DNA of 48,412 nucleotides from positions 1-48,412 of the IMG/VR virus record IMGVR_UViG_3300035698_032172, one strand, 5' to 3'. Under the pieces are notes generated by a model. The model was not told where the DNA came from. It saw only the letters and a list, made by a program, of their open reading frames with translations, and did no database searches. Of this stretch, positions 1-48,412 are shown one piece after another. Every line of letters begins with the position of its first letter. The first letter of the stretch is position 1. A program made the translations under genes and the position numbers. Source of the DNA: a virus.

Positions 1-143
1 AAGAAACCAACGATTCCTTCAAGCCCCCGGAAGCGATCAATGATCATAATTGTTGCGTAGAATGCGATGATTCCCAGGAATATCCATCCTGTAACTTTCA
101 AAGCTGATCCTACTGAAGCTAATATAAATAACGTTTCTAACAT
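1..143 (-). CDS. Membrane protein, 3' end beyond the window
   Basis: The reading frame opens with ATG (MLETLFIL...) and runs off the left edge after about 47 codons. It begins with a short hydrophobic stretch followed by a clear membrane segment (GWIFLGIIAFYATIMII) and a basic-aromatic turn (DRFRG), so it is a small integral membrane protein. GGAAAG lies upstream of the ATG as ribosome site. It is the last visible member of the run of small envelope proteins that follows. Family not recognised. Confidence 0.55.
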   Translation of the reverse strand, partial: MLETLFILASVGSALKVTGWIFLGIIAFYATIMIIDRFRGLEGIVGF

Positions 144-154
144 ATTGTCTTTCC

Positions 155-385
155 TTAATTATTAACAACCCTCACTGTGGTAGGTCCGTCATTTAAAAAA
201 ACAATTCCTGGTTCAAGACTTACCCAATGTAGTTCTTTAGTCGGTATGCCTGCCTGACAAGAGGGACAGGGGCAATGGGGATATGGAGACCCCGCTACTG
301 CCCTTGCCCTAGATGCACAAGATAATAAGGCTATTCCTGCTATAGCTGCTGTGCCTGTCAGTTTCATAAACGATCGTCTATTCAT
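155..385 (-). CDS. Small Tat-type secreted lipoprotein candidate
   Basis: A 76-residue protein whose N-terminus has a twin-arginine motif (NRRSFMKL), a hydrophobic core, and a lipobox-like LLSC near residue 23. This is the layout of a Tat-exported lipoprotein or a Tat signal with an Ala-x-Ala site (SRARA). The mature part holds a CPCPSC motif that could bind metal or form disulfides. Its start overlaps the end of the upstream gene by eight bases (ATGAATAG). Tat signals are unusual for phage proteins, so a role at the host envelope is inferred. Function unknown. Confidence 0.6.
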   Translation of the reverse strand: MNRRSFMKLTGTAAIAGIALLSCASRARAVAGSPYPHCPCPSCQAGIPTKELHWVSLEPGIVFLNDGPTTVRVVNN

Positions 386-629
386 TTTTACAACCTTTTG
401 GCTCTAGCCATATGAATATTGGCTTGATTAAAGGCTTAATTCTTCGGGCGAGATAAAAACCACCAATGAGAATAACTATTATCCACGAAAACAATGACAA
501 CATGGAGCAGGGAACCCTATCGGAGTCGTCCCACTTCCCATTAGTGATATATATAAGAGCAAACCTTGATAGCATTGCATAAGATACAAAACATCCTGCT
601 ACGTATATAAGTAATCCAATTATTATCAA
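378..629 (-). CDS. Small two-span membrane protein, TTG start
   Basis: An 83-residue protein with two predicted membrane segments (residues about 2-25 and 47-62) joined by a polar loop, and a basic C-terminal tail. The chosen start is TTG, overlapping the upstream stop as TTGA and preceded by GAGG at proper spacing; no ATG is available near the first hydrophobic segment. It ends in TAG inside the start of the next gene, one of the clearest cases here where TAG acts as a normal stop. No family recognised. Confidence 0.55.
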   Translation of the reverse strand: MIIIGLLIYVAGCFVSYAMLSRFALIYITNGKWDDSDRVPCSMLSLFSWIIVILIGGFYLARRIKPLIKPIFIWLEPKGCKNE

Positions 630-790
630 AATTCTAACCTCGCAATAGGGACTGCTTCTTGTCCCTCAATTTCCATACGTTCAACGTCTGTTTTAGACCA
701 TGGAGCAGTTTTCACTTCACTACCACAACCATTTAGCACTATTATAAGTGAAAGTGCTATTAATGTCAAGATGATTTTCACTTTTTTCAT
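626..790 (-). CDS. Small lipoprotein
   Basis: A 54-residue protein with a textbook lipoprotein signal peptide: basic MKKVK, a hydrophobic core, then LNGC as lipobox with cysteine at residue 22. The short mature region is polar. AAGGG lies upstream of the ATG. It sits in an operon-like run of small envelope proteins. A sequence resembling a perfect sigma-70 promoter lies inside the signal-peptide codons (see separate entry). Confidence 0.7.
   Translation of the reverse strand: MKKVKIILTLIALSLIIVLNGCGSEVKTAPWSKTDVERMEIEGQEAVPIARLEF
741..769 (-). promoter_or_regulatory. Sigma-70-like promoter inside a coding region
   Basis: TTGACA (769-764), a 17-base spacer and TATAAT (746-741) on the minus strand. 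The spacer contains GCACTTTCACT and GTGAAAAT lies just upstream, the same arrangement as the intergenic promoter near 7.09 kb. Because it lies in the signal-peptide codons of the lipoprotein gene, it may be internal and drive the two downstream genes, or be chance in AT-rich sequence. Confidence 0.45.
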
Positions 791-802
791 AATAAATTCC
801 CT

Positions 803-1081
803 TCATTTTTTATCTATTTTATGTTCAAGTTTTTTTAATATTGGAACTAAATATCTATTTATTAGCCATGCTATCCCCACACATAAAAGGACAGCTGCTC
901 CTATAATGATGCAGAGAGCGATGAGGAGCCATGAGAAGCAAGCTGCAAATACTAACTGTCCTCTTTTATCATTGGTCCAATTCCAAGGATAATCTTCATC
1001 CATTCTTACTCCGCAGAAATATACGATAGTAGCACCGCTTAGCCATACTGATAGCCAAAATGCCCAAACAAATATTATCAT
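803..1081 (-). CDS. Membrane protein
   Basis: A 92-residue protein with two hydrophobic segments (about residues 1-23 and 44-75, the second long enough for two passes) and a polar, basic C-terminus. GAGG lies nine bases before the ATG. The gap to the upstream HNH gene is only seven bases, so it is probably co-transcribed. No recognised family. Confidence 0.65.
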   Translation of the reverse strand: MIIFVWAFWLSVWLSGATIVYFCGVRMDEDYPWNWTNDKRGQLVFAACFSWLLIALCIIIGAAVLLCVGIAWLINRYLVPILKKLEHKIDKK

Positions 1082-1088
1082 ATTAACC

Positions 1089-1370
1089 TCACTTTTTCTT
1101 TTTAACGAAAGCTATAAATTTAGCCATCTTTTCATTTTTTCTTAGCTTCTCTTCTGTGTTAAGATACTTACCAAGTTCTTTAGGTTTAAACGTATCATGT
1201 ATATAATCATGACAATCTTTACACAGCATAAGACCTTGTGTAGTCATATCCATCTTATCAAAATGTTTTTTGAACCACTTATTCTTATGTAATGTCACAG
1301 GAATAAGATGATGAAAAGTTAAGACCTTAACCCTATTGCATAATTTGCAATTTGAGACATATTGTTTCAT
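1089..1370 (-). CDS. HNH endonuclease-like protein
   Basis: About 93 residues with a compact HNH/beta-beta-alpha-metal layout: a first zinc knuckle (CKLC), a central HHLIP with the candidate catalytic histidine, and a second knuckle (CKDCH). The lysine-rich tail could aid DNA binding. The ATG at 1370 overlaps the upstream stop as TGATG. Small HNH proteins of this size in phages are free-standing nucleases, sometimes acting in DNA packaging or homing; no terminase gene is nearby, so the role is open. Confidence 0.7.
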   Translation of the reverse strand: MKQYVSNCKLCNRVKVLTFHHLIPVTLHKNKWFKKHFDKMDMTTQGLMLCKDCHDYIHDTFKPKELGKYLNTEEKLRKNEKMAKFIAFVKKKK

Positions 1371-1765
1371 CACTCACGTTTCTCTTCGCAGCTATTGCAG
1401 AGGGTTTTTATACATTCGCTCTTCCTTAAAGAGACATTAGCCATAGATCCACACTCTTCGCACACACTATAACTTAGTGACTCTGTAAAATGTATCAAAG
1501 AATATTGTTCATCTGAACCTGAACCGCTATTAATATAAAATTTTAGTCCACCGAACTTCTCTTTAACTTGAAATGCGACTACCTGAGGTGCCCCATCTTT
1601 GTCTGTGCATCCCTGTAATGCCCTACAGAGGTGATGAATGAGCCAGAACCATCCATCGTCCGTAGTGATGCCCGATGCCATTGCTGACTCTTGTGGAGTC
1701 TTGTTCCTATCCGCAAAAATTTTTGGGAATTCTTTAAAAAGTTCTTCTTGTCGTTCATGTGTCAT
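1370..1765 (-). CDS. Small protein with C-terminal zinc-binding cysteines
   Basis: A 131-residue protein. The N-terminal two thirds contain a well-folded-looking stretch (WFWLIHHLCRALQG, then VKEKFGGLKFYIN). The C-terminal 40 residues hold CEEC...C...CNSC, a typical zinc ribbon. The pattern of a short alpha/beta domain plus VKEKFG-LRFY and a zinc ribbon recurs in uncharacterised phage and plasmid proteins. Start and upstream stop overlap as TAATG. Confidence 0.6.
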   Translation of the reverse strand: MTHERQEELFKEFPKIFADRNKTPQESAMASGITTDDGWFWLIHHLCRALQGCTDKDGAPQVVAFQVKEKFGGLKFYINSGSGSDEQYSLIHFTESLSYSVCEECGSMANVSLRKSECIKTLCNSCEEKRE

Positions 1766-2202
1766 TAGTTATCCTTTTCTGTCGCATATTTAAGCGACTC
1801 TGCAAAATCTGCTACTTCTTGACCATCTACTCTGGTAAAATCTTTATAGTTCCAGCCTCCATAACACATTGGTCCCTCGGGGTCTCCATCTTCAAAGGTA
1901 TTGATCTCACTATAGAGATTTCCTTCCCACGGAACCATGATAGACAAGCTTAAATAATACTGATTTTCATAATGCCATTTGAATATTAAATCCCATCCTT
2001 CTTGCTTTGTTGACACCTCAGGATTTTTAGTTGTATGACATCTGGCATTAATAGTTGCCATTATGAGCATAGCTTGATAAACCTGTTTATCTTTGAATGC
2101 TTTACACATCTCAGGTTGATCTTCAAACATGAAGTTCATCCAGTTCTCTTTATGCTCTTCTAAGAGAGCATCTATATCAGCTTTGATTTTGTTGAGATCC
2201 AA
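1765..2202 (-). CDS. Hypothetical protein, probable TTG start
   Basis: About 145 residues, acidic and aromatic-rich, with no recognised motif. The preferred start is TTG at 2202, because AGGAAAGGG stands at ideal distance; an in-frame TTG seven codons upstream is an alternative but has no ribosome site. The middle (LIFKWHYENQYYLSLSIMVP) suggests a beta-rich core. Its first codons overlap the end of the upstream gene. Confidence 0.55.
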   Translation of the reverse strand: MDLNKIKADIDALLEEHKENWMNFMFEDQPEMCKAFKDKQVYQAMLIMATINARCHTTKNPEVSTKQEGWDLIFKWHYENQYYLSLSIMVPWEGNLYSEINTFEDGDPEGPMCYGGWNYKDFTRVDGQEVADFAESLKYATEKDN

Positions 2203-2476
2203 TTTTTTCCCTTTCCTGATCAAGTATCCATCTACCTAATCGACAATCGCTATCTTCTCTCTCTATCTGTCCATGTGAATAACAAGGTGTTTTTTTATAC
2301 CACGGAAAATCATGTATAGCACAAGAGTATTCCCCTGGAGTGTCACCTTTAAGATGTTGACAGGGTTCGTTCCCCATTCTAGCTTTCAGGTTATCTTCTT
2401 CAATGCCCTTTTCAGGATCATCGACTATGACAACCATATGTGTCTTACAACAAATTCCACATCTTAGACATTTCAT
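2177..2476 (-). CDS. CxxCGxCC metal-chelating (YkgJ/FliB-type) protein
   Basis: A 99-residue protein starting MKCLRCGICC, the signature of the zinc/iron-chelating CxxCxxCC family, with further cysteines at NEPCQHL, YSCAIH, TPCYSHG and SDCRLG that complete the usual eight-cysteine set. Family members bind an Fe-S cluster or metal. The role in phages is not known. The gene overlaps the downstream start and is separated by about 70 bases from the AIPR-like gene. Confidence 0.7.
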   Translation of the reverse strand: MKCLRCGICCKTHMVVIVDDPEKGIEEDNLKARMGNEPCQHLKGDTPGEYSCAIHDFPWYKKTPCYSHGQIEREDSDCRLGRWILDQEREKIGSQQNQS

Positions 2477-2546
2477 TATTTACCACTTTATAATAAAAGC
2501 CCTAGCAGATCACTCCACCAGGGCTCAAAATACTAATTACAATTTA

Positions 2547-3893
2547 CTACTTCAGCAACTTCTCTACCTCTACGTGCATCTTCTTCCAAGACTTTGGACT
2601 TTTGCCCATCAAAGTCATGTCATACTGAATGTTCTCCATCAAACCAAACAGTGTTTCCATAAGATACTTCCCATTCGTGTCGATGAACTTCTTAGGATCT
2701 TTGCTCCATCGAAGAGTCCCATCGGCATCCTGAATCAACAAAGCCCTTAGTGCAGATAAAAATGGGAACAAGAAAGAATCATGGATATGCGGCATCTGCG
2801 AAGTGTAGTTGGAGAAATAAAGATCTCTACGCTCAGCCCGTACCAGCTTGCTCGCCCTGACACCTCTCGTTGCCTTTGTCAAGTTTTTTACAGGCCAGAA
2901 AACGAAACCGCCCTGAGCGTTTTTCAATGAGAAAATCGAATCGACTGGTCCAAACTCTTTATTATAGTCGGTGTACATTTCGTAAAACTTGCTCTCTACA
3001 TAATCCCACAGTTCAAGAATCTGAGGAACAAGAGGAAGCAGAGCTTTCCAACCAGCTTTGAAATTTGGATTAAGATACTTCTCAGTCATGTTGCCATTTG
3101 CACTCGAAGCGATACAGCATGATCTGAGCCCAGTTCTAGTTCCATCGCTCTTCATTATACCTTGATTAGGATGAAAGATATAAAGTCTTGCTAGTATCTT
3201 ATTAGGACTATAAACATATTTATAGCCATATCCAGTCTCTGGATCTTTGTGCTCAGCATTCTGTGGCCAACCTACCGCACGCTTATAATCTCCCATAGCA
3301 GTTTTAAGTGTATCAAACTCATGATCCCAATTAGCTATAGTTGTATCTGTTACCGAAGTCCCCGTACTTCGTGCCGCAGCGATCCTCGCCATTTCGGGAC
3401 GACTGGTAACACCGGAAATTACCGAAACAGAAACATAAGATTCTGAAAAATCCACTGGTTTTTCACTATTAAGGGATCTTTTCACTGTATCTTTCACAAC
3501 AGCGGTTGTTGTGAATCCATCAATGACTCCATGTAAAGCATAGCTGCCGGTGAAGTTAGAAAGCGTTACAACAACTTCTTCTTTCTTTTCATCATACACG
3601 GCATCTTCTGCCAGGATACAAACTCCACCGTTTTTCAGATGAAAATCTTCAGGATCGTTCAACACTGAATACGCAATGTTTTTAGGTATCCTTTTACGTA
3701 GCAGACTCTCCGGATGCTCTCTAACATTCACATCCTCGTCATACTCTTGTTGAGCAAACTACTCCATGGGAGCTTGAAAATGAATGGTTTTTCGCCCAAA
3801 AGAGTCTTCTCTAAAGACAGCTTCATTCTTGGGCACGCTAAATCGTAAGATTTTAATCTTCTTACCCTTTTTCTTCTTCTTCTTCTTACTCAT
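2547..3893 (-). CDS. AIPR-like protein interrupted by an in-frame TAG
   Basis: The frame starts at an ATG preceded by AAGGAAAATAATT and reads MSKKKKKKKGKK..., then meets TAG at 3761-3759 (codon 45), and continues open for about 404 more codons to tandem TAG-TAA. Just after the TAG come the hallmarks of the AIPR (abortive-infection phage-resistance) family: NVR, an (F/L)KNGG segment (HLKNGGVCILAED; NNGI in the family), and a GVIDGFTTT stretch where the family has VNGxQT. These lie continuous with the N-terminal part, so one protein is intended. Alternatively translation restarts at GTG 3731, but no good ribosome site is seen there. A nucleoid- or defence-related role is only inferred from the family name. 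Confidence 0.5.
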
Positions 3894-3904
3894 AATTATT
3901 TTCC

Positions 3905-3918
3905 TTTCTGGAATTTTA
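3905..3918 (-). promoter_or_regulatory. Degenerate copy of the TTCCAGA element
   Basis: TAAAATTCCAGAAA lies just before the ribosome site of the AIPR-like gene. It matches the core of the AAATTCCAGAGAAA element found at five other places but lacks the GAGAAAT right half, and could be chance overlap with the ribosome site. Confidence 0.25.
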
Positions 3919-4036
3919 TATGAGATTTAAAAAAACATCTTGGGTCATACCGCCTATTTACCCGAAGGATTTTTGAGGAAAACCCTGGAGCAGAAACACA
4001 CGTCCCTTTCAAACTCCATTACTACAATATCACAGC

Positions 4037-4065
4037 ATTATACTACATTAAGAATAATATGTCAA
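4037..4065 (-). promoter_or_regulatory. Strong sigma-70 promoter of the AIPR-like gene
   Basis: TTGACA (4065-4060), exactly 17 bases, TATAAT (4042-4037) on the minus strand: consensus at both hexamers. AAGTGA and TCACTT form an inverted repeat immediately upstream, the second arm running into the -35, which would suit a repressor. The predicted leader of about 135 bases before the ATG is unusually long for this window and contains no convincing gene. Confidence 0.8.
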
Positions 4066-4101
4066 GTGAAAAATATTAAAATAATCACTTTTCTAAACAT
4101 T

Positions 4102-4293
4102 TCATTCTTTATCTCCTGGCACAGGGAATATCAATCTAAAAATGCCCCAAATCGCTGCGATTATGAAAATCGATCCACCTATAATAAAACATAGGATAAC
4201 ACTAAGCACAGGATTTTTATCATTTTGTGGCTGCACTTCATGCATTACAAAAAATGAAAATAGACAATAAATTAAGATACACCATTCTATCAT
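4102..4293 (-). CDS. Small two-span membrane protein
   Basis: A 63-residue protein made of two hydrophobic segments (residues about 2-17 and 29-54) and a short polar end. Its ATG overlaps the upstream stop (ATGA), so it is translationally coupled to that gene. No family recognised. Confidence 0.6.
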   Translation of the reverse strand: MIEWCILIYCLFSFFVMHEVQPQNDKNPVLSVILCFIIGGSIFIIAAIWGIFRLIFPVPGDKE

Positions 4294-4520
4294 TCTATCG
4301 CTCTCAATCTTCGTTTAGATTCGTGCCATTCAGGTCTTTCCCCGATAGCTTCTTCAATTATTTCTTCCATGAAATCCCAACTACCTAAACAGTTGTCTTC
4401 ATGCATAGCAGTTTGACACATCATCATCATAGCCATAACATCATTAGCATCATAGGGTTTATTAAGAACCCTTTTGATTGCTTCTACCATATATCGTCTT
4501 GCATCAGACCTTGTTGACAT
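4290..4520 (-). CDS. Hypothetical small helical protein
   Basis: A 76-residue, mostly helical protein with a methionine-rich stretch (DVMAMMMMCQTAMHED) and a charged C-terminus. No recognised domain. It lies two bases after the upstream gene and is coupled to the downstream membrane protein by an ATGA overlap. Confidence 0.55.
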   Translation of the reverse strand: MSTRSDARRYMVEAIKRVLNKPYDANDVMAMMMMCQTAMHEDNCLGSWDFMEEIIEEAIGERPEWHESKRRLRAIE

Positions 4521-4522
4521 AA

Positions 4523-4903
4523 TTAGAATCCATGTTCATCAAGCCATTTTTCAGTTCCATCCCAATCAAGGATACCTTTTCTCTTATCCTCTGCCCACTG
4601 ATCACTAGCAGACATTTTATAGTAAGCTTTGGTTCTACCTACTCTTTTTTCAAGTCGGATCTGTTCCTTTTGAGCAAACCATTTCTTTTCTTTAGAGGTC
4701 ATCTGCACAACGATTTGTTCTTTCTTAGGTTCTACCGAATCAGACAAACTAACAACTTGCATTATGTCTTTTACAGAAGATTTGAGAAATACTTCAGACA
4801 ACATTTTCTCTAACACTTGTGGATCAATGACCAAAGTATTGGAGTCTTTCATCATATTTTCTCTTCGTATATCTTTTTCAGATTTATCATGCAAACAAAC
4901 CAT
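4523..4903 (-). CDS. Hypothetical charged protein
   Basis: Up to 126 residues. The likely true start is the ATG-ATG pair near 4855 (MMKDSNTLVIDPQVLEKML...), which has GAAGAG at good spacing; the upstream ATG at 4903 has only a distant GGGG. The protein is helical and rich in Lys/Glu/Trp with the ending WDGTEKWLDEHGF. Unrecognised. Confidence 0.5.
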   Translation of the reverse strand: MVCLHDKSEKDIRRENMMKDSNTLVIDPQVLEKMLSEVFLKSSVKDIMQVVSLSDSVEPKKEQIVVQMTSKEKKWFAQKEQIRLEKRVGRTKAYYKMSASDQWAEDKRKGILDWDGTEKWLDEHGF

Positions 4904-4904
4904 A

Positions 4905-5408
4905 TTAATATATCCCCGCTTTCTCTTTTTCTTCTTGTGAGCCAGCTCCCATCATCATATGGTATGCCTGACTCCAGTCATACTCACCTGTCTCTGTTTT
5001 GTAGCCCAACTGACTCATAAAGATAGAGCCGTGACCACCTGCTTCTTTAATCTGTTTGATCAACCAGAAGAAATATTTATCAATATTGACACCACCATTT
5101 TGTATGCATTGGCTTATAGCTTCAAAAGTTGTAAACACAGCATGAGCATCCCAATCAGCAGGAGAGAGATTCGATTTACAGAAGTCGCCTGGAGCATACT
5201 CACACTCAATGAAGAGAGGCATTTTATGCTCTTGACATTTCTCTATCACTTTCCTCATAAGGGGAGAAATTTCTTCATCATATATCTTCTCACGAGCAAT
5301 GCTCTCTTCTGATCTCTCTGATGGATCGATGTTCTCAAGTGGTTGAGAGCCTTCTCCTGCAAAGACTATATGAACATTTTTACCTTCGTCTTTTTTTTCG
5401 TCTTCCAT
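4905..5408 (-). CDS. Conserved-looking hypothetical protein
   Basis: A 167-residue protein with an acidic N-terminal third, then a soluble domain (MPLFIECEYAPGDFC... WDAHAVFTTFEAISQCIQNGGVNIDKYFFWLIKQ) that looks like a compact alpha/beta fold. No catalytic motif stands out. GAGG precedes the ATG and the upstream zinc-binding gene ends two bases before, so they form an operon. Confidence 0.6.
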   Translation of the reverse strand: MEDEKKDEGKNVHIVFAGEGSQPLENIDPSERSEESIAREKIYDEEISPLMRKVIEKCQEHKMPLFIECEYAPGDFCKSNLSPADWDAHAVFTTFEAISQCIQNGGVNIDKYFFWLIKQIKEAGGHGSIFMSQLGYKTETGEYDWSQAYHMMMGAGSQEEKEKAGIY

Positions 5409-5410
5409 TT

Positions 5411-5635
5411 TTAAACCTCATACAATTTATTATTCTTTATTTTTATATTTGCAACATCATGCATTAAACAAACTTCAAATTTTCTATATTTATTAGGACC
5501 GTAACCGAACCTTGTAATCTGAGTCATTACAGTATAAACTTCCCCTATCTCTATCGTGCTTTTGCAGACTCGACAGGTATGTGTTTTTTTTGCTTTCTGA
5601 TCCTTGATAATAATTTTTACATCAGGATTTGTCAA
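5411..5635 (-). CDS. Small zinc-finger-like protein
   Basis: A 74-residue protein with a CRVC pair near residue 21 followed by IEIGEVYTVMT and a later C(LM)H pair, a treble-clef-like arrangement common in small phage proteins that handle nucleic acids or protein partners. It directly follows the kinase-phosphatase gene with one base between. Confidence 0.55.
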   Translation of the reverse strand: MTNPDVKIIIKDQKAKKTHTCRVCKSTIEIGEVYTVMTQITRFGYGPNKYRKFEVCLMHDVANIKIKNNKLYEV

Positions 5636-5636
5636 T

Positions 5637-6587
5637 TTATACTGTTACTCCAACATTAAAAAATTCTTCAGCATCAACGTACTTACCTATATGCGCTCTC
5701 TTGGCAAATGTCTTGTCAGAAGTTCTATCTCCGACCATGATACATTGCCTTGGGTCAAGCTTATATTTATGAAAGAATGTTACTGCCATTCCTGGCATTG
5801 GTTTCCTACAATAGCAACTGATAGGAGGCACGTTGTGAGGACAATAAGCAACTTCGATTTCACGTTCCAACAGTTCATTTGTCCTATCGAAGCAAGCTAT
5901 AGCTTCTGGTTCTGTAGGAGTACCTTTGGCTATACCCGATTGGTTCGATGCTCCTAAGAGCATGTAACCCTGCTCTGCATAACTGTCAAGTACTTCCTGT
6001 CTGTTGGGAAGTATTATTACGTCATTGGGATCAGACGGCCACTTTGCACCTGACTTTGTGTCTCTAAGAGTTCCATCGTAGTCAAGTAAGACTGCTTTGT
6101 TCACCCAGTCCTTAGGAAAGAGTCTATTAAACTCTCTCTTTATTACCATGCCAAAACCTTCACCAGTTGTTGGTTTTTCAAACTCTTTCTTGTACTTAAA
6201 CAGAACAACAGGAGGGAAGATATTAGGACTCTTCTCTTCTTTCATTTCGGAGGCAGAGAGAATCTTACCTTTACGAGCTATCATCCTCATGCAAGCATTG
6301 AACTGAGCATCTTCGATAGAAGTTGCAACCCACTCACAAATAACTTTAGCTCCGCGTGCATTTGCAGAATCGATGAATGGTTTCCTGCTTATAGCATGTG
6401 GGAACGTGTTGTCTAAAATTACGTTCCTGCCGTTCTCAATTTCTACTTCCATCTTAGGTAATAACGCTATAACAGAGCCACCTACTTGATCTCTATTGAG
6501 GTAAGTATAGCCCTTATCAATATACTCTTGAGCAAAGGATGATTTACCTGATGCGGGATAACCAACTATCATTACTACGTCTGACAT
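5637..6587 (-). CDS. pnkp: Polynucleotide 5'-kinase / 3'-phosphatase
   Basis: A 316-residue bifunctional RNA/DNA end-healing enzyme. The N-terminal kinase has a P-loop (GYPASGKSSF, residues 9-18), an NRDQ motif near 32, and the LDNTF motif near 58 typical of T4-Pnk-like kinases. The C-terminal HAD phosphatase has DYDGTLRD (catalytic aspartates near residue 170), a SNQSG motif, and a late VGDRTSD. Together it converts 3'-phosphate/5'-OH ends to 3'-OH/5'-phosphate ends that RNA ligase can seal. The domain order kinase then phosphatase is as in T4 Pnk. It probably works with the two RNA ligases encoded elsewhere in the window. Confidence 0.9.
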   Translation of the reverse strand: MSDVVMIVGYPASGKSSFAQEYIDKGYTYLNRDQVGGSVIALLPKMEVEIENGRNVILDNTFPHAISRKPFIDSANARGAKVICEWVATSIEDAQFNACMRMIARKGKILSASEMKEEKSPNIFPPVVLFKYKKEFEKPTTGEGFGMVIKREFNRLFPKDWVNKAVLLDYDGTLRDTKSGAKWPSDPNDVIILPNRQEVLDSYAEQGYMLLGASNQSGIAKGTPTEPEAIACFDRTNELLEREIEVAYCPHNVPPISCYCRKPMPGMAVTFFHKYKLDPRQCIMVGDRTSDKTFAKRAHIGKYVDAEEFFNVGVTV

Positions 6588-6630
6588 AATCTTTTCCTTA
6601 AAATTTCGTCATCTTTATTTTTAGCCAAAA

Positions 6631-6900
6631 CTATTCTTCATCAGTGTCTTTGTCTTTTTTCCTGAATTGATCCGCCCACTTATCCGCCGCTTTTCCCCAC
6701 TCATCCAATTTAACCAAAAACTTTTCTATCAAATTAGTGTGTTTATCAAGAAATACGCATACCCAAAAGACAACAAATCCTGTGAGAAGAAACACTACTC
6801 CTGACAACACGAATAGGATAGGAATAGCAATCGCCAACCCTATCAGGAATAGAACAAACTTAATAAAACACACTACAATAAAAAACAGTATCTCAAACAT
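6631..6900 (-). CDS. Membrane protein with acidic/basic cytoplasmic tail
   Basis: An 89-residue protein with a long hydrophobic region (residues about 3-50, two passes) and a charged tail (EKFLVKLDEWGKAADKWADQFRKKDKDTDEE). It stops at TAG; reading through would add ten residues to a TAA lying ten bases before the kinase-phosphatase start. The upstream small gene ends nine bases before in the same frame. Confidence 0.6.
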   Translation of the reverse strand: MFEILFFIVVCFIKFVLFLIGLAIAIPILFVLSGVVFLLTGFVVFWVCVFLDKHTNLIEKFLVKLDEWGKAADKWADQFRKKDKDTDEE

Positions 6901-6909
6901 CCTTGCACG

Positions 6910-7068
6910 CTACCCTTTCTTGCTTCCGATCATATAACCTGCCCCTATGCCTATTCCAGCATATAGGAGAGGTTTAGTAATAAATCCATATGGTAGTCCT
7001 GAGAATACGAACATTCCCATAACAACTATGAATAAAGTTATTGATAATATTTCTATTTTCGCCATCAT
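6910..7068 (-). CDS. Small membrane protein
   Basis: A 52-residue protein (MMAKIEILSITLF...) with two hydrophobic passes separated by a GLPYGF turn and ending in a basic SKKG tail. Good start: first gene after a strong promoter, leader only a few bases long. It ends in TAG. It forms the head of an operon with the downstream membrane protein and the kinase-phosphatase. Confidence 0.6.
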   Translation of the reverse strand: MMAKIEILSITLFIVVMGMFVFSGLPYGFITKPLLYAGIGIGAGYMIGSKKG

Positions 7069-7076
7069 TTTATTCT

Positions 7077-7105
7077 ATTATACCAAAAGTGAAAGTGCTT
7101 GTCAA
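7077..7105 (-). promoter_or_regulatory. Strong sigma-70 promoter with TTTCACTT box
   Basis: TTGACA (7105-7100), 17-base spacer, TATAAT (7082-7077). The spacer holds GCACTTTCACTT and AAAAAGTGAAAATT lies just upstream of the -35, giving two oppositely oriented AAGTGAAA boxes about one and a half helical turns apart. It drives the small membrane gene, the 89-residue membrane gene and the kinase-phosphatase. Confidence 0.8.
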
Positions 7106-7122
7106 TAGCTAATTTTCACTTT

Positions 7123-7314
7123 TTAATCAGGTCTTTCCTTGGTCATAATATGGATTATTAGTAAGACCACTAATATGCCTAAGCCAATTTTGCTTGTTGC
7201 TAACAGCCATGCCAGCTTAACAATTGAGCCGAGAATCCATAATGTAATTATGGCACAGATCGCGAATATCAACAGCACTCCTATTAGGCTTGCGCCTTTA
7301 CGATTGTTTTTCAT
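7123..7314 (-). CDS. Small membrane protein with prepilin-like N-terminus
   Basis: The best start is the ATG at 7314 inside the end of the upstream gene (MKNNRKGASLIGV...), giving 63 residues. RKGASLIGVLL recalls a type IV prepilin cleavage site (G followed by SLIxV), but the usual glutamate at +5 is absent. A second hydrophobic segment follows, which pilins lack, so it may simply be a two-span membrane protein. Confidence 0.5.
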   Translation of the reverse strand: MKNNRKGASLIGVLLIFAICAIITLWILGSIVKLAWLLATSKIGLGILVVLLIIHIMTKERPD

Positions 7315-7654
7315 TTTCTGCCTCTTCTTTCTTTTTTTCCTTTTTTCCCGAGAAGGGACCAAAAATGCCCCTAAATAGTTTTTTAAACTGTCTCCCTATC
7401 CAATCAATGAGATAGAAGCTGTTCCATTCTGTTCTATACCCAATAGTTTGCTGGGAGATATGAAAACCTATCGCTGCTAAGATCATTCCTGTTCCCAGAA
7501 ATATAGTTGCAAACCATCCTATAAGTAAGAGAAATAATATTCTCACAAACATCACAGGAGTTGAATCACCGTGAAATACACCTTCATCTTTAGCGAAGTA
7601 TATTGCTATTGCAGTTAATACAAAATATGCTATTATATACCATACTATGTTCAT
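7298..7654 (-). CDS. Membrane protein, coupled start
   Basis: A 118-residue protein with membrane segments at about residues 2-18 and 33-64, followed by an amphipathic and highly charged tail (GKKEKKKEEAENEKQS). GGAGACAG stands before the ATG, which overlaps the upstream stop (ATGA). Unrecognised. Confidence 0.6.
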   Translation of the reverse strand: MNIVWYIIAYFVLTAIAIYFAKDEGVFHGDSTPVMFVRILFLLLIGWFATIFLGTGMILAAIGFHISQQTIGYRTEWNSFYLIDWIGRQFKKLFRGIFGPFSGKKEKKKEEAENEKQS

Positions 7655-8625
7655 TTTTCTGTCTCCGTATCTTCTTCTATATCAAATTTTTCTGTAAACT
7701 GTTGGACGGTTATAATCAAGTCTTCTTTCGTAAATTCCTTTTGAATCTTAGACTCAAGATCTGCTTCAAGAGTCGCCTTCATATCATCTTTACCCTTACG
7801 CCACTCTTTATACAAATCATCAGTTGCATGCCACTTGCCGTAGGCTCCCTTGTCAGAAGCTAATATAGCATCTATGGCTTCTCTGTCATCTGCTTTCCAT
7901 GCTTTATGTAGAGACATCCTAACGAGTCTCTTGACTCTTTCTTTTGTCTCAGGGATATGCTTCAATGTAACTATGAAAGGATTATTTTCAGTATCATCTT
8001 CGTCCCTTGGATACAACTTAACATAGAAAATCTCTTTCAGTATAGTAATGTCAAAGCCGTTATGAGAAGGCACACCACTTCCTATAGCCTCATCCCACTC
8101 TCTTCCCCTTACTCCCCACTGTTCCCAAGTCATGCCCTCAGGTTGGTCTGTGTTGTCCCAATAAGGATACTCTTCGATCTCTTCCATAGCATCAAACATA
8201 TCCTGAATTTCTGATTCTTCTGTAAAGAGCAACAGAAACACTTCGTCATGGCATGGCAATATAGTCACACTACAACTAAACTCATATTGGAAATACTCAT
8301 TCATTCTTTCCAAGCTTTTGTTCGACAGTTCTGCTTTTCTATCAACAGACTCAGACACCAACCCCCATATAGACCTTGTGGGACTTTGTTCAAAGAATGA
8401 AACTCTTTTCTTGTCATCGTAATCATCGGGGAAGTCATTAAATACTTTTTTGGCAAGCATAGCATCATCGAACATATACACTATATCTCTTGCAACAAGC
8501 TTGTAGTATTTATTTCTATAATACTCTATTGCCTTCTCTTTGAACTTAAAGATTATATCCCTAATTTCTTTGAGGTTCTTTGGCGTATCTTTGAATTTAC
8601 GTCCGTTGTATATTTTGGTACTCAT
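7651..8625 (-). CDS. Hypothetical soluble protein, 324 residues
   Basis: A large soluble alpha/beta protein without a motif I recognise. The N-terminal third is helical and basic (residues 10-50), the centre is acidic with WDNTDQPEGMTWEQWGVRGREWDEAIGSG-type aromatic turns, and the C-terminal end is a charged helical segment (about 250-324). It starts on an ATGA overlap with the HPr-like gene, which suggests linked expression. Confidence 0.6.
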   Translation of the reverse strand: MSTKIYNGRKFKDTPKNLKEIRDIIFKFKEKAIEYYRNKYYKLVARDIVYMFDDAMLAKKVFNDFPDDYDDKKRVSFFEQSPTRSIWGLVSESVDRKAELSNKSLERMNEYFQYEFSCSVTILPCHDEVFLLLFTEESEIQDMFDAMEEIEEYPYWDNTDQPEGMTWEQWGVRGREWDEAIGSGVPSHNGFDITILKEIFYVKLYPRDEDDTENNPFIVTLKHIPETKERVKRLVRMSLHKAWKADDREAIDAILASDKGAYGKWHATDDLYKEWRKGKDDMKATLEADLESKIQKEFTKEDLIITVQQFTEKFDIEEDTETEK

Positions 8626-8909
8626 TTTTTCAATTCCATTTCGTCTTCTGAAAAACCTTTACTGATTAGCTCTATGATCTCATCTACTACTTCTTTTTCA
8701 TCTGAGCCATGTGCGGTAACACTCACCTCATCACCCACTAATGCTGCCATCATGGTTAGAGACATAATGCTTTTAGCATCTACCCAGTTCTCTCCATCTT
8801 TAGACAATGAAACATCGCTCGTAGCTTTTATAGCTATATCAACTATCATATTACAGGGTCTCATATGTACCCCATACTCATTAATCACTTTTGCTGTTTT
8901 AACTGTCAC
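8622..8909 (-). CDS. HPr-like phosphocarrier protein
   Basis: With the GTG start at 8909 the protein has 95 residues, the normal HPr length. The GTG overlaps the upstream stop (GTGA), has AAGGA before it, and places the active-site histidine of GVHMRP exactly at residue 15 with Arg17 as in bacterial HPr. The AKSIMS motif around the regulatory serine (here Ser47) is also kept. HPr relays phosphate from PEP and enzyme I to sugar permeases; Ser phosphorylation governs carbon repression in Firmicutes. In a phage this may divert or rewire host PTS signalling. An in-frame ATG 11 codons upstream exists but would overlap the upstream gene by 37 bases. Confidence 0.85.
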   Translation of the reverse strand: MTVKTAKVINEYGVHMRPCNMIVDIAIKATSDVSLSKDGENWVDAKSIMSLTMMAALVGDEVSVTAHGSDEKEVVDEIIELISKGFSEDEMELKK

Positions 8910-9151
8910 CTTGGATTCCTTATCTGTTGTCGGTAGTTCCACCCATTTGGAAACGCTCCTTGTTCATTAAGCACTTCATTAGTCTCATCAATAAATTCTA
9001 TATCGATATCTTCATTTTCGCAAAGAAGAAAAACTATTGCTTCGAGTGGAGTATCTCCACGACCAATTGACGGAGACCCTGGCTGATTGACAAAATCTGC
9101 TATATAGACATCACCATCTTTAGTCAGTTTTAATTTTTGCTTTTTCTCCAT
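8906..9151 (-). CDS. Small HicB-like/phage conserved protein
   Basis: An 81-residue protein containing VYIADFVNQPGSPSIGRGDTPLEAI, a beta-hairpin plus TPxEA helix reminiscent of HicB-type single-domain proteins often seen in phages. No HicA toxin partner is adjacent. It overlaps the upstream membrane gene by about 30 bases and the HPr-like gene by four. Confidence 0.5.
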   Translation of the reverse strand: MEKKQKLKLTKDGDVYIADFVNQPGSPSIGRGDTPLEAIVFLLCENEDIDIEFIDETNEVLNEQGAFPNGWNYRQQIRNPR

Positions 9152-9395
9152 ATCTCTTACCTTTTTTATTTAACCAAAAATCTCTTAATATAATCCACAG
9201 GGCTAGCACAGCCAACCCTCCATAAAAGATGGCAGGAATTACTCCTATCAAAATAGCCGCAACGGAATGCCCTTTTACTACATATTCAGCAGTAATAAGT
9301 CCTTGCATCCCCACCATAAAAAAGAAGAACAAAATACCTCCGATAAGTAGAATCAATTTTACTGCTTTATTATCTAACGTTTTTCTAACACTCAT
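9120..9395 (-). CDS. Two-span membrane protein
   Basis: A 91-residue protein with hydrophobic segments at about 12-34 and 44-69, and a lysine-rich end (LNKKGKRYGEKAKIKTD). Member of the membrane cluster. Its last 30 bases overlap the next gene in another frame. No recognised family. Confidence 0.6.
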   Translation of the reverse strand: MSVRKTLDNKAVKLILLIGGILFFFFMVGMQGLITAEYVVKGHSVAAILIGVIPAIFYGGLAVLALWIILRDFWLNKKGKRYGEKAKIKTD

Positions 9396-9406
9396 TTTAT
9401 TTCTTC

Positions 9407-9691
9407 CTAACTATTTATTATTTGCATTACTAAACCAGTGACGAGAACTATCAACAAACAAATGATACTAAACATTATCTTTTCTTTATTGGTCTCAGCT
9501 ATTAACCACCGAGGAATTCTATAGCGTCTTTTGTCTTTTTTGAAAAATTCGACAGGACTATCAAAACGAACTTTTGTAGGAAACAGACCAAGATTGCGAA
9601 TCTTACTGACCGCCTCTTTGTTATCAAGAGCCTCAATAGTATCCTTAACTTCTCTGCCTTGAGCATCTAATGCTTCGTACTTAAATTCCAT
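9407..9691 (-). CDS. GspF N-terminal-domain-like membrane protein
   Basis: From the ATG at 9691 (94 residues) the first 45 residues (MEFKYEALDAQGREVKDTIE, then EAVSKIRNLGLFPT) match the beginning of type II secretion/type IV pilus F-proteins (GspF/PilC: YxAxDxxGxxxxGxIEA...LRxxGLFPT). The rest is a short linker and a single membrane segment (IMFSIICLLIVLVTGLVM), so only the N-terminal piece of the roughly 400-residue family is present. It ends at TAG; reading on would add five residues to a TGA overlapping the next ATG. It may be an adaptor that mimics part of a host secretion platform. Confidence 0.6.
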   Translation of the reverse strand: MEFKYEALDAQGREVKDTIEALDNKEAVSKIRNLGLFPTKVRFDSPVEFFKKDKRRYRIPRWLIAETNKEKIMFSIICLLIVLVTGLVMQIINS

Positions 9692-9702
9692 GAGCAACGC
9701 TC

Positions 9703-10041
9703 CTATACAACTGAATCCGCTATCTCAGAAGCTATCTCTGCTACCGTTTCTCTAAACGCTTTTTCTGACAAGGTAGTAATCTTAAAATATATACTCACAC
9801 CTGTCGTGACAAGAGTAACTATTGAAAAGATACCTGACACTAATATAACTACATAGAGGAATATCTTTAAAACAACCAACCCTTTGATAGCAGCCACTAT
9901 TAAAGACAATAACACTGTGAAAAGAAATGCTCCACCAGTCATTGCTAATATCTTCCAAAAGTTACCCATCAATTTAATTTTATGTTCTGCATCTAACTGT
10001 GTTTCATATGACATTTTTTTCTTCCTTTTGACATTAGACAT
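9703..10041 (-). CDS. Two-span membrane protein
   Basis: Up to 112 residues; the start may be ATG 10041 or the better placed ATG 10014 (MSYETQLDAEHK...), which has AAGGAAG before it. Two strong membrane segments lie at about 32-52 and 58-86, followed by an amphipathic C-terminal helix (EKAFRETVAEIASEIADSVV). It ends in TAG, and reading on would run deep into the next gene out of frame, so here TAG is a real stop. Confidence 0.6.
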   Translation of the reverse strand: MSNVKRKKKMSYETQLDAEHKIKLMGNFWKILAMTGGAFLFTVLLSLIVAAIKGLVVLKIFLYVVILVSGIFSIVTLVTTGVSIYFKITTLSEKAFRETVAEIASEIADSVV

Positions 10042-10048
10042 TTTATTA

Positions 10049-10588
10049 TTATTTCCTCATAGATACGCTACCCATGGCATCAACATCACCACCGACATTA
10101 CCTCACTCAACTCTACCGTTAGAATCGATGTCACCTGTCACATCTCCACAAGTGACTCTGCCATTAGAATCGATATTCCCTTTAACATCACCTTTGACTT
10201 CAACGCTACCGTTAGAATCAAGTGTGCCATTAACATCACCACCAACATTGACTGAACCAGCAGAATCGAGTTTGCCGACATTGCCTGCAACATTGATCAC
10301 TTGGATTCCTTGAGCGATTTCAGCATCGACTTCAACACCATCGATGATGATACGTTGCTGAGAAGAGCCGGGACCGATACATCCGAATTGAACACCTTTA
10401 GCATTAACCTTACCATTGACATTTTGAACGAATGTACTGCCACCGACTATATCACCACTGACAATATTTCCGTTCTGAATAACAACAGATGAGCTTTTCT
10501 TCTTAACCACTAAGGATTTTAGATCACCTGTTATATCCAAGACACCATCTTTGATAATGTCTTTTAATTCTTTTCCATTAATTTTCAT
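10049..10588 (-). CDS. Beta-solenoid repeat protein with an in-frame TGA
   Basis: The first 161 codons encode a basic-polar N-terminus (MKINGKELKDIIKDGV) and then short repeats of the type GDVxGxIDSNGxV, expected to form a right-handed beta-solenoid, as in bactofilin-like or adhesion-type coils. TGA at 10105-10103 interrupts the last repeat; after it the frame continues GNVGGDVDAMGSVSM and stops at TAA just before the next ribosome site. The preceding repeat has VTCGDV where this one has VE-stop-GNV, so a cysteine codon is the likely ancestral codon. The N-terminal segment (VVIQNGNIVSGDIVGG) suggests self-assembly. Function unknown. Confidence 0.6.
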
Positions 10589-10845
10589 TATGTAGATTCC
10601 TTCCTTTCCAACATCGTTATTTTCACTGTTGCTTGTAACATATAAACTTGTTTTTCCATATCCTCTTCTTTTGGCTCATAGCACTCATGCATACCCATAT
10701 GCATAATGATGAATTTGCTCCAATCAGAGTTCATACACAACCTCGTCATGGGACTGCCATTTGGAGACCATGCAAAGACTTCTCTTGGCAAGACATCTTT
10801 CAGATACTTCAATGGAAAATAAATTTCACTACTATCACAATTCAT
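10588..10845 (-). CDS. Hypothetical small protein
   Basis: An 85-residue soluble protein with mixed secondary structure (WSPNGSPMTRLCMNSDWSKFIIMHMGMHECYE) and a polar C-terminal helix. The stop overlaps the start of the beta-solenoid gene (TAATG), so they are coupled. No recognised family. Confidence 0.5.
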   Translation of the reverse strand: MNCDSSEIYFPLKYLKDVLPREVFAWSPNGSPMTRLCMNSDWSKFIIMHMGMHECYEPKEEDMEKQVYMLQATVKITMLERKEST

Positions 10846-10847
10846 AA

Positions 10848-11078
10848 CTATTCCAATTTCATCATTCTATGTATGCCATCAAAAGTTTCTTCCAACTCTT
10901 CACAGCTTTTATCTCTTCTGATTTTATCTACGAAGAATGTAGTAGTGTCTCCACTACTTTCTATCCATTCTTTCATAATTTTTTTAGCTTCATTTATATT
11001 TTCCGCACCAATAAAATGATGATACGATTTATACATAGGCACATGACAACCTGCCAATGATGGGCAAACAAATATCAT
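10848..11078 (-). CDS. Hypothetical small protein
   Basis: Starting at ATG 11078 it gives 76 residues (MIFVCPSLAGCHVP...HHFIGAENINEAKKIMKEWIESS). GAGG lies about 12 bases upstream. The INEAKKIMKEW helix followed by a short C-terminal region suggests a small alpha/beta fold such as those of host-modulating phage proteins. It is in the same frame as the upstream gene, from which it is separated by one TAG; the ATG and ribosome site make two genes more likely than one. Confidence 0.5.
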   Translation of the reverse strand: MIFVCPSLAGCHVPMYKSYHHFIGAENINEAKKIMKEWIESSGDTTTFFVDKIRRDKSCEELEETFDGIHRMMKLE

Positions 11079-11084
11079 ATTCAA

Positions 11085-11270
11085 CTATACCTCATTAAAG
11101 TTAAATCCATTTCTCAACAACAGTTGAATATCATCATCCATAACTAATTGGTGAAGAATTTGTTTTTCTGTACCACTTAAATTATTTAAACCTTTTTTTA
11201 GCAAAGAAATATACAAATCTTTTTTTCTTTTTCTGACATCAATAGTTTCTTGCAGGTCAGCCATAATCAT
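11085..11270 (-). CDS. Hypothetical small helical protein
   Basis: A 61-residue basic, helical protein (KRKKDLYISLLKKGLNNLSGTEKQILHQLV). Its ATG overlaps the upstream stop (ATGA). Ends in TAG, with the next gene in the same frame seven bases later. No recognised domain; the size and charge would suit binding to RNA, DNA or a protein. Confidence 0.45.
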   Translation of the reverse strand: MIMADLQETIDVRKRKKDLYISLLKKGLNNLSGTEKQILHQLVMDDDIQLLLRNGFNFNEV

Positions 11271-11533
11271 TCCTTGTTTCTAATATGCTCTACAAGCCCT
11301 GTATCACTAAACTTATACTTCCCTCTACGTATCCTTGTCAAAACACCTTTTTGAACTAATCTTGTTACGATAGCTGAGAAATGAGAATGCTGTTCAATTG
11401 CAACTTTATCTCTAATATTTTTGACTTCAAATTCGCCACTCTCAGAGGTAAGATATGCAATTTGAGTAGTAACTTCTCTCTCTTGCACAGACAAGGAAAA
11501 TTTTAAATAATACTCACATAAATGATCATTCAT
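11267..11533 (-). CDS. Winged-helix-like small regulator
   Basis: An 88-residue protein whose central part (TQIAYLTSESGEFEVKNIRDKV, then FSAIVTRLVQKGVLTRIRRGKYKFSDTG) has the helix-turn-helix plus wing pattern of small winged-helix DNA-binding proteins: an S/D-containing recognition helix, then a beta hairpin R(R/K)GKYKF. Likely a transcription factor or nucleoprotein of the phage. Coupled to both neighbours. Confidence 0.6.
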   Translation of the reverse strand: MNDHLCEYYLKFSLSVQEREVTTQIAYLTSESGEFEVKNIRDKVAIEQHSHFSAIVTRLVQKGVLTRIRRGKYKFSDTGLVEHIRNKE

Positions 11534-11943
11534 TATTTTTCATCCAAAAATATTTTACCAAGCTCTACCATTTCTTTAGCTCTTGGGTCAATCTCTTTCT
11601 TTTTGATGTCGTCAATTCTTTTGTTAAGTTTTTTCATACGAGCGAAGGCGGCATTCTTTTTATCTGCATAGATGACTCTAAACTTAGCATGTCTTTTCAT
11701 GCATCCACCGCCAGGACCATCATGTGTCATATACCACGAATTATCTGTTTTATTCTTATACCATAGTTTCCATGGCAAAGTTCCAAAAGGTAGGTCAATG
11801 CACCATACTTTCAAACCTTCCTCAAGCAAGACTCCATCGGCTGTATACTGACTATCATGAGCCTGTTTTTTAGCAGCTTCATCTAATGCATTAAGACTTT
11901 TGTTCACACTATTAAAGAACTTATCATCGAAAGGATTTTCCAT
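11533..11943 (-). CDS. Hypothetical phage protein
   Basis: A 136-residue protein with an acidic N-terminal helix, a beta-rich centre (VWCIDLPFGTLPWKLWYKNKTDNSWYMTHDG) and a charged C-terminal helix. The WYKNKTDNSWYMTHDGPGGGC turn is distinctive but I do not recognise the family. TAA overlaps the downstream ATG. Confidence 0.55.
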   Translation of the reverse strand: MENPFDDKFFNSVNKSLNALDEAAKKQAHDSQYTADGVLLEEGLKVWCIDLPFGTLPWKLWYKNKTDNSWYMTHDGPGGGCMKRHAKFRVIYADKKNAAFARMKKLNKRIDDIKKKEIDPRAKEMVELGKIFLDEK

Positions 11944-11960
11944 TTCTATGGTCTCCGAAA

Positions 11961-12437
11961 TTAAGTAAGTTCGATTTCTTTCCCATCCTTGAAAGATGTG
12001 ATCTTGAAAGCCGTACCATCTTCGATTGCCTTTTTAGCCTTCTCAAAGTCCTGCTTAGGGTCAAGGTCTTTCAAACCACGTTTGTGCCGACAATCGTCAC
12101 AGTTGCAAGATGGACCATGGTAAGGAGCAGAACTACCTGCTGGAACGTCCTCACCAAGACCTATATGCTCAAGCAGTTCGGCAAGCTGACTGTCAGAATG
12201 ATCGTACCAACTATCATTAATCACAATCCGACCATCCTGAATACGGGTATACATCTTACAGGCACGACCTGAGACATAATCCATACTGACGGTTCTATCA
12301 TCATTGATAAGACTCTGAGCATCTTCATCGCTCATCGGACCCTCTACGAAATGCATCATACCCATACCTTGTGAACGAGACAATTCATATACCTTTTTGA
12401 CAAATTCAACCATGTTTACATCTGTAATATCAATCAT
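11961..12437 (-). CDS. Hypothetical protein with a cysteine knuckle
   Basis: A 158-residue acidic protein. Its centre is alpha/beta, and near residue 113 it has SCNCDDCRHKRG, a probable zinc-binding loop. GGGAG stands before the ATG. It is the first gene downstream of a copy of the TTCCAGAGAAA element and probably begins a transcription unit. Function unknown. Confidence 0.55.
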   Translation of the reverse strand: MIDITDVNMVEFVKKVYELSRSQGMGMMHFVEGPMSDEDAQSLINDDRTVSMDYVSGRACKMYTRIQDGRIVINDSWYDHSDSQLAELLEHIGLGEDVPAGSSAPYHGPSCNCDDCRHKRGLKDLDPKQDFEKAKKAIEDGTAFKITSFKDGKEIELT

Positions 12438-12458
12438 TTGTGTACTCCCTATAAAAAA

Positions 12459-12509
12459 TTATTAACTTGTTTATGTTATATACCAGAAAATTATTTCTCT
12501 GGAATTTTT
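12459..12509 (-). promoter_or_regulatory. TTCCAGAGAAA element with possible promoter
   Basis: The element AAAAATTCCAGAGAAATAA (12509-12491) begins right after the stop of the upstream gene. Downstream of it, TTCTGG (12488-12483), 18 bases and TAATAA (12464-12459) could serve as weak -35 and -10. CCAGA and TCTGG can pair around the AAATAATTT core, giving a small hairpin. Other copies lie near 18.0, 28.0, 29.4 and 38.3 kb. Confidence 0.45.
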
Positions 12510-13341
12510 ATTTTAGCTTATCATAATCATCATCTATATATGGATTGTCTTCTTCCTTCTCTTCGAAAAGTTCATCGATAATTTCTTTATCCCCAGGTCT
12601 AGTAAAAATTTTGTTAAATATCTTTTTTGCTTCTTCCTCAGGTATAGGTTCAGGCATTTCAAAAGGAACAAATCCTTTACTATCACAAACGGGACAATCC
12701 TGAACCGCAACTGGAATAACTCCACTACCCTTACACTCTCTACACTTCGTGAACAGACCTTTTTCTCCTTTGATCATTAACAGAACTTCTACCAAATTTT
12801 TCCCATCCATCTCGTCATAATATTTAGGATATATCTGTATCACATCGCTATGACCAATTGGCATAAGAGAATGATGTAGTCCGCAGGTGCAGATCCCTAC
12901 AAATGACTGATATATAGCACAATCTCCGTCATGAACGATTGCTCCCTCAGGATGAGCCATGACTACTCTCTTATGCCTATGATACAACTTTGGATACTTC
13001 TTTTCTATATCGCTCATAGCATCGGAATTCTTCTTTTCTATTTCTTTTATAATGTTACCAGCCGTATTAACAAACCTACCTACATTCCCTGCCTCTGCAA
13101 TACCAAATTGATACGCAAATACGATATATATTACTTCTGCTAACTTTAGGAAATTATATCCTGAGTCTCTACTCCATGACTCACCCAACTTAAGAGTAAT
13201 TGATTGTATCTCACTCTTATACTCATCATCAGGAGCATTAGGAAACAAGCTGATCGGATCAAGAGCATCAATTTCTTTCTTGACAATAGCTTCGTATTTA
13301 TTAATTGATATCTGTTCGGCTTTTGTTAATATTTTACGCAT
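12508..13341 (-). CDS. Protein with DnaJ-type CxxCxGxG zinc knuckle
   Basis: A 277-residue protein. The N-terminal half is helical, with a CxxC-poor middle containing HPEGAIVHDGDCAIYQSFVGICTCGLHH. Around residue 200 it has CRECKGSGVI and 12 residues later CPVCDSKGF, one pair of the DnaJ-type zinc repeats. The C-terminus is acidic (FEEKEEDNPYIDDDYDK). DnaJ-like zinc modules are frequent in small phage proteins, and the J domain itself is absent. The start overlaps the upstream stop by about eight bases. Confidence 0.6.
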   Translation of the reverse strand: MRKILTKAEQISINKYEAIVKKEIDALDPISLFPNAPDDEYKSEIQSITLKLGESWSRDSGYNFLKLAEVIYIVFAYQFGIAEAGNVGRFVNTAGNIIKEIEKKNSDAMSDIEKKYPKLYHRHKRVVMAHPEGAIVHDGDCAIYQSFVGICTCGLHHSLMPIGHSDVIQIYPKYYDEMDGKNLVEVLLMIKGEKGLFTKCRECKGSGVIPVAVQDCPVCDSKGFVPFEMPEPIPEEEAKKIFNKIFTRPGDKEIIDELFEEKEEDNPYIDDDYDKLK

Positions 13342-13990
13342 TAGCCATCCTCATATTTAGGAACTTAATACCTGTAGTAATTTCTTCTTTAGCCCCATAG
13401 GGTATTCTATCCTTATGCTCATTAAACTCATCGCCTGTTTTTTCAAGATATATATCTTTTCTGACCATACAAGAATGTCTTCGTATTTCTTTTTTTCTTA
13501 CTATACGAAACTCTTTTTTAGAAGTAAATGCTTTTTCATTTTTAGCTTTTTCTTCATCGAAGTTAGGGTCTTTTTCTCTTCTAAGATTCTGTATCCTATG
13601 ATGGTCTGCTACTTCTCTGTCTATCTCAGCTTGGTCTTGTTCTTCATATCTTCTTTTTTCCGCAAGAATTTTTTGAGGTGTTTGTCCATTGTCATACTGA
13701 TAATAACCTTTTTCTGTCCAGTGCGTATCTATGGTAGCAGGTTCTCCCCATATTTCTACGGTTCTTGATTCTATAGCCCAATAGAGCATTTCTGTAAAGC
13801 AGACAGCAACCCATCTCTTAGCATCATTGCCGAGATTTTCTTTTTTACCCTCATACTTGACACCACACTTATAACAGAAATTTGGCTCGTACCAACTCCT
13901 GACAGCGATTGAATGTCCACACTTTAGACATGTGTAAAGTTCTACACCGTCAGAGTCATAGCCCGAATTGTAGTAGTATGGTATGTTCAT
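13334..13990 (-). CDS. Zinc-ribbon protein with charged C-terminal half
   Basis: A 218-residue protein. Residues 19-47 (YTCLKCGHSI, then NFCYKCGVKYEG) form a rubredoxin/zinc-ribbon-like four-cysteine site. The middle has a WVAVCFTEMLYWAIESRTVE helix, and the C-terminal half is highly charged and basic (EIRRHSCMVRKDIY), perhaps nucleic-acid binding. Starts on an ATGA overlap. Family not recognised. Confidence 0.6.
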   Translation of the reverse strand: MNIPYYYNSGYDSDGVELYTCLKCGHSIAVRSWYEPNFCYKCGVKYEGKKENLGNDAKRWVAVCFTEMLYWAIESRTVEIWGEPATIDTHWTEKGYYQYDNGQTPQKILAEKRRYEEQDQAEIDREVADHHRIQNLRREKDPNFDEEKAKNEKAFTSKKEFRIVRKKEIRRHSCMVRKDIYLEKTGDEFNEHKDRIPYGAKEEITTGIKFLNMRMANA

Positions 13991-14439
13991 GTAACAGGTT
14001 TTCCTTCTTTATCAACTTCTTTTTTTGTAATACGTTCAAACTTATCAGGGTTTTCTTTATATATCTCTTCTGGGGTTTTTCCTTCCATCGCTCCGCTAAT
14101 AAGTATAATACGTCCCGAAATCACAGAGGATATTTTTTGGATAGCATACATAAAATCTTCTTCAATTTTTTCATCAAAGATTAGCGGATCGTCGTCTCTA
14201 TCGACACAAAATATTTCGATAAAAGTATTATGAAAATAATAATCTATGCTCTCTACTTCCCCCTTATTACCATCTTTCGATATGCGAATACCCGCTTCCC
14301 ATACGCTCTTAGCATCGATAGGTTCTACCTTATAATCATTCTGACTGAGCATAGTACTTATACACCCCATAATAGCTGTACCGTGTATGCTCATATGCTT
14401 CACCATCATTTGTCTTGCTTCATCCGACATCGATTCCAT
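13987..14439 (-). CDS. Hypothetical protein, paralogue A of a tandem pair
   Basis: A 150-residue protein; GAAGGAAAAGCT precedes the ATG (an inner ATG at 14430 is possible). It is the intact paralogue of the gene just upstream: IEIFCVDRDDDPLIFDEKIEE and LISGAMEG match its IFAVNKKDESMIFDDRIEE and LISGALEG. The C-terminus (EEIYKENPDKFERITKK) is the key for recognising that the other gene continues beyond a TAG. Function unknown. Confidence 0.6.
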   Translation of the reverse strand: MESMSDEARQMMVKHMSIHGTAIMGCISTMLSQNDYKVEPIDAKSVWEAGIRISKDGNKGEVESIDYYFHNTFIEIFCVDRDDDPLIFDEKIEEDFMYAIQKISSVISGRIILISGAMEGKTPEEIYKENPDKFERITKKEVDKEGKPVT

Positions 14440-14869
14440 AGCTTTTCCTTCTTTCTGTTATTCTATTAAATTTTTCAGGGTAGTCATCATAGACCTATCC
14501 AGCCGACAGACCCTCTAATGCACCGGAGATCAAATTGACTTTACACTCAATTATTTCCAACATTTTTTCAACTGCGAACTCACGTTCTTCTATCCTGTCA
14601 TCAAATATCATGGATTCATCTTTTTTATTTACAGCAAAGATATCGAGCCATGTTTCTTCAAACTTCCATTCTTCAAATTCTTGTGTCTCTGCTTTAATAA
14701 CCGTCATAGAATTCTTCCAAAGATCATCTTCATCTATGGCTACAACCGCATCATATCCAGCATCATAAAGTCGTTTTGCTGCAAACAAAGTAACATCTTT
14801 AGACCATGTTTCATTTTCAATATTTCCCAGATATTTTTGAACTTTATCTTTGAATTCCTGAGGTATCAT
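14420..14869 (-). CDS. Hypothetical protein, paralogue B, with an in-frame TAG
   Basis: The open part is 124 codons to TAG at 14497-14495; the frame then continues 24 codons to TGA. The added residues VYDDYPEKFNRITERRK align with IYKENPDKFERITKK of the adjacent paralogue, and with them the length becomes 149 residues against 150. So the ancestral gene ran through this position, where the paralogue has glutamate; a former CAG (Gln) is the simplest guess. Either TAG is read through or the gene has lost its last 25 codons. Its end overlaps the next start by 20 bases. Confidence 0.6.
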
Positions 14870-15210
14870 TTGTTATCACACCATTTACTTAAGGTCTCTT
14901 TAAATTCTTCTTTCGTGCAGATACCAAGCTCTGCATATTGCTTTTGGTAAAGCCACCAACCTTCGCATTTATACTCCCACAACAACTTGAAAGTTTTTTC
15001 TTTGTCGCATTCTCTGACACAAGGATAAACATTATTGAATTGGACATCGACACCATGAGTTTTAAGAAATTCTGATTGAGCAGACATCACACAAAGATAT
15101 CCATCGAGATAAACAGAATACTTTTCATGTCTCTCATTTTTTTTAGCTTGTTCCAAAATATTTATAACGCCAGGAGCAAAACTGAAACCAATTTTTTCGC
15201 CATCTACCAT
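14866..15210 (-). CDS. Hypothetical protein
   Basis: A 114-residue soluble protein with a tryptophan-rich C-terminal region (LLWEYKCEGWWLYQKQYAELGI). The centre has VYPCVRECDKEKTF. The start overlaps the upstream stop (ATGGTAG), and the end overlaps the next start (ATGA). No known family. Confidence 0.5.
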   Translation of the reverse strand: MVDGEKIGFSFAPGVINILEQAKKNERHEKYSVYLDGYLCVMSAQSEFLKTHGVDVQFNNVYPCVRECDKEKTFKLLWEYKCEGWWLYQKQYAELGICTKEEFKETLSKWCDNK

Positions 15211-15530
15211 TTTGGTGTCTCCACTGTAGTCTTATTTACACTTGTAGTGTAATCTATTTCTCCGCATTTTGTACAAACACGTTTCCAACGCTTATCCGTT
15301 TTAGGAGAGACATAGAATGGACCTCTGTGATCAACTCCCATTGTGCCAAGAGCATCCCCAGGGATAGTATATCCCTTGTGGTGGATAAAAGCGGTTTCTG
15401 TCGGTCCCCACTCATGTCTACAATTTGCCGATAAACGTTCAAGTTCTCTCTTTTTAGACTTCAGATTTTCAGCACCTTGTGCTATCTCTCTTTTAAGTCT
15501 ATTTCTTTTTTGGATTGGGTTTTCATCCAT
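15204..15530 (-). CDS. Small protein with C-terminal zinc knuckle
   Basis: A 108-residue protein: a basic coiled-coil-like N-terminal helix (residues 5-35), then a beta-rich module ending in RVCTKCGEIDYT. C35-H (NCRHEW) and the later CTKC could bind one zinc. The same layout (helix, CxHxW, RWKRVCxxCG) is frequent among phage proteins of unknown role. Stop is TAG inside the next gene's start. Confidence 0.55.
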   Translation of the reverse strand: MDENPIQKRNRLKREIAQGAENLKSKKRELERLSANCRHEWGPTETAFIHHKGYTIPGDALGTMGVDHRGPFYVSPKTDKRWKRVCTKCGEIDYTTSVNKTTVETPKW

Positions 15531-15931
15531 TATACTTCTTCCTCAAAATCTCTTACATATTCGCCTGTCTCAGCAAAATGAGTCAGGATTGGTAGCAATG
15601 CTTTAACCTGCTCTTGTGTAAGATGCATACGTGTAGTGAGTAGAACATCATCAGGTATCTCAAAGGGAACCCAACCTGTTCCACCTTGCCTTGTTTTACT
15701 CGCCATGATCTTAGGGTCGGCATTATCAACGCCAAACCAAATCGCAGGTTCAGTAGCTAACGAGCTGTCTTGCAAGCTGCACCCAGCTCCATACCTATCT
15801 GTGAAATGCCAAATCCCAAAGCCCCGACCTGTAACATCACGATAGAGAGAATTAAGAAGAGTCCTCTCATAGGTTTCCCCATCTTTTGTGAATTCTTCTG
15901 TTACATTTTCATCTATTTCTGTGTCGCTCAT
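15530..15931 (-). CDS. Conserved phage protein of unknown function
   Basis: A 133-residue protein of a type often seen in phages: GFGIWHFTDRYGAGCSLQDSS, then an AIWFGVDN segment and the C-terminal MHLTQEQVKALLPILTHFAETGE. The pattern is a beta-rich core followed by a helix. No biochemical role is known to me. TAA overlaps the downstream ATG. Confidence 0.65.
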   Translation of the reverse strand: MSDTEIDENVTEEFTKDGETYERTLLNSLYRDVTGRGFGIWHFTDRYGAGCSLQDSSLATEPAIWFGVDNADPKIMASKTRQGGTGWVPFEIPDDVLLTTRMHLTQEQVKALLPILTHFAETGEYVRDFEEEV

Positions 15932-15934
15932 TAT

Positions 15935-16513
15935 TTACTCCCGTATATTACGCCATTGAGCTATTGTTGTTATTTCCCTGCCGCCTGAAACTCTATCTCT
16001 ATCAGTCTCCAACTTCCACTGCTTTTTAACATTGATATATGCGGTAGTAATAGTTACTCCGTTCTTATACTTGACCAGCACTGTTTTATTAAAAGGTGGT
16101 AATCCTGCTATAACTGACGACCATGTTAAAGATTTAGTTTTTATTGTTGGAGTTATATCTGCTTTCTTCTTTTTTGCCGCAGATTTAATCGTTGCTTCTA
16201 CCCATTTATACTTATCATCACCATCGACTTTTCTTGTATAGAAAGATCCTACGTCCCCTCTCTGCGGCCACGGTTTTGTAAAATCATTCTGCCATATCCA
16301 TAGCCACTTGTTATCTTTCCTGCCGTTAATTTCAAAGAACAGACCAGCCTGGCTCGTACCGTTTATAGGATCTACATCAACGATTACTCCTGTTGCTCTT
16401 TCATGCCACTTGCCAGTAGCCCCTGAAACCTTATCAACTATTGTAAAAAGGACAATAGCCAGGATGAGAACTATGATAGCTATAACGATTTTTCGATTAT
16501 CGGTGAGTTTCAT
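15935..16513 (-). CDS. Membrane-anchored protein with C-terminal DUF551-like domain
   Basis: A 192-residue protein with one N-terminal membrane anchor (IVIAIIVLILAIVLFTIV), a beta-rich external or cytoplasmic segment (residues 40-105), and a C-terminal module (WSSVIAGLPPFNKTVLVKYKNG ... TTIAQWRNI) resembling DUF551 phage proteins. Fusion of DUF551-like and anchored parts is unusual. The start overlaps the upstream gene by 17 bases. Confidence 0.55.
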   Translation of the reverse strand: MKLTDNRKIVIAIIVLILAIVLFTIVDKVSGATGKWHERATGVIVDVDPINGTSQAGLFFEINGRKDNKWLWIWQNDFTKPWPQRGDVGSFYTRKVDGDDKYKWVEATIKSAAKKKKADITPTIKTKSLTWSSVIAGLPPFNKTVLVKYKNGVTITTAYINVKKQWKLETDRDRVSGGREITTIAQWRNIRE

Positions 16514-17039
16514 TTTTGCTCCTTGTTTTTTTTAATCTTTTTAGTTTCTTTTTAATAGATGGATATTTTTTAGTTCTTCTCATAATACGAAGAACTTTAC
16601 TTCTCTCAGGTTCCATGAGACAACTATCACCATATCTCCAATTGCTTATGTCCTCAGCCCCATACATAAATCCTGCTCTATGCAAACGTCTTAGGAGATC
16701 AGGTATGATACAGCCACTTATATTCCTTATGAGAACAGCATCTTTTTCTTCTTTCTTATGGACACCATAAAAACAACTTTGCTCTTGCATCTTTCTGAGA
16801 TACTTTTTAAGATTTTTAATTTTTTCTTTAGTATATTTTATCTCAGATCTTACATAGTTAGAAGGAGGTCTTTCAACTTTCCAAAATTCTAGAGCAATAC
16901 TATAGCCACAACTATCAATAGTATTAAACAGATGTTGTTCTATATCATCCATTGAGTAAGAATCATGGAAAGACTTAAAGCCATAGTCATTACTCTGATG
17001 CCCTGGTCCAAAACTTGCATAGTAATAAATCCAAATCAT
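16497..17039 (-). CDS. Hypothetical basic protein
   Basis: A 180-residue protein starting MIWIYYYASFGPGHQSN, a distinctive aromatic N-terminus, with a charged middle and a very basic C-terminal end (RRTKKYPSIKKKLKRLKKTR) that could bind nucleic acid. AAAGGG lies before the ATG. Unrecognised. Confidence 0.55.
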   Translation of the reverse strand: MIWIYYYASFGPGHQSNDYGFKSFHDSYSMDDIEQHLFNTIDSCGYSIALEFWKVERPPSNYVRSEIKYTKEKIKNLKKYLRKMQEQSCFYGVHKKEEKDAVLIRNISGCIIPDLLRRLHRAGFMYGAEDISNWRYGDSCLMEPERSKVLRIMRRTKKYPSIKKKLKRLKKTRSKNETHR

Positions 17040-17070
17040 AATCCCTTTGACTCCAACAAAGCTATAAATT

Positions 17071-17130
17071 CTATTTTCTTAAAATACAGAAAATCATGGC
17101 AACTGATTTTAAAAAAGTTCGTCTAATCAT
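17071..17130 (-). CDS. Possible 19-residue peptide
   Basis: In the 93-base gap between two genes, an ATG two bases after the upstream stop opens MIRRTFLKSVAMIFCILRK and ends at TAG. The RRTFLKS beginning and hydrophobic middle resemble a truncated Tat-type signal. No good ribosome site; it may be chance or the remnant of a larger gene. Confidence 0.2.
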   Translation of the reverse strand: MIRRTFLKSVAMIFCILRK

Positions 17131-17132
17131 GA

Positions 17133-17351
17133 TTAGTTTTCCTCACTTTGCTCATTTCTTATTTCTGAGATAGTAGGATAGTCAGTACTGACTTTCAAGT
17201 AATAATCCAAAATCCATTTTGAAGCAAGCCATTCTTCTGTTGTGTCTTTAATATCTTTCCATCTATGGACCCAATATTCTTGAAGAAAATACGTGACTCC
17301 GCATTTTATTATTCTTATATCTTCGTCTTCATTTATGGCGATTAATTCCAT
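17133..17351 (-). CDS. Hypothetical small protein
   Basis: The preferred start is ATG 17351 (MELIAINEDEDIRI...), directly at the end of the methyltransferase-like gene, giving 72 residues; longer starts would overlap that gene by about 75 bases. The sequence has a tryptophan-rich middle (YWVHRWKDIKDTTEEWLASKWIL). No known family. Confidence 0.5.
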   Translation of the reverse strand: MELIAINEDEDIRIIKCGVTYFLQEYWVHRWKDIKDTTEEWLASKWILDYYLKVSTDYPTISEIRNEQSEEN

Positions 17352-17352
17352 T

Positions 17353-17958
17353 TTACCACACTGACCTTTTATTAGCTTGTTCACATTCAGACCGACACCA
17401 ACTACCTTGCCAATCGCAATATCTGCCATACTTACGATGAAGTTTTTTCATATCTTCAAGATTATCACCACAAATGTTATCCCATATGTCATGCCATACT
17501 GCATCATATCTTTGACCTTTTTCAGGCTTATATTCAAGAGCATCAGCATGAATAATAATAAGTTTTTTATTCTTTGGACACTTATCTTTATAGTGTTCTG
17601 CCACAAGATCAATTACATCTTGAGACTTTTCTATGACAGTTATTATTCTTACTTCTTTTTTCTTAAATAAAGCTTCGACAATCCATCCAAGACCAAGACC
17701 ATTGATAAGCACTTTACCTTTTGCTTTATATATGAAGAATCTATGGTCGTTTATTTCGGCAGGAGTATCAGACATAATAGTCGAACGACCTCTAACCAGT
17801 CTTGTATATTCTCCTGTGTCTATGGTTCTACCACTATGGAAAGAAGCTCTAAGATTATGGAAAGAAGCATCTTTTTCAGAGACAGTGAATTTTTCAACTG
17901 CCCAGTCTCCGCTTTTTCCCTCAGGAACATCAACTTTTATTTTATTTATATCTTTCAT
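17353..17958 (-). CDS. Spermidine-synthase-like Rossmann protein / methyltransferase
   Basis: A 201-residue protein. After an N-terminal beta-rich lead, residues 85-150 show the Rossmann methyltransferase pattern of the spermidine synthase group: VLINGLGLGWIVEAL (glycine-rich loop I), ITVIEKSQDVIDLV (acidic residue after strand 2), ADALEY (motif II), and YDAVWHDIWDN (strand 4). The C-terminal HRKYGRYCDWQGSWCRSEC is a cysteine-rich extension recurring in phage versions. The substrate is unknown; a role in small-molecule or nucleotide methylation is only inferred. Confidence 0.7.
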   Translation of the reverse strand: MKDINKIKVDVPEGKSGDWAVEKFTVSEKDASFHNLRASFHSGRTIDTGEYTRLVRGRSTIMSDTPAEINDHRFFIYKAKGKVLINGLGLGWIVEALFKKKEVRIITVIEKSQDVIDLVAEHYKDKCPKNKKLIIIHADALEYKPEKGQRYDAVWHDIWDNICGDNLEDMKKLHRKYGRYCDWQGSWCRSECEQANKRSVW

Positions 17959-18000
17959 TATTACCTCATAAGAACATTACTTTTCTTATGCTTTCAAAAA

Positions 18001-18020
18001 ATAATTTCTCTGGAATTTTT
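18001..18020 (-). promoter_or_regulatory. Copy of the TTCCAGAGAAA element
   Basis: AAAAATTCCAGAGAAATTAT follows directly after the stop of the small membrane gene. Downstream a T-run leads into TTGAAA (17997-17992) with a poor -10 18 bases later, whose position would remove the ribosome site of the methyltransferase-like gene. So the role may not be that of a promoter. Confidence 0.4.
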
Positions 18021-18126
18021 AGAATATCTTACCTAGTATGAAACCTATCCCAAGGACAATAACTAAAACTGCTATTATCAGAGTTCCAATACCATCAAGA
18101 TTTAAATACCCTCTGCGTTTAATCAT
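18019..18126 (-). CDS. Small single-span membrane protein
   Basis: A 35-residue protein: a basic, aromatic beginning (MIKRRGYLNLDG) then one membrane segment (IGTLIIAVLVIVLGIGFILG). AAGGGAAGC lies upstream of the ATG. Very short proteins of this kind are frequent in this phage. Its stop merges with a TTCCAGAGAAA element. Confidence 0.55.
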   Translation of the reverse strand: MIKRRGYLNLDGIGTLIIAVLVIVLGIGFILGKIF

Positions 18127-18166
18127 TATGCTTCCCTTTATTTAATAGTTTCTCTTCTATACTCAA

Positions 18167-18364
18167 TTATTCAGCTTCAGAGAAACATACTTCTGCGATT
18201 ACAAACTTTACACACATTTGCACCATTTCTATATCTTCCTTATCTTTAGGACCCTCAACATCTATATTTTTAAGTTGTTGTTTATACTTTTTAAAAGATT
18301 CCATTAGCTGATCTCTTTTTGATAAAGCTAAAGCTCTTTTGCTTTCGTTGCTTATGTCTTTCAT
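18167..18364 (-). CDS. Hypothetical small helical protein
   Basis: A 65-residue helical protein (LALSKRDQLMESFKKYKQQL, then EDIEMVQMCVKFVIAEVCFSEAE). The second part resembles the C-terminus of the proteins near 29.4 kb (MQCVAIVSFELDLKHREIE), possibly distant paralogy. It begins just after the sigma-factor gene. Confidence 0.45.
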   Translation of the reverse strand: MKDISNESKRALALSKRDQLMESFKKYKQQLKNIDVEGPKDKEDIEMVQMCVKFVIAEVCFSEAE

Positions 18365-18375
18365 ATTTTTATCCC

Positions 18376-18945
18376 CTATATAGCGACATTCTCAAGTCCC
18401 ATTCTTTTGACCGCCCACAAACAATTTTTCCTTCCTTCTTTAAGACGGCTACTCACCGATGAACCTCTCATACCCATCAATTCTCCTGTTTCGACAAGAT
18501 TATGGTCATCCAAATAGTAATTAATCATAGCTTCTGCATTTCGTGTTGTTGTCCAATCCAGGAGAAGCTTAGTGATAAGTTCCTTATTTTCTAATTTCAA
18601 CAAGTTCTTATCAATATAGCACCCGTCAAATATACTGCGTCCTGACACATGCTCCCAAGAACTATGCTCAGGAACGTCACAGTTAGTTTTAAGCATTGGG
18701 ATCTTTCTTGCTTCGACCCACTTACCTTTATATGTATAACCTTTTCTTCCTACATGGCTTCTGACATAATCAATCATATCAAATTTCGCTGCTCTCATAA
18801 TCAGGGGAGGATCAACATGGTCATTTTTCAAACTTCTTATCCATGCCTCATTGACCAATTCATCGACTTCAAAATGACTACCCCAATCTGTTTTCATCCT
18901 AGCCGCTGCTGCCTGTATTTTATCTATCATATCAACAAATGTCAT
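18376..18945 (-). CDS. ECF-type RNA polymerase sigma factor
   Basis: A 189-residue protein with a sigma region 2 (FEVDELVNEAWIRSLKN, residues about 25-41, followed by MRAAKFDMIDYVR) and a region 4 helix-turn-helix (LVETGELMGMRGSSVSSRLKEGRKNCLWAVKRM) at the end. Regions 1 and 3 are absent, as in ECF/phage-type factors. It would bind host core RNA polymerase and direct it to phage promoters; the recurrent TTCCAGAGAAA elements are candidate targets. Stop is TAG; reading on five codons would give a TGA overlapping the next ATG. Confidence 0.75.
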   Translation of the reverse strand: MTFVDMIDKIQAAAARMKTDWGSHFEVDELVNEAWIRSLKNDHVDPPLIMRAAKFDMIDYVRSHVGRKGYTYKGKWVEARKIPMLKTNCDVPEHSSWEHVSGRSIFDGCYIDKNLLKLENKELITKLLLDWTTTRNAEAMINYYLDDHNLVETGELMGMRGSSVSSRLKEGRKNCLWAVKRMGLENVAI

Positions 18946-19139
18946 GAATGAATTCCTTTAACATTTTTTCTTCCTGAAAAACAAAAATATCCATAAAAAA
19001 ACCCGATGAGACCAAAACAAGTATGAGTACAAAAAGCAATGCACAACAGATACCATTTCTTCGGTCTTGTATTCTTGTTAGAGCAATACATAGTAAACCC
19101 TATGATGCCCAATACCGGCCATATCAACAACCATTCCAT
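18942..19139 (-). CDS. Two-span membrane protein
   Basis: A 65-residue protein with hydrophobic segments at about 2-18 and 29-53. Its stop overlaps the sigma-factor start (ATGA), and its start follows the upstream membrane gene directly, so both are co-transcribed with the sigma factor. Possibly a membrane tether; function not known. Confidence 0.55.
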   Translation of the reverse strand: MEWLLIWPVLGIIGFTMYCSNKNTRPKKWYLLCIAFCTHTCFGLIGFFYGYFCFSGRKNVKGIHS

Positions 19140-20182
19140 TACTCAGTCTCCTCTTCGTCCTCATTGACGAACTCAACGAATGGGCATACTCCATGGTACA
19201 AAGCCCCAAGAGTCTCCCATAGGACACCAAAGCCCGTACAGACCTTATATGTCCCACCCTTGACATTCTTAGTTCTTGCCACAAAGAATTCACCACACCA
19301 TTCTATGAAAGCCACACCTACAGGCTCAAGACCATTAACCATCTTTTCAAAAAGACTATAAGGAATTTCTCCATCAGCTTTTTTAATCTTACGTTCATCT
19401 CTTTCTTTTTGCAATTTTTTCTTTTCTATATCTGCTAACCACCTTATCTCTTCTCTGCGACTTGCATTATCAGATCTTGCCTGATGATACCCATTGATCT
19501 TAAATCCAAGGAACTGCATAAATTTCTCAGACGATGTAGCTACCTTCACAAAAATATATGACACTAATGTAGATATCGCTAAGATGCCTGCTACCCATGC
19601 AAGGAATATTATATGAGCGACTACAAAAAGAGCAAACCATAAGCAAGCTATTTTGATACAAAGACACAAATGAGCCAAGCACCAACCTATAGCAAAAAAG
19701 AAGTAGAAAACTGCCAGTGCTAGACAAAGAAAAAATGCGGCAATGACATAAAGAACTGCTTTTATATAAATGATCCCACCAAGCACCATAGTCAATACTC
19801 CAACAGTGAGTAGAGTCATAAGTACGGTTTTGATACAAAGCCCTATCAATGTCTGGGCAGGACTTCTGATCATATCCTTAGACAGTCTATCTATCCATTT
19901 GCCTAAACCAAAATAGTCCAAGAAATCTAACAACTTCTTACCCACAGAAGTCCATGAACAAACCTTATAAAAACCCCTAGTAAGCTTTATGAATAACCAC
20001 CCCATGAACAAGAGTGGAGACATTATAGCTGTCAGCACCGAGAACCAAAACAGGAACTGAGTATAAATACATAAACTTGTTCGTTCAGAGTTATATCCCA
20101 CATCTTCGAAAGACCACAATTTACGAAGAGCTAGGAAATATTTATAATGAAAACTGTTTCTACTTATCGCGAGCATCAACAT
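19139..20182 (-). CDS. Polytopic membrane protein
   Basis: Start ATG 20182 with AAAGGG upstream gives 347 residues. At least five hydrophobic segments occupy residues about 40-220, including VLTMVLGGIIYIKAVLYVIAAFFLCLALAVFYFFFAIG-type stretches, followed by a charged helical region rich in Glu/Lys/Arg and a short C-terminal domain. No transporter signature is recognised. It is the largest membrane protein here and heads the sigma-factor operon segment. Confidence 0.6.
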   Translation of the reverse strand: MLMLAISRNSFHYKYFLALRKLWSFEDVGYNSERTSLCIYTQFLFWFSVLTAIMSPLLFMGWLFIKLTRGFYKVCSWTSVGKKLLDFLDYFGLGKWIDRLSKDMIRSPAQTLIGLCIKTVLMTLLTVGVLTMVLGGIIYIKAVLYVIAAFFLCLALAVFYFFFAIGWCLAHLCLCIKIACLWFALFVVAHIIFLAWVAGILAISTLVSYIFVKVATSSEKFMQFLGFKINGYHQARSDNASRREEIRWLADIEKKKLQKERDERKIKKADGEIPYSLFEKMVNGLEPVGVAFIEWCGEFFVARTKNVKGGTYKVCTGFGVLWETLGALYHGVCPFVEFVNEDEEETE

Positions 20183-20203
20183 AACAAAAATCCCTTTCAA
20201 AAA

Positions 20204-20548
20204 TTATAGAATATCTTCCATGGTAGAGGCAAGAGTTCTCTTCTCTTTTTCCTCTTCCTTCTTTTCCTCTTCCTTCTCAGGTTTATTCATCCTGACCAGA
20301 TCGATAATGCCATCATTATCTTCAACAGATGGAAATTTTTCCTTGACGGAATTGAAGAAAACGTCCCCTTTTATTTCTTTTGGAACGATTGACAAAGCGT
20401 ATGAGAGAACAGCAACATCATTCTCTAAACTTTTTGTCTGTTCTGTTAGGACATCTGTGTTATATGCTGTCCTAACTTTATAAGCATAAACCGAAAAGCT
20501 CATAATCACGATTATTAGAATAACCAAAAAAGTCCCTACTTTCATCAT
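20204..20548 (-). CDS. Membrane-anchored charged protein
   Basis: A 114-residue protein with a single N-terminal membrane anchor (VGTFLVILIIVIMSFSVYA) and a soluble, coiled-coil-like domain ending in an uninterrupted Glu/Lys run (PEKEEEKKEEEKEKR). AAAGGATTT precedes the ATG-ATG start. First gene after a good promoter. Confidence 0.6.
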   Translation of the reverse strand: MMKVGTFLVILIIVIMSFSVYAYKVRTAYNTDVLTEQTKSLENDVAVLSYALSIVPKEIKGDVFFNSVKEKFPSVEDNDGIIDLVRMNKPEKEEEKKEEEKEKRTLASTMEDIL

Positions 20549-20600
20549 AAATCCTTTCTACATCATAAGTTATATTATTACATCATTTTTATTTAACTGC

Positions 20601-20629
20601 ATTATACCACTTTCTTCTTTTGTTTGCAA
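20601..20629 (-). promoter_or_regulatory. Sigma-70 promoter
   Basis: TTGCAA (20629-20624), 17 bases, TATAAT (20606-20601) on the minus strand in a 99-base gap. The spacer contains GAAAGTGG. It should drive the anchored charged protein, the polytopic membrane protein and perhaps the sigma factor. Confidence 0.65.
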
Positions 20630-20647
20630 CAAAAAAATATAAAAAAT

Positions 20648-20881
20648 TTATTTTTCTTTGTCGTCGATCAACTTTTGTGCTACATAAGCATCTCTGATCT
20701 CATCTGCTTCCCAATTCATCCATAGCTCTCCATCACAATCTTTATCGAGACATTCAAAGACAGGAACTTCTACAGTGAATTGTAGATAGCCATAAGGGAA
20801 CGTATGGTTCCTCCATGTCTTTGAGACACTAGATCCACCGCACGTAGGGCATTTAAAATCATTAGATTTCTTTTCAGCCAT
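20648..20881 (-). CDS. YgiT/MqsA-like zinc-ribbon protein
   Basis: A 77-residue protein with FKCPTCGGSS near the N-terminus and FECLDKDCDG about 40 residues later, making the four-cysteine zinc ribbon of the YgiT/MqsA N-terminal type. The helix-turn-helix half of an antitoxin is absent. Coupled to the upstream gene by TAATG. Confidence 0.6.
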   Translation of the reverse strand: MAEKKSNDFKCPTCGGSSVSKTWRNHTFPYGYLQFTVEVPVFECLDKDCDGELWMNWEADEIRDAYVAQKLIDDKEK

Positions 20882-21432
20882 TATGCCTCCGTCTCTTCTT
20901 TAGATAAAATTTCTTTAACCAATCTGAACCCACTAATTTTCATAGTCCTTGGTTCGTTGAATCGGCATGTGCCGATGACGAAATCATTAGCTCTTGACTT
21001 CATCATATCGATAACTTCTTGAGAAGGTTTTTTATAGAAATATATAGCGACACTCTGATAAGAAGGATGTTTAGAAAGAAGTTTATCGATTATATCTTTA
21101 TAAAAATCTTTACCCCTACAATAATCTCTAAGATGCTTTAAAGCTTCTTCTTCATATCCATCCTTAAACTCTCCACCGATTCCATTATTAAACCATCCAG
21201 GTGTAGGATAAATCGCACAAGGTCTAAGAATTCCATGGTCATCAGGACGCTGTTCTATCCATTCATCCATCGATTCATACATATCTTCTCCAACCTCTTT
21301 TCTAAACTTGACACTCTCTTCATGACCAACTTCGCAATCTCCTATCTGGCCTGTAAGACAAGCACACATCTCTCTTTCAAAATTGCCAGCATACTGATCT
21401 GTATCAACAACGAATAGATATTTGTCACTCAT
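20881..21432 (-). CDS. Conserved phage protein (DTDQYAGNFERE family)
   Basis: From ATG 21432 (AAGGG upstream) the protein has 183 residues and starts YLFVVDTDQYAGNFEREMC, then GQIGDCEVG and later AIYPTPGWFNNGIGG and YQSVAIYFYKKPS. These are signatures of a protein family that I recognise from many unrelated phages, without known activity. An earlier in-frame start would overlap the upstream gene. Function unknown. Confidence 0.65.
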   Translation of the reverse strand: MSDKYLFVVDTDQYAGNFEREMCACLTGQIGDCEVGHEESVKFRKEVGEDMYESMDEWIEQRPDDHGILRPCAIYPTPGWFNNGIGGEFKDGYEEEALKHLRDYCRGKDFYKDIIDKLLSKHPSYQSVAIYFYKKPSQEVIDMMKSRANDFVIGTCRFNEPRTMKISGFRLVKEILSKEETEA

Positions 21433-21436
21433 GCTA

Positions 21437-21754
21437 TCATCCCTTTTTCTGAAACCTAAAATACGCGTCAAAAGATTCATCCCTGGAAGGTTTTTCATAA
21501 TTAACTGTCCAACCTGCTTTACGGAATTCAGCTTCTATGTTAAGCCATCCCTTATCAAGGATGTCCGATGTCGTTATGCTTTCCAGTGCGTTTTTTATTC
21601 TCTCAATAACATCTTTCTGCTTGACTATCGCAACACCTGTCGAGACTTTAATATGTTCAGTGATCTCCTGATTGAATGCTATCATAACTTCATCAGGTCT
21701 ACTTCCCCTTTTCATAGCTATCGCTGAATCAGGTCTAAGAGGTTTAATTTTCAT
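21437..21754 (-). CDS. Conserved phage protein, paralogue pair 2, copy A
   Basis: From ATG 21754 the protein has 105 residues. It is a clear paralogue of the next gene: both share (R/L)PDEV(M/I)xAFN, a middle with ER/SRIxxxL/I, a GWL(N/D)(I/V)E element, and (F/W)RKAGW(T/V)V then Y/NE(S)... at the end. Such proteins are widespread in phages, with no known activity. Overlaps slightly with the neighbouring genes. Confidence 0.6.
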   Translation of the reverse strand: MKIKPLRPDSAIAMKRGSRPDEVMIAFNQEITEHIKVSTGVAIVKQKDVIERIKNALESITTSDILDKGWLNIEAEFRKAGWTVNYEKPSRDESFDAYFRFQKKG

Positions 21755-21758
21755 ACGA

Positions 21759-22073
21759 TTATTTCCCTTTCGGTCTAAATGTAAATGTAGGCTCATAACT
21801 TTCGTTATATCCTGGATTGTCAAACATAACAACCCAGCCTGCTTTTCTAAATATGTCTTCTACGTCAAGCCATCCTTTGTCACAGATTTTATCTCCAGAT
21901 ACTTTTTTTATCTTTTTCTGGATCCTGGAGATAGCCTCTTTCTGTGATACCTTGGCAGACAGTCCTTTCCAATTCTCAGCAATCAATTCGTTGAATGCCT
22001 CAATAACCTCATCGGGCAAAGACTCTTGCTTTTTACCTACTACCTCTTTTGGAGTAATTGGTTTAATCGACAT
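21759..22073 (-). CDS. Conserved phage protein, paralogue pair 2, copy B
   Basis: Start ATG 22073 gives 104 residues (MSIKPITPKEV...). The core SLPDEVIEAFNELIAENW, GWLDVEDIFRKAGW and the end NPGYNESYEP match a family common in T4-like and other phages. A tandem duplication gave this gene and the adjacent copy. Longer starts would overlap the zinc-finger gene; the start overlaps it by 11 bases. Confidence 0.65.
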   Translation of the reverse strand: MSIKPITPKEVVGKKQESLPDEVIEAFNELIAENWKGLSAKVSQKEAISRIQKKIKKVSGDKICDKGWLDVEDIFRKAGWVVMFDNPGYNESYEPTFTFRPKGK

Positions 22074-22320
22074 ATCCGAATCCTTTACAATCAGGGCATT
22101 CTCCATACAACATTTTCCCTGAAGGATTATGTGCAGGATCGCCTGTTCCAATTTCCACTTCCGTTTCTCCTTTGCAAGTAGGACAGTCAGGAAGCACTGT
22201 GAATCCTTCTATCTTAGCGGCTAACGCTTTACACGTATTAAGTTCGGCATTAGCTTTTCTCACATCAGTGATAATGGCATTATGTTCTGCTATTGAGATT
22301 TTTTTATCTCTGGTATTCAT
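22063..22320 (-). CDS. Small double zinc-knuckle protein
   Basis: An 85-residue protein: a helical N-terminal half, then CPTCKGETEVEI and CPDCKGFGYVD, a DnaJ-type CxxCxGxG pair forming one zinc site. A partner or RNA-binding role is plausible for such proteins but unproven. Coupled by an ATGA overlap. Confidence 0.6.
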   Translation of the reverse strand: MNTRDKKISIAEHNAIITDVRKANAELNTCKALAAKIEGFTVLPDCPTCKGETEVEIGTGDPAHNPSGKMLYGECPDCKGFGYVD

Positions 22321-22652
22321 TTAACACCTATAAGATATTTCTTTTTAGTCTCTTCAAAACTATCTTTAACCTGAACATAGGTGTAGAAGCCAGACAGATG
22401 AACAACATCTCCACCTTCATCAATGAAGTAGATTCCATCAGAACCTTCCTCACTACCCACTGACTTGTCATTAAGCTCCCAATACCTGATAGTATTGCCA
22501 TTCATATCTTCTTTGACCACAAGCCAATCTGAGCCGTATGCATCAGCCTTGTAGCTTGCCCAGTATCGTCCGATACGACTTGGCCCGATAAACAGAAAAA
22601 TAACAACTGCAACAATAACGATACTAATAACAGTAACTCTAGATTCATTCAT
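22317..22652 (-). CDS. Membrane-anchored small protein
   Basis: A 111-residue protein with one N-terminal anchor (VTVISIVIVAVVIFLFIG) and a beta-rich domain (YGSDWLVVKEDMNGNTIRYWEL ... YFIDEGGDVVHLSGFYTYVQV). It resembles lipoprotein-like or periplasmic small domains; no family recognised. GGAG lies upstream of the ATG. Confidence 0.55.
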   Translation of the reverse strand: MNESRVTVISIVIVAVVIFLFIGPSRIGRYWASYKADAYGSDWLVVKEDMNGNTIRYWELNDKSVGSEEGSDGIYFIDEGGDVVHLSGFYTYVQVKDSFEETKKKYLIGVK

Positions 22653-22656
22653 TTTA

Positions 22657-23259
22657 CTAACTCCAATTCACACTAAGTTGTTCTAATATATTTTTGAGAA
22701 TAGGAGCATCTTCAGGAAAATCATGACAAGCATTGTCACAAAGCCACTGTAGTCGCTCCACTTCCCACACGGTTAACTGTGTATTCTCTTTGCACTTAAT
22801 AAGCATAGTTCTTATCTCAGAGAGATTAGCACAACAAGAACCAAGCTCACTTTCTTCAAAGGAATCTTCACTGTCAAATTTTCCCTCTTTTGCCGCCAAA
22901 ACCATTTCACCAAAAGTTGGTCTTTTACCTATTGCCTTAAACCAATCTTCATCAGAGCATTTTACAGATGTAACTTGCGACCATTTTATTGCCTGCTCTT
23001 CATTGTCCGTAAGATAACGGAAAGGAACAGCATCAGACTCAATATCTTCGAAGTACTCACCATGAGTAAAAGACGATAACCGAACTGCATTAGGCAAAAC
23101 TACGATGTTACCATCTCTATCTTTCAATGCCCATGTCCGATACGTAGTTATTTCCCCTTCAACATATCGCTGAGGACCGAGCAAAGCAAATGCTGTCTCT
23201 CCCAAATTAAACTTAGGAGAGACAGTTTCCATATTAACTTGTACTGTATCTTTGCTCAT
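22657..23259 (-). CDS. Hypothetical protein
   Basis: A 200-residue soluble protein. The first half is beta-rich (NLGETAFALLGPQRYVEGEITTYRTW and so on), the second helical with several cysteines (ELGSCCANLSEIRTMLIKC). It ends with TAG directly followed by TAA, one of three such tandem stops here. The start overlaps the GHKL ATPase stop. Confidence 0.5.
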   Translation of the reverse strand: MSKDTVQVNMETVSPKFNLGETAFALLGPQRYVEGEITTYRTWALKDRDGNIVVLPNAVRLSSFTHGEYFEDIESDAVPFRYLTDNEEQAIKWSQVTSVKCSDEDWFKAIGKRPTFGEMVLAAKEGKFDSEDSFEESELGSCCANLSEIRTMLIKCKENTQLTVWEVERLQWLCDNACHDFPEDAPILKNILEQLSVNWS

Positions 23260-25520
23260 TACTTTTTACCCTTCTTTTCTCTAAGAGCTTTTCTGAGAAG
23301 AGTCTGATCGATAGAAGCCGCCATCAATTTTTCAGCATACTGATTCATGAGCTGGTTAGCTTTACCCTGAATAGCATCATGCTTGTTACTCTCACTCAGG
23401 ATAGTCCCTTTGCCCTCAATCTCTTCAGAAGCCAAATGGTAACAGTACTTCTCTATAGTCAGTTGTGCTATGCACATTTGACCTGGGAGACTGTTCATAA
23501 ACTCCATGTTGCTTCCTACAAATGACGCAACTGTAGGGAACTTAGTATAGATGAATACCTTCTTCATCTCTCTACTGTACGATGCTGCCTGAGGAGGATC
23601 AAGGTCAGACCGAAGCTCAGCGGGCGAGAACGTTATCCTCTTGGACTTGCTAGGAGCAGGATTTTTATACCTAACTTTGACTTCTATCATAGCCTCAGAT
23701 GTCCATCCCGAATAAGAGTCACAGGTAGCTGTGATCATACCTTCTTGACCATCTGCTTCTCCCCATATTTCCAACTCAAACTTGAGTATGCCTTTAGACG
23801 ACTTAATCATATCGGTTACAGCAATCTTCTTATGACTCATATGAAGGAACCCACTATCAGACTCAAGAATAATTATATCACCGTCCTGAACAGCCTTTGT
23901 GGAAGCAAGCAAGAGAACCTTTTTAGGCTTGTTCGGAATAGCATTACAAGTCTTAAACTGAAATGCCATACCGTACTTGCTAATATCCTCAGGAGCAGAG
24001 ATATAGATACGACCTTTTGTCGTATGGTCTTTTGTTTTCGCTATGATAGTGCCTGACTCATCAGGTTTAGAACCAACAACGGTAACAGTTTTCGTGACGA
24101 TCCTGCTACCCTTTTTCCTCTTAGGAACGATAACCTGATTATCCTTATTCTGAAACTTAATAGTAGGATTGGTACTTCTGAGTTTGACTACTGTTCCTGT
24201 CGGCACAACTGACGTATCCATTCTGAGAATGAAAACTGCATTCTTGTCTTGACTTACGCTCTTAGAAGCCATATCAAACGCAAAGCCATCAATAGGAATA
24301 ATATCAGGATCAACTTCGACCTCATCTTCGAAGTCAAGAACTTCTGCTGCAATCTCGTTCAGCACATCGCAGAATCGTTTCTGTCTCTTCTGATACTCTT
24401 TACCTGCATCGCTGACATCGAATCTCTGTAGTCTGCTCTTTTCATCCTGAACCAATTCTCTCAATCGACTTTCCACTTCTTTGATAAAAAAAACAACAAA
24501 GGGATGATTCTTCAGCAGTCCATCTCTTTCAGGACTCAAAACAAGCTCACCATCTTTCATCAGTTTCCTGAAATCCTTAAAGACAATTTCCCCAAAAAAC
24601 CTTGAAGCCATGTCCTCATAATCATACTTGAACAAAGAGATGTCCAGCACAACTCCCTTATCGTCAGTTATGAGAAGCCCACCATGTCTCTGATGACCTG
24701 CCTCTTTCTGACTCAAAGCGGTCTTGGCTCTTGAGACTTCCATCGTAATATCGAATGGGTCAAAAGTGTCATGGTTGAGGACAAAAGAATCTGACAGTAT
24801 CGACTCACCTTTAGGCTCAGAATACGTCAAACGTCTTCTATCTTTTTTACCCTTGTTGATCAACATTACCGTTGTATTCTTGTTTTGCAAAATTTTACGC
24901 AAAAGGTAATGATTCTGCAAATCACTATGAAGAGTAGCAAAACGAGGGACTTTAATCTTTGTATCACTTTGAGGATCTGCGACAAAAGATGAAACCGTAC
25001 CATTCTTTTTAATACCGTACTTCTTTCTTAGAGCAGGAGTAGTCCTACAATTCTTAAGGATTTCATACCGTGGCTCTCTGTTCTCATCAAAGAACACAGA
25101 ACATCGGAAGAAACGACCATCTTTGAAAGAGACAACTTCACCCTCTTCCATACATGCCAAAGCATCTTTAGCACCTTTGCCAAAGTAACCTCTTTGAGCA
25201 TCACTATATTCCAATTCATTTTCTTTGTAGTAAGTAAGATACTTACTGAGTTCAGCGATGCCCATTCCTGCTGCATCATCCTTTACAGAAAAAATGCCTT
25301 TGAAACCTTTTTTCTGATAAGTAACAAATATCTTTCTAACCTTTTCCTGCAACCTATCATAACTGTCATCGCTGTTCGTTATCAGCTCGATCAAAGCCAT
25401 GATAATGTTGCCCTGCATCGCCCTTGTAGCCGACTGATAGATAATTCTACTATCAGCCACTATTTTTCCTTTGAAAGGAATAGCTACTGTCTTGTCTGGT
25501 GAAGTTGCTGTTTTAAGCAT
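23259..25520 (-). CDS. GHKL (Hsp90/MORC-type) ATPase
   Basis: A 753-residue protein. The N-terminal GHKL domain shows the N-box LIELITNSDDSYDRL (Glu and Asn for Mg-ATP, residues about 44-58), the G1 motif VKDDAAGMG, and G2 RGYFGKGAKDAL, so it binds ATP like Hsp90, MutL and MORC. Residues about 190-390 form a likely transducer region. Residues about 410-640 look like repeated beta-sandwich modules (VLLLASTKAVQDGDII, then FELEIWGEADGQEG). The C-terminal 100 residues are helical. It is coupled to an upstream winged-helix-like protein by overlap, suggesting a two-component complex. The function may involve DNA clamping or conformational remodelling; undetermined. Confidence 0.75.
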   Translation of the reverse strand: MLKTATSPDKTVAIPFKGKIVADSRIIYQSATRAMQGNIIMALIELITNSDDSYDRLQEKVRKIFVTYQKKGFKGIFSVKDDAAGMGIAELSKYLTYYKENELEYSDAQRGYFGKGAKDALACMEEGEVVSFKDGRFFRCSVFFDENREPRYEILKNCRTTPALRKKYGIKKNGTVSSFVADPQSDTKIKVPRFATLHSDLQNHYLLRKILQNKNTTVMLINKGKKDRRRLTYSEPKGESILSDSFVLNHDTFDPFDITMEVSRAKTALSQKEAGHQRHGGLLITDDKGVVLDISLFKYDYEDMASRFFGEIVFKDFRKLMKDGELVLSPERDGLLKNHPFVVFFIKEVESRLRELVQDEKSRLQRFDVSDAGKEYQKRQKRFCDVLNEIAAEVLDFEDEVEVDPDIIPIDGFAFDMASKSVSQDKNAVFILRMDTSVVPTGTVVKLRSTNPTIKFQNKDNQVIVPKRKKGSRIVTKTVTVVGSKPDESGTIIAKTKDHTTKGRIYISAPEDISKYGMAFQFKTCNAIPNKPKKVLLLASTKAVQDGDIIILESDSGFLHMSHKKIAVTDMIKSSKGILKFELEIWGEADGQEGMITATCDSYSGWTSEAMIEVKVRYKNPAPSKSKRITFSPAELRSDLDPPQAASYSREMKKVFIYTKFPTVASFVGSNMEFMNSLPGQMCIAQLTIEKYCYHLASEEIEGKGTILSESNKHDAIQGKANQLMNQYAEKLMAASIDQTLLRKALREKKGKK

Positions 25521-26202
25521 TTACTATCTCCTTAAAATTATTTTTTAACTTCTTTAGGAACTCCATAACATCGATTGCATGTGCGTCTTTTGCCAAATCA
25601 CACAAAGCATCATAATTTTCTTTTCGTACAGATTGAGAAGAATCCAAAGTACATTGTAGGATACTGTAGAAATCAAATTGACTTAGCTCCTGACCTTTTT
25701 CATACTTCTTAAAAGCTTCAGTTTTCTTTATTGTTCCAAGAAGTTTTTCAGGTCGTCTTGTTCGGGAATAGCTTTTTCTTGCTCCTGGTATTTTGAGCAA
25801 CAAATTAGCATCTTCTAATTTTCTTCGACCACGTTCTGTAATGACGTATTGATTAGGACCTCCTATCGTCCACTTCTTTTTCTTATCAATAAGATGCCAC
25901 AAAGTACTAGCCGCTCTTGCCCCATCAGGCACGCCCGCCCAACCAAACAACGTGAATTTTTTTGGAAAGACTTTCAGAATTGCCATCGTAGCATTGGGAG
26001 CAGACAAACGAATGTTAAGTTTTTCCATCTTTCCCAATGTATAGAGCATCAATGGGTCCAAACTAAGAACACTATAATCGCCTGTAAACTCTTGCAATTC
26101 CTCGATATGTTCTTTACCATCAACATCTTCTGGACTGTATGGCACAGTTTTCATTTTTCCATTACCGCCGCGTGGTTGAATAGTATTACGTTTTGGAGCC
26201 AT
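25513..26202 (-). CDS. Winged-helix-like partner of the GHKL ATPase
   Basis: From ATG 26202 (MAPKRNTIQPRGGNG...; GAAGGG upstream) the protein has 229 residues. The centre (LFGWAGVPDGARAASTLWHLIDKKKKWTIGGPNQYVITERGRRKL) shows a helix-turn-helix followed by a wing (GPNQYVITERG), and the C-terminus is a helical bundle. Its end overlaps the ATPase start by eight bases, so the two are made together. It may be the DNA- or substrate-recognition subunit; this is inference. Confidence 0.55.
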   Translation of the reverse strand: MAPKRNTIQPRGGNGKMKTVPYSPEDVDGKEHIEELQEFTGDYSVLSLDPLMLYTLGKMEKLNIRLSAPNATMAILKVFPKKFTLFGWAGVPDGARAASTLWHLIDKKKKWTIGGPNQYVITERGRRKLEDANLLLKIPGARKSYSRTRRPEKLLGTIKKTEAFKKYEKGQELSQFDFYSILQCTLDSSQSVRKENYDALCDLAKDAHAIDVMEFLKKLKNNFKEIVNA

Positions 26203-26206
26203 AGTA

Positions 26207-26782
26207 TCACCCTTCATTCTTTATTTTGCTCATTTGTTTTTTTGATGGGACTTTGACAGAAAAACCATCACAAAAATTTCTCCACATTTTTTCATCTGTG
26301 AAGAACATAAAGTCATTTTCGATATCGAACCAACCGCAACACTTAGAGTAATCACTTCCCTCACCCGCAAGAGCTTCGTCAAGTTTAACACGATCCCTTG
26401 TATCACCATGCTTATAATCTTTCGCCCACTTAGTGATAAAAGTCTTGATATCTTCAACTTCTTTTTTCGGACAGAGATAAAAAACCTTACCCTCTCCCTC
26501 AAACTACTTTGCAGGTGTATCTCCCCATGCCATACTATCATACTTGTAGGAAACCTTAAAAGCCCCTGCCTTGAGTTTCTTCTTACCCTCAATCATTCTA
26601 TTAAGAGCTTTGGCAGGTTCTCCGAACTCATATTCTGCTGCTCCCATGTAATCCCAATTGCAGACATCTTTAAGCTGGTCTGCTGTTTCTTTAGCAAAAC
26701 CGCTACCACCACCACCAAAGGAAAAAGGATTTGTTGTCCCTGTCGGTTTTTGCATACGTTGTATTAACCATGAACGTCTCAT
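26207..26782 (-). CDS. Conserved phage protein with an in-frame TAG
   Basis: Codons 1-92 end at TAG (26506-26504); the same frame then runs 98 codons further, FEGEGKVFYLCPKKEVED...CCGWFDIENDFMFFTDEK, to a TGA four bases before the next start. N-terminal CNWDYMGAAEYEFGEPAKAL and the later VFYLCxK and GWFDIENDFMFF are parts of one known phage family of roughly this full size, so the TAG lies inside one protein. The residue was probably Gln (CAG). Readthrough, mutation or sequence error are possible. Confidence 0.55.
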
Positions 26783-26805
26783 ATCATTGACTCCTATTCA
26801 TCTAA

Positions 26806-26826
26806 AGGTCTAAGGTCTAAGGTCTA
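26806..26826. repeat. Three tandem copies of a 7-base unit
   Basis: AGGTCTA is repeated exactly three times on the plus strand. On the minus strand the repeat covers the last codons and the TAG stop of the 132-residue gene, so a gain or loss of copies would alter its C-terminus. Typical of replication slippage. Confidence 0.8.
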
Positions 26827-27208
26827 ATATCTCTGACCTTTTAATTGGTACTTCTTTTCTTGGATTATCAACAGTCTTACTTGCATTAATCACAGTAAAA
26901 GAAACGGTTAATTGTATTTTACTTTCCCATTTATGCAAACTACTATCTATCACTTCAGCAGTCCCATATATTTCATAAGGATTATTCCCGATTAATAAAA
27001 CCATGTCGGGGCTTTTGCCTTTTTTCAATAAAAACTTATGGTGTTCATCATCTGATGCAATTTTAAAATATAGCCAATATGTTACTTTGTCGTCTCCAAG
27101 ATGAACATTGATAGTAAGAATTTCATCAATTATAATTTCTTCACCATCAAACCTGACATAGTTATTTTCGCCTCTTGGAACGAATATTTTGTAATCTATA
27201 TTTTTCAT
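26810..27208 (-). CDS. Hypothetical protein, probably leaderless
   Basis: A 132-residue beta-rich protein (VRFDGEEIIIDEILTINVHLGDDKVTYWLYFKI ...). The start codon follows the -10 hexamer by only seven bases and no ribosome site can fit in the transcript, so the mRNA would be leaderless or nearly so. The C-terminus lies in a 7-base tandem repeat. Unrecognised family. Confidence 0.5.
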   Translation of the reverse strand: MKNIDYKIFVPRGENNYVRFDGEEIIIDEILTINVHLGDDKVTYWLYFKIASDDEHHKFLLKKGKSPDMVLLIGNNPYEIYGTAEVIDSSLHKWESKIQLTVSFTVINASKTVDNPRKEVPIKRSEILDLRP

Positions 27209-27215
27209 TCACTAT

Positions 27216-27244
27216 AGTATACGCGACAATCACTTTCTTGTCAA
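27216..27244 (-). promoter_or_regulatory. Sigma-70 promoter with start codon at the transcript 5' end
   Basis: TTGACA (27244-27239), 17 bases, TATACT (27221-27216). ATG follows after seven more bases, which puts the expected transcription start at or one base before the start codon. The spacer contains AAAGTGA, part of the recurrent AAGTGAAA box. Confidence 0.7.
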
Positions 27245-27504
27245 GTACTTTTTTCCATATATTGCGTAAGTTTTTGAAGTTTTACAAAAACTTGATGAAT
27301 ATCCCTCATATCCCACTCAAAATGCCGATTAAGCAATGCCTTTATATTTCTGAGCATTTCTCCCCATGCATTATCCTTTTTAACATTTTCAGGATATTGT
27401 TTCATTTGAAGATAGAGGGAGAACGCCATTTTAGTAGGATCTTTAGATGCCGCATTATCACCAATAATAGCAACTATTTCTCTATAAAAATCATCTTGGT
27501 CCAT
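27241..27504 (-). CDS. Hypothetical helical protein
   Basis: From ATG 27504 the protein has 87 residues (MDQDDFYREIVAIIGDNAA...). It is mostly helical with a middle KDPTKMAFSLYLQMKQYPENV and ends in a basic-polar helix. The start overlaps the upstream stop by 14 bases. The C-terminal codons overlap the -35 of the next promoter. Confidence 0.5.
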   Translation of the reverse strand: MDQDDFYREIVAIIGDNAASKDPTKMAFSLYLQMKQYPENVKKDNAWGEMLRNIKALLNRHFEWDMRDIHQVFVKLQKLTQYMEKST

Positions 27505-27838
27505 GTTCTTTATTCTTAATTTTAATCCATTTGCCGCTTTTGTCGATCCTGACGCCAACATCTTCACCTGGTTTGATAGTTATCGTTCTTATCCTACTCC
27601 AGATTCCTTGGGTATACAAAAATATAATGGTGATATATGATACTGCTCCCAAAACCCATATATACCAGAACTTGATGAACCAATACCATTCCATGTTAAA
27701 TTGAGCTACTAAGCCATCAGGTATAGGAAGAAAACGTGTGTATACTCCGGTAACCCCTGCCATAACAACAAAAAAGCAACATATGACAAACAAGATTCTC
27801 TTTAATATTATCGATATTGGTATCTGCATTATCGTCAT
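27491..27838 (-). CDS. Two-span membrane protein
   Basis: From ATG 27838 (AAGGAGT upstream) the protein has 115 residues. Two membrane segments (about residues 7-30 and 50-75) precede a short soluble domain (TITIKPGEDVGVRIDKSGKWIKIKN). Longer starts begin at TTG without suitable ribosome sites. Confidence 0.6.
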   Translation of the reverse strand: MTIMQIPISIILKRILFVICCFFVVMAGVTGVYTRFLPIPDGLVAQFNMEWYWFIKFWYIWVLGAVSYITIIFLYTQGIWSRIRTITIKPGEDVGVRIDKSGKWIKIKNKEHGPR

Positions 27839-27876
27839 TTTATTACTCCTTAATTTATTAAAGTTGTTATAATAGT

Positions 27877-27898
27877 GAGTCACTGCTAACAGCAACTC
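27877..27898 (-). other. Hairpin in a 126-base leader
   Basis: GAGTTGCTG and CAGTGACTC can form nine pairs (two G-U) around a TTAG loop in the transcript of the membrane gene, overlapping an AAGGAG sequence. The leader holds three AAGGAG-like ribosome sites but only the last precedes a gene. It may regulate access or be the trace of lost small genes. Confidence 0.3.
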
Positions 27899-27964
27899 TC
27901 CTTAATGTCGTAGGCTATGTCTCCTTTAATTAGTAGTTTATTAGGACTATGCCTTCGTCACACC

Positions 27965-28537
27965 CTATATTTCAGTTTTTATTTTCTCTGGAATTTTTGA
28001 ATCATGGGTTACTACTAATTGTTTTGAACCATTTCTTTGTGCGCGTTTATGACTCTCTTTTAATAATTTTCTACCAACCTTTGTCGAGCATATCTTCTTT
28101 ATATCATCTGTAGTAACAGTGTTTTTTTTCTGATGATTACACTGTATGCACATTGTTTGTAGATTATTATCCGAGCGAGTACCTCCATAGCTCTTAGGGA
28201 TGATATGATCTTGCGTCATCAAGATATAGCTCTGTCCTTTTTCAGGATTATGACAATAAAGATTTAGATGAACATTGGTATGAATTTGCTTTCGGATATG
28301 AACTTTCTTATGACCTTCTTGCCTATCCAGTATAAACAAATTACCTTCTATGCCGCAGCCTGTACACTTAAGACTTCTCTTAAAAGCTCTAAGTTTCGTA
28401 CCTCCTATACGTACTTTATAGGTTGTTCCTTTTGCTTTAACTACCATAGTTTTATCACCATGAGAGTCTTGTTTGTGACTTTTGAGGAGGGGTAATATTT
28501 CTTCAAGCTTAAAAGTTTTTAGATGAGTAAATTTCAT
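27965..28537 (-). CDS. HNH endonuclease
   Basis: A 190-residue protein with a first zinc knuckle (CTGCG near residue 57), then QDHIIPKSYGGTRSDNNLQTMCIQCN, the HNH core with the catalytic His and the CxxC second knuckle. The N-terminal part is basic. Likely a free-standing (homing) nuclease. Its 3' codons contain a TTCCAGAGAAA element, and the stop is TAG. Confidence 0.75.
   Translation of the reverse strand: MKFTHLKTFKLEEILPLLKSHKQDSHGDKTMVVKAKGTTYKVRIGGTKLRAFKRSLKCTGCGIEGNLFILDRQEGHKKVHIRKQIHTNVHLNLYCHNPEKGQSYILMTQDHIIPKSYGGTRSDNNLQTMCIQCNHQKKNTVTTDDIKKICSTKVGRKLLKESHKRAQRNGSKQLVVTHDSKIPEKIKTEI
27981..27998 (-). promoter_or_regulatory. Copy of the TTCCAGAGAAA element inside a gene end
   Basis: AAAAATTCCAGAGAAAAT lies within the last codons of the HNH gene (residues SKIPEKIK) and about 130 bases upstream of the next start. 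The weak CTGAAA/CATAGT pair with an 18-base spacer follows, so promoter activity is only possible. Confidence 0.35.
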
Positions 28538-28538
28538 A

Positions 28539-28808
28539 TTAATTCTTTGTTTTTAGATTCTTCATTACAGGAAAACTCCACCCTCTTGCAGGATTTTCAT
28601 TCCATCCGCAAAGATAGCCATTTTTCAATTCTACCCAGAAAAATACATTTTTATGCTTCCCTGGCCAAAACATATATTCATCCTGCTCAGTCAATGAGCA
28701 ATGTTCCTTAACCACAAGAATATCTTTCATTTTGTATGCCTGAGTTTTATTGTACTCACAACTATCAAGTTCAGAAGGCATCGCCTGTTTCAGTGTTTTA
28801 TCCTCCAT
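28539..28808 (-). CDS. Conserved small phage protein (WNENPARGWSFP)
   Basis: An 89-residue protein. FWPGKHKNVFFWVELKNGYLCGWNENPARGWSFPVMKNLK at its C-terminus is a beta-hairpin motif common to small phage proteins of unknown role. The N-terminal half is acidic with SELDSCEYNKTQAYKMKD. It overlaps the upstream gene by 11 bases. Confidence 0.55.
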   Translation of the reverse strand: MEDKTLKQAMPSELDSCEYNKTQAYKMKDILVVKEHCSLTEQDEYMFWPGKHKNVFFWVELKNGYLCGWNENPARGWSFPVMKNLKTKN

Positions 28809-29307
28809 AAGTATTCTCCACCATACGTGCCTCTCTATCCCTTAAAATACACTCTACCCAAGCTACTGTCAGGCATTCCATAAATATATCTCCATCTTCT
28901 TCCGTGATATCTCCTTGCTGATCTTCAGGATTGTCTAATGAAGACAAAATATCTATTATCCTTTGAGTATGTATTTTTATGTGACTCCAAATGACTTTAC
29001 GACTTTCATCGATATAAGCTTCGCTAGCTTCGATATTCTCGATAGCAGGAGGATCGTTGGTCATAGAATTAATCACCATATCTAAGAATTCTTCATCGGA
29101 ATATACTTTAGCAGGATATTTTTTATATTTATCACTATTTAGTACCAGTTCGCTTAGAATAAGTTTTATTGACATGGCGATAAGATTAGCTATCATAGGA
29201 GTTCGATCACGACTTGATAGAAAATTCCCGATATCTTTCATATTAGTTTTCATTAACTCCCATGTAGAGTTATTGAAATCAATTAATTTAACAGTTTCTT
29301 TTTTCAC
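28798..29307 (-). CDS. Hypothetical helical protein, GTG start
   Basis: A 169-residue, mostly helical protein; GTG at 29307 has AAGGGTG upstream. It resembles the neighbour at 29.4-29.9 kb in type and ending (MECLTVAWVECILRDREARMVE against MQCVAIVSFELDLKHREIELMY), so the two are likely divergent paralogues. No catalytic motif seen. Confidence 0.5.
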   Translation of the reverse strand: MKKETVKLIDFNNSTWELMKTNMKDIGNFLSSRDRTPMIANLIAMSIKLILSELVLNSDKYKKYPAKVYSDEEFLDMVINSMTNDPPAIENIEASEAYIDESRKVIWSHIKIHTQRIIDILSSLDNPEDQQGDITEEDGDIFMECLTVAWVECILRDREARMVENTYGG

Positions 29308-29370
29308 TACTTATTGCACCCTTACTTTCCATAAAATTATTATTGACATACACCGATATATTGCAAAAAA

Positions 29371-29389
29371 TAATTTCTCTGGAATTTTA
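29371..29389 (-). promoter_or_regulatory. Copy of the TTCCAGAGAAA element
   Basis: TAAAATTCCAGAGAAATTA starts within the tandem TAG-TAA stop of the upstream gene and is followed by a T-run and TTGCAA, 18 bases, TAATAA in an 82-base gap before the next gene. Compatible with a weak promoter whose upstream box is the element. Confidence 0.45.
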
Positions 29390-29878
29390 CTAATACATCA
29401 ATTCAATCTCTCTGTGCTTGAGATCTAATTCAAAAGATACAATAGCTACACATTGCATCATAAGATGCATATCTTGTTCTACGAGCTTAGGATATGATGT
29501 CTGTAATTCGAGTATTTTATCTTTTTTAGTAAACATATTATCCCAAATACTCTTTCTAAGTTTTTGAACAGCTCCTGATCTTTTTTCGTTGGAGAGTTCT
29601 TCATCAACTATATCTCTCCAATACCCTGTCTCCCTAAGAGTTCTTAACAAAGCTTCTCCTGGTCCCCTATCCTCATACGACTTCTCTGTTTCTCCTTCTT
29701 CATATATCATGATCTCTGCAAGAACGATTATGACACATTGATAGAACAGAAGATAATCCAACGGCTCTAATCCGTCTTTCCCTTTTAGAAGTTCAGATAA
29801 TCGTTCTGCATGCTCTCTTAAGTCAGCCCAACATCTATCCTTCTCTGCTGTCGCCACTATCTTTTCGTTTTGATCCAT
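29390..29878 (-). CDS. Hypothetical helical protein
   Basis: A 162-residue helical protein (LREHAERLSELLKGKDGLEPLDYLLFYQCVIIVLAEIMIYEEG ...). Its C-terminus LMMQCVAIVSFELDLKHREIE resembles the downstream gene, suggesting an ancient duplication. The end is TAG immediately followed by TAA. Overlaps the upstream HTH gene by 44 bases. Confidence 0.5.
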   Translation of the reverse strand: MDQNEKIVATAEKDRCWADLREHAERLSELLKGKDGLEPLDYLLFYQCVIIVLAEIMIYEEGETEKSYEDRGPGEALLRTLRETGYWRDIVDEELSNEKRSGAVQKLRKSIWDNMFTKKDKILELQTSYPKLVEQDMHLMMQCVAIVSFELDLKHREIELMY

Positions 29879-30437
29879 TATATTCTCTCGCTTTCTTGTT
29901 ATGTTCTTTAGCTATGTTCTGCATATACTCAGACACTTCACCAAGTTTTTCTGCATCAGCACTTGTGCCATCTGTCATCAAAGCATGACCTATGGATATA
30001 TCTTCATCCATGAGTTGCATGACGAATGGTTTCTTCCACTCATTATACAATTCCAGCTTAACTTCTGAATGGGATGGGACTTTTAACTTCTTACATAATT
30101 TATTAAACCACTTATTATCTTCAGGAGGTGGAGCCAATCCTCTCTCTATATTTGAGTACTCTGATGGGAGCATACCTGTTGCTATAGAGAAATTTCTTAA
30201 CCCCATCTTTGCATGTTTCAGTCTTAGCTCTTTTAATTTTTTCCCGAAAAACATTTTTTCTGGATGATTTTTATAATAAAGATCATCAGCATGTTTTCCA
30301 AGAGCTATCCAATCTATATGAGACTTAAGATCAAGTTTGGTGAAATGAGACTCAGAGAAACTATCGATGCCAGATCTTTCTAATTTACGCAATACATGTC
30401 TCGGGCAATCAGTTTTTTCTACTTCTTTCATATTCAT
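29835..30437 (-). CDS. XRE-family helix-turn-helix regulator
   Basis: From ATG 30437 (GAAGAGGTG upstream) the protein has 200 residues. Residues about 65-115 (GKKLKELRLKHAKMGLRNFSIATGMLPSEYSNIERGLAPP) form a Cro/CI-type HTH with the recognition helix YSNIERG. The C-terminal part contains WKKPFVMQLMDEDISIGHALMTDGT and a charged tail. Likely a repressor or antitoxin-like regulator; the partner is not identified. The C-terminal end overlaps the next gene. Confidence 0.7.
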   Translation of the reverse strand: MNMKEVEKTDCPRHVLRKLERSGIDSFSESHFTKLDLKSHIDWIALGKHADDLYYKNHPEKMFFGKKLKELRLKHAKMGLRNFSIATGMLPSEYSNIERGLAPPPEDNKWFNKLCKKLKVPSHSEVKLELYNEWKKPFVMQLMDEDISIGHALMTDGTSADAEKLGEVSEYMQNIAKEHNKKAREYNGSKRKDSGDSREG

Positions 30438-30438
30438 A

Positions 30439-31044
30439 TTACACCTCTTCTTCAAATGTCAATATCAGATCAGAAGCATCTCCATCGAAGAAACGCTTCG
30501 CGGCTGCTCTGAAAGCTTTTTCCACGCTATCTATATCTTTTTCTAACTTATCAAAATCTTTGGTTCTAACTTCTTTATCCATACCGAATATAAAATGCAA
30601 TTCGTCTGGATCACTATCTCCATAATGTTTTATCAGCATTTTAAATTGATGGAAAACATTCCTCTTCAAAAACTCTTCTGCCGAAACAAGATCAGAGCTG
30701 GTACATCCTATCTCCACAAAAGAATATCTATGACACATCTCCTGCATAATACAGCAGATAAAATCTTTTGTCCAATCGTCCCATATGGCTATATCAAACA
30801 TTACAGCCCACGCAGGGTCTTTAACGGGCGGCTCACCATGTATGTCTTCGTCAAAATTTTCGCAAAAATAAAGGATAGTATGTTTAATATCAACCCACGC
30901 TCCCCTCAATCTAACCTGGTCAGGGTTCTCAGGAAGATCAGGAACTATTACATTACCACCATTAGGAGCAATCTCTTTATACCTTGCTACGAAATGATTG
31001 TAATCCTCTTCATTATCAAATTCTGCTACCCAACTAGAACTCAT
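30439..31044 (-). CDS. Hypothetical acidic protein
   Basis: A 201-residue acidic protein; the middle IAIWDDWTKDFICCIMQEMCHRYSFVEIGCTSSDLVSAEEF suggests a mixed alpha/beta fold. The end is helix-rich. Coupled by ATGA to the metallophosphoesterase upstream and followed closely by the HTH gene. No family recognised. Confidence 0.5.
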   Translation of the reverse strand: MSSSWVAEFDNEEDYNHFVARYKEIAPNGGNVIVPDLPENPDQVRLRGAWVDIKHTILYFCENFDEDIHGEPPVKDPAWAVMFDIAIWDDWTKDFICCIMQEMCHRYSFVEIGCTSSDLVSAEEFLKRNVFHQFKMLIKHYGDSDPDELHFIFGMDKEVRTKDFDKLEKDIDSVEKAFRAAAKRFFDGDASDLILTFEEEV

Positions 31045-31706
31045 TTTTCAATCTCCAAATAAATAGGTTGTTTATTCATTATGTATTCCTCATCAATCAA
31101 CGAGCAATTTACAAATCTGATTCCTTCTTTCACAACTATTCCATTCTCATTATGATTATGTCCAAAGATGACTGCTTTTGGTTTAATGTCCATAACTCTA
31201 TCTAATAAAGTTTTAGAACCGATATGATGACCATTCCTAATTTCTTTATCTAATATGCCATAAGGAGGACTATGGCATAATAATACGTCTATATCTTCTG
31301 GAATATTATCCCAGCACAACTTTAACCTTTCTTCCGGAAGATTAAATGCCCAATCACAAAATGAAAGTTGCCATGGTGTCCCATATATTTTTAGTCCAAA
31401 TAACTCTATGCTTTCATCGATAAGGCAATGCACATTCTCTCCGAAATCAGGAACTTTATTTATATCTCTTTCAAATATCCAATCATGATTCCCTGGACAT
31501 ATCACTACTTTTTTCACAGGTTGTCTTTTTAACCAATTTCTAAATTCACAATTTAACCAGTCCTTTTGCATGTCTATAGAAGTAAGAAAATCATGGTAGG
31601 CAGGGCACAAATCCCCTGCTATCAAAAGCAAATCTACTTCTGGAATCGAAACATCCAACATGCTATGAAAATCAGCGGCACAAGCAGTTTTTATATTTTT
31701 TTTCAT
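31041..31706 (-). CDS. Calcineurin-like metallophosphoesterase 1
   Basis: A 221-residue phosphoesterase with the full metal-binding set: ADFH near residue 11, AGDL near 31, PGNHDW near 75, a histidine in LLCHSPPYG near 147, and FGHNH near 181. Such two-metal enzymes hydrolyse phosphomonoesters or diesters, including cyclic 2',3'-phosphates, so a role in RNA repair is possible but not shown. An AAAAATG start lies in the gap shared with a divergent homing endonuclease gene. Confidence 0.8.
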   Translation of the reverse strand: MKKNIKTACAADFHSMLDVSIPEVDLLLIAGDLCPAYHDFLTSIDMQKDWLNCEFRNWLKRQPVKKVVICPGNHDWIFERDINKVPDFGENVHCLIDESIELFGLKIYGTPWQLSFCDWAFNLPEERLKLCWDNIPEDIDVLLCHSPPYGILDKEIRNGHHIGSKTLLDRVMDIKPKAVIFGHNHNENGIVVKEGIRFVNCSLIDEEYIMNKQPIYLEIEK

Positions 31707-31750
31707 TTTTCTCTCTCAAAAATAAAGGAATCCAATCGTGTATATCTAAT

Positions 31751-31778
31751 ACTATAACATAATAATGATTTATTACAA
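31751..31778 (-). promoter_or_regulatory. Promoter-like sequence between divergent genes
   Basis: On the minus strand TTGTAA (31778-31773), 16 bases, TATAGT (31756-31751) lies upstream of the metallophosphoesterase. TTATGTTATAGTAT around the -10 also occurs in the promoter before the AAA+ gene. The opposite strand carries the endonuclease ribosome site AAGGAAAA. Confidence 0.4.
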
Positions 31779-31787
31779 GGAAAATTT

Positions 31788-32618
31788 ATGAAAGTTTTTA
31801 CCAAAGAACAAGAGAGTAGAATCGTTAATTTATATATTCAAAATACGTCCATACTCAATATCTCTAAAATTTTCGATACCTCAATTACCCCTATAAAAAG
31901 AATACTAAAAAATAATAATGTAGAAACAAAGAAAAGACAAAAATATACTTTTAACACTACCATATTTGATAAGATCAATACAAAAGCAAAAAGTTATTGG
32001 TTAGGTTTTTTAATGGCAGATGGCAATGTCTGGAATAATTCTTTGAGAGTAAGTCTTAACGAAAAAGATCACAACCATCTAGAAAAATTCAAACAATTCA
32101 TGAATTCTACCCATCCAATAAAACCTCAAAAAAAGAATTGCCATTTGTTTGCTGTGCATAGTTCTGATTTTATAGATAAAATAAAAAAACACGGATTAAT
32201 CCCTAATAAAAGTTTGACCACCATAACCCCCACGACTATTCCCTCAAATCTCCTCTCTCATTTCTATAGAGGCATATTTGATGGAGATGGATGGGTCACT
32301 TCTAAAAAACAAACTAGGCAAAAAAATAATCAAAGATATTATATCGATAAAAGGACATACGAGTTTGGATTTTGCTCTGGATCAAAAGATTTTATTAACC
32401 AGGTGCATCAGTGGATATGTGATCAAATTCAACAAAAAAGAGGATACATCGTCCATAGAAAACAACATAGTAATTCTTGCTACCAGCTTACCTTTGGAGG
32501 CAATGAAGTATTTATTAAAATTTCAAAGATCTTATACAAAAACACAAATTACAACATTTATCTCGATAGAAAAAATAAGAAAACTAAAAATGCCATTATT
32601 AGTATTTTGGAAGGATGA
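31788..32618 (+). CDS. LAGLIDADG homing endonuclease 1 (plus strand)
   Basis: A 276-residue protein on the plus strand, against the direction of almost every other gene. An N-terminal helix-turn-helix (QESRIVNLYIQNTSILNISKIF) is followed by YWLGFLMADGNV (first LAGLIDADG-like helix, acidic residue D) and HFYRGIFDGDGWV (second), so one chain carries both active-site aspartates. AAGGAAAA precedes the ATG. It is free-standing between a metallophosphoesterase gene (divergent) and a convergent gene. A second copy lies near 35 kb, with a nearly identical C-terminal half. Confidence 0.85.
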   Translation: MKVFTKEQESRIVNLYIQNTSILNISKIFDTSITPIKRILKNNNVETKKRQKYTFNTTIFDKINTKAKSYWLGFLMADGNVWNNSLRVSLNEKDHNHLEKFKQFMNSTHPIKPQKKNCHLFAVHSSDFIDKIKKHGLIPNKSLTTITPTTIPSNLLSHFYRGIFDGDGWVTSKKQTRQKNNQRYYIDKRTYEFGFCSGSKDFINQVHQWICDQIQQKRGYIVHRKQHSNSCYQLTFGGNEVFIKISKILYKNTNYNIYLDRKNKKTKNAIISILEG

Positions 32619-32638
32619 AACAAATTTTAACACCTATT

Positions 32639-33172
32639 TCATAATATCACAAACTCTTTCTTTCTATCATTATACTCTGCTAACAAAGTAATTTTTTTCT
32701 TAGTATTAGCTTTCCAAAGACACCCACTTGGAACGTCCCAAGCATAATACCACATCAGATCATTTGCAAACCTCAGGTTATAGAAGTATGGATTAATCTC
32801 TACACCATCATAATCTCTTACCACTCTTTGCCAATCAATATAAACTGATGGAAAATTAGCATAGAAACTATCTGTTCTTCTATATTTTTTGCTAAAGGCA
32901 AAGACATCATCTTCAGTATCAATAAATTTGATGTTCGCTTTTGGGCATAGTTTTAGATCATAGATATATTTTCCTATCCCGCTAAAATCTTCTCCTACGC
33001 ACCAGTCTATCCAGCTACTTCCCATAGCATACCATAGACCAAAGGGTTTAACACCATGAGCAGGGTTGCGAGGTCTTAGAAATCTACCATATTCTTTGTT
33101 AGTAGTAAATACCCTTCTACCATTAAGAAGACCTGTGTCTATTAAATTTTTACTTGCTTTGCTTATCATCAA
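32639..33172 (-). CDS. Hypothetical protein next to ADP-ribosylglycohydrolase
   Basis: A 177-residue aromatic-rich protein with VKPFGLWYAMGSSWIDWC, DSFYANFPSVYIDWQRVVRDYDGVEI and MWYYAWDVPSGCLW motifs. This set is consistent with a conserved enzyme fold, but I do not recognise the family. Its coding start overlaps the ADP-ribosylglycohydrolase end by 23 bases, so the two are made together and may act on the same substrate. Confidence 0.5.
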   Translation of the reverse strand: MMISKASKNLIDTGLLNGRRVFTTNKEYGRFLRPRNPAHGVKPFGLWYAMGSSWIDWCVGEDFSGIGKYIYDLKLCPKANIKFIDTEDDVFAFSKKYRRTDSFYANFPSVYIDWQRVVRDYDGVEINPYFYNLRFANDLMWYYAWDVPSGCLWKANTKKKITLLAEYNDRKKEFVIL

Positions 33173-33938
33173 TTATTTTATAGAAGTCAATAATAATTTT
33201 ATGAAAATCTTCAGGTAAAAGATCCCATGTCGTTTCTATCATATTCACAGGAACCTGTGTATAAAAAGCTTCTGCCAGACCACCTGCCATGCAAGCCAAT
33301 GTATCTGCATCACCACCAAGAGATACAGCCAACCTAACAGCCATCTCATAGCAATCAGAGTCTAAGAATGCTATGATAGCTTCAGGGACAGAAGCTTGAC
33401 AAGACACTTCAAACTTATATGTTGGTCTTATCTCTTTGATTGTCCTTTTCAAATCGTAGTCAAACCTACTTGAGATATAATCTCTGATCTGCTCTTTACT
33501 ATCTCCCTTTCTTGCCAAGTAAATAGCAGCGGCAAGAGCTTCTGCTCCTTTAATACCTTCAGGATGATTATGAGTAACTGATGCACTGACTGCCGCTTCT
33601 TCAATGACTTTCTCTATATCATCAAAAAACCACCCTATCGGAGCAATTCTCATAGCAGAGCCATTGCCCCAACTGTTGTAAGCAGGTTGCATCTCAGGAC
33701 TCGCCGCCCACTCTGCGAATCTTGCTCCCCATCCACACTCCATATAGTCAAGAGCATACTTTTTATATAGCACGTCATAGTCTTGCCTATCTTCGATAAG
33801 TGCCTTTGCCGTTGCTATAGTCAAAACTGTATCATCAGTGAATTTAGATTTTTCGGGGAAGAGAGGAAACCAAACTTCCTTAGTTTTGTTAAACTCATAA
33901 GTCGAACCGACTACATCGCCTATTATTGCTCCTAACAT
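33150..33938 (-). CDS. ADP-ribosylglycohydrolase (DraG/ARH family)
   Basis: A 262-residue enzyme of the ARH family: LGAIIGDVVGS at the start, FTDDTVLT (metal-binding Thr/Asp pair, residues about 33-41), THNHPEGIKGAEALA near 123, and LGGDADTLACMAGGLAEAF near 210 (second metal-binding loop). Such enzymes remove ADP-ribose from proteins or nucleic acids with Mg2+. In a phage it would reverse host ADP-ribosylation defence or regulate modified host proteins. Compact single-domain form, intact. Confidence 0.9.
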   Translation of the reverse strand: MLGAIIGDVVGSTYEFNKTKEVWFPLFPEKSKFTDDTVLTIATAKALIEDRQDYDVLYKKYALDYMECGWGARFAEWAASPEMQPAYNSWGNGSAMRIAPIGWFFDDIEKVIEEAAVSASVTHNHPEGIKGAEALAAAIYLARKGDSKEQIRDYISSRFDYDLKRTIKEIRPTYKFEVSCQASVPEAIIAFLDSDCYEMAVRLAVSLGGDADTLACMAGGLAEAFYTQVPVNMIETTWDLLPEDFHKIIIDFYKIIDDKQSK

Positions 33939-33948
33939 ATTTTACCTT

Positions 33949-34260
33949 TCAGTCTGTTACCCATAATTTCATAACTTTTTTATTAAACTCTTCGATCATT
34001 TCATCTGTCCATCCGCCCTGAACTAACATAGCTTCTACCAGCACTAACATCCCCTTGAGGGTATCATCAATTTTTTCTTTTTCTTTTACATAAAGATCTT
34101 GACCTTTTGCTAAACCATAAGTTCGTTTAATAAGATCATAAAAACATATAACCATTCTCGCTACATCTTTGTCTTCTATGATATCAACCATTCTGATAAA
34201 GATACCATGTGCCAGATTAGATAATTCAAAAGCTCTATCTTCTTCCATATTTATTCCCAT
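33949..34260 (-). CDS. Hypothetical small helical protein
   Basis: About 99-103 residues; starts at ATG 34260 or 34248 (MEEDRAFEL...). Entirely helical, with VDIIEDKDVARMVICFYDLIKRTYG. Its start overlaps the end of the phosphoesterase gene. No recognised domain. Confidence 0.5.
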   Translation of the reverse strand: MGINMEEDRAFELSNLAHGIFIRMVDIIEDKDVARMVICFYDLIKRTYGLAKGQDLYVKEKEKIDDTLKGMLVLVEAMLVQGGWTDEMIEEFNKKVMKLWVTD

Positions 34261-34945
34261 TCCAAATCAGGTATTTCATAAATGCAATCATTAATTGGAC
34301 CAGCTACCACTTCATGCAAAGCGACAAAATGAGTTCCTTCAAAGTCTTTCTCTAAAAATCTATGATGATGCCCGTAAATCCAGTAGTCAGGTTTATGAAT
34401 ATCGAACATAGCTTGTAACATCAATTCTGTCCTGCTATTGTGATCAAATTTCCACTCATTTGTTACAGAGTCTATTTTCATACACAAAGGACATTCGTGA
34501 GAAACCATTATTTTCGGTTTAGATTTCTCGTACAACTCTATAACTGTTTTAAACTGAGCTTCACTCAGTTCTTCATCTTTCCACCAAGTCAAATCTGGAA
34601 TTCTATAAGTATGATCTATCGAAAATCCACCACTCACATAAAAAATATTTGGCTTAGCCACAAAACCATAATCTCCTAGATAATTAGGATGACTTCTACA
34701 CAGAGCAGGATCATCATGATTCCCATGAATAAAAAGATGATTGATATCAATTTCAGGACTCCATGAGACTCCATTCTTAGAATATTTTCCGAGATCAGGA
34801 AAACCTATTCCCATATCTCCGACTTGCAAAGAGCAATTCATACCTTTTCTGCCCCCCTTATGTTGCATTTTTTGCAATACATAAAGATATGTTTTAAAAG
34901 CACTATGTATGTCGCCAATAAAAAAAATAATGTACCACCTTTCAT
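34251..34945 (-). CDS. Metallophosphoesterase 2, start separated by a frame shift
   Basis: The main frame holds VGDMGIG, IHGNHDD, VSHECPLC and YGHHHR, the metallophosphoesterase motifs, but its upstream codons contain GDIHSAFKTYLYVLQKMQ, the first metal motif, with no in-frame ATG before a TAA. An ATG with AAGG-like ribosome site exists at 34945 in the frame one base away. A run of eight T (34927-34920) connects them: in the starting frame it reads T-TTT-TTA, a classic slippery heptamer, and a -1 slip yields MKGGTLFFFIGDIHS. So either programmed frameshifting or a one-base error or mutation of the T-run is at work. Confidence 0.6.
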
Positions 34946-35029
34946 AAATATCTTAAAAAATTAAAGGATTTATAATCATGTATACCAAATATAAATCTAT
35001 AACTATAAAATTAGGATAAAGGAAACTCT

Positions 35030-35872
35030 ATGAAAAAAATAAATTTTTCTCAAAAAGAAACTAAAAAAATTATCGCCCTGTGTAAAAAAAGAAAAACATT
35101 TAAAGAAATCGCAAAAGAATATAATGTATCACAAAGTACGATACAAAGAATAAGAAAAGAAGAAGGGCTTCCCTTTCAACCACGACAAAAACATAATTTT
35201 GATACAAACATCTTTAATAAAATAGACACCAAAGAAAAGGCATACTGGATAGGTTTCCTTATGGCAGATTGTGGAATCAATGATCGCAATTACTCCTTGC
35301 AGCTAGAAATCTCTCAAAAAGATACAAAACACTTAATAAAATTCAAAAAATTTATGAACGCAAGCAATCCTATAAAAAATACTCGAAAAGGATGTTGTCG
35401 AATTGAGATCTACGGAAAACAATTTGTAGAAAAAATATCAAAACATGGATTAGTTCCTCGAAAAACCTTAATGACGACAACCCCATCGACAATTCCTTCT
35501 AAACTATTATCTCATTTTTATAGAGGTATTCTCGATGGAGACGGATGGGTTACTTCTCGACAACAATGCAAAATAAAAAACGGGGTCAGAAAAGTATATC
35601 CTAGAAGAATTTTTGAATTTGGATTTAGCTCTGGTTCAGAAATATTCATCAATCAAATACACCAGTGGATTTGTGATCAAATACAGCAAAAAAGAGGCTA
35701 TATCATCCATAGAAATCAAAACAATCACTCTTGTTATCAACTAACTTTTGGAGGCAATAATACTTTTATTAAAATTTCAAAGATCTTATATAAAAACACT
35801 GATAAAACTATTTATTTAGATAGAAAATATGAAAAAATACAAAATTCCTTAAAAAGTATTTCTTCATTTTAA
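35030..35872 (+). CDS. LAGLIDADG homing endonuclease 2 (plus strand)
   Basis: A 280-residue plus-strand protein. N-terminal helix-turn-helix (TFKEIAKEYNVSQSTIQRIRKEEG), then YWIGFLMADCGI and HFYRGILDGDGWV as the two LAGLIDADG helices, and a C-terminal half very similar to the copy at 31.8 kb (HQWICDQIQQKRGYI, SCYQLTFGGN, FIKISKILYKNT). AAAGGAAA precedes the ATG. Divergent from metallophosphoesterase 2 and convergent with the next gene. The two copies are paralogues from a duplication or a twice-repeated invasion. Confidence 0.85.
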   Translation: MKKINFSQKETKKIIALCKKRKTFKEIAKEYNVSQSTIQRIRKEEGLPFQPRQKHNFDTNIFNKIDTKEKAYWIGFLMADCGINDRNYSLQLEISQKDTKHLIKFKKFMNASNPIKNTRKGCCRIEIYGKQFVEKISKHGLVPRKTLMTTTPSTIPSKLLSHFYRGILDGDGWVTSRQQCKIKNGVRKVYPRRIFEFGFSSGSEIFINQIHQWICDQIQQKRGYIIHRNQNNHSCYQLTFGGNNTFIKISKILYKNTDKTIYLDRKYEKIQNSLKSISSF

Positions 35873-36309
35873 AACCTCGATACTGCGTCGTGTTCTTTTA
35901 TCCATTCTTCTGAGCCAGCAACTTCCAATGGTTGCAACCAAGCTCCATCTTCCGTGAATCCATCATCATCTTTATGATCTATAATATATTTCGATGCCGA
36001 CTGTATGTCTCCTGTATGGACAACTATCCCGCGTCTAAACTTATACCTATTATAGAAACTATCAACTTTTATAATTTCTTCACATACTTCTGTCTTCACA
36101 ACTACCCAATTTCCATTCTTTAATTTCTCATAAGAAAAATGATAAGTCTTACCCCACATGATGCCATATAGACCTTGCTCTATATCAATATCATACGTGA
36201 AATTTTTTGCTTCAATATAACCTTCATAAGGATATTCGTTACCACCGATATCCATCCATTCCTCATCAACATACACTAACATTAATACATAATTACCAGT
36301 TCCATTCAT
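35869..36309 (-). CDS. Hypothetical protein
   Basis: A 146-residue beta-rich protein (NYVLMLVYVDEEWMDIGGNEYPYEGYIEAKNFTYD ...). Its last codons overlap the end of the plus-strand endonuclease gene. It is driven by the promoter upstream. No recognised family. Confidence 0.5.
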   Translation of the reverse strand: MNGTGNYVLMLVYVDEEWMDIGGNEYPYEGYIEAKNFTYDIDIEQGLYGIMWGKTYHFSYEKLKNGNWVVVKTEVCEEIIKVDSFYNRYKFRRGIVVHTGDIQSASKYIIDHKDDDGFTEDGAWLQPLEVAGSEEWIKEHDAVSRF

Positions 36310-36349
36310 ATAATTTACCTATCTATCAAAGTTGCTATTACTAGGGTAT

Positions 36350-36378
36350 ATTATACAGGAAAAAACTTTCACTTACAA
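36350..36378 (-). promoter_or_regulatory. Sigma-70 promoter with two AAGTGAAA boxes
   Basis: TTGTAA (36378-36373), 17 bases, TATAAT (36355-36350). The -35 merges with a CTTGTAAGTGAAAG box, and an identical box lies one period upstream, both on the minus strand. It drives the 146-residue gene. Confidence 0.65.
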
Positions 36379-36400
36379 GGGAAAAACTTTCACTTACAAG
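36361..36400. repeat. Two direct copies of a 19-base unit
   Basis: AAAAACTTTCACTTACAAG occurs exactly twice, 21 bases apart on the plus strand. Each copy holds the TTTCACTT box also found in other promoters here. The 21-base period is two helical turns, which suits a regulator binding on one face of the DNA. Confidence 0.8.
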
Positions 36401-36402
36401 AG

Positions 36403-36442
36403 AAAAATGCACAAAGCGAAAATCAAAACTTCCACTTTGTGC
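36403..36442 (-). terminator. Rho-independent terminator after RNA ligase 1
   Basis: GCACAAAGTG and CGCTTTGTGC pair over ten positions (one G-U) and are followed by ATTTTTCT. It lies 25 bases after the stop of the RNA ligase gene and directly before the promoter of the next gene. Confidence 0.7.
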
Positions 36443-36466
36443 GTATTAAATTATCAAAGAACATAG

Positions 36467-37678
36467 TTATACATTGTCTGTAAATCTATTGACAGCAGAT
36501 GAAGGAGTGTAACCTTCTAAGTAGTTAGCCTTTGGTTTGAAGGCTGAAAATACTTTCCTACGCATCAGGTGTTTAGGATCTAAGTCGTTTAGCTTTTCGT
36601 AGAACTGACCTTTCCTTTTTAGAAAGACATAATTCTTAGAAGTTTTAAATTCGCAGCCCGCAAATGCCTCTGGGTGAGCAGATATATATAAACCCAACTC
36701 TTTATCAGACTTCGACTTTGTTCCTTCGTATAGATCTTCTACTTCTTTAATAAAGGCAGCTAACTTACCTTCAAAGATAGATATCATAGTATCAAAATCT
36801 TTCTCCATCTCTTCTGGCAACTCTTTTTTGATATCTTCTAAATTGTCTCCATGTAGCATCGCTTCCCATATAGCCAAAGGAGTAACTTTAGAAATTATCT
36901 TATGTACGCGAACGTACTCGTCGCCTTTTATCTTGAGACGGATACCGCTCTTGAAACGAATGACATACCCTTCTTCACTCAATGGTAGAGTCTCTGCTCT
37001 TTTCAAGATGCTATCCATATCAGAGAAATCATAGATTTCAGCACATCTTACATTAATATACTTTGACTCTTCTTCTAACCATTCAACATTGTAGTCAAGA
37101 CCAAAGCGGTCAGTCACATTCAACAAGACAAGACCTTCATAGTCATACTGTACAACTATTTTATTTGTAGGATAAACTATCTCGAACAAATAAGTATTTG
37201 TTTTGTCAAGAGCATCGACACGCATATTCTCCTTCATCCATGCCATAGCCCATATAGCTTGCTCTGAAGAAAAACCACCGGCAGTAGATACTCTCCACTC
37301 TCCAGCATAGAAGAACATTATACCTAATGAACCATCTACTTTTTCCATAACTGTAAACTCTGGCTCTATAACAGAAAATGAACCTGACTCTATCTCTCCA
37401 TAGTTGAAAAATTTGAGGAAAGGAGTAGCGACAACAAAATCATCTTTTGTGTCTATGATCAAACCTCTAGCCATAAGAGTAAACTTATTCCAATTCTGCT
37501 CAAAAACGCAGTTTAAAGAATATTTAAACAAAGCTAGTTCAGGGAATTCTGGATGATAGCTGACGTTGATATTATCCGCAGCAACTTCTGCGAACAATCC
37601 CCTCTTCAACTCATTGAATGGAGTTGTGCGTGCTGGATGCTTTATTCCAAAGCTAAATAATTTTTTCATGTCTTCCAT
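36467..37678 (-). CDS. T4 Rnl1-like RNA ligase
   Basis: The ATG at 37678 has AAGGAATT upstream; the protein has 403 residues. It shows FTLMARGLIIDTKDDFVVATPFLKFFNYGE, then TVMEKVDGSLGIMF with the adenylated lysine in EKVDGS (motif I), LFEIVYP (motif IIIa), EGYVIRF and LKIKGDEYV (motifs IV and V). This is the T4 Rnl1 arrangement, which seals broken tRNA anticodon loops after 5' phosphorylation. The C-terminal region is helical. It probably acts with the kinase-phosphatase; a terminator follows directly. Confidence 0.9.
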   Translation of the reverse strand: MEDMKKLFSFGIKHPARTTPFNELKRGLFAEVAADNINVSYHPEFPELALFKYSLNCVFEQNWNKFTLMARGLIIDTKDDFVVATPFLKFFNYGEIESGSFSVIEPEFTVMEKVDGSLGIMFFYAGEWRVSTAGGFSSEQAIWAMAWMKENMRVDALDKTNTYLFEIVYPTNKIVVQYDYEGLVLLNVTDRFGLDYNVEWLEEESKYINVRCAEIYDFSDMDSILKRAETLPLSEEGYVIRFKSGIRLKIKGDEYVRVHKIISKVTPLAIWEAMLHGDNLEDIKKELPEEMEKDFDTMISIFEGKLAAFIKEVEDLYEGTKSKSDKELGLYISAHPEAFAGCEFKTSKNYVFLKRKGQFYEKLNDLDPKHLMRRKVFSAFKPKANYLEGYTPSSAVNRFTDNV

Positions 37679-37701
37679 TTTAATTCCTTCCATAGCCAAT
37701 A

Positions 37702-37727
37702 AGGATGTAAGAAAAATCCTACATCCT
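37702..37727 (-). other. Hairpin in the leader of the RNA ligase gene
   Basis: AGGATGTA and TACATCCT make eight perfect pairs around a 10-base loop, just upstream of the ligase ribosome site. No T-run follows directly (TATTGGC), so an attenuator or RNA-stability element is more likely than a terminator. The sequence TTGATAATTTAATA precedes it, as it does the terminator near 36.4 kb. Confidence 0.5.
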
Positions 37728-37765
37728 CATGACTACCTATTAAATTATCAAGGAAGATAAAGCTA

Positions 37766-38167
37766 CTATGCTATTGCTTCCTCTTTTACTGCTTCAAGCT
37801 CAGCAATTTTTGCCTGAAGTGCCGCAACTTGCTTTCTAAGCTTGCGGTTCTTTGAGCCAGAAGTCCTTGGCACTACACGACAAGTCCTATTGTACTCATC
37901 GCCCAAAGGCTTACGCACAGATCTTGGCATATCCTTAATAGCTTTAACGAAAGCCAATCTTCGTGCCGTTACAGCATTCGACTGGTCACAAGATGTTTGG
38001 CTCACATGCCCTCTTGCTACTTCAACGGGATCATGATTCCAAACGATACGTCTTATAACACAGTCAGTAGCTTCCAATTCAAGTTCAGTATTCCTACCTG
38101 TTTTAGGACTGAACTTCCGCGTCTCAAAATGCATCAAATAAATTTCTGGTCCAAGTGTTACTTTCAT
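37766..38167 (-). CDS. Conserved-looking protein with coiled-coil end
   Basis: From ATG 38167 (AAAGGGAAC upstream) the protein has 133 residues. The N-terminal half is beta-rich (MKVTLGPEIYLMHFETRKFSP ...), the C-terminal end a coiled coil (NRKLRKQVAALQAKIAELEAVKEEA). Conserved basic middle (KDMPRSVRKPLGDEYNRTCR). Unknown function. First gene of a transcription unit that may continue to the RNA ligase. Confidence 0.55.
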   Translation of the reverse strand: MKVTLGPEIYLMHFETRKFSPKTGRNTELELEATDCVIRRIVWNHDPVEVARGHVSQTSCDQSNAVTARRLAFVKAIKDMPRSVRKPLGDEYNRTCRVVPRTSGSKNRKLRKQVAALQAKIAELEAVKEEAIA

Positions 38168-38219
38168 AAGAGTTCCCTTTCTACTACACAATAAAAATTA
38201 TTCTATTTCATTAATTCAC

Positions 38220-38248
38220 ATTATAACACATCACAACTATATTGTCAA
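38220..38248 (-). promoter_or_regulatory. Consensus sigma-70 promoter below a TTCCAGAGAAA element
   Basis: TTGACA (38248-38243), 17 bases, TATAAT (38225-38220). The element AAAAATTCCAGAGAAAATAT lies directly upstream of the -35, the clearest linkage of this element to a promoter in the window. It drives the coiled-coil gene and probably the RNA ligase. Confidence 0.8.
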
Positions 38249-38250
38249 AA

Positions 38251-38270
38251 ATATTTTCTCTGGAATTTTT
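38251..38270 (-). promoter_or_regulatory. TTCCAGAGAAA element upstream of a promoter
   Basis: AAAAATTCCAGAGAAAATAT, lying two bases upstream of a consensus -35. The position suits an activator site or an UP-like element contacted by RNA polymerase. Confidence 0.5.
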
Positions 38271-38290
38271 GTTTTTTATTTCCATAGAAG

Positions 38291-38878
38291 TTATTTTTTA
38301 CTTTGATAGGCATCAAAAACAATAATTGCTTCTTTATATCCCTCATAATAGGCCATAGCCGCAGGTGTGTGTCCATTATTATCTACTGATGTTAGATAGA
38401 GACCTTTTTTGACGTATTTCTTAACAAGACGAATATCTCTCATGGCTATAGCTTCATGAAGTGGAGATCTACCGTATCTTGTGATGACAAGATCGAGATT
38501 CTCTTCTTCGACAGTTTCGACAACTTCGTCAGGACCAGTTAGTCCTTTTTCCTCCATCTCTTTCATCTTTGCTAAAACCCTCTGTTCTGCTTCGTAAAGA
38601 AATTGATATCTAAGCTTGCTAGATTCTTTTTCCCATCTTTCCTCTTCTCTCTGTTGTCTTATATCCTCAATTGCTTCCTGTTTTTCTTTTGAACTGAGAT
38701 TACTAAATTCGATAAATGATTCTTGGTTAATAGTCTCCCAGTCAATATCTGCTTCAAATTCATCTTCATCGAAAATTCCTGATCCTTTCAAATCATTCAT
38801 TATTGTACCGATGTGTTTTCTGTTTACTCCATTTTTGTGCAAAATTTGCAACATTCTATTTTGTTCGTGTAAAGCCAT
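38291..38878 (-). CDS. Ankyrin-repeat protein
   Basis: A 195-residue protein. The first 130 residues are charged and helical (VLAKMKEMEEKGLTGPDE and so on). Then two ankyrin repeats follow: YGRSPLHEAIAMRDIRLVKKYVKKG and NNGHTPAAMAYYEGYKEAIIVFDAY. Phage ankyrin proteins bind host proteins; the partner is unknown. It has no visible strong promoter of its own and lies between two terminator-like sequences. Confidence 0.65.
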   Translation of the reverse strand: MALHEQNRMLQILHKNGVNRKHIGTIMNDLKGSGIFDEDEFEADIDWETINQESFIEFSNLSSKEKQEAIEDIRQQREEERWEKESSKLRYQFLYEAEQRVLAKMKEMEEKGLTGPDEVVETVEEENLDLVITRYGRSPLHEAIAMRDIRLVKKYVKKGLYLTSVDNNGHTPAAMAYYEGYKEAIIVFDAYQSKK

Positions 38879-38931
38879 TAGGATCTCCTAAACCGTCCGT
38901 GGGTATATTAATTTCAGAGAACTTTACTGCT

Positions 38932-38965
38932 AAAAAAGGTAGTGAAGCAACTTGCCTCACTACCT
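38932..38965 (-). terminator. Rho-independent terminator after Ro60 gene
   Basis: GGTAGTGAGGC and GCTTCACTACC form an 11-pair stem (one G-U) with an AAGTT loop, followed by six T. It stands 16 bases after the Ro60 stop. The stem sequence GGTAGTGAG recalls Y RNA stems, probably by chance. Confidence 0.85.
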
Positions 38966-38981
38966 CGGTATGACTTGTAAA

Positions 38982-40715
38982 TTAGAGTCTGCCTGACGCA
39001 AACTCTGAAAGAATCTTAGGCACGTTTGCATCCAATCCTGCAATGTCAATCATGCCTGCATCGTCTGGATCGGCGATAGTAAACTGACTTGCCTCAAAAG
39101 CCAAAACTGCAAGCTTTGCGTCAGGGTTAATCGCCTTACGATACTTCTTCAATGCTTGGAACGGCTGGATAAGTCTACCTGAGTGAGTCTCGCTATCCGT
39201 GAGAACAACGAACACATCAACTTCAAGCTTCTGCTCCAACGCCCATGTCATTGGCAAAGCACAGTCGGTTCCACCAAACGACAAATTAGAAGTCCTTCTA
39301 ATAATAGTTTCATAACTGTCCCTTGCAGTTACCTTCAAAGGAACGAACTGATGAGAAAATGCCATCATCTCATAATTCTTTTCAGTCCTGGCACATGTCA
39401 TAGCAACGACAGCCGCTGCCTCACAAGGAGACAAGATGTTGTTGGCTTGACCGCCCCAATAATAACCGCCGCCCATACTGCCGCTAACATCGATACCAAA
39501 CAAGAACCTCTTGCCAGTTGGCTCAACGAACTTGAACGCCTTGTAGAAAGCATCTTCCATAGCATCCTTGATCGCAGATACTGGCTTCCAAGTAGTTCTC
39601 ATGCCAGCACCATCAGAATAAGTCTTAAGAGCCATCATAATAGTCATTGGATGGATACGTGCCTTCTTCAAATTATCCTCATTAGTAATCTTGTCAATAA
39701 CATCAGTGACTTCACTACTAAGAGACTTTAACAAACCTGAAGAAGTCATGCCGCCAAGGTTACGGATCAACGCTCCCATTGGCATACCCGGCAACAATGC
39801 TCTCTGAACTTCCAACTCATTTCTGAAGTGTGGAGGAACAGACTCTCTTGTCAAGTTAAACTTCTTAACAAGATTAACAACTTCCTTGATCTCGATTGCC
39901 TTGCTGCACTTCTCGTGACCCCAGATATACTTAAGCTTACTATCCTTCAAATCATCAAACTGAGCAGTAGTAAGACCTGCAGCTTCCTGCTTCTTCTCTG
40001 ATGAATAGAACGCTGCCTTCCTCTTAGTAACTTCCTCAACAGTTGTTACACCGTGAGTAGCGTAATGGAAAACAGTTGCATGATCATCAGTAGGAATCTT
40101 CAACGCCTTACCGTTCCTTGAGTTACGAGTTGGACGACACATACGGAGCATGTCCCTATGAGTCCATCTCTGACCACCAATTGAACGACCTGGGTACTTA
40201 CATACCTGATAAGCAAGCTTTACAGCATCCTTCTCAGTGTACCAACGACCCATAGCTCTCAACAGACCCTTACCCTTACGACCATCCTTCAATGCGATTA
40301 CAGCATCGACATAGGTGAAGAACGCAGTTGAGAAACGAGCAACCTTAGGCATAACCTTGTTAGCATAAGCCCTTGTTACCTCATCTCCATGCACACTGCA
40401 AACTGCCAATGCGAACAACGCAGGATCGTTCTTTACAGCACGACCTTCATCGCTGATAGTAACAATACGATCAACAGTTCTCTTGCTGTCCAACTTCAAA
40501 CACCTCAAGACGCAATCGTAGTTCTCAACAGTCAACTGACGCTCTGAGGCGTAGTAGCTGCCATTTTCATTTCCGATAATTAAGAAACGGTCAAGTCTCT
40601 TCCAGTCATCGACCTTAAAGACGAATCCACCATTTCTTGCCTGTACCTGATTAGCTTTAGCTTGCTCCTTTTGTGGAGTCTCAGGGTTCGCGATGTGATC
40701 TACATACTTACTCAT
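38982..40715 (-). CDS. rsr: Ro60/TROVE-domain RNA-binding protein
   Basis: A 577-residue bacterial-type Ro protein, starting MSKYVDHIANPETPQKEQA (AGGAG at proper distance). Residues about 20-370 form the TROVE/HEAT-repeat ring: VFKVDDWKRLDRFLIIGNE, YYASERQLTVEN, NDPALFALAVCSVHGD and HRDMLRMCRP. The C-terminal von Willebrand A domain has FGIDVSGSMGGG (MIDAS DxSxS), GGTDCALP and VVLTDSETHSG, so the metal site is intact. Ro60 binds Y RNA on its outer surface and misfolded RNA ends in its ring, and in bacteria directs RNA decay with PNPase. No Y RNA gene is visible nearby. Occurrence in a phage is rare. Confidence 0.95.
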   Translation of the reverse strand: MSKYVDHIANPETPQKEQAKANQVQARNGGFVFKVDDWKRLDRFLIIGNENGSYYASERQLTVENYDCVLRCLKLDSKRTVDRIVTISDEGRAVKNDPALFALAVCSVHGDEVTRAYANKVMPKVARFSTAFFTYVDAVIALKDGRKGKGLLRAMGRWYTEKDAVKLAYQVCKYPGRSIGGQRWTHRDMLRMCRPTRNSRNGKALKIPTDDHATVFHYATHGVTTVEEVTKRKAAFYSSEKKQEAAGLTTAQFDDLKDSKLKYIWGHEKCSKAIEIKEVVNLVKKFNLTRESVPPHFRNELEVQRALLPGMPMGALIRNLGGMTSSGLLKSLSSEVTDVIDKITNEDNLKKARIHPMTIMMALKTYSDGAGMRTTWKPVSAIKDAMEDAFYKAFKFVEPTGKRFLFGIDVSGSMGGGYYWGGQANNILSPCEAAAVVAMTCARTEKNYEMMAFSHQFVPLKVTARDSYETIIRRTSNLSFGGTDCALPMTWALEQKLEVDVFVVLTDSETHSGRLIQPFQALKKYRKAINPDAKLAVLAFEASQFTIADPDDAGMIDIAGLDANVPKILSEFASGRL

Positions 40716-40743
40716 ACTATGTCTCCTTTCGACATTTCCAACC

Positions 40744-40760
40744 TGACCCGAATGGTCAGA
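40744..40760 (-). other. Hairpin in the Ro60 leader
   Basis: CTGACC and GGTCAG pair perfectly around an ATTCG loop in the 70-base leader of the Ro60 transcript, 28 bases before the start codon. A small stem of this kind could be a site of autoregulation by Ro60 or just stabilise the mRNA; no test is possible here. Confidence 0.35.
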
Positions 40761-40790
40761 TATAATTTTTCTCAACGTTATTTTCAGTTA

Positions 40791-40817
40791 TTATACTTCT
40801 TTTTACTTTGAAGTCAA
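40791..40817 (-). promoter_or_regulatory. Promoter of the Ro60 gene
   Basis: TTGACT (40817-40812), 16 bases, TATAAT (40796-40791) on the minus strand, in a 240-base gap that otherwise holds only AT-rich sequence and a possible 13-residue reading frame. Ro60 is thus its own transcription unit, ending at a strong terminator. Confidence 0.7.
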
Positions 40818-40956
40818 GTAGAAAACTAAAAATTTAAAAATATTTTTTAGATACTCACAAGTCATTAAAAACAAAAGAATTATAGATACCCACTAATATC
40901 CCCATACCTCCTCATCGGCATAATCACTTTTTATCTTTAGCGTTTTCCATATTTTT

Positions 40957-42603
40957 CTAAGAATTTTTTCCGCCGAAACCAAAATTAGAGCTTGCTTCTC
41001 CCACTCCGAACTTATCCATAGTCTCTATAATCTCTTCTGCCCACTTTTTATCTATCTCCTTGTCTTTCCTTTTACTGCTTATATGCTTAAGATGTAAACT
41101 ATTAACCATTTCCTGAACTTCTGCACCTGTCCAATCTTCAGTATGTTCTACAAGATAGCCCCAAACATTTCTAGAAACTTTCCAATCAGATAGACGCTCT
41201 CTGAACATTTTATCTCTCAAATCGTCTGATAATGGAGGTATCTCAATGATCCTATCAAACCGTCCAGGTCTGTTTCTTAAAGCCCCTTCAATAGCTTCTA
41301 TTCTATTTGTAGTTCCTATTGTAATAGAATTTTTAATAGAATTAACTCCGTCAAGAACATTCATTAAAGCCCCAAGGGACATTACATCTCCACCACGATC
41401 TCTATCTTGACTGAATAGGTCTAAATCTTCTAATAAGATAATACAGGGTGATAAGAAATCAGCTAACTTATAAAGAGCTTTTATAGAAGACATACTTTTA
41501 TAGTTGTTCTCCGTCAAAATCTCAGGAGTAATCCATATCACAGTATGCTCAGGAACAAGGTTGCAAATAACATTACCTATCGTAGTCTTACCCGTACCAG
41601 GTTTTCCATGTAAAATTATACCCCTTTTGTTAATGCCGAACTTATTATACTGCTCAACATTCTCCATAAAACCAAGCACCTCAAGATCAAACAGTTCTTT
41701 AATGCTCTCAGGATAGTAATAATTATCCCAAGTATATTTGTCATTAATAGTTACTTCCGAGAAAGAAGCAGAAATCATATTAACATCTTTGAGCTTTGCC
41801 CCTCTTAAGCAATTGTTCTCTTTAGAATATTCTTCTAAATTATTAATAAGGTCTTTTGACTTATTGGTATCATTACTATAACAGGTTATTTGAGATCCAC
41901 CTCTCTCTAAGTCTGCATACAAAAAGTATACAACATTATCTTCCTGGTTACCTGTATCACTCTCGAAACATAAAAATCCTGTTATCGTAAAAGTGGTCTC
42001 TTTGCCTTTTACATGCCATGGATTTTTATCCGGGGGAATAGAATTACCCTGTTGATCAAAGTTCAACTCTCCCACAAAATTAAAACCTTTGGTCTTCATA
42101 AATTTCTCTAATGTCTCCATCAATATTAATGTGATAAGAGGATTAGACTGATACGGATGATTCTTTATCTCTCCAACAGTTGTAACGCCCAAAAACCTGC
42201 ACATAATACGATAATCAATAGATGGAATAAAATCTATTTTAATCTGATCTGCAAAATTCTCTTTACCTGTTATTTTTCTTTTACCTTCTTGTTTTTCTGC
42301 CCAATCTTTCATTTGCTTTAAATTTTCAGGAGTTCTAGACTGAATGCCTCCATTACTGGCATAGGCAATTGTAGGAACATCGCTATTTTCATCAATATTT
42401 ATCTTATCAAAAACAATGTTACATTCAGTTTGTCTTACTATCTCCGCTGAAATAGGCATAGAGGAAACTGGTGCTACCATATTTTTACCGCTCATAGATT
42501 CTCCTTGGTTTGCTAGTTCTTCAAGAAATTTATCGATAGCCTCATCATTAGGATCGGGGACGAAATCAATTTCTATAATTTTAGTTCTTTTAGTAAATCC
42601 CAT
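40957..42603 (-). CDS. AAA+ ATPase, BCS1/FtsH-like
   Basis: A 548-residue protein starting at ATG 42603 (MGFTKRTKIIEIDFVPD). The N-terminal 300 residues are a domain without known signature. The AAA+ core is complete: GIILHGKPGTGKTTIGN (Walker A), CIILLEDLDLF (Walker B), GTTNR (sensor 1) and RPGRFDRIIEIPP (arginine finger region), followed by a small lid helix bundle. This subtype acts as protein remodeller or unfoldase. Its -10 box ends six bases before the ATG, so the transcript may be leaderless. It ends with TAG; reading on would give KNMENAKDKK and TGA. It lies directly before the Ro60 promoter. Confidence 0.85.
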   Translation of the reverse strand: MGFTKRTKIIEIDFVPDPNDEAIDKFLEELANQGESMSGKNMVAPVSSMPISAEIVRQTECNIVFDKINIDENSDVPTIAYASNGGIQSRTPENLKQMKDWAEKQEGKRKITGKENFADQIKIDFIPSIDYRIMCRFLGVTTVGEIKNHPYQSNPLITLILMETLEKFMKTKGFNFVGELNFDQQGNSIPPDKNPWHVKGKETTFTITGFLCFESDTGNQEDNVVYFLYADLERGGSQITCYSNDTNKSKDLINNLEEYSKENNCLRGAKLKDVNMISASFSEVTINDKYTWDNYYYPESIKELFDLEVLGFMENVEQYNKFGINKRGIILHGKPGTGKTTIGNVICNLVPEHTVIWITPEILTENNYKSMSSIKALYKLADFLSPCIILLEDLDLFSQDRDRGGDVMSLGALMNVLDGVNSIKNSITIGTTNRIEAIEGALRNRPGRFDRIIEIPPLSDDLRDKMFRERLSDWKVSRNVWGYLVEHTEDWTGAEVQEMVNSLHLKHISSKRKDKEIDKKWAEEIIETMDKFGVGEASSNFGFGGKNS

Positions 42604-42609
42604 AGTTAT

Positions 42610-42637
42610 ACTATAACATAAAACTTTCACTTTTAAA
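42610..42637 (-). promoter_or_regulatory. Promoter-like sequence of the AAA+ gene with AAGTGAAA box
   Basis: TTTAAA (42637-42632), 16 bases, TATAGT (42615-42610) on the minus strand. The spacer holds AGTGAAAG, as in other promoters of the window. The ATG comes six bases after the -10, so transcription would start at or near the start codon. Confidence 0.45.
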
Positions 42638-43049
42638 CTGAAAAATCTAAAATTTCCCACCTATTTTTAATTTTTTCAGGTTTTTCTTCGACAGAGCTTC
42701 CTCCCAGTTGCTCTATGATATGATCTGCTATCTCCGCTATCCTGCTCGTATAACCTTGACAATCCATTACATACTGTCCCTCTGCCACTGTTATATCTTC
42801 ACTGCTAATCACTTTCCTATGATTTTCAAGTTTCACTCCCCCAGGAAAAGACCTGCACATACCTATAGAGATATTTTCTCTTTTTACACAAAATTCTTTT
42901 ATCTTCTTTAAAAGATCAATTGTGACGCAAGACTCATGCATAGGAGGATATATAGGCATACCTTGACAACCACAATCTTGACCACCACAACAATATTCTG
43001 GCTCAAAATCTTCTACAGGCTGTCCACAGAAGAAACACTTATTTGTCAT
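42633..43049 (-). CDS. Cysteine-rich zinc-binding protein
   Basis: A 138-residue protein. The N-terminal 50 residues carry CFFCGQP, then YCCGGQDCGCQGM and HESC, a double zinc site. The rest is alpha/beta (INIGM-like ISIGMCRSFPGGVKLENHRKVISSEDITVAEGQYVMDCQGYTSR) with a helical end. Function unknown, probably a structural zinc module. Confidence 0.55.
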   Translation of the reverse strand: MTNKCFFCGQPVEDFEPEYCCGGQDCGCQGMPIYPPMHESCVTIDLLKKIKEFCVKRENISIGMCRSFPGGVKLENHRKVISSEDITVAEGQYVMDCQGYTSRIAEIADHIIEQLGGSSVEEKPEKIKNRWEILDFSV

Positions 43050-43311
43050 CTATATCTTTCTGCTCAAAATAAACATCCATCTCATACATTAGAGATTCTC
43101 CATTATCTCCGTCTCCCCCGATCTTCCAACAGAAATAATCATCCATATCTTTGAAATCATGTTCAGCAAGAAACTCCATAAGCTCTTGAGATTTAGGATG
43201 ATGCTCTATTCCATCTTCCCATCTTTTTAAATCTGTAAGTCCGTTCTCTTTAGCTCTATCCCTAATTGCCCTACCTTCTTTTTGAGCTTTATGATATTCT
43301 TCATGTGTCAT
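43039..43311 (-). CDS. Hypothetical small protein
   Basis: A 90-residue, acidic, helical protein (EYHKAQKEGRAIRDRAKENGLTDLKRWEDG). AAGGAAAA precedes the ATG. The end overlaps the next start. No known family. Confidence 0.5.
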   Translation of the reverse strand: MTHEEYHKAQKEGRAIRDRAKENGLTDLKRWEDGIEHHPKSQELMEFLAEHDFKDMDDYFCWKIGGDGDNGESLMYEMDVYFEQKDIDDK

Positions 43312-43320
43312 AATTTTTCC

Positions 43321-44262
43321 TTAGTAATCTGTAGTAACAGTTAAATGGAACTGGTCAGTACATTGTTTTCTATTGAGCCATAGATAGGTATCTACGTCAC
43401 ACATGCTTAAACCTGATGACAATGCCAACAATTTGCACACCATTTCAGTTGCGGCTCTGATCTCAGCTTCCATCAAAGATCCAGCAGGTATTAAAATATT
43501 ATTAGATATCATGTCAGATAATTTTTTAGAGTACGTTATGCACCCCAACCATCTGAGCATTTTAGGCACTTGATAATCAGCTGGAACTGGTAGTCTAGAA
43601 ATATCTTTTTTGAACCACTGCACTCTCCTATAAAGCATCATAGCTAACAAGAATGGTCTCTTCAAAAACATATCTCCGGCATAGCCAGGATAATGAGAAA
43701 TTACTGTTCTTAAAAACATATCTACAGTAAGGATATTTCCATGTATAGCTGTTATAATATCAGATATAACATTAGGTCCATCTTTCATACTATCAAGGAT
43801 TTCTTGAACATGATGTATCCTTTTTTCGGCATTAGGTAATCTTTGGTCAGCTATCATACCCATAAAGTGTTTGCATGCGTCATCGCAAACCACCCTATGC
43901 CCTACAGAATGTATAGATCCTGCAAGTTCAAAACTTTCATCAAGCATTGCATACATCTTAGTAGCACCAGAATTATTAAGTCTTATATCTGATTTGCCAT
44001 ACCAGTATTGATAGTTAACTGCCCCTGCCATCAATTCATAAGATAAGAGCATATAGTCGATCTCTTCTTTACCTCTGACTTCTGGTTCAAACCATATAGG
44101 ATAACCCATCCAAAATTCTTTCTGCTCTTCTATCTTTTTTCTTAAATTTCCAGCCACTTCTGTTATGCGTTTCTCATCATATGTAACGTACTGAGGATTT
44201 TTCATTAGTTCTTCTGATAAGTCCATAACTGAACCTATCAAGTCTACCTTTTCAAGTTCCAT
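43321..44262 (-). CDS. Hypothetical 313-residue helical protein
   Basis: A long soluble, mostly helical protein without recognised motif. Stretches such as DMFLKRPFLLAMMLYRRVQWFKKDI and several conserved-looking aromatic patches (WMGYPIWFEPEVRGKEEIDYMLL) suggest an independent fold. AAGGAAAA lies before the ATG. It follows the small membrane gene by an 11-base overlap. Confidence 0.55.
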   Translation of the reverse strand: MELEKVDLIGSVMDLSEELMKNPQYVTYDEKRITEVAGNLRKKIEEQKEFWMGYPIWFEPEVRGKEEIDYMLLSYELMAGAVNYQYWYGKSDIRLNNSGATKMYAMLDESFELAGSIHSVGHRVVCDDACKHFMGMIADQRLPNAEKRIHHVQEILDSMKDGPNVISDIITAIHGNILTVDMFLRTVISHYPGYAGDMFLKRPFLLAMMLYRRVQWFKKDISRLPVPADYQVPKMLRWLGCITYSKKLSDMISNNILIPAGSLMEAEIRAATEMVCKLLALSSGLSMCDVDTYLWLNRKQCTDQFHLTVTTDY

Positions 44263-44569
44263 TATTTTTTCCTTTTTGTTCTTTATGTATCAACGTGTCG
44301 ATACTGTCTTTTACTAGTCCCACACCCTCATCTATCTTAAGTTTTTTTTTCACTACTTCTGCTTTGTCTTTTACTTTCCACCTATGAGCATTTTTAACGA
44401 TCCATTCAATACCCCACTTGAATAACATGCCTATAATAATACAGACAAGAGCAAGGATCAAAGGAAATGCTAAGTAAGCGAGAAAGCCCAAAACACTAAC
44501 GGCAGCAATTAAAATAAGCCCGGTGACGGTCACTACCAATAACGCTTTTTGTTTCTCCTTACTTAGCAT
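44252..44569 (-). CDS. Two-span membrane protein
   Basis: A 105-residue protein with two segments (residues about 9-31 and 34-56), then an amphipathic charged region (KDKAEVVKKKLKIDE). AGGGTG lies before the ATG. The upstream gene's TAG is in the same frame, 12 bases before the start. Confidence 0.55.
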   Translation of the reverse strand: MLSKEKQKALLVVTVTGLILIAAVSVLGFLAYLAFPLILALVCIIIGMLFKWGIEWIVKNAHRWKVKDKAEVVKKKLKIDEGVGLVKDSIDTLIHKEQKGKNNGT

Positions 44570-44578
44570 AATAACACC

Positions 44579-44884
44579 CTATAAAATTAAATCACTTGAT
44601 GTTGGAGTAGTATCGACAAAGCCGCTGCCGTACAACCGGCTATACTCATTTCTTATACCTGTAGAAGGATTCATCGGCTGTAACATGATACATTCTTTTT
44701 TGATCTCAACTTCATCATCATCGATATAAGGAACCCATGGCATAATACCCATTCCCATTCCACCGTCTTCAGATGGAACCATTATGAGTTTAGCTGGTTT
44801 AGATATGAAACATTTACCATCTCTCTCCTCATAGTCACAGATGATGTCTTCTTGACTTGTTAGTTTTAAAACCTTTGTTGCCAT
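44579..44884 (-). CDS. Hypothetical small protein
   Basis: A 101-residue beta-rich protein (MATKVLKLTSQEDIICDYEERDGKCFISKPAKLIMVPSEDGGMGMG ...). It ends in TAG, in frame with the following gene. AAAGGCAAG stands before the ATG. Unknown function. Confidence 0.5.
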   Translation of the reverse strand: MATKVLKLTSQEDIICDYEERDGKCFISKPAKLIMVPSEDGGMGMGIMPWVPYIDDDEVEIKKECIMLQPMNPSTGIRNEYSRLYGSGFVDTTPTSSDLIL

Positions 44885-44899
44885 ACTGTTCTTGCCTTT

Positions 44900-45097
44900 C
44901 TATTTTTTACTTATTGCCCGCAATGTATTAATAACCGAAACTACGCTGTCCCAATCTTCTGCCAATATTGCTAATTTCTCTAAATCATCTGTCGAGATGT
45001 CAATCATCGCATTATTCACACGAATTTTAAATTGCTCCCTGCGAAACTTTGCCTTATCTTCCTTGTCTTGCTCTATCTGTTTGTCATAATGTCCCAT
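44900..45097 (-). CDS. Hypothetical small helical protein
   Basis: A 65-residue charged helical protein (KQIEQDKEDKAKFRREQFKIRVNNAMIDISTDDLEKL). It ends with TAG in frame with the next gene and starts 12 bases after the TAG of the previous one, which is also in frame. Short but with AGGG-type ribosome sites around. Confidence 0.5.
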   Translation of the reverse strand: MGHYDKQIEQDKEDKAKFRREQFKIRVNNAMIDISTDDLEKLAILAEDWDSVVSVINTLRAISKK

Positions 45098-45106
45098 AAT
45101 TATTCC

Positions 45107-45352
45107 CTATTCTGTTGAAGGATTTTTTCCATACTTATACGATAATATTTCTTCTTCTTGCTCTTCTTTAAGTCCTATCCAACTTATCTCATGCATAGCA
45201 GAAAGTATAGATAACTCAGCATTTCTCAACTGCCTTCTAGCAACTTCTGCCTCATTGATATCTGCCAATGAATCTTTTACACCTTCTATTTGGTCTTTAT
45301 ATTGTTTAAGAACTTTTCTAATTTTATATTTAATATCTTCATCTATTGCCAT
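45107..45352 (-). CDS. Hypothetical small helical protein
   Basis: An 81-residue helical protein (KVLKQYKDQIEGVKDSLADINEAEVARRQLRNAELSIL), perhaps a coiled coil. The end is TAG; the following three genes lie in the same frame. No recognised family. Confidence 0.5.
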   Translation of the reverse strand: MAIDEDIKYKIRKVLKQYKDQIEGVKDSLADINEAEVARRQLRNAELSILSAMHEISWIGLKEEQEEEILSYKYGKNPSTE

Positions 45353-45375
45353 GCGGACCTTCCTCTTCTACAAAA

Positions 45376-45609
45376 TTATATTTCTTTATCTTGTTCTTCC
45401 ATACAAGTTGATTGTAAATTGGGGTTGAGAAGAACCATACCATCTAGCAGACCTTCCATGTAGCCTTTGATACATTCTTCTCCCCCACACTTCTCAGGAT
45501 TATTTTTTAGATTTCTTTCTGCAGCATCATACTTTTTGACTAAACGGTTATAAAGCAACAACTGTTTATCATAAGACATAGATCGAGCTTGTTTCTCTTC
45601 TTCTGTCAT
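45376..45609 (-). CDS. Hypothetical small helical protein
   Basis: A 77-residue helical protein (SYDKQLLLYNRLVKKYDAAERNLKNNPEKCGGEECIKGYMEGLLDG). Two cysteines in CGGEEC could bind metal. Directly follows the RNA ligase gene. Confidence 0.5.
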   Translation of the reverse strand: MTEEEKQARSMSYDKQLLLYNRLVKKYDAAERNLKNNPEKCGGEECIKGYMEGLLDGMVLLNPNLQSTCMEEQDKEI

Positions 45610-45610
45610 C

Positions 45611-46729
45611 TTATTCGTCTTTAAAATCTACAACTTCTCCCTTTGCTTCTCTGCTACCTTTTAGGATAAGATAATCAGGATTAAGCATCTTCAGGATACA
45701 ACGTCCAAGCTTAGGATCTCTTCTTTCCTTAACGGGATAGATTACAATACCTTCTCTAATTTGCTCTTTGCCATTCTGTTGAGCGAGTAGAGAATTTCCA
45801 GTAGCTAATGTCCTAAGCTTATCAAGATTAAAAGTTGTCTTGATAATAGTAGGAACCACTGGAACATGAAATTTAGCACAAAGACTATAAAATTTATCCC
45901 AGTCGATAAAGTTACTATCTACTTGAATACCATAAGCAGCAAAGCCATAGTTGTTAGGAGTTCCGTAGTCCATTGACTTATGACCACCACGAATACTACC
46001 TCCATAGACTTCTCCGAAGAGAGTAACAGTTCTTGTCTCTAAAGCTGAATCTTCAAACTCTTTGTTAATAATATCACCGTAATATTTCAACATAGCTATA
46101 ACAGAGGGGATAGTCCAAGGATACCAATGGGGATTAGATGACATATGCCACAAAGGAGGTTGAGTTCTTTTATAACTCATTGAGCCTGCCTTAAAATCTA
46201 CTTCTCCGATAATGCTCATCTCAAAACCAACACGATCATTAGTCCCATCGATCTTTTCTGTAACAATAACTTCCTCTCCCTCAACAAATGAATCAGGAAA
46301 ATTATTAATGTTCTCAACGTCTGTGAAAGCAGGAAACAGGATATCTCTTGGAGCAGCATCTGCGGCTGTAGCTCTTACGGGAGCAACATACTTAGTGATA
46401 CCGAAATGCTCTGATACGTCTTCACCTTCTGCCCAACTCCCTTCATTATCAAGGATAAGACCATAAGACATTTCACCTCGAAGCCTAGCGCACCTGACAC
46501 GATCTTTATCTTGTCCTGTAAGATAATTTCTTACATTCCACTTATCAGCCAGACCAGTCGGTATAACAGCATCCATAGGAACATAGACAATCAAATCACC
46601 TTCTTTGAACTGATCCCTGCCAACGACTACTTGCCAACCTTTGACGAGTGACAAATCAAGCCGATCTGCCGATGGGTGATGGCGGATATCTGTTATCCTA
46701 CACACTTCTACTATCAAACTGCTAGCCAT
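45611..46729 (-). CDS. DraRnl (Rnl5)-type RNA ligase
   Basis: A 372-residue ligase of the Deinococcus RNA ligase family. The N-terminal 100 residues form the OB-fold module (VEVCRITDIRHHPSADRLDLSLVKGWQVVVGRDQFKEGDLIVYVP ... RLRGEMSYGLIL) typical of this family. The nucleotidyltransferase domain follows: VTEKIDGTND with the adenylated Lys near 157 (motif I), TLFGEVYGG (motif III), EGIVIYP (motif IV), and GRCILKMLNPDYL (motif V). Members seal nicked RNA in RNA-DNA hybrids, different from the Rnl1 type near 37 kb. AAGGGG precedes the ATG. Confidence 0.9.
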   Translation of the reverse strand: MASSLIVEVCRITDIRHHPSADRLDLSLVKGWQVVVGRDQFKEGDLIVYVPMDAVIPTGLADKWNVRNYLTGQDKDRVRCARLRGEMSYGLILDNEGSWAEGEDVSEHFGITKYVAPVRATAADAAPRDILFPAFTDVENINNFPDSFVEGEEVIVTEKIDGTNDRVGFEMSIIGEVDFKAGSMSYKRTQPPLWHMSSNPHWYPWTIPSVIAMLKYYGDIINKEFEDSALETRTVTLFGEVYGGSIRGGHKSMDYGTPNNYGFAAYGIQVDSNFIDWDKFYSLCAKFHVPVVPTIIKTTFNLDKLRTLATGNSLLAQQNGKEQIREGIVIYPVKERRDPKLGRCILKMLNPDYLILKGSREAKGEVVDFKDE

Positions 46730-46730
46730 G

Positions 46731-47459
46731 TTATGACCCCTTACTATTTTTCACAATTAAATCACACCAATAATATAACTCATCAGTAGATAAATTCCAT
46801 TTCAATTCATTTATTTTCTTATGTACCCATTGTACATTATCAATTGTATAACCTTTTAAACTGTCTATCCTATCTAATGAGGCATTTTGATCTCTGCTAG
46901 AACGAGTTTTTGGGAAATATAAATCCAACCCAGTTAAAGCACATTTCCTATCTTGTCTAACGAACAAATTCCAAATATCTTCGATTTTTAAATCAAACTT
47001 AATTTTCCTAGAGACTGTCTCTCTAGATTTTGCATTAATTTTAATTCTCGTCCAATAATGTTGAGGTATTTCTTTATACCCTCCGTATCTACATTCTGGA
47101 CATTTTTTAATTTTGCCTATTCTACATCTTGGAATAACACCTTCGTTACCACAATCGCATCTGTATTTATATAATATTTGTCGCCATTTATCTTTGCCAT
47201 AAAATTCTAAAATTAGAAAAGAATTAAATTTTTTACCTACCACACTTGCATCATCCCTTTCAGAGCCTCCGCTTTTATTTTTGCATCCGCAACTATGAAC
47301 TTTGCCACAGTTTAAAAGATACGTATTCGTAGTCCTAAATTTTCCGCAACTACATTTACATTTCCAAAGGCGATCGGACCTCTCCTCATCTCTACCATCT
47401 TCTGATATCACAGTTAAATCGCCAAATTTTTTACCAACTAAATTTTTTCTATATGCCAT
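46731..47459 (-). CDS. HNH endonuclease with two zinc-ribbon VGKKF modules
   Basis: A 242-residue protein. Two repeats, LVGKKFGDLTVI...WKCKCSCGKF...HSCGC and VVGKKFNSFLIL...YRCDCGNEGV...KKCPEC, precede the HNH core (CALTGLDLYFP ... QNASLDRIDSLKGYTIDNVQWVHKKIN). This architecture is that of free-standing phage homing nucleases. The first 15 codons follow a large hairpin that hides the ribosome site. It is inserted between the RNA ligase gene and another gene. Confidence 0.85.
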   Translation of the reverse strand: MAYRKNLVGKKFGDLTVISEDGRDEERSDRLWKCKCSCGKFRTTNTYLLNCGKVHSCGCKNKSGGSERDDASVVGKKFNSFLILEFYGKDKWRQILYKYRCDCGNEGVIPRCRIGKIKKCPECRYGGYKEIPQHYWTRIKINAKSRETVSRKIKFDLKIEDIWNLFVRQDRKCALTGLDLYFPKTRSSRDQNASLDRIDSLKGYTIDNVQWVHKKINELKWNLSTDELYYWCDLIVKNSKGS

Positions 47460-47464
47460 TATTA

Positions 47465-47517
47465 GACTCCCAACAATTATTATGTTTCTATATAATTACA
47501 TAATAATGCTGAGAGTC
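47465..47517 (-). promoter_or_regulatory. Large hairpin that covers the ribosome site of the HNH gene
   Basis: In the minus-strand transcript, GACTCTCAGCATTATTATG and CATAATAATTGTTGGGAGTC pair over 19 positions with one bulged base, with a 14-base loop. GGGAG, the ribosome site of the HNH gene seven bases before its ATG, is inside the stem. No T-run follows. The position suits translation repression of a homing endonuclease in read-through transcripts. Confidence 0.7.
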
Positions 47518-47524
47518 CTTTTTA

Positions 47525-48142
47525 TTATTTATAAAACAATGGCATAGTGTTGTTAATCTTTCTTTTTATCTCTGTTCCCAACACATCAAATCCTGAACAT
47601 AGCTCAACCCCAGACTCCGATAAGATTCTCCATACTTTGAAGTACGTAAGAATTTCATCATTAGTAGCAGGTCTTAGTCCTGAGGAGATCCACTGCAAAT
47701 GATTCCCTCTTGTACCACCCGGACGAATACCCCTGTCATTACTGGCGGGACCAATCATCATAACAGGTCCGTTAACCAAATAATCGTGAGAATTCTCATT
47801 TATGGTCGGAACCATTATAGAAAATGAGATATGCTGTTGTTCAATTGCTTCTGAACTATCAGTCGCGGTATCCGGCACTTCAAAATCCAACCCTGTTACT
47901 ACTTTAACAAGTTCAGCGACTTTCTGTTTGCCATCATCACAGACCGGCAAATTCGCAATTGCAATTCCAATACGGATTTCTTTAGAATCTGATTTATTCT
48001 CCATCTCTGCCTTGAGCTTAGCTGCATTCTCTTCTTGCCTCTTTTGATACTCTTCGATCGATCCAAACTCTGTACGAATTTGTTCGGTTGCAGCCATTGC
48101 TTTTTCTTCGATTCCGTCAATTTGCTCTTTAGTAAAAACCAT
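47525..48142 (-). CDS. Hypothetical protein
   Basis: From ATG 48142 (GAAAGAAG upstream) the protein has 205 residues. The N-terminus is a charged helix (EQIDGIEEKAMAATEQIRTEFGSIEEYQKRQEENAAKLKAEM), followed by an alpha/beta domain (IRIGIAIANLPVCDDGKQKV ... FSIMVPTINENSHDYLVNGPVMMIGPASNDRGIRPGG). Function unknown; the GIRPGGTRGNHLQW turn is distinctive. Confidence 0.55.
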   Translation of the reverse strand: MVFTKEQIDGIEEKAMAATEQIRTEFGSIEEYQKRQEENAAKLKAEMENKSDSKEIRIGIAIANLPVCDDGKQKVAELVKVVTGLDFEVPDTATDSSEAIEQQHISFSIMVPTINENSHDYLVNGPVMMIGPASNDRGIRPGGTRGNHLQWISSGLRPATNDEILTYFKVWRILSESGVELCSGFDVLGTEIKRKINNTMPLFYK

Positions 48143-48181
48143 TTTTTCTTCTTTCAATTAAAATAACATTTATGAAAATAC

Positions 48182-48412
48182 CTACTCAGCGGCATTTTCT
48201 TCGTCTTCGTCACTATCAAATCTTTCTTTTGCTTCATCAACACTATCAATTATATCCTGCCACTTTTCATCTCTTTCCTCAGGTAATCCGCAGAAACTAA
48301 TTTCTGAGAGAATAGCACCTACAGCATCAAACACCGAAAATCCCATATCTCCTTCTGCAATAGGATCTTCATCACCTATCTCATTTCTGTCTCTCATCTT
48401 AACATAAGTATC
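48182..48412 (-). CDS. Hypothetical acidic protein, probably truncated by the window edge
   Basis: An open frame of at least 71 codons (MRDRNEIGDEDPIAEGDMGF ...), very acidic, ending FDSDEDEENAAE and TAG. The frame stays open to the end of the window and the first ATG has no ribosome site, so the true start is probably outside. Unknown function. Confidence 0.45.
   Translation of the reverse strand, partial: DTYVKMRDRNEIGDEDPIAEGDMGFSVFDAVGAILSEISFCGLPEERDEKWQDIIDSVDEAKERFDSDEDEENAAE

What the first reader, a model, noticed from the sequence alone, without database searches (positions are those of the whole stretch)
38982..40715. A full-length Ro60 protein in a phage, on its own transcription unit
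Sequence shows an intact TROVE ring and von Willebrand A domain with complete MIDAS, between its own promoter and a strong terminator. Ro60 in bacteria works with Y RNA and nucleases in RNA decay and repair. Viral copies are rare, and here it stands beside an AAA+ protein and the RNA-sealing genes. Inference: the phage uses Ro60 to bind damaged or host-cleaved RNA, or to capture host Y RNA.
Basis: partly seen in the sequence, partly recalled or inferred. Interest (0 to 1): 0.85.

Follow-up and report, generated by a model that had tools for sequence, protein, structure and literature searches.

The report
Jumbo-phage Ro60 with its own Y RNAs
This piece of a very large bacterial virus carries an intact copy of the RNA-holding ring protein Ro60, and its close relatives also carry the small "Y" RNAs that Ro60 grips, hidden among their tRNA genes, so the virus probably brings a complete RNA-handling particle of its own rather than borrowing the host's.

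Summary
Bases 38982-40715 (-) encode a complete 577-aa Ro60 (TROVE ring plus vWA with intact MIDAS). AlphaFold2 gives pLDDT 92, and the best solved match is vertebrate Ro60 with RNA. It has a near-consensus promoter and a strong terminator. The window is a 48-kb fragment of a jumbo-phage lineage. Five relatives (60-73% identical Ro60, on contigs up to 548 kb) form one fully supported viral clade.

"Viral copies are rare" is wrong: 340 annotated phage records and at least 350 IMG/VR contigs encode Ro60, and one phage Ro60 structure is solved.

The main new result concerns RNA. A covariance model built from phage Y RNAs finds none in the window. In all three relatives whose contig reaches at least 44 kb downstream of Ro60 it finds Y RNAs, lying in a tRNA array. 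Two relatives carry five each, orthologous and in the same order; a third carries two. All share an invariant bulged helix. The window stops 39 kb downstream of Ro60, short of that point.

Capture of host Y RNA is therefore unnecessary. Best reading: a phage-encoded Ro60-Y RNP for surveillance of structured RNA (tRNA) beside ligases and polynucleotide kinase. Biochemical function remains inferred.

The parts
38982..40715 (-). Ro60 (TROVE-vWA) gene, 577 aa, ATG start
39627..40640 (-). TROVE (HEAT-like ring) domain, residues 26-363
   Evidence: Pfam PF05731 E 1.2e-29; same span
38997..39509 (-). vWA_Ro60 domain, residues 403-573, MIDAS D409-x-S411-x-S413, T483, D507 intact
   Evidence: Pfam PF25045 E 1.1e-56; invariant in 63 viral Ro60s
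40790..40817 (-). Ro60 promoter TTGACT-16-TATAAT
   Evidence: kept at the same place in L002 and L004
40723..40727 (-). Shine-Dalgarno AGGAG, 7 nt before the ATG
   Evidence: sequence
38930..38966 (-). intrinsic terminator (14-bp hairpin then U6)
   Evidence: -21.4 kcal/mol, z -6.2; terminator-like hairpin at the same place in L002 and L004
40957..42660 (-). AAA+ ATPase, Cdc48-like AAA domain (profile of three orthologues), directly upstream of Ro60 in window, G001, G002, G003
   Evidence: Pfam AAA 2.1e-21; PDB Cdc48 4.3e-42; synteny
38291..38878 (-). small protein downstream of Ro60, weak ankyrin-like match below cut-off, conserved order
   Evidence: E 0.0056, below cut-off
36467..37699 (-). 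T4 Rnl1-type RNA ligase
   Evidence: Pfam RNA_lig_T4_1 2.5e-15; phrog_562 1.1e-58
45611..46729 (-). second RNA ligase (RNA_ligase plus PHA02142 OB-fold)
   Evidence: Pfam 1.9e-17 and 3.9e-15
5637..6587 (-). polynucleotide kinase / 3'-phosphatase
   Evidence: Pfam PNK3P 2.1e-9, AAA_33 2.2e-9; phrog_505
43321..44262 (-). queuosine-salvage-like protein, conserved in G001, G002, G003
   Evidence: Pfam Q_salvage 6.5e-14
33150..33938 (-). ADP-ribosylglycohydrolase
   Evidence: Pfam 2.6e-40

Best explanation
The gene encodes a genuine Ro60 that works as a phage-made ribonucleoprotein with phage-encoded Y RNAs. In this jumbo-phage lineage the Y RNAs are not beside Ro60 but lie about 44-55 kb downstream on the same strand, inside the tRNA array, which is beyond the left end of this 48-kb fragment. 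I infer that Y RNA clamps the outside of the ring through its bulged-helix Ro60 box, that the ring cavity takes single-stranded 3' ends of broken or misfolded structured RNAs (above all the phage's own tRNAs), and that the tRNA-like module or other tip of each Y RNA gates the cavity or positions a partner enzyme. The captured RNA is then repaired (phage Rnl1, Rnl2-like ligase, kinase/3'-phosphatase) or handed to a host exonuclease. Shown by sequence: Ro60 identity, domains, promoter and terminator, viral lineage, Y RNAs in relatives. Inferred: that the window's own genome carries them, the substrate, the partner enzymes and the outcome.
For: Ro60 identity and fold. Xenopus Y-RNA-binding residues K170 and R174 correspond to K173 and R177, invariant in 63 viral proteins; that these residues bind Y RNA is from my own knowledge. 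Y RNA model R1 built from 14 RNAs (13 actinophage, one from G001) finds: G001 247518 (53.5 bits, not in the model) and 251250 (107 bits, in the model); G003 179641 (66.2 bits, E 8e-15, not in the model); G004 331684 (80.2) and 328917 (75.5), neither in the model. ARAGORN calls no tRNA at the G001, G003 and G004 sites; Ya lies between tRNA-Pro and tRNA-Ala in all three, Yb between tRNA-Ile and tRNA-Val in two. A motif and stem scan raises this to five orthologous Y RNAs in the same order in G001 and G004 and two in G003. Twelve of them share an invariant helix GGUUG/CA(Y)AUC with one bulged pyrimidine, GUUAUCG, and a covarying outer stem. 26 phage Y RNAs: 97.3% of cells paired, 20 of 22 pairs with compensatory change. 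Model check on bacteria not used to build it: 47 of 47 hits on the Ro60 strand beside bacterial Ro60 genes; viral loci 63 of 63. Ro60-negative phages score at most 35.9. RNA repair genes in the window; CCA-adding enzyme in G001 and G003.
Against: No Y RNA in the window itself; its place outside the fragment is inferred from synteny. No direct evidence for substrate, partner or expression. Conserved neighbours do not include a nuclease. The clade has arginine where vertebrate Ro60 has H187. The best Rfam YrlA score in the clade (37.2) is below the gathering score of 69. The A4 pair counts lean towards the model's structure. In the wider phage set some Ro60 genes have no detectable Y RNA (StarPlatinum, Atu_ph07).
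Confidence: 0.6

Rival explanations
1. RYPER-like decay machine: phage Ro60-Y RNA tethers the host's PNPase to degrade structured host RNA (rRNA, tRNA) and free nucleotides or reshape translation, rather than to repair RNA.
For: The only biochemically worked-out bacterial mechanism is Deinococcus Rsr-Y RNA-PNPase (stated in PMC7790460). A Listeria phage Rsr with three nearby highly transcribed putative ncRNAs was given this reading (PMC12282133). No PNPase/RNase PH domain is found in the phage records, so a host enzyme would be needed.
Against: No nuclease in the conserved neighbourhood; ligases and a kinase sit nearby instead; the PNPase-contacting part of the Y RNAs cannot be tested here.
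Confidence: 0.25
2. Decoy: the tRNA-like phage Y RNAs, stabilised by Ro60, soak up host anticodon nucleases or tRNA-binding effectors and so shield phage tRNAs.
For: Ya and Yb carry complete permuted T-arm/D-arm modules; PMC7790460 raises a competitive-inhibitor role for YrlA; the Y genes sit inside tRNA arrays.
Against: The module has no anticodon arm; the short class (Ys) has no tRNA-like module yet keeps the Ro60 box.
Confidence: 0.1
3. Capture of host Y RNA: the phage makes Ro60 only, to hijack the host's Y RNA.
For: No Y RNA in the 48-kb window.
Against: All three relatives with at least 44 kb downstream of Ro60 encode their own; relatives without it are contigs cut at 7 or 12 kb downstream.
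Confidence: 0.05
4. Host contamination or recent host gene in a chimeric contig.
For: Bacterial Ro60s exist in many phyla.
Against: Nearest bacterial identity 43-44% against 60-73% in the viral clade; 100%-supported viral clade of six contigs; conserved gene order over tens of kb.
Confidence: 0.01
5. A Ro60/AAA+ remodelling pair: the Cdc48-like AAA+ protein upstream loads or strips RNA or Y RNA from the Ro60 ring, or uses its vWA/MIDAS face as adaptor, as an infection-state switch.
For: AAA+ directly upstream of Ro60 in the window, G001, G002 and G003, 53-65% identical; Cdc48-type AAA domain.
Against: Separate transcription units (terminator and promoter between them in G001; promoter in the window); adjacency alone; AAA+ not seen beside Ro60 in actinophages or Phosso.
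Confidence: 0.1

Closest known systems
Vertebrate Ro60 (Xenopus 1yvp/2i91; human 9nen/9nep)
   Same: Closed TROVE ring plus vWA with MIDAS, full-length alignment E 1.7e-108, TM 0.86/0.93
   Different: About 37% identity; H187 replaced by R in this phage clade
Bacterial Rsr / Rsr-Y RNA-PNPase of Deinococcus radiodurans (2nvo)
   Same: Same domain architecture; Y RNA partners of the YrlA type in relatives
   Different: Y RNAs lie 44-55 kb away in a tRNA array rather than beside rsr; no phage PNPase
Salmonella rsr-yrlBA-rtcBA operon
   Same: Ro60, YrlA-like RNA and RNA ligation in one genome
   Different: No RtcB found; ATP-dependent ligases and kinase instead; not an operon
Actinophage 'Ro-like RNA binding protein' (phrog_850)
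   Same: Phage Ro60; YrlA-like RNAs immediately beside the gene in most loci checked
   Different: 34-41% identity; the jumbo clade has its Y RNAs far away
Thermus phage phiLo Ro60 dimer (9l5y)
   Same: Phage TROVE protein with a solved structure
   Different: 16-17% identity, TM about 0.5-0.6
Listeria phage CKA15 Rsr with putative Y RNAs (PMC12282133); jumbo-phage TROVE proteins (PMC7824862, PMC7765460)
   Same: Published recognition of phage Ro60 and of a possible RNA repair or decay role
   Different: No multi-member Y RNA set in a tRNA array is described in the passages read

Membership tests
Ro60 / Rsr (TROVE-vWA) protein | TROVE domain over the curated cut-off | tested here: met
   104.3 bits against cut-off 23
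Ro60 / Rsr (TROVE-vWA) protein | Ro60-type vWA with complete MIDAS | tested here: met
   PF25045 191.8 bits against 27.7; D409, S411, S413, T483, D507
Ro60 / Rsr (TROVE-vWA) protein | Closed-ring fold | tested here: met
   AF2 pLDDT 92, Foldseek to 9nep/1yvp TM 0.85/0.93; a prediction
Ro60 / Rsr (TROVE-vWA) protein | Y-RNA-binding basic residues (Xenopus K170, R174, H187) | tested here: inconclusive
   K and R kept, H187 replaced by R in this clade
Ro60 / Rsr (TROVE-vWA) protein | Binds Y RNA and RNA 3' ends | not testable with these tools
   needs purified protein
Ro60-Y RNA RNP encoded by this phage | Y RNA gene in the same genome | tested here: inconclusive
   absent from the 48-kb fragment, present in 3 of 3 relatives with at least 44 kb downstream
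YrlA (RF02553), for the RNAs of relatives | Rfam gathering score of 69 bits | tested here: not met
   best 37.2 bits, full-length 1-114; therefore called YrlA-like only
YrlA (RF02553), for the RNAs of relatives | T-arm, stem, D-arm in permuted order closed by a Ro60-binding stem | tested here: met
   Ya and Yb sequences and folds; covariation
rsr-rtcBA RNA repair operon | RtcB ligase | tested here: not met
   0 of 5 records
Rsr-Y RNA-PNPase complex (RYPER) | PNPase partner encoded by the phage | tested here: not met
   no RNase_PH domain in 5 records; a host enzyme is not excluded

The most novel reading that the evidence does not exclude
Jumbo phages carry a complete, multi-RNA Ro60 system: one Ro60 with up to five Y RNA classes (two with full permuted tRNA modules, two with a reduced module, one minimal without it), dispersed through the tRNA array and acting in trans, each Y RNA fitting the same ring with a different enzyme or substrate, as an exchangeable RNA-adaptor set for maintaining the phage tRNA pool during infection.
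Probability: 0.3. Interest if true: 0.82.

Novelty: new variant of a known kind. Interest (0 to 1): 0.55.

Why it matters
The protein alone is only a new member of a known kind. What would matter is the set behind it: phage genomes that encode Ro60 together with two to five Y RNAs. Ro60 and Y RNAs have been known for decades without an agreed role. A phage-borne, self-contained set with minimal, reduced and tRNA-mimic Y RNAs on one ring would let the contribution of each RNA module be tested separately, in an infection with clear read-outs (tRNA cleavage, burst size). It also explains unassigned RNAs in phage tRNA arrays and gives a covariance model that finds Y RNAs beside phage and bacterial Ro60 genes.

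Tried and rejected
Y RNA in the window: rejected by Rfam at gathering and at E<5, by custom model R1 with filters off (best 11.2 bits) and by a motif/stem scan (0 hits; shuffles 0-1). The hairpin in the Ro60 5' UTR (40743-40759) was considered as an autoregulatory or Y-like element and rejected: it has no counterpart in the L002-L004 leader sequences. CcrColossus was taken as a Ro60-negative control and turned out positive: three tandem Y-RNA-like hits (47-57 bits) beside a diverged TROVE gene that tblastn had missed. KVP40 (no TROVE) scores 35.9 bits full length, so hits below about 40 bits were not trusted. Partial R1 hits (about 33-105) are tRNA-array junctions. AlphaFold2 on four sequences was useless (pLDDT 55.6). 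Terminase_6N and Gp23 searches gave nothing, so phage identity of the relatives rests on replication genes, virion structural hits in G003 and IMG/VR status. AAA+ query found no viral relatives, a limit of that pattern search because orthologues exist in G001, G002 and G003. Genome-contig search with the single protein found nothing; with the profile it found 433. Primary Y RNA papers (PMC6047535, PMC10870794, PMC4201824) are not held, so priority claims about phage Y RNAs could not be checked fully.

Full report
What is there. The window is a virus record of 48,412 bases with nearly all genes on the minus strand, no tRNA and no Rfam match. Bases 38982-40715 (-) encode a 577-residue Ro60: TROVE (E 1.2e-29) and vWA_Ro60 (E 1.1e-56), full-length sequence match to Xenopus Ro60 (E 1.7e-108). 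With 63 viral homologues AlphaFold2 gives pLDDT 92.1 and pTM 0.90, and the closest solved structures are vertebrate Ro60 with RNA, TM 0.86/0.93. The MIDAS (D409, S411, S413, T483, D507) and the basic residues K173 and R177 (Xenopus K170 and R174 by the alignment) are invariant in the viral set; the position of H187 is arginine in the window and its close relatives, where most other phage copies have histidine. The role of K170, R174 and H187 in Y RNA binding is from my own knowledge of the Xenopus work.

Transcription unit. TTGACT-16-TATAAT (40817-40790), AGGAG seven bases before the ATG, and a 14-bp hairpin followed by U6 after the stop (38966-38930; -21.4 kcal/mol, z -6.2). Promoter and terminator recur at the same places in relatives L002 and L004 with different hairpin sequences; the L003 downstream hairpin is not distinguishable from shuffles. 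So 'its own transcription unit' is well supported as a prediction.

Not rare. 340 annotated phage records encode a homologue and at least 350 IMG/VR contigs do; actinophage copies are routinely annotated as Ro-like RNA binding protein; jumbo-phage copies are mentioned in PMC7824862 and PMC7765460, a Listeria phage copy in PMC12282133, and a Thermus phage Ro60 structure exists (9l5y).

Lineage. The nearest relatives are viral contigs: G001 (298 kb, 73% by global alignment), G004 (351 kb, 71%), G003 (548 kb, 68%), G002 (43 kb, 61%) and G005 (219 kb, 60%). Together with the window they form a clade with full support, next to another viral contig, L116, inside a viral group of ten. Bacterial copies reach only 43-44%. 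Gene order AAA+ - Ro60 - small protein - Rnl1 is kept in G001 and G003, and Ro60 is the most conserved of these genes. G001 and G003 carry phage-type DNA polymerase and helicases, and G003 virion structural proteins. Contamination is therefore very unlikely.

Y RNAs. Rfam's YrlA gave a full-length but sub-threshold hit in G001 (37.2 bits) between two tRNA genes, and hits beside Ro60 in many actinophages. A covariance model from 14 of these RNAs (R1) then found RNAs not used to build it: a second one in G001 (53.5 bits), one in G003 (66.2) and two in G004 (80.2, 75.5). None is called a tRNA by ARAGORN; Ya sits between tRNA-Pro and tRNA-Ala in G001, G003 and G004, Yb between tRNA-Ile(gat) and tRNA-Val in G001 and G004. 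A scan for the Ro60 box with closing stems found five Y RNAs in G001 (247537, 247867, 249845, 251269, 251585), five orthologues in the same order in G004, and two in G003. All twelve share GGUUGA, GUUAUCG and CA-Y-AUC; RNAalifold pairs GGUUG with CA(Y)AUC around one bulged pyrimidine, closed by a covarying outer stem. This resembles the bulged helix known from animal Y RNAs (own knowledge). One class (Ys) has no tRNA-like module.

Is the model trustworthy? 26 aligned phage Y RNAs keep 97.3% of pairs with 145 doubly changed cells, none of 500 shuffles reaching this; the alignment is fitted to the structure, so this leans high. Beside bacterial Ro60 genes, none of which were used to build it, R1 gives 47 hits, all on the Ro60 strand, and beside 77 viral Ro60 genes 63 hits, all on that strand. 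Of seven tRNA-rich control phages first taken as Ro60-negative, KVP40, T5, RaK2, nt-1, XacN1 and 121Q score at most 35.9, and the seventh, CcrColossus (47-57 bits), proved to have a TROVE gene right beside the RNAs. Phage G (38.4 bits, partial match) has a weak TROVE-like frame nearby.

Why none in the window. In the relatives the nearest Y RNA lies 43.8 kb (G004), 46.9 kb (G003) and 50.8 kb (G001) downstream of Ro60. The window ends 39.0 kb downstream; G002 and G005 end at 7 and 12 kb and also lack Y RNAs. Absence from the window is thus expected, and the window's phage very probably has them just beyond its left end; this is inference from synteny.

How it likely works. Shown: a complete Ro60, Y RNA partners in the lineage, ligases, kinase/3'-phosphatase, queuosine-salvage-like and ADP-ribosylglycohydrolase genes in the window, CCA-adding enzyme and large tRNA arrays in relatives. 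Inferred: the RNP surveys the phage tRNA pool and other structured RNA, taking 3' ends into the ring, with repair by the nearby enzymes or decay by a host nuclease. PNPase and RtcB, the partners known from Deinococcus and Salmonella (PMC7790460), are not encoded in the five records, so neither known bacterial arrangement is copied as such. Repair against decay cannot be decided from sequence.

Verdict. The protein is a new member of a known kind; the dispersed multi-Y-RNA set in the tRNA array is, as far as the held literature shows, a new variant.

Noticed in passing
G001 247537-251585, G004 328.9-332.1 kb (L181 13936-17088), G003 179757 and 181198: Five-member (G001, G004) and two-member (G003) Y RNA sets interleaved with tRNA genes, including a minimal class without a tRNA-like module.
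   Followed up: yes
Caulobacter phage CcrColossus NC_019406: 107635-108432 (-) and 108822-109456 (-): A diverged TROVE gene missed by tblastn lies directly beside three tandem YrlA-like RNAs.
   Followed up: partly
Bacillus phage G NC_023719: 405238-405322 and 408158-408346: A 38-bit partial Y-RNA-like hit within 3 kb of a weak TROVE-like open frame (below the family cut-off); possible very diverged Ro60-Y pair.
   Followed up: no
Rhodococcus phage Trina NC_042040: 84277-84485: Annotated pseudo 'tRNA-OTHER' upstream of Ro60 overlaps Y-RNA model hits; probably misannotated Y RNAs.
   Followed up: partly
L063:5491-5547 (Gordonia phage GMA2): Pistol ribozyme above its gathering score within the phage's tRNA array, close to its Y-RNA-like hit.
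   Followed up: no
window 31788-32618 (+) and 35030-35872 (+): Two related phrog_4645 endonuclease genes, the only large genes on the + strand; their positions differ in relatives, suggesting mobile homing-type elements.
   Followed up: no
window 2547-3731 (-): AIPR-family protein (abortive-infection phage-resistance family) carried by the phage, no counterpart found in G001-G003.
   Followed up: no
L002 and L004, just upstream of Ro60: Imperfect inverted repeat TTTCTACTTGAC...AAAGTAGAAA overlapping the Ro60 promoter, possible operator of a phage regulator; weaker in the window.
   Followed up: no
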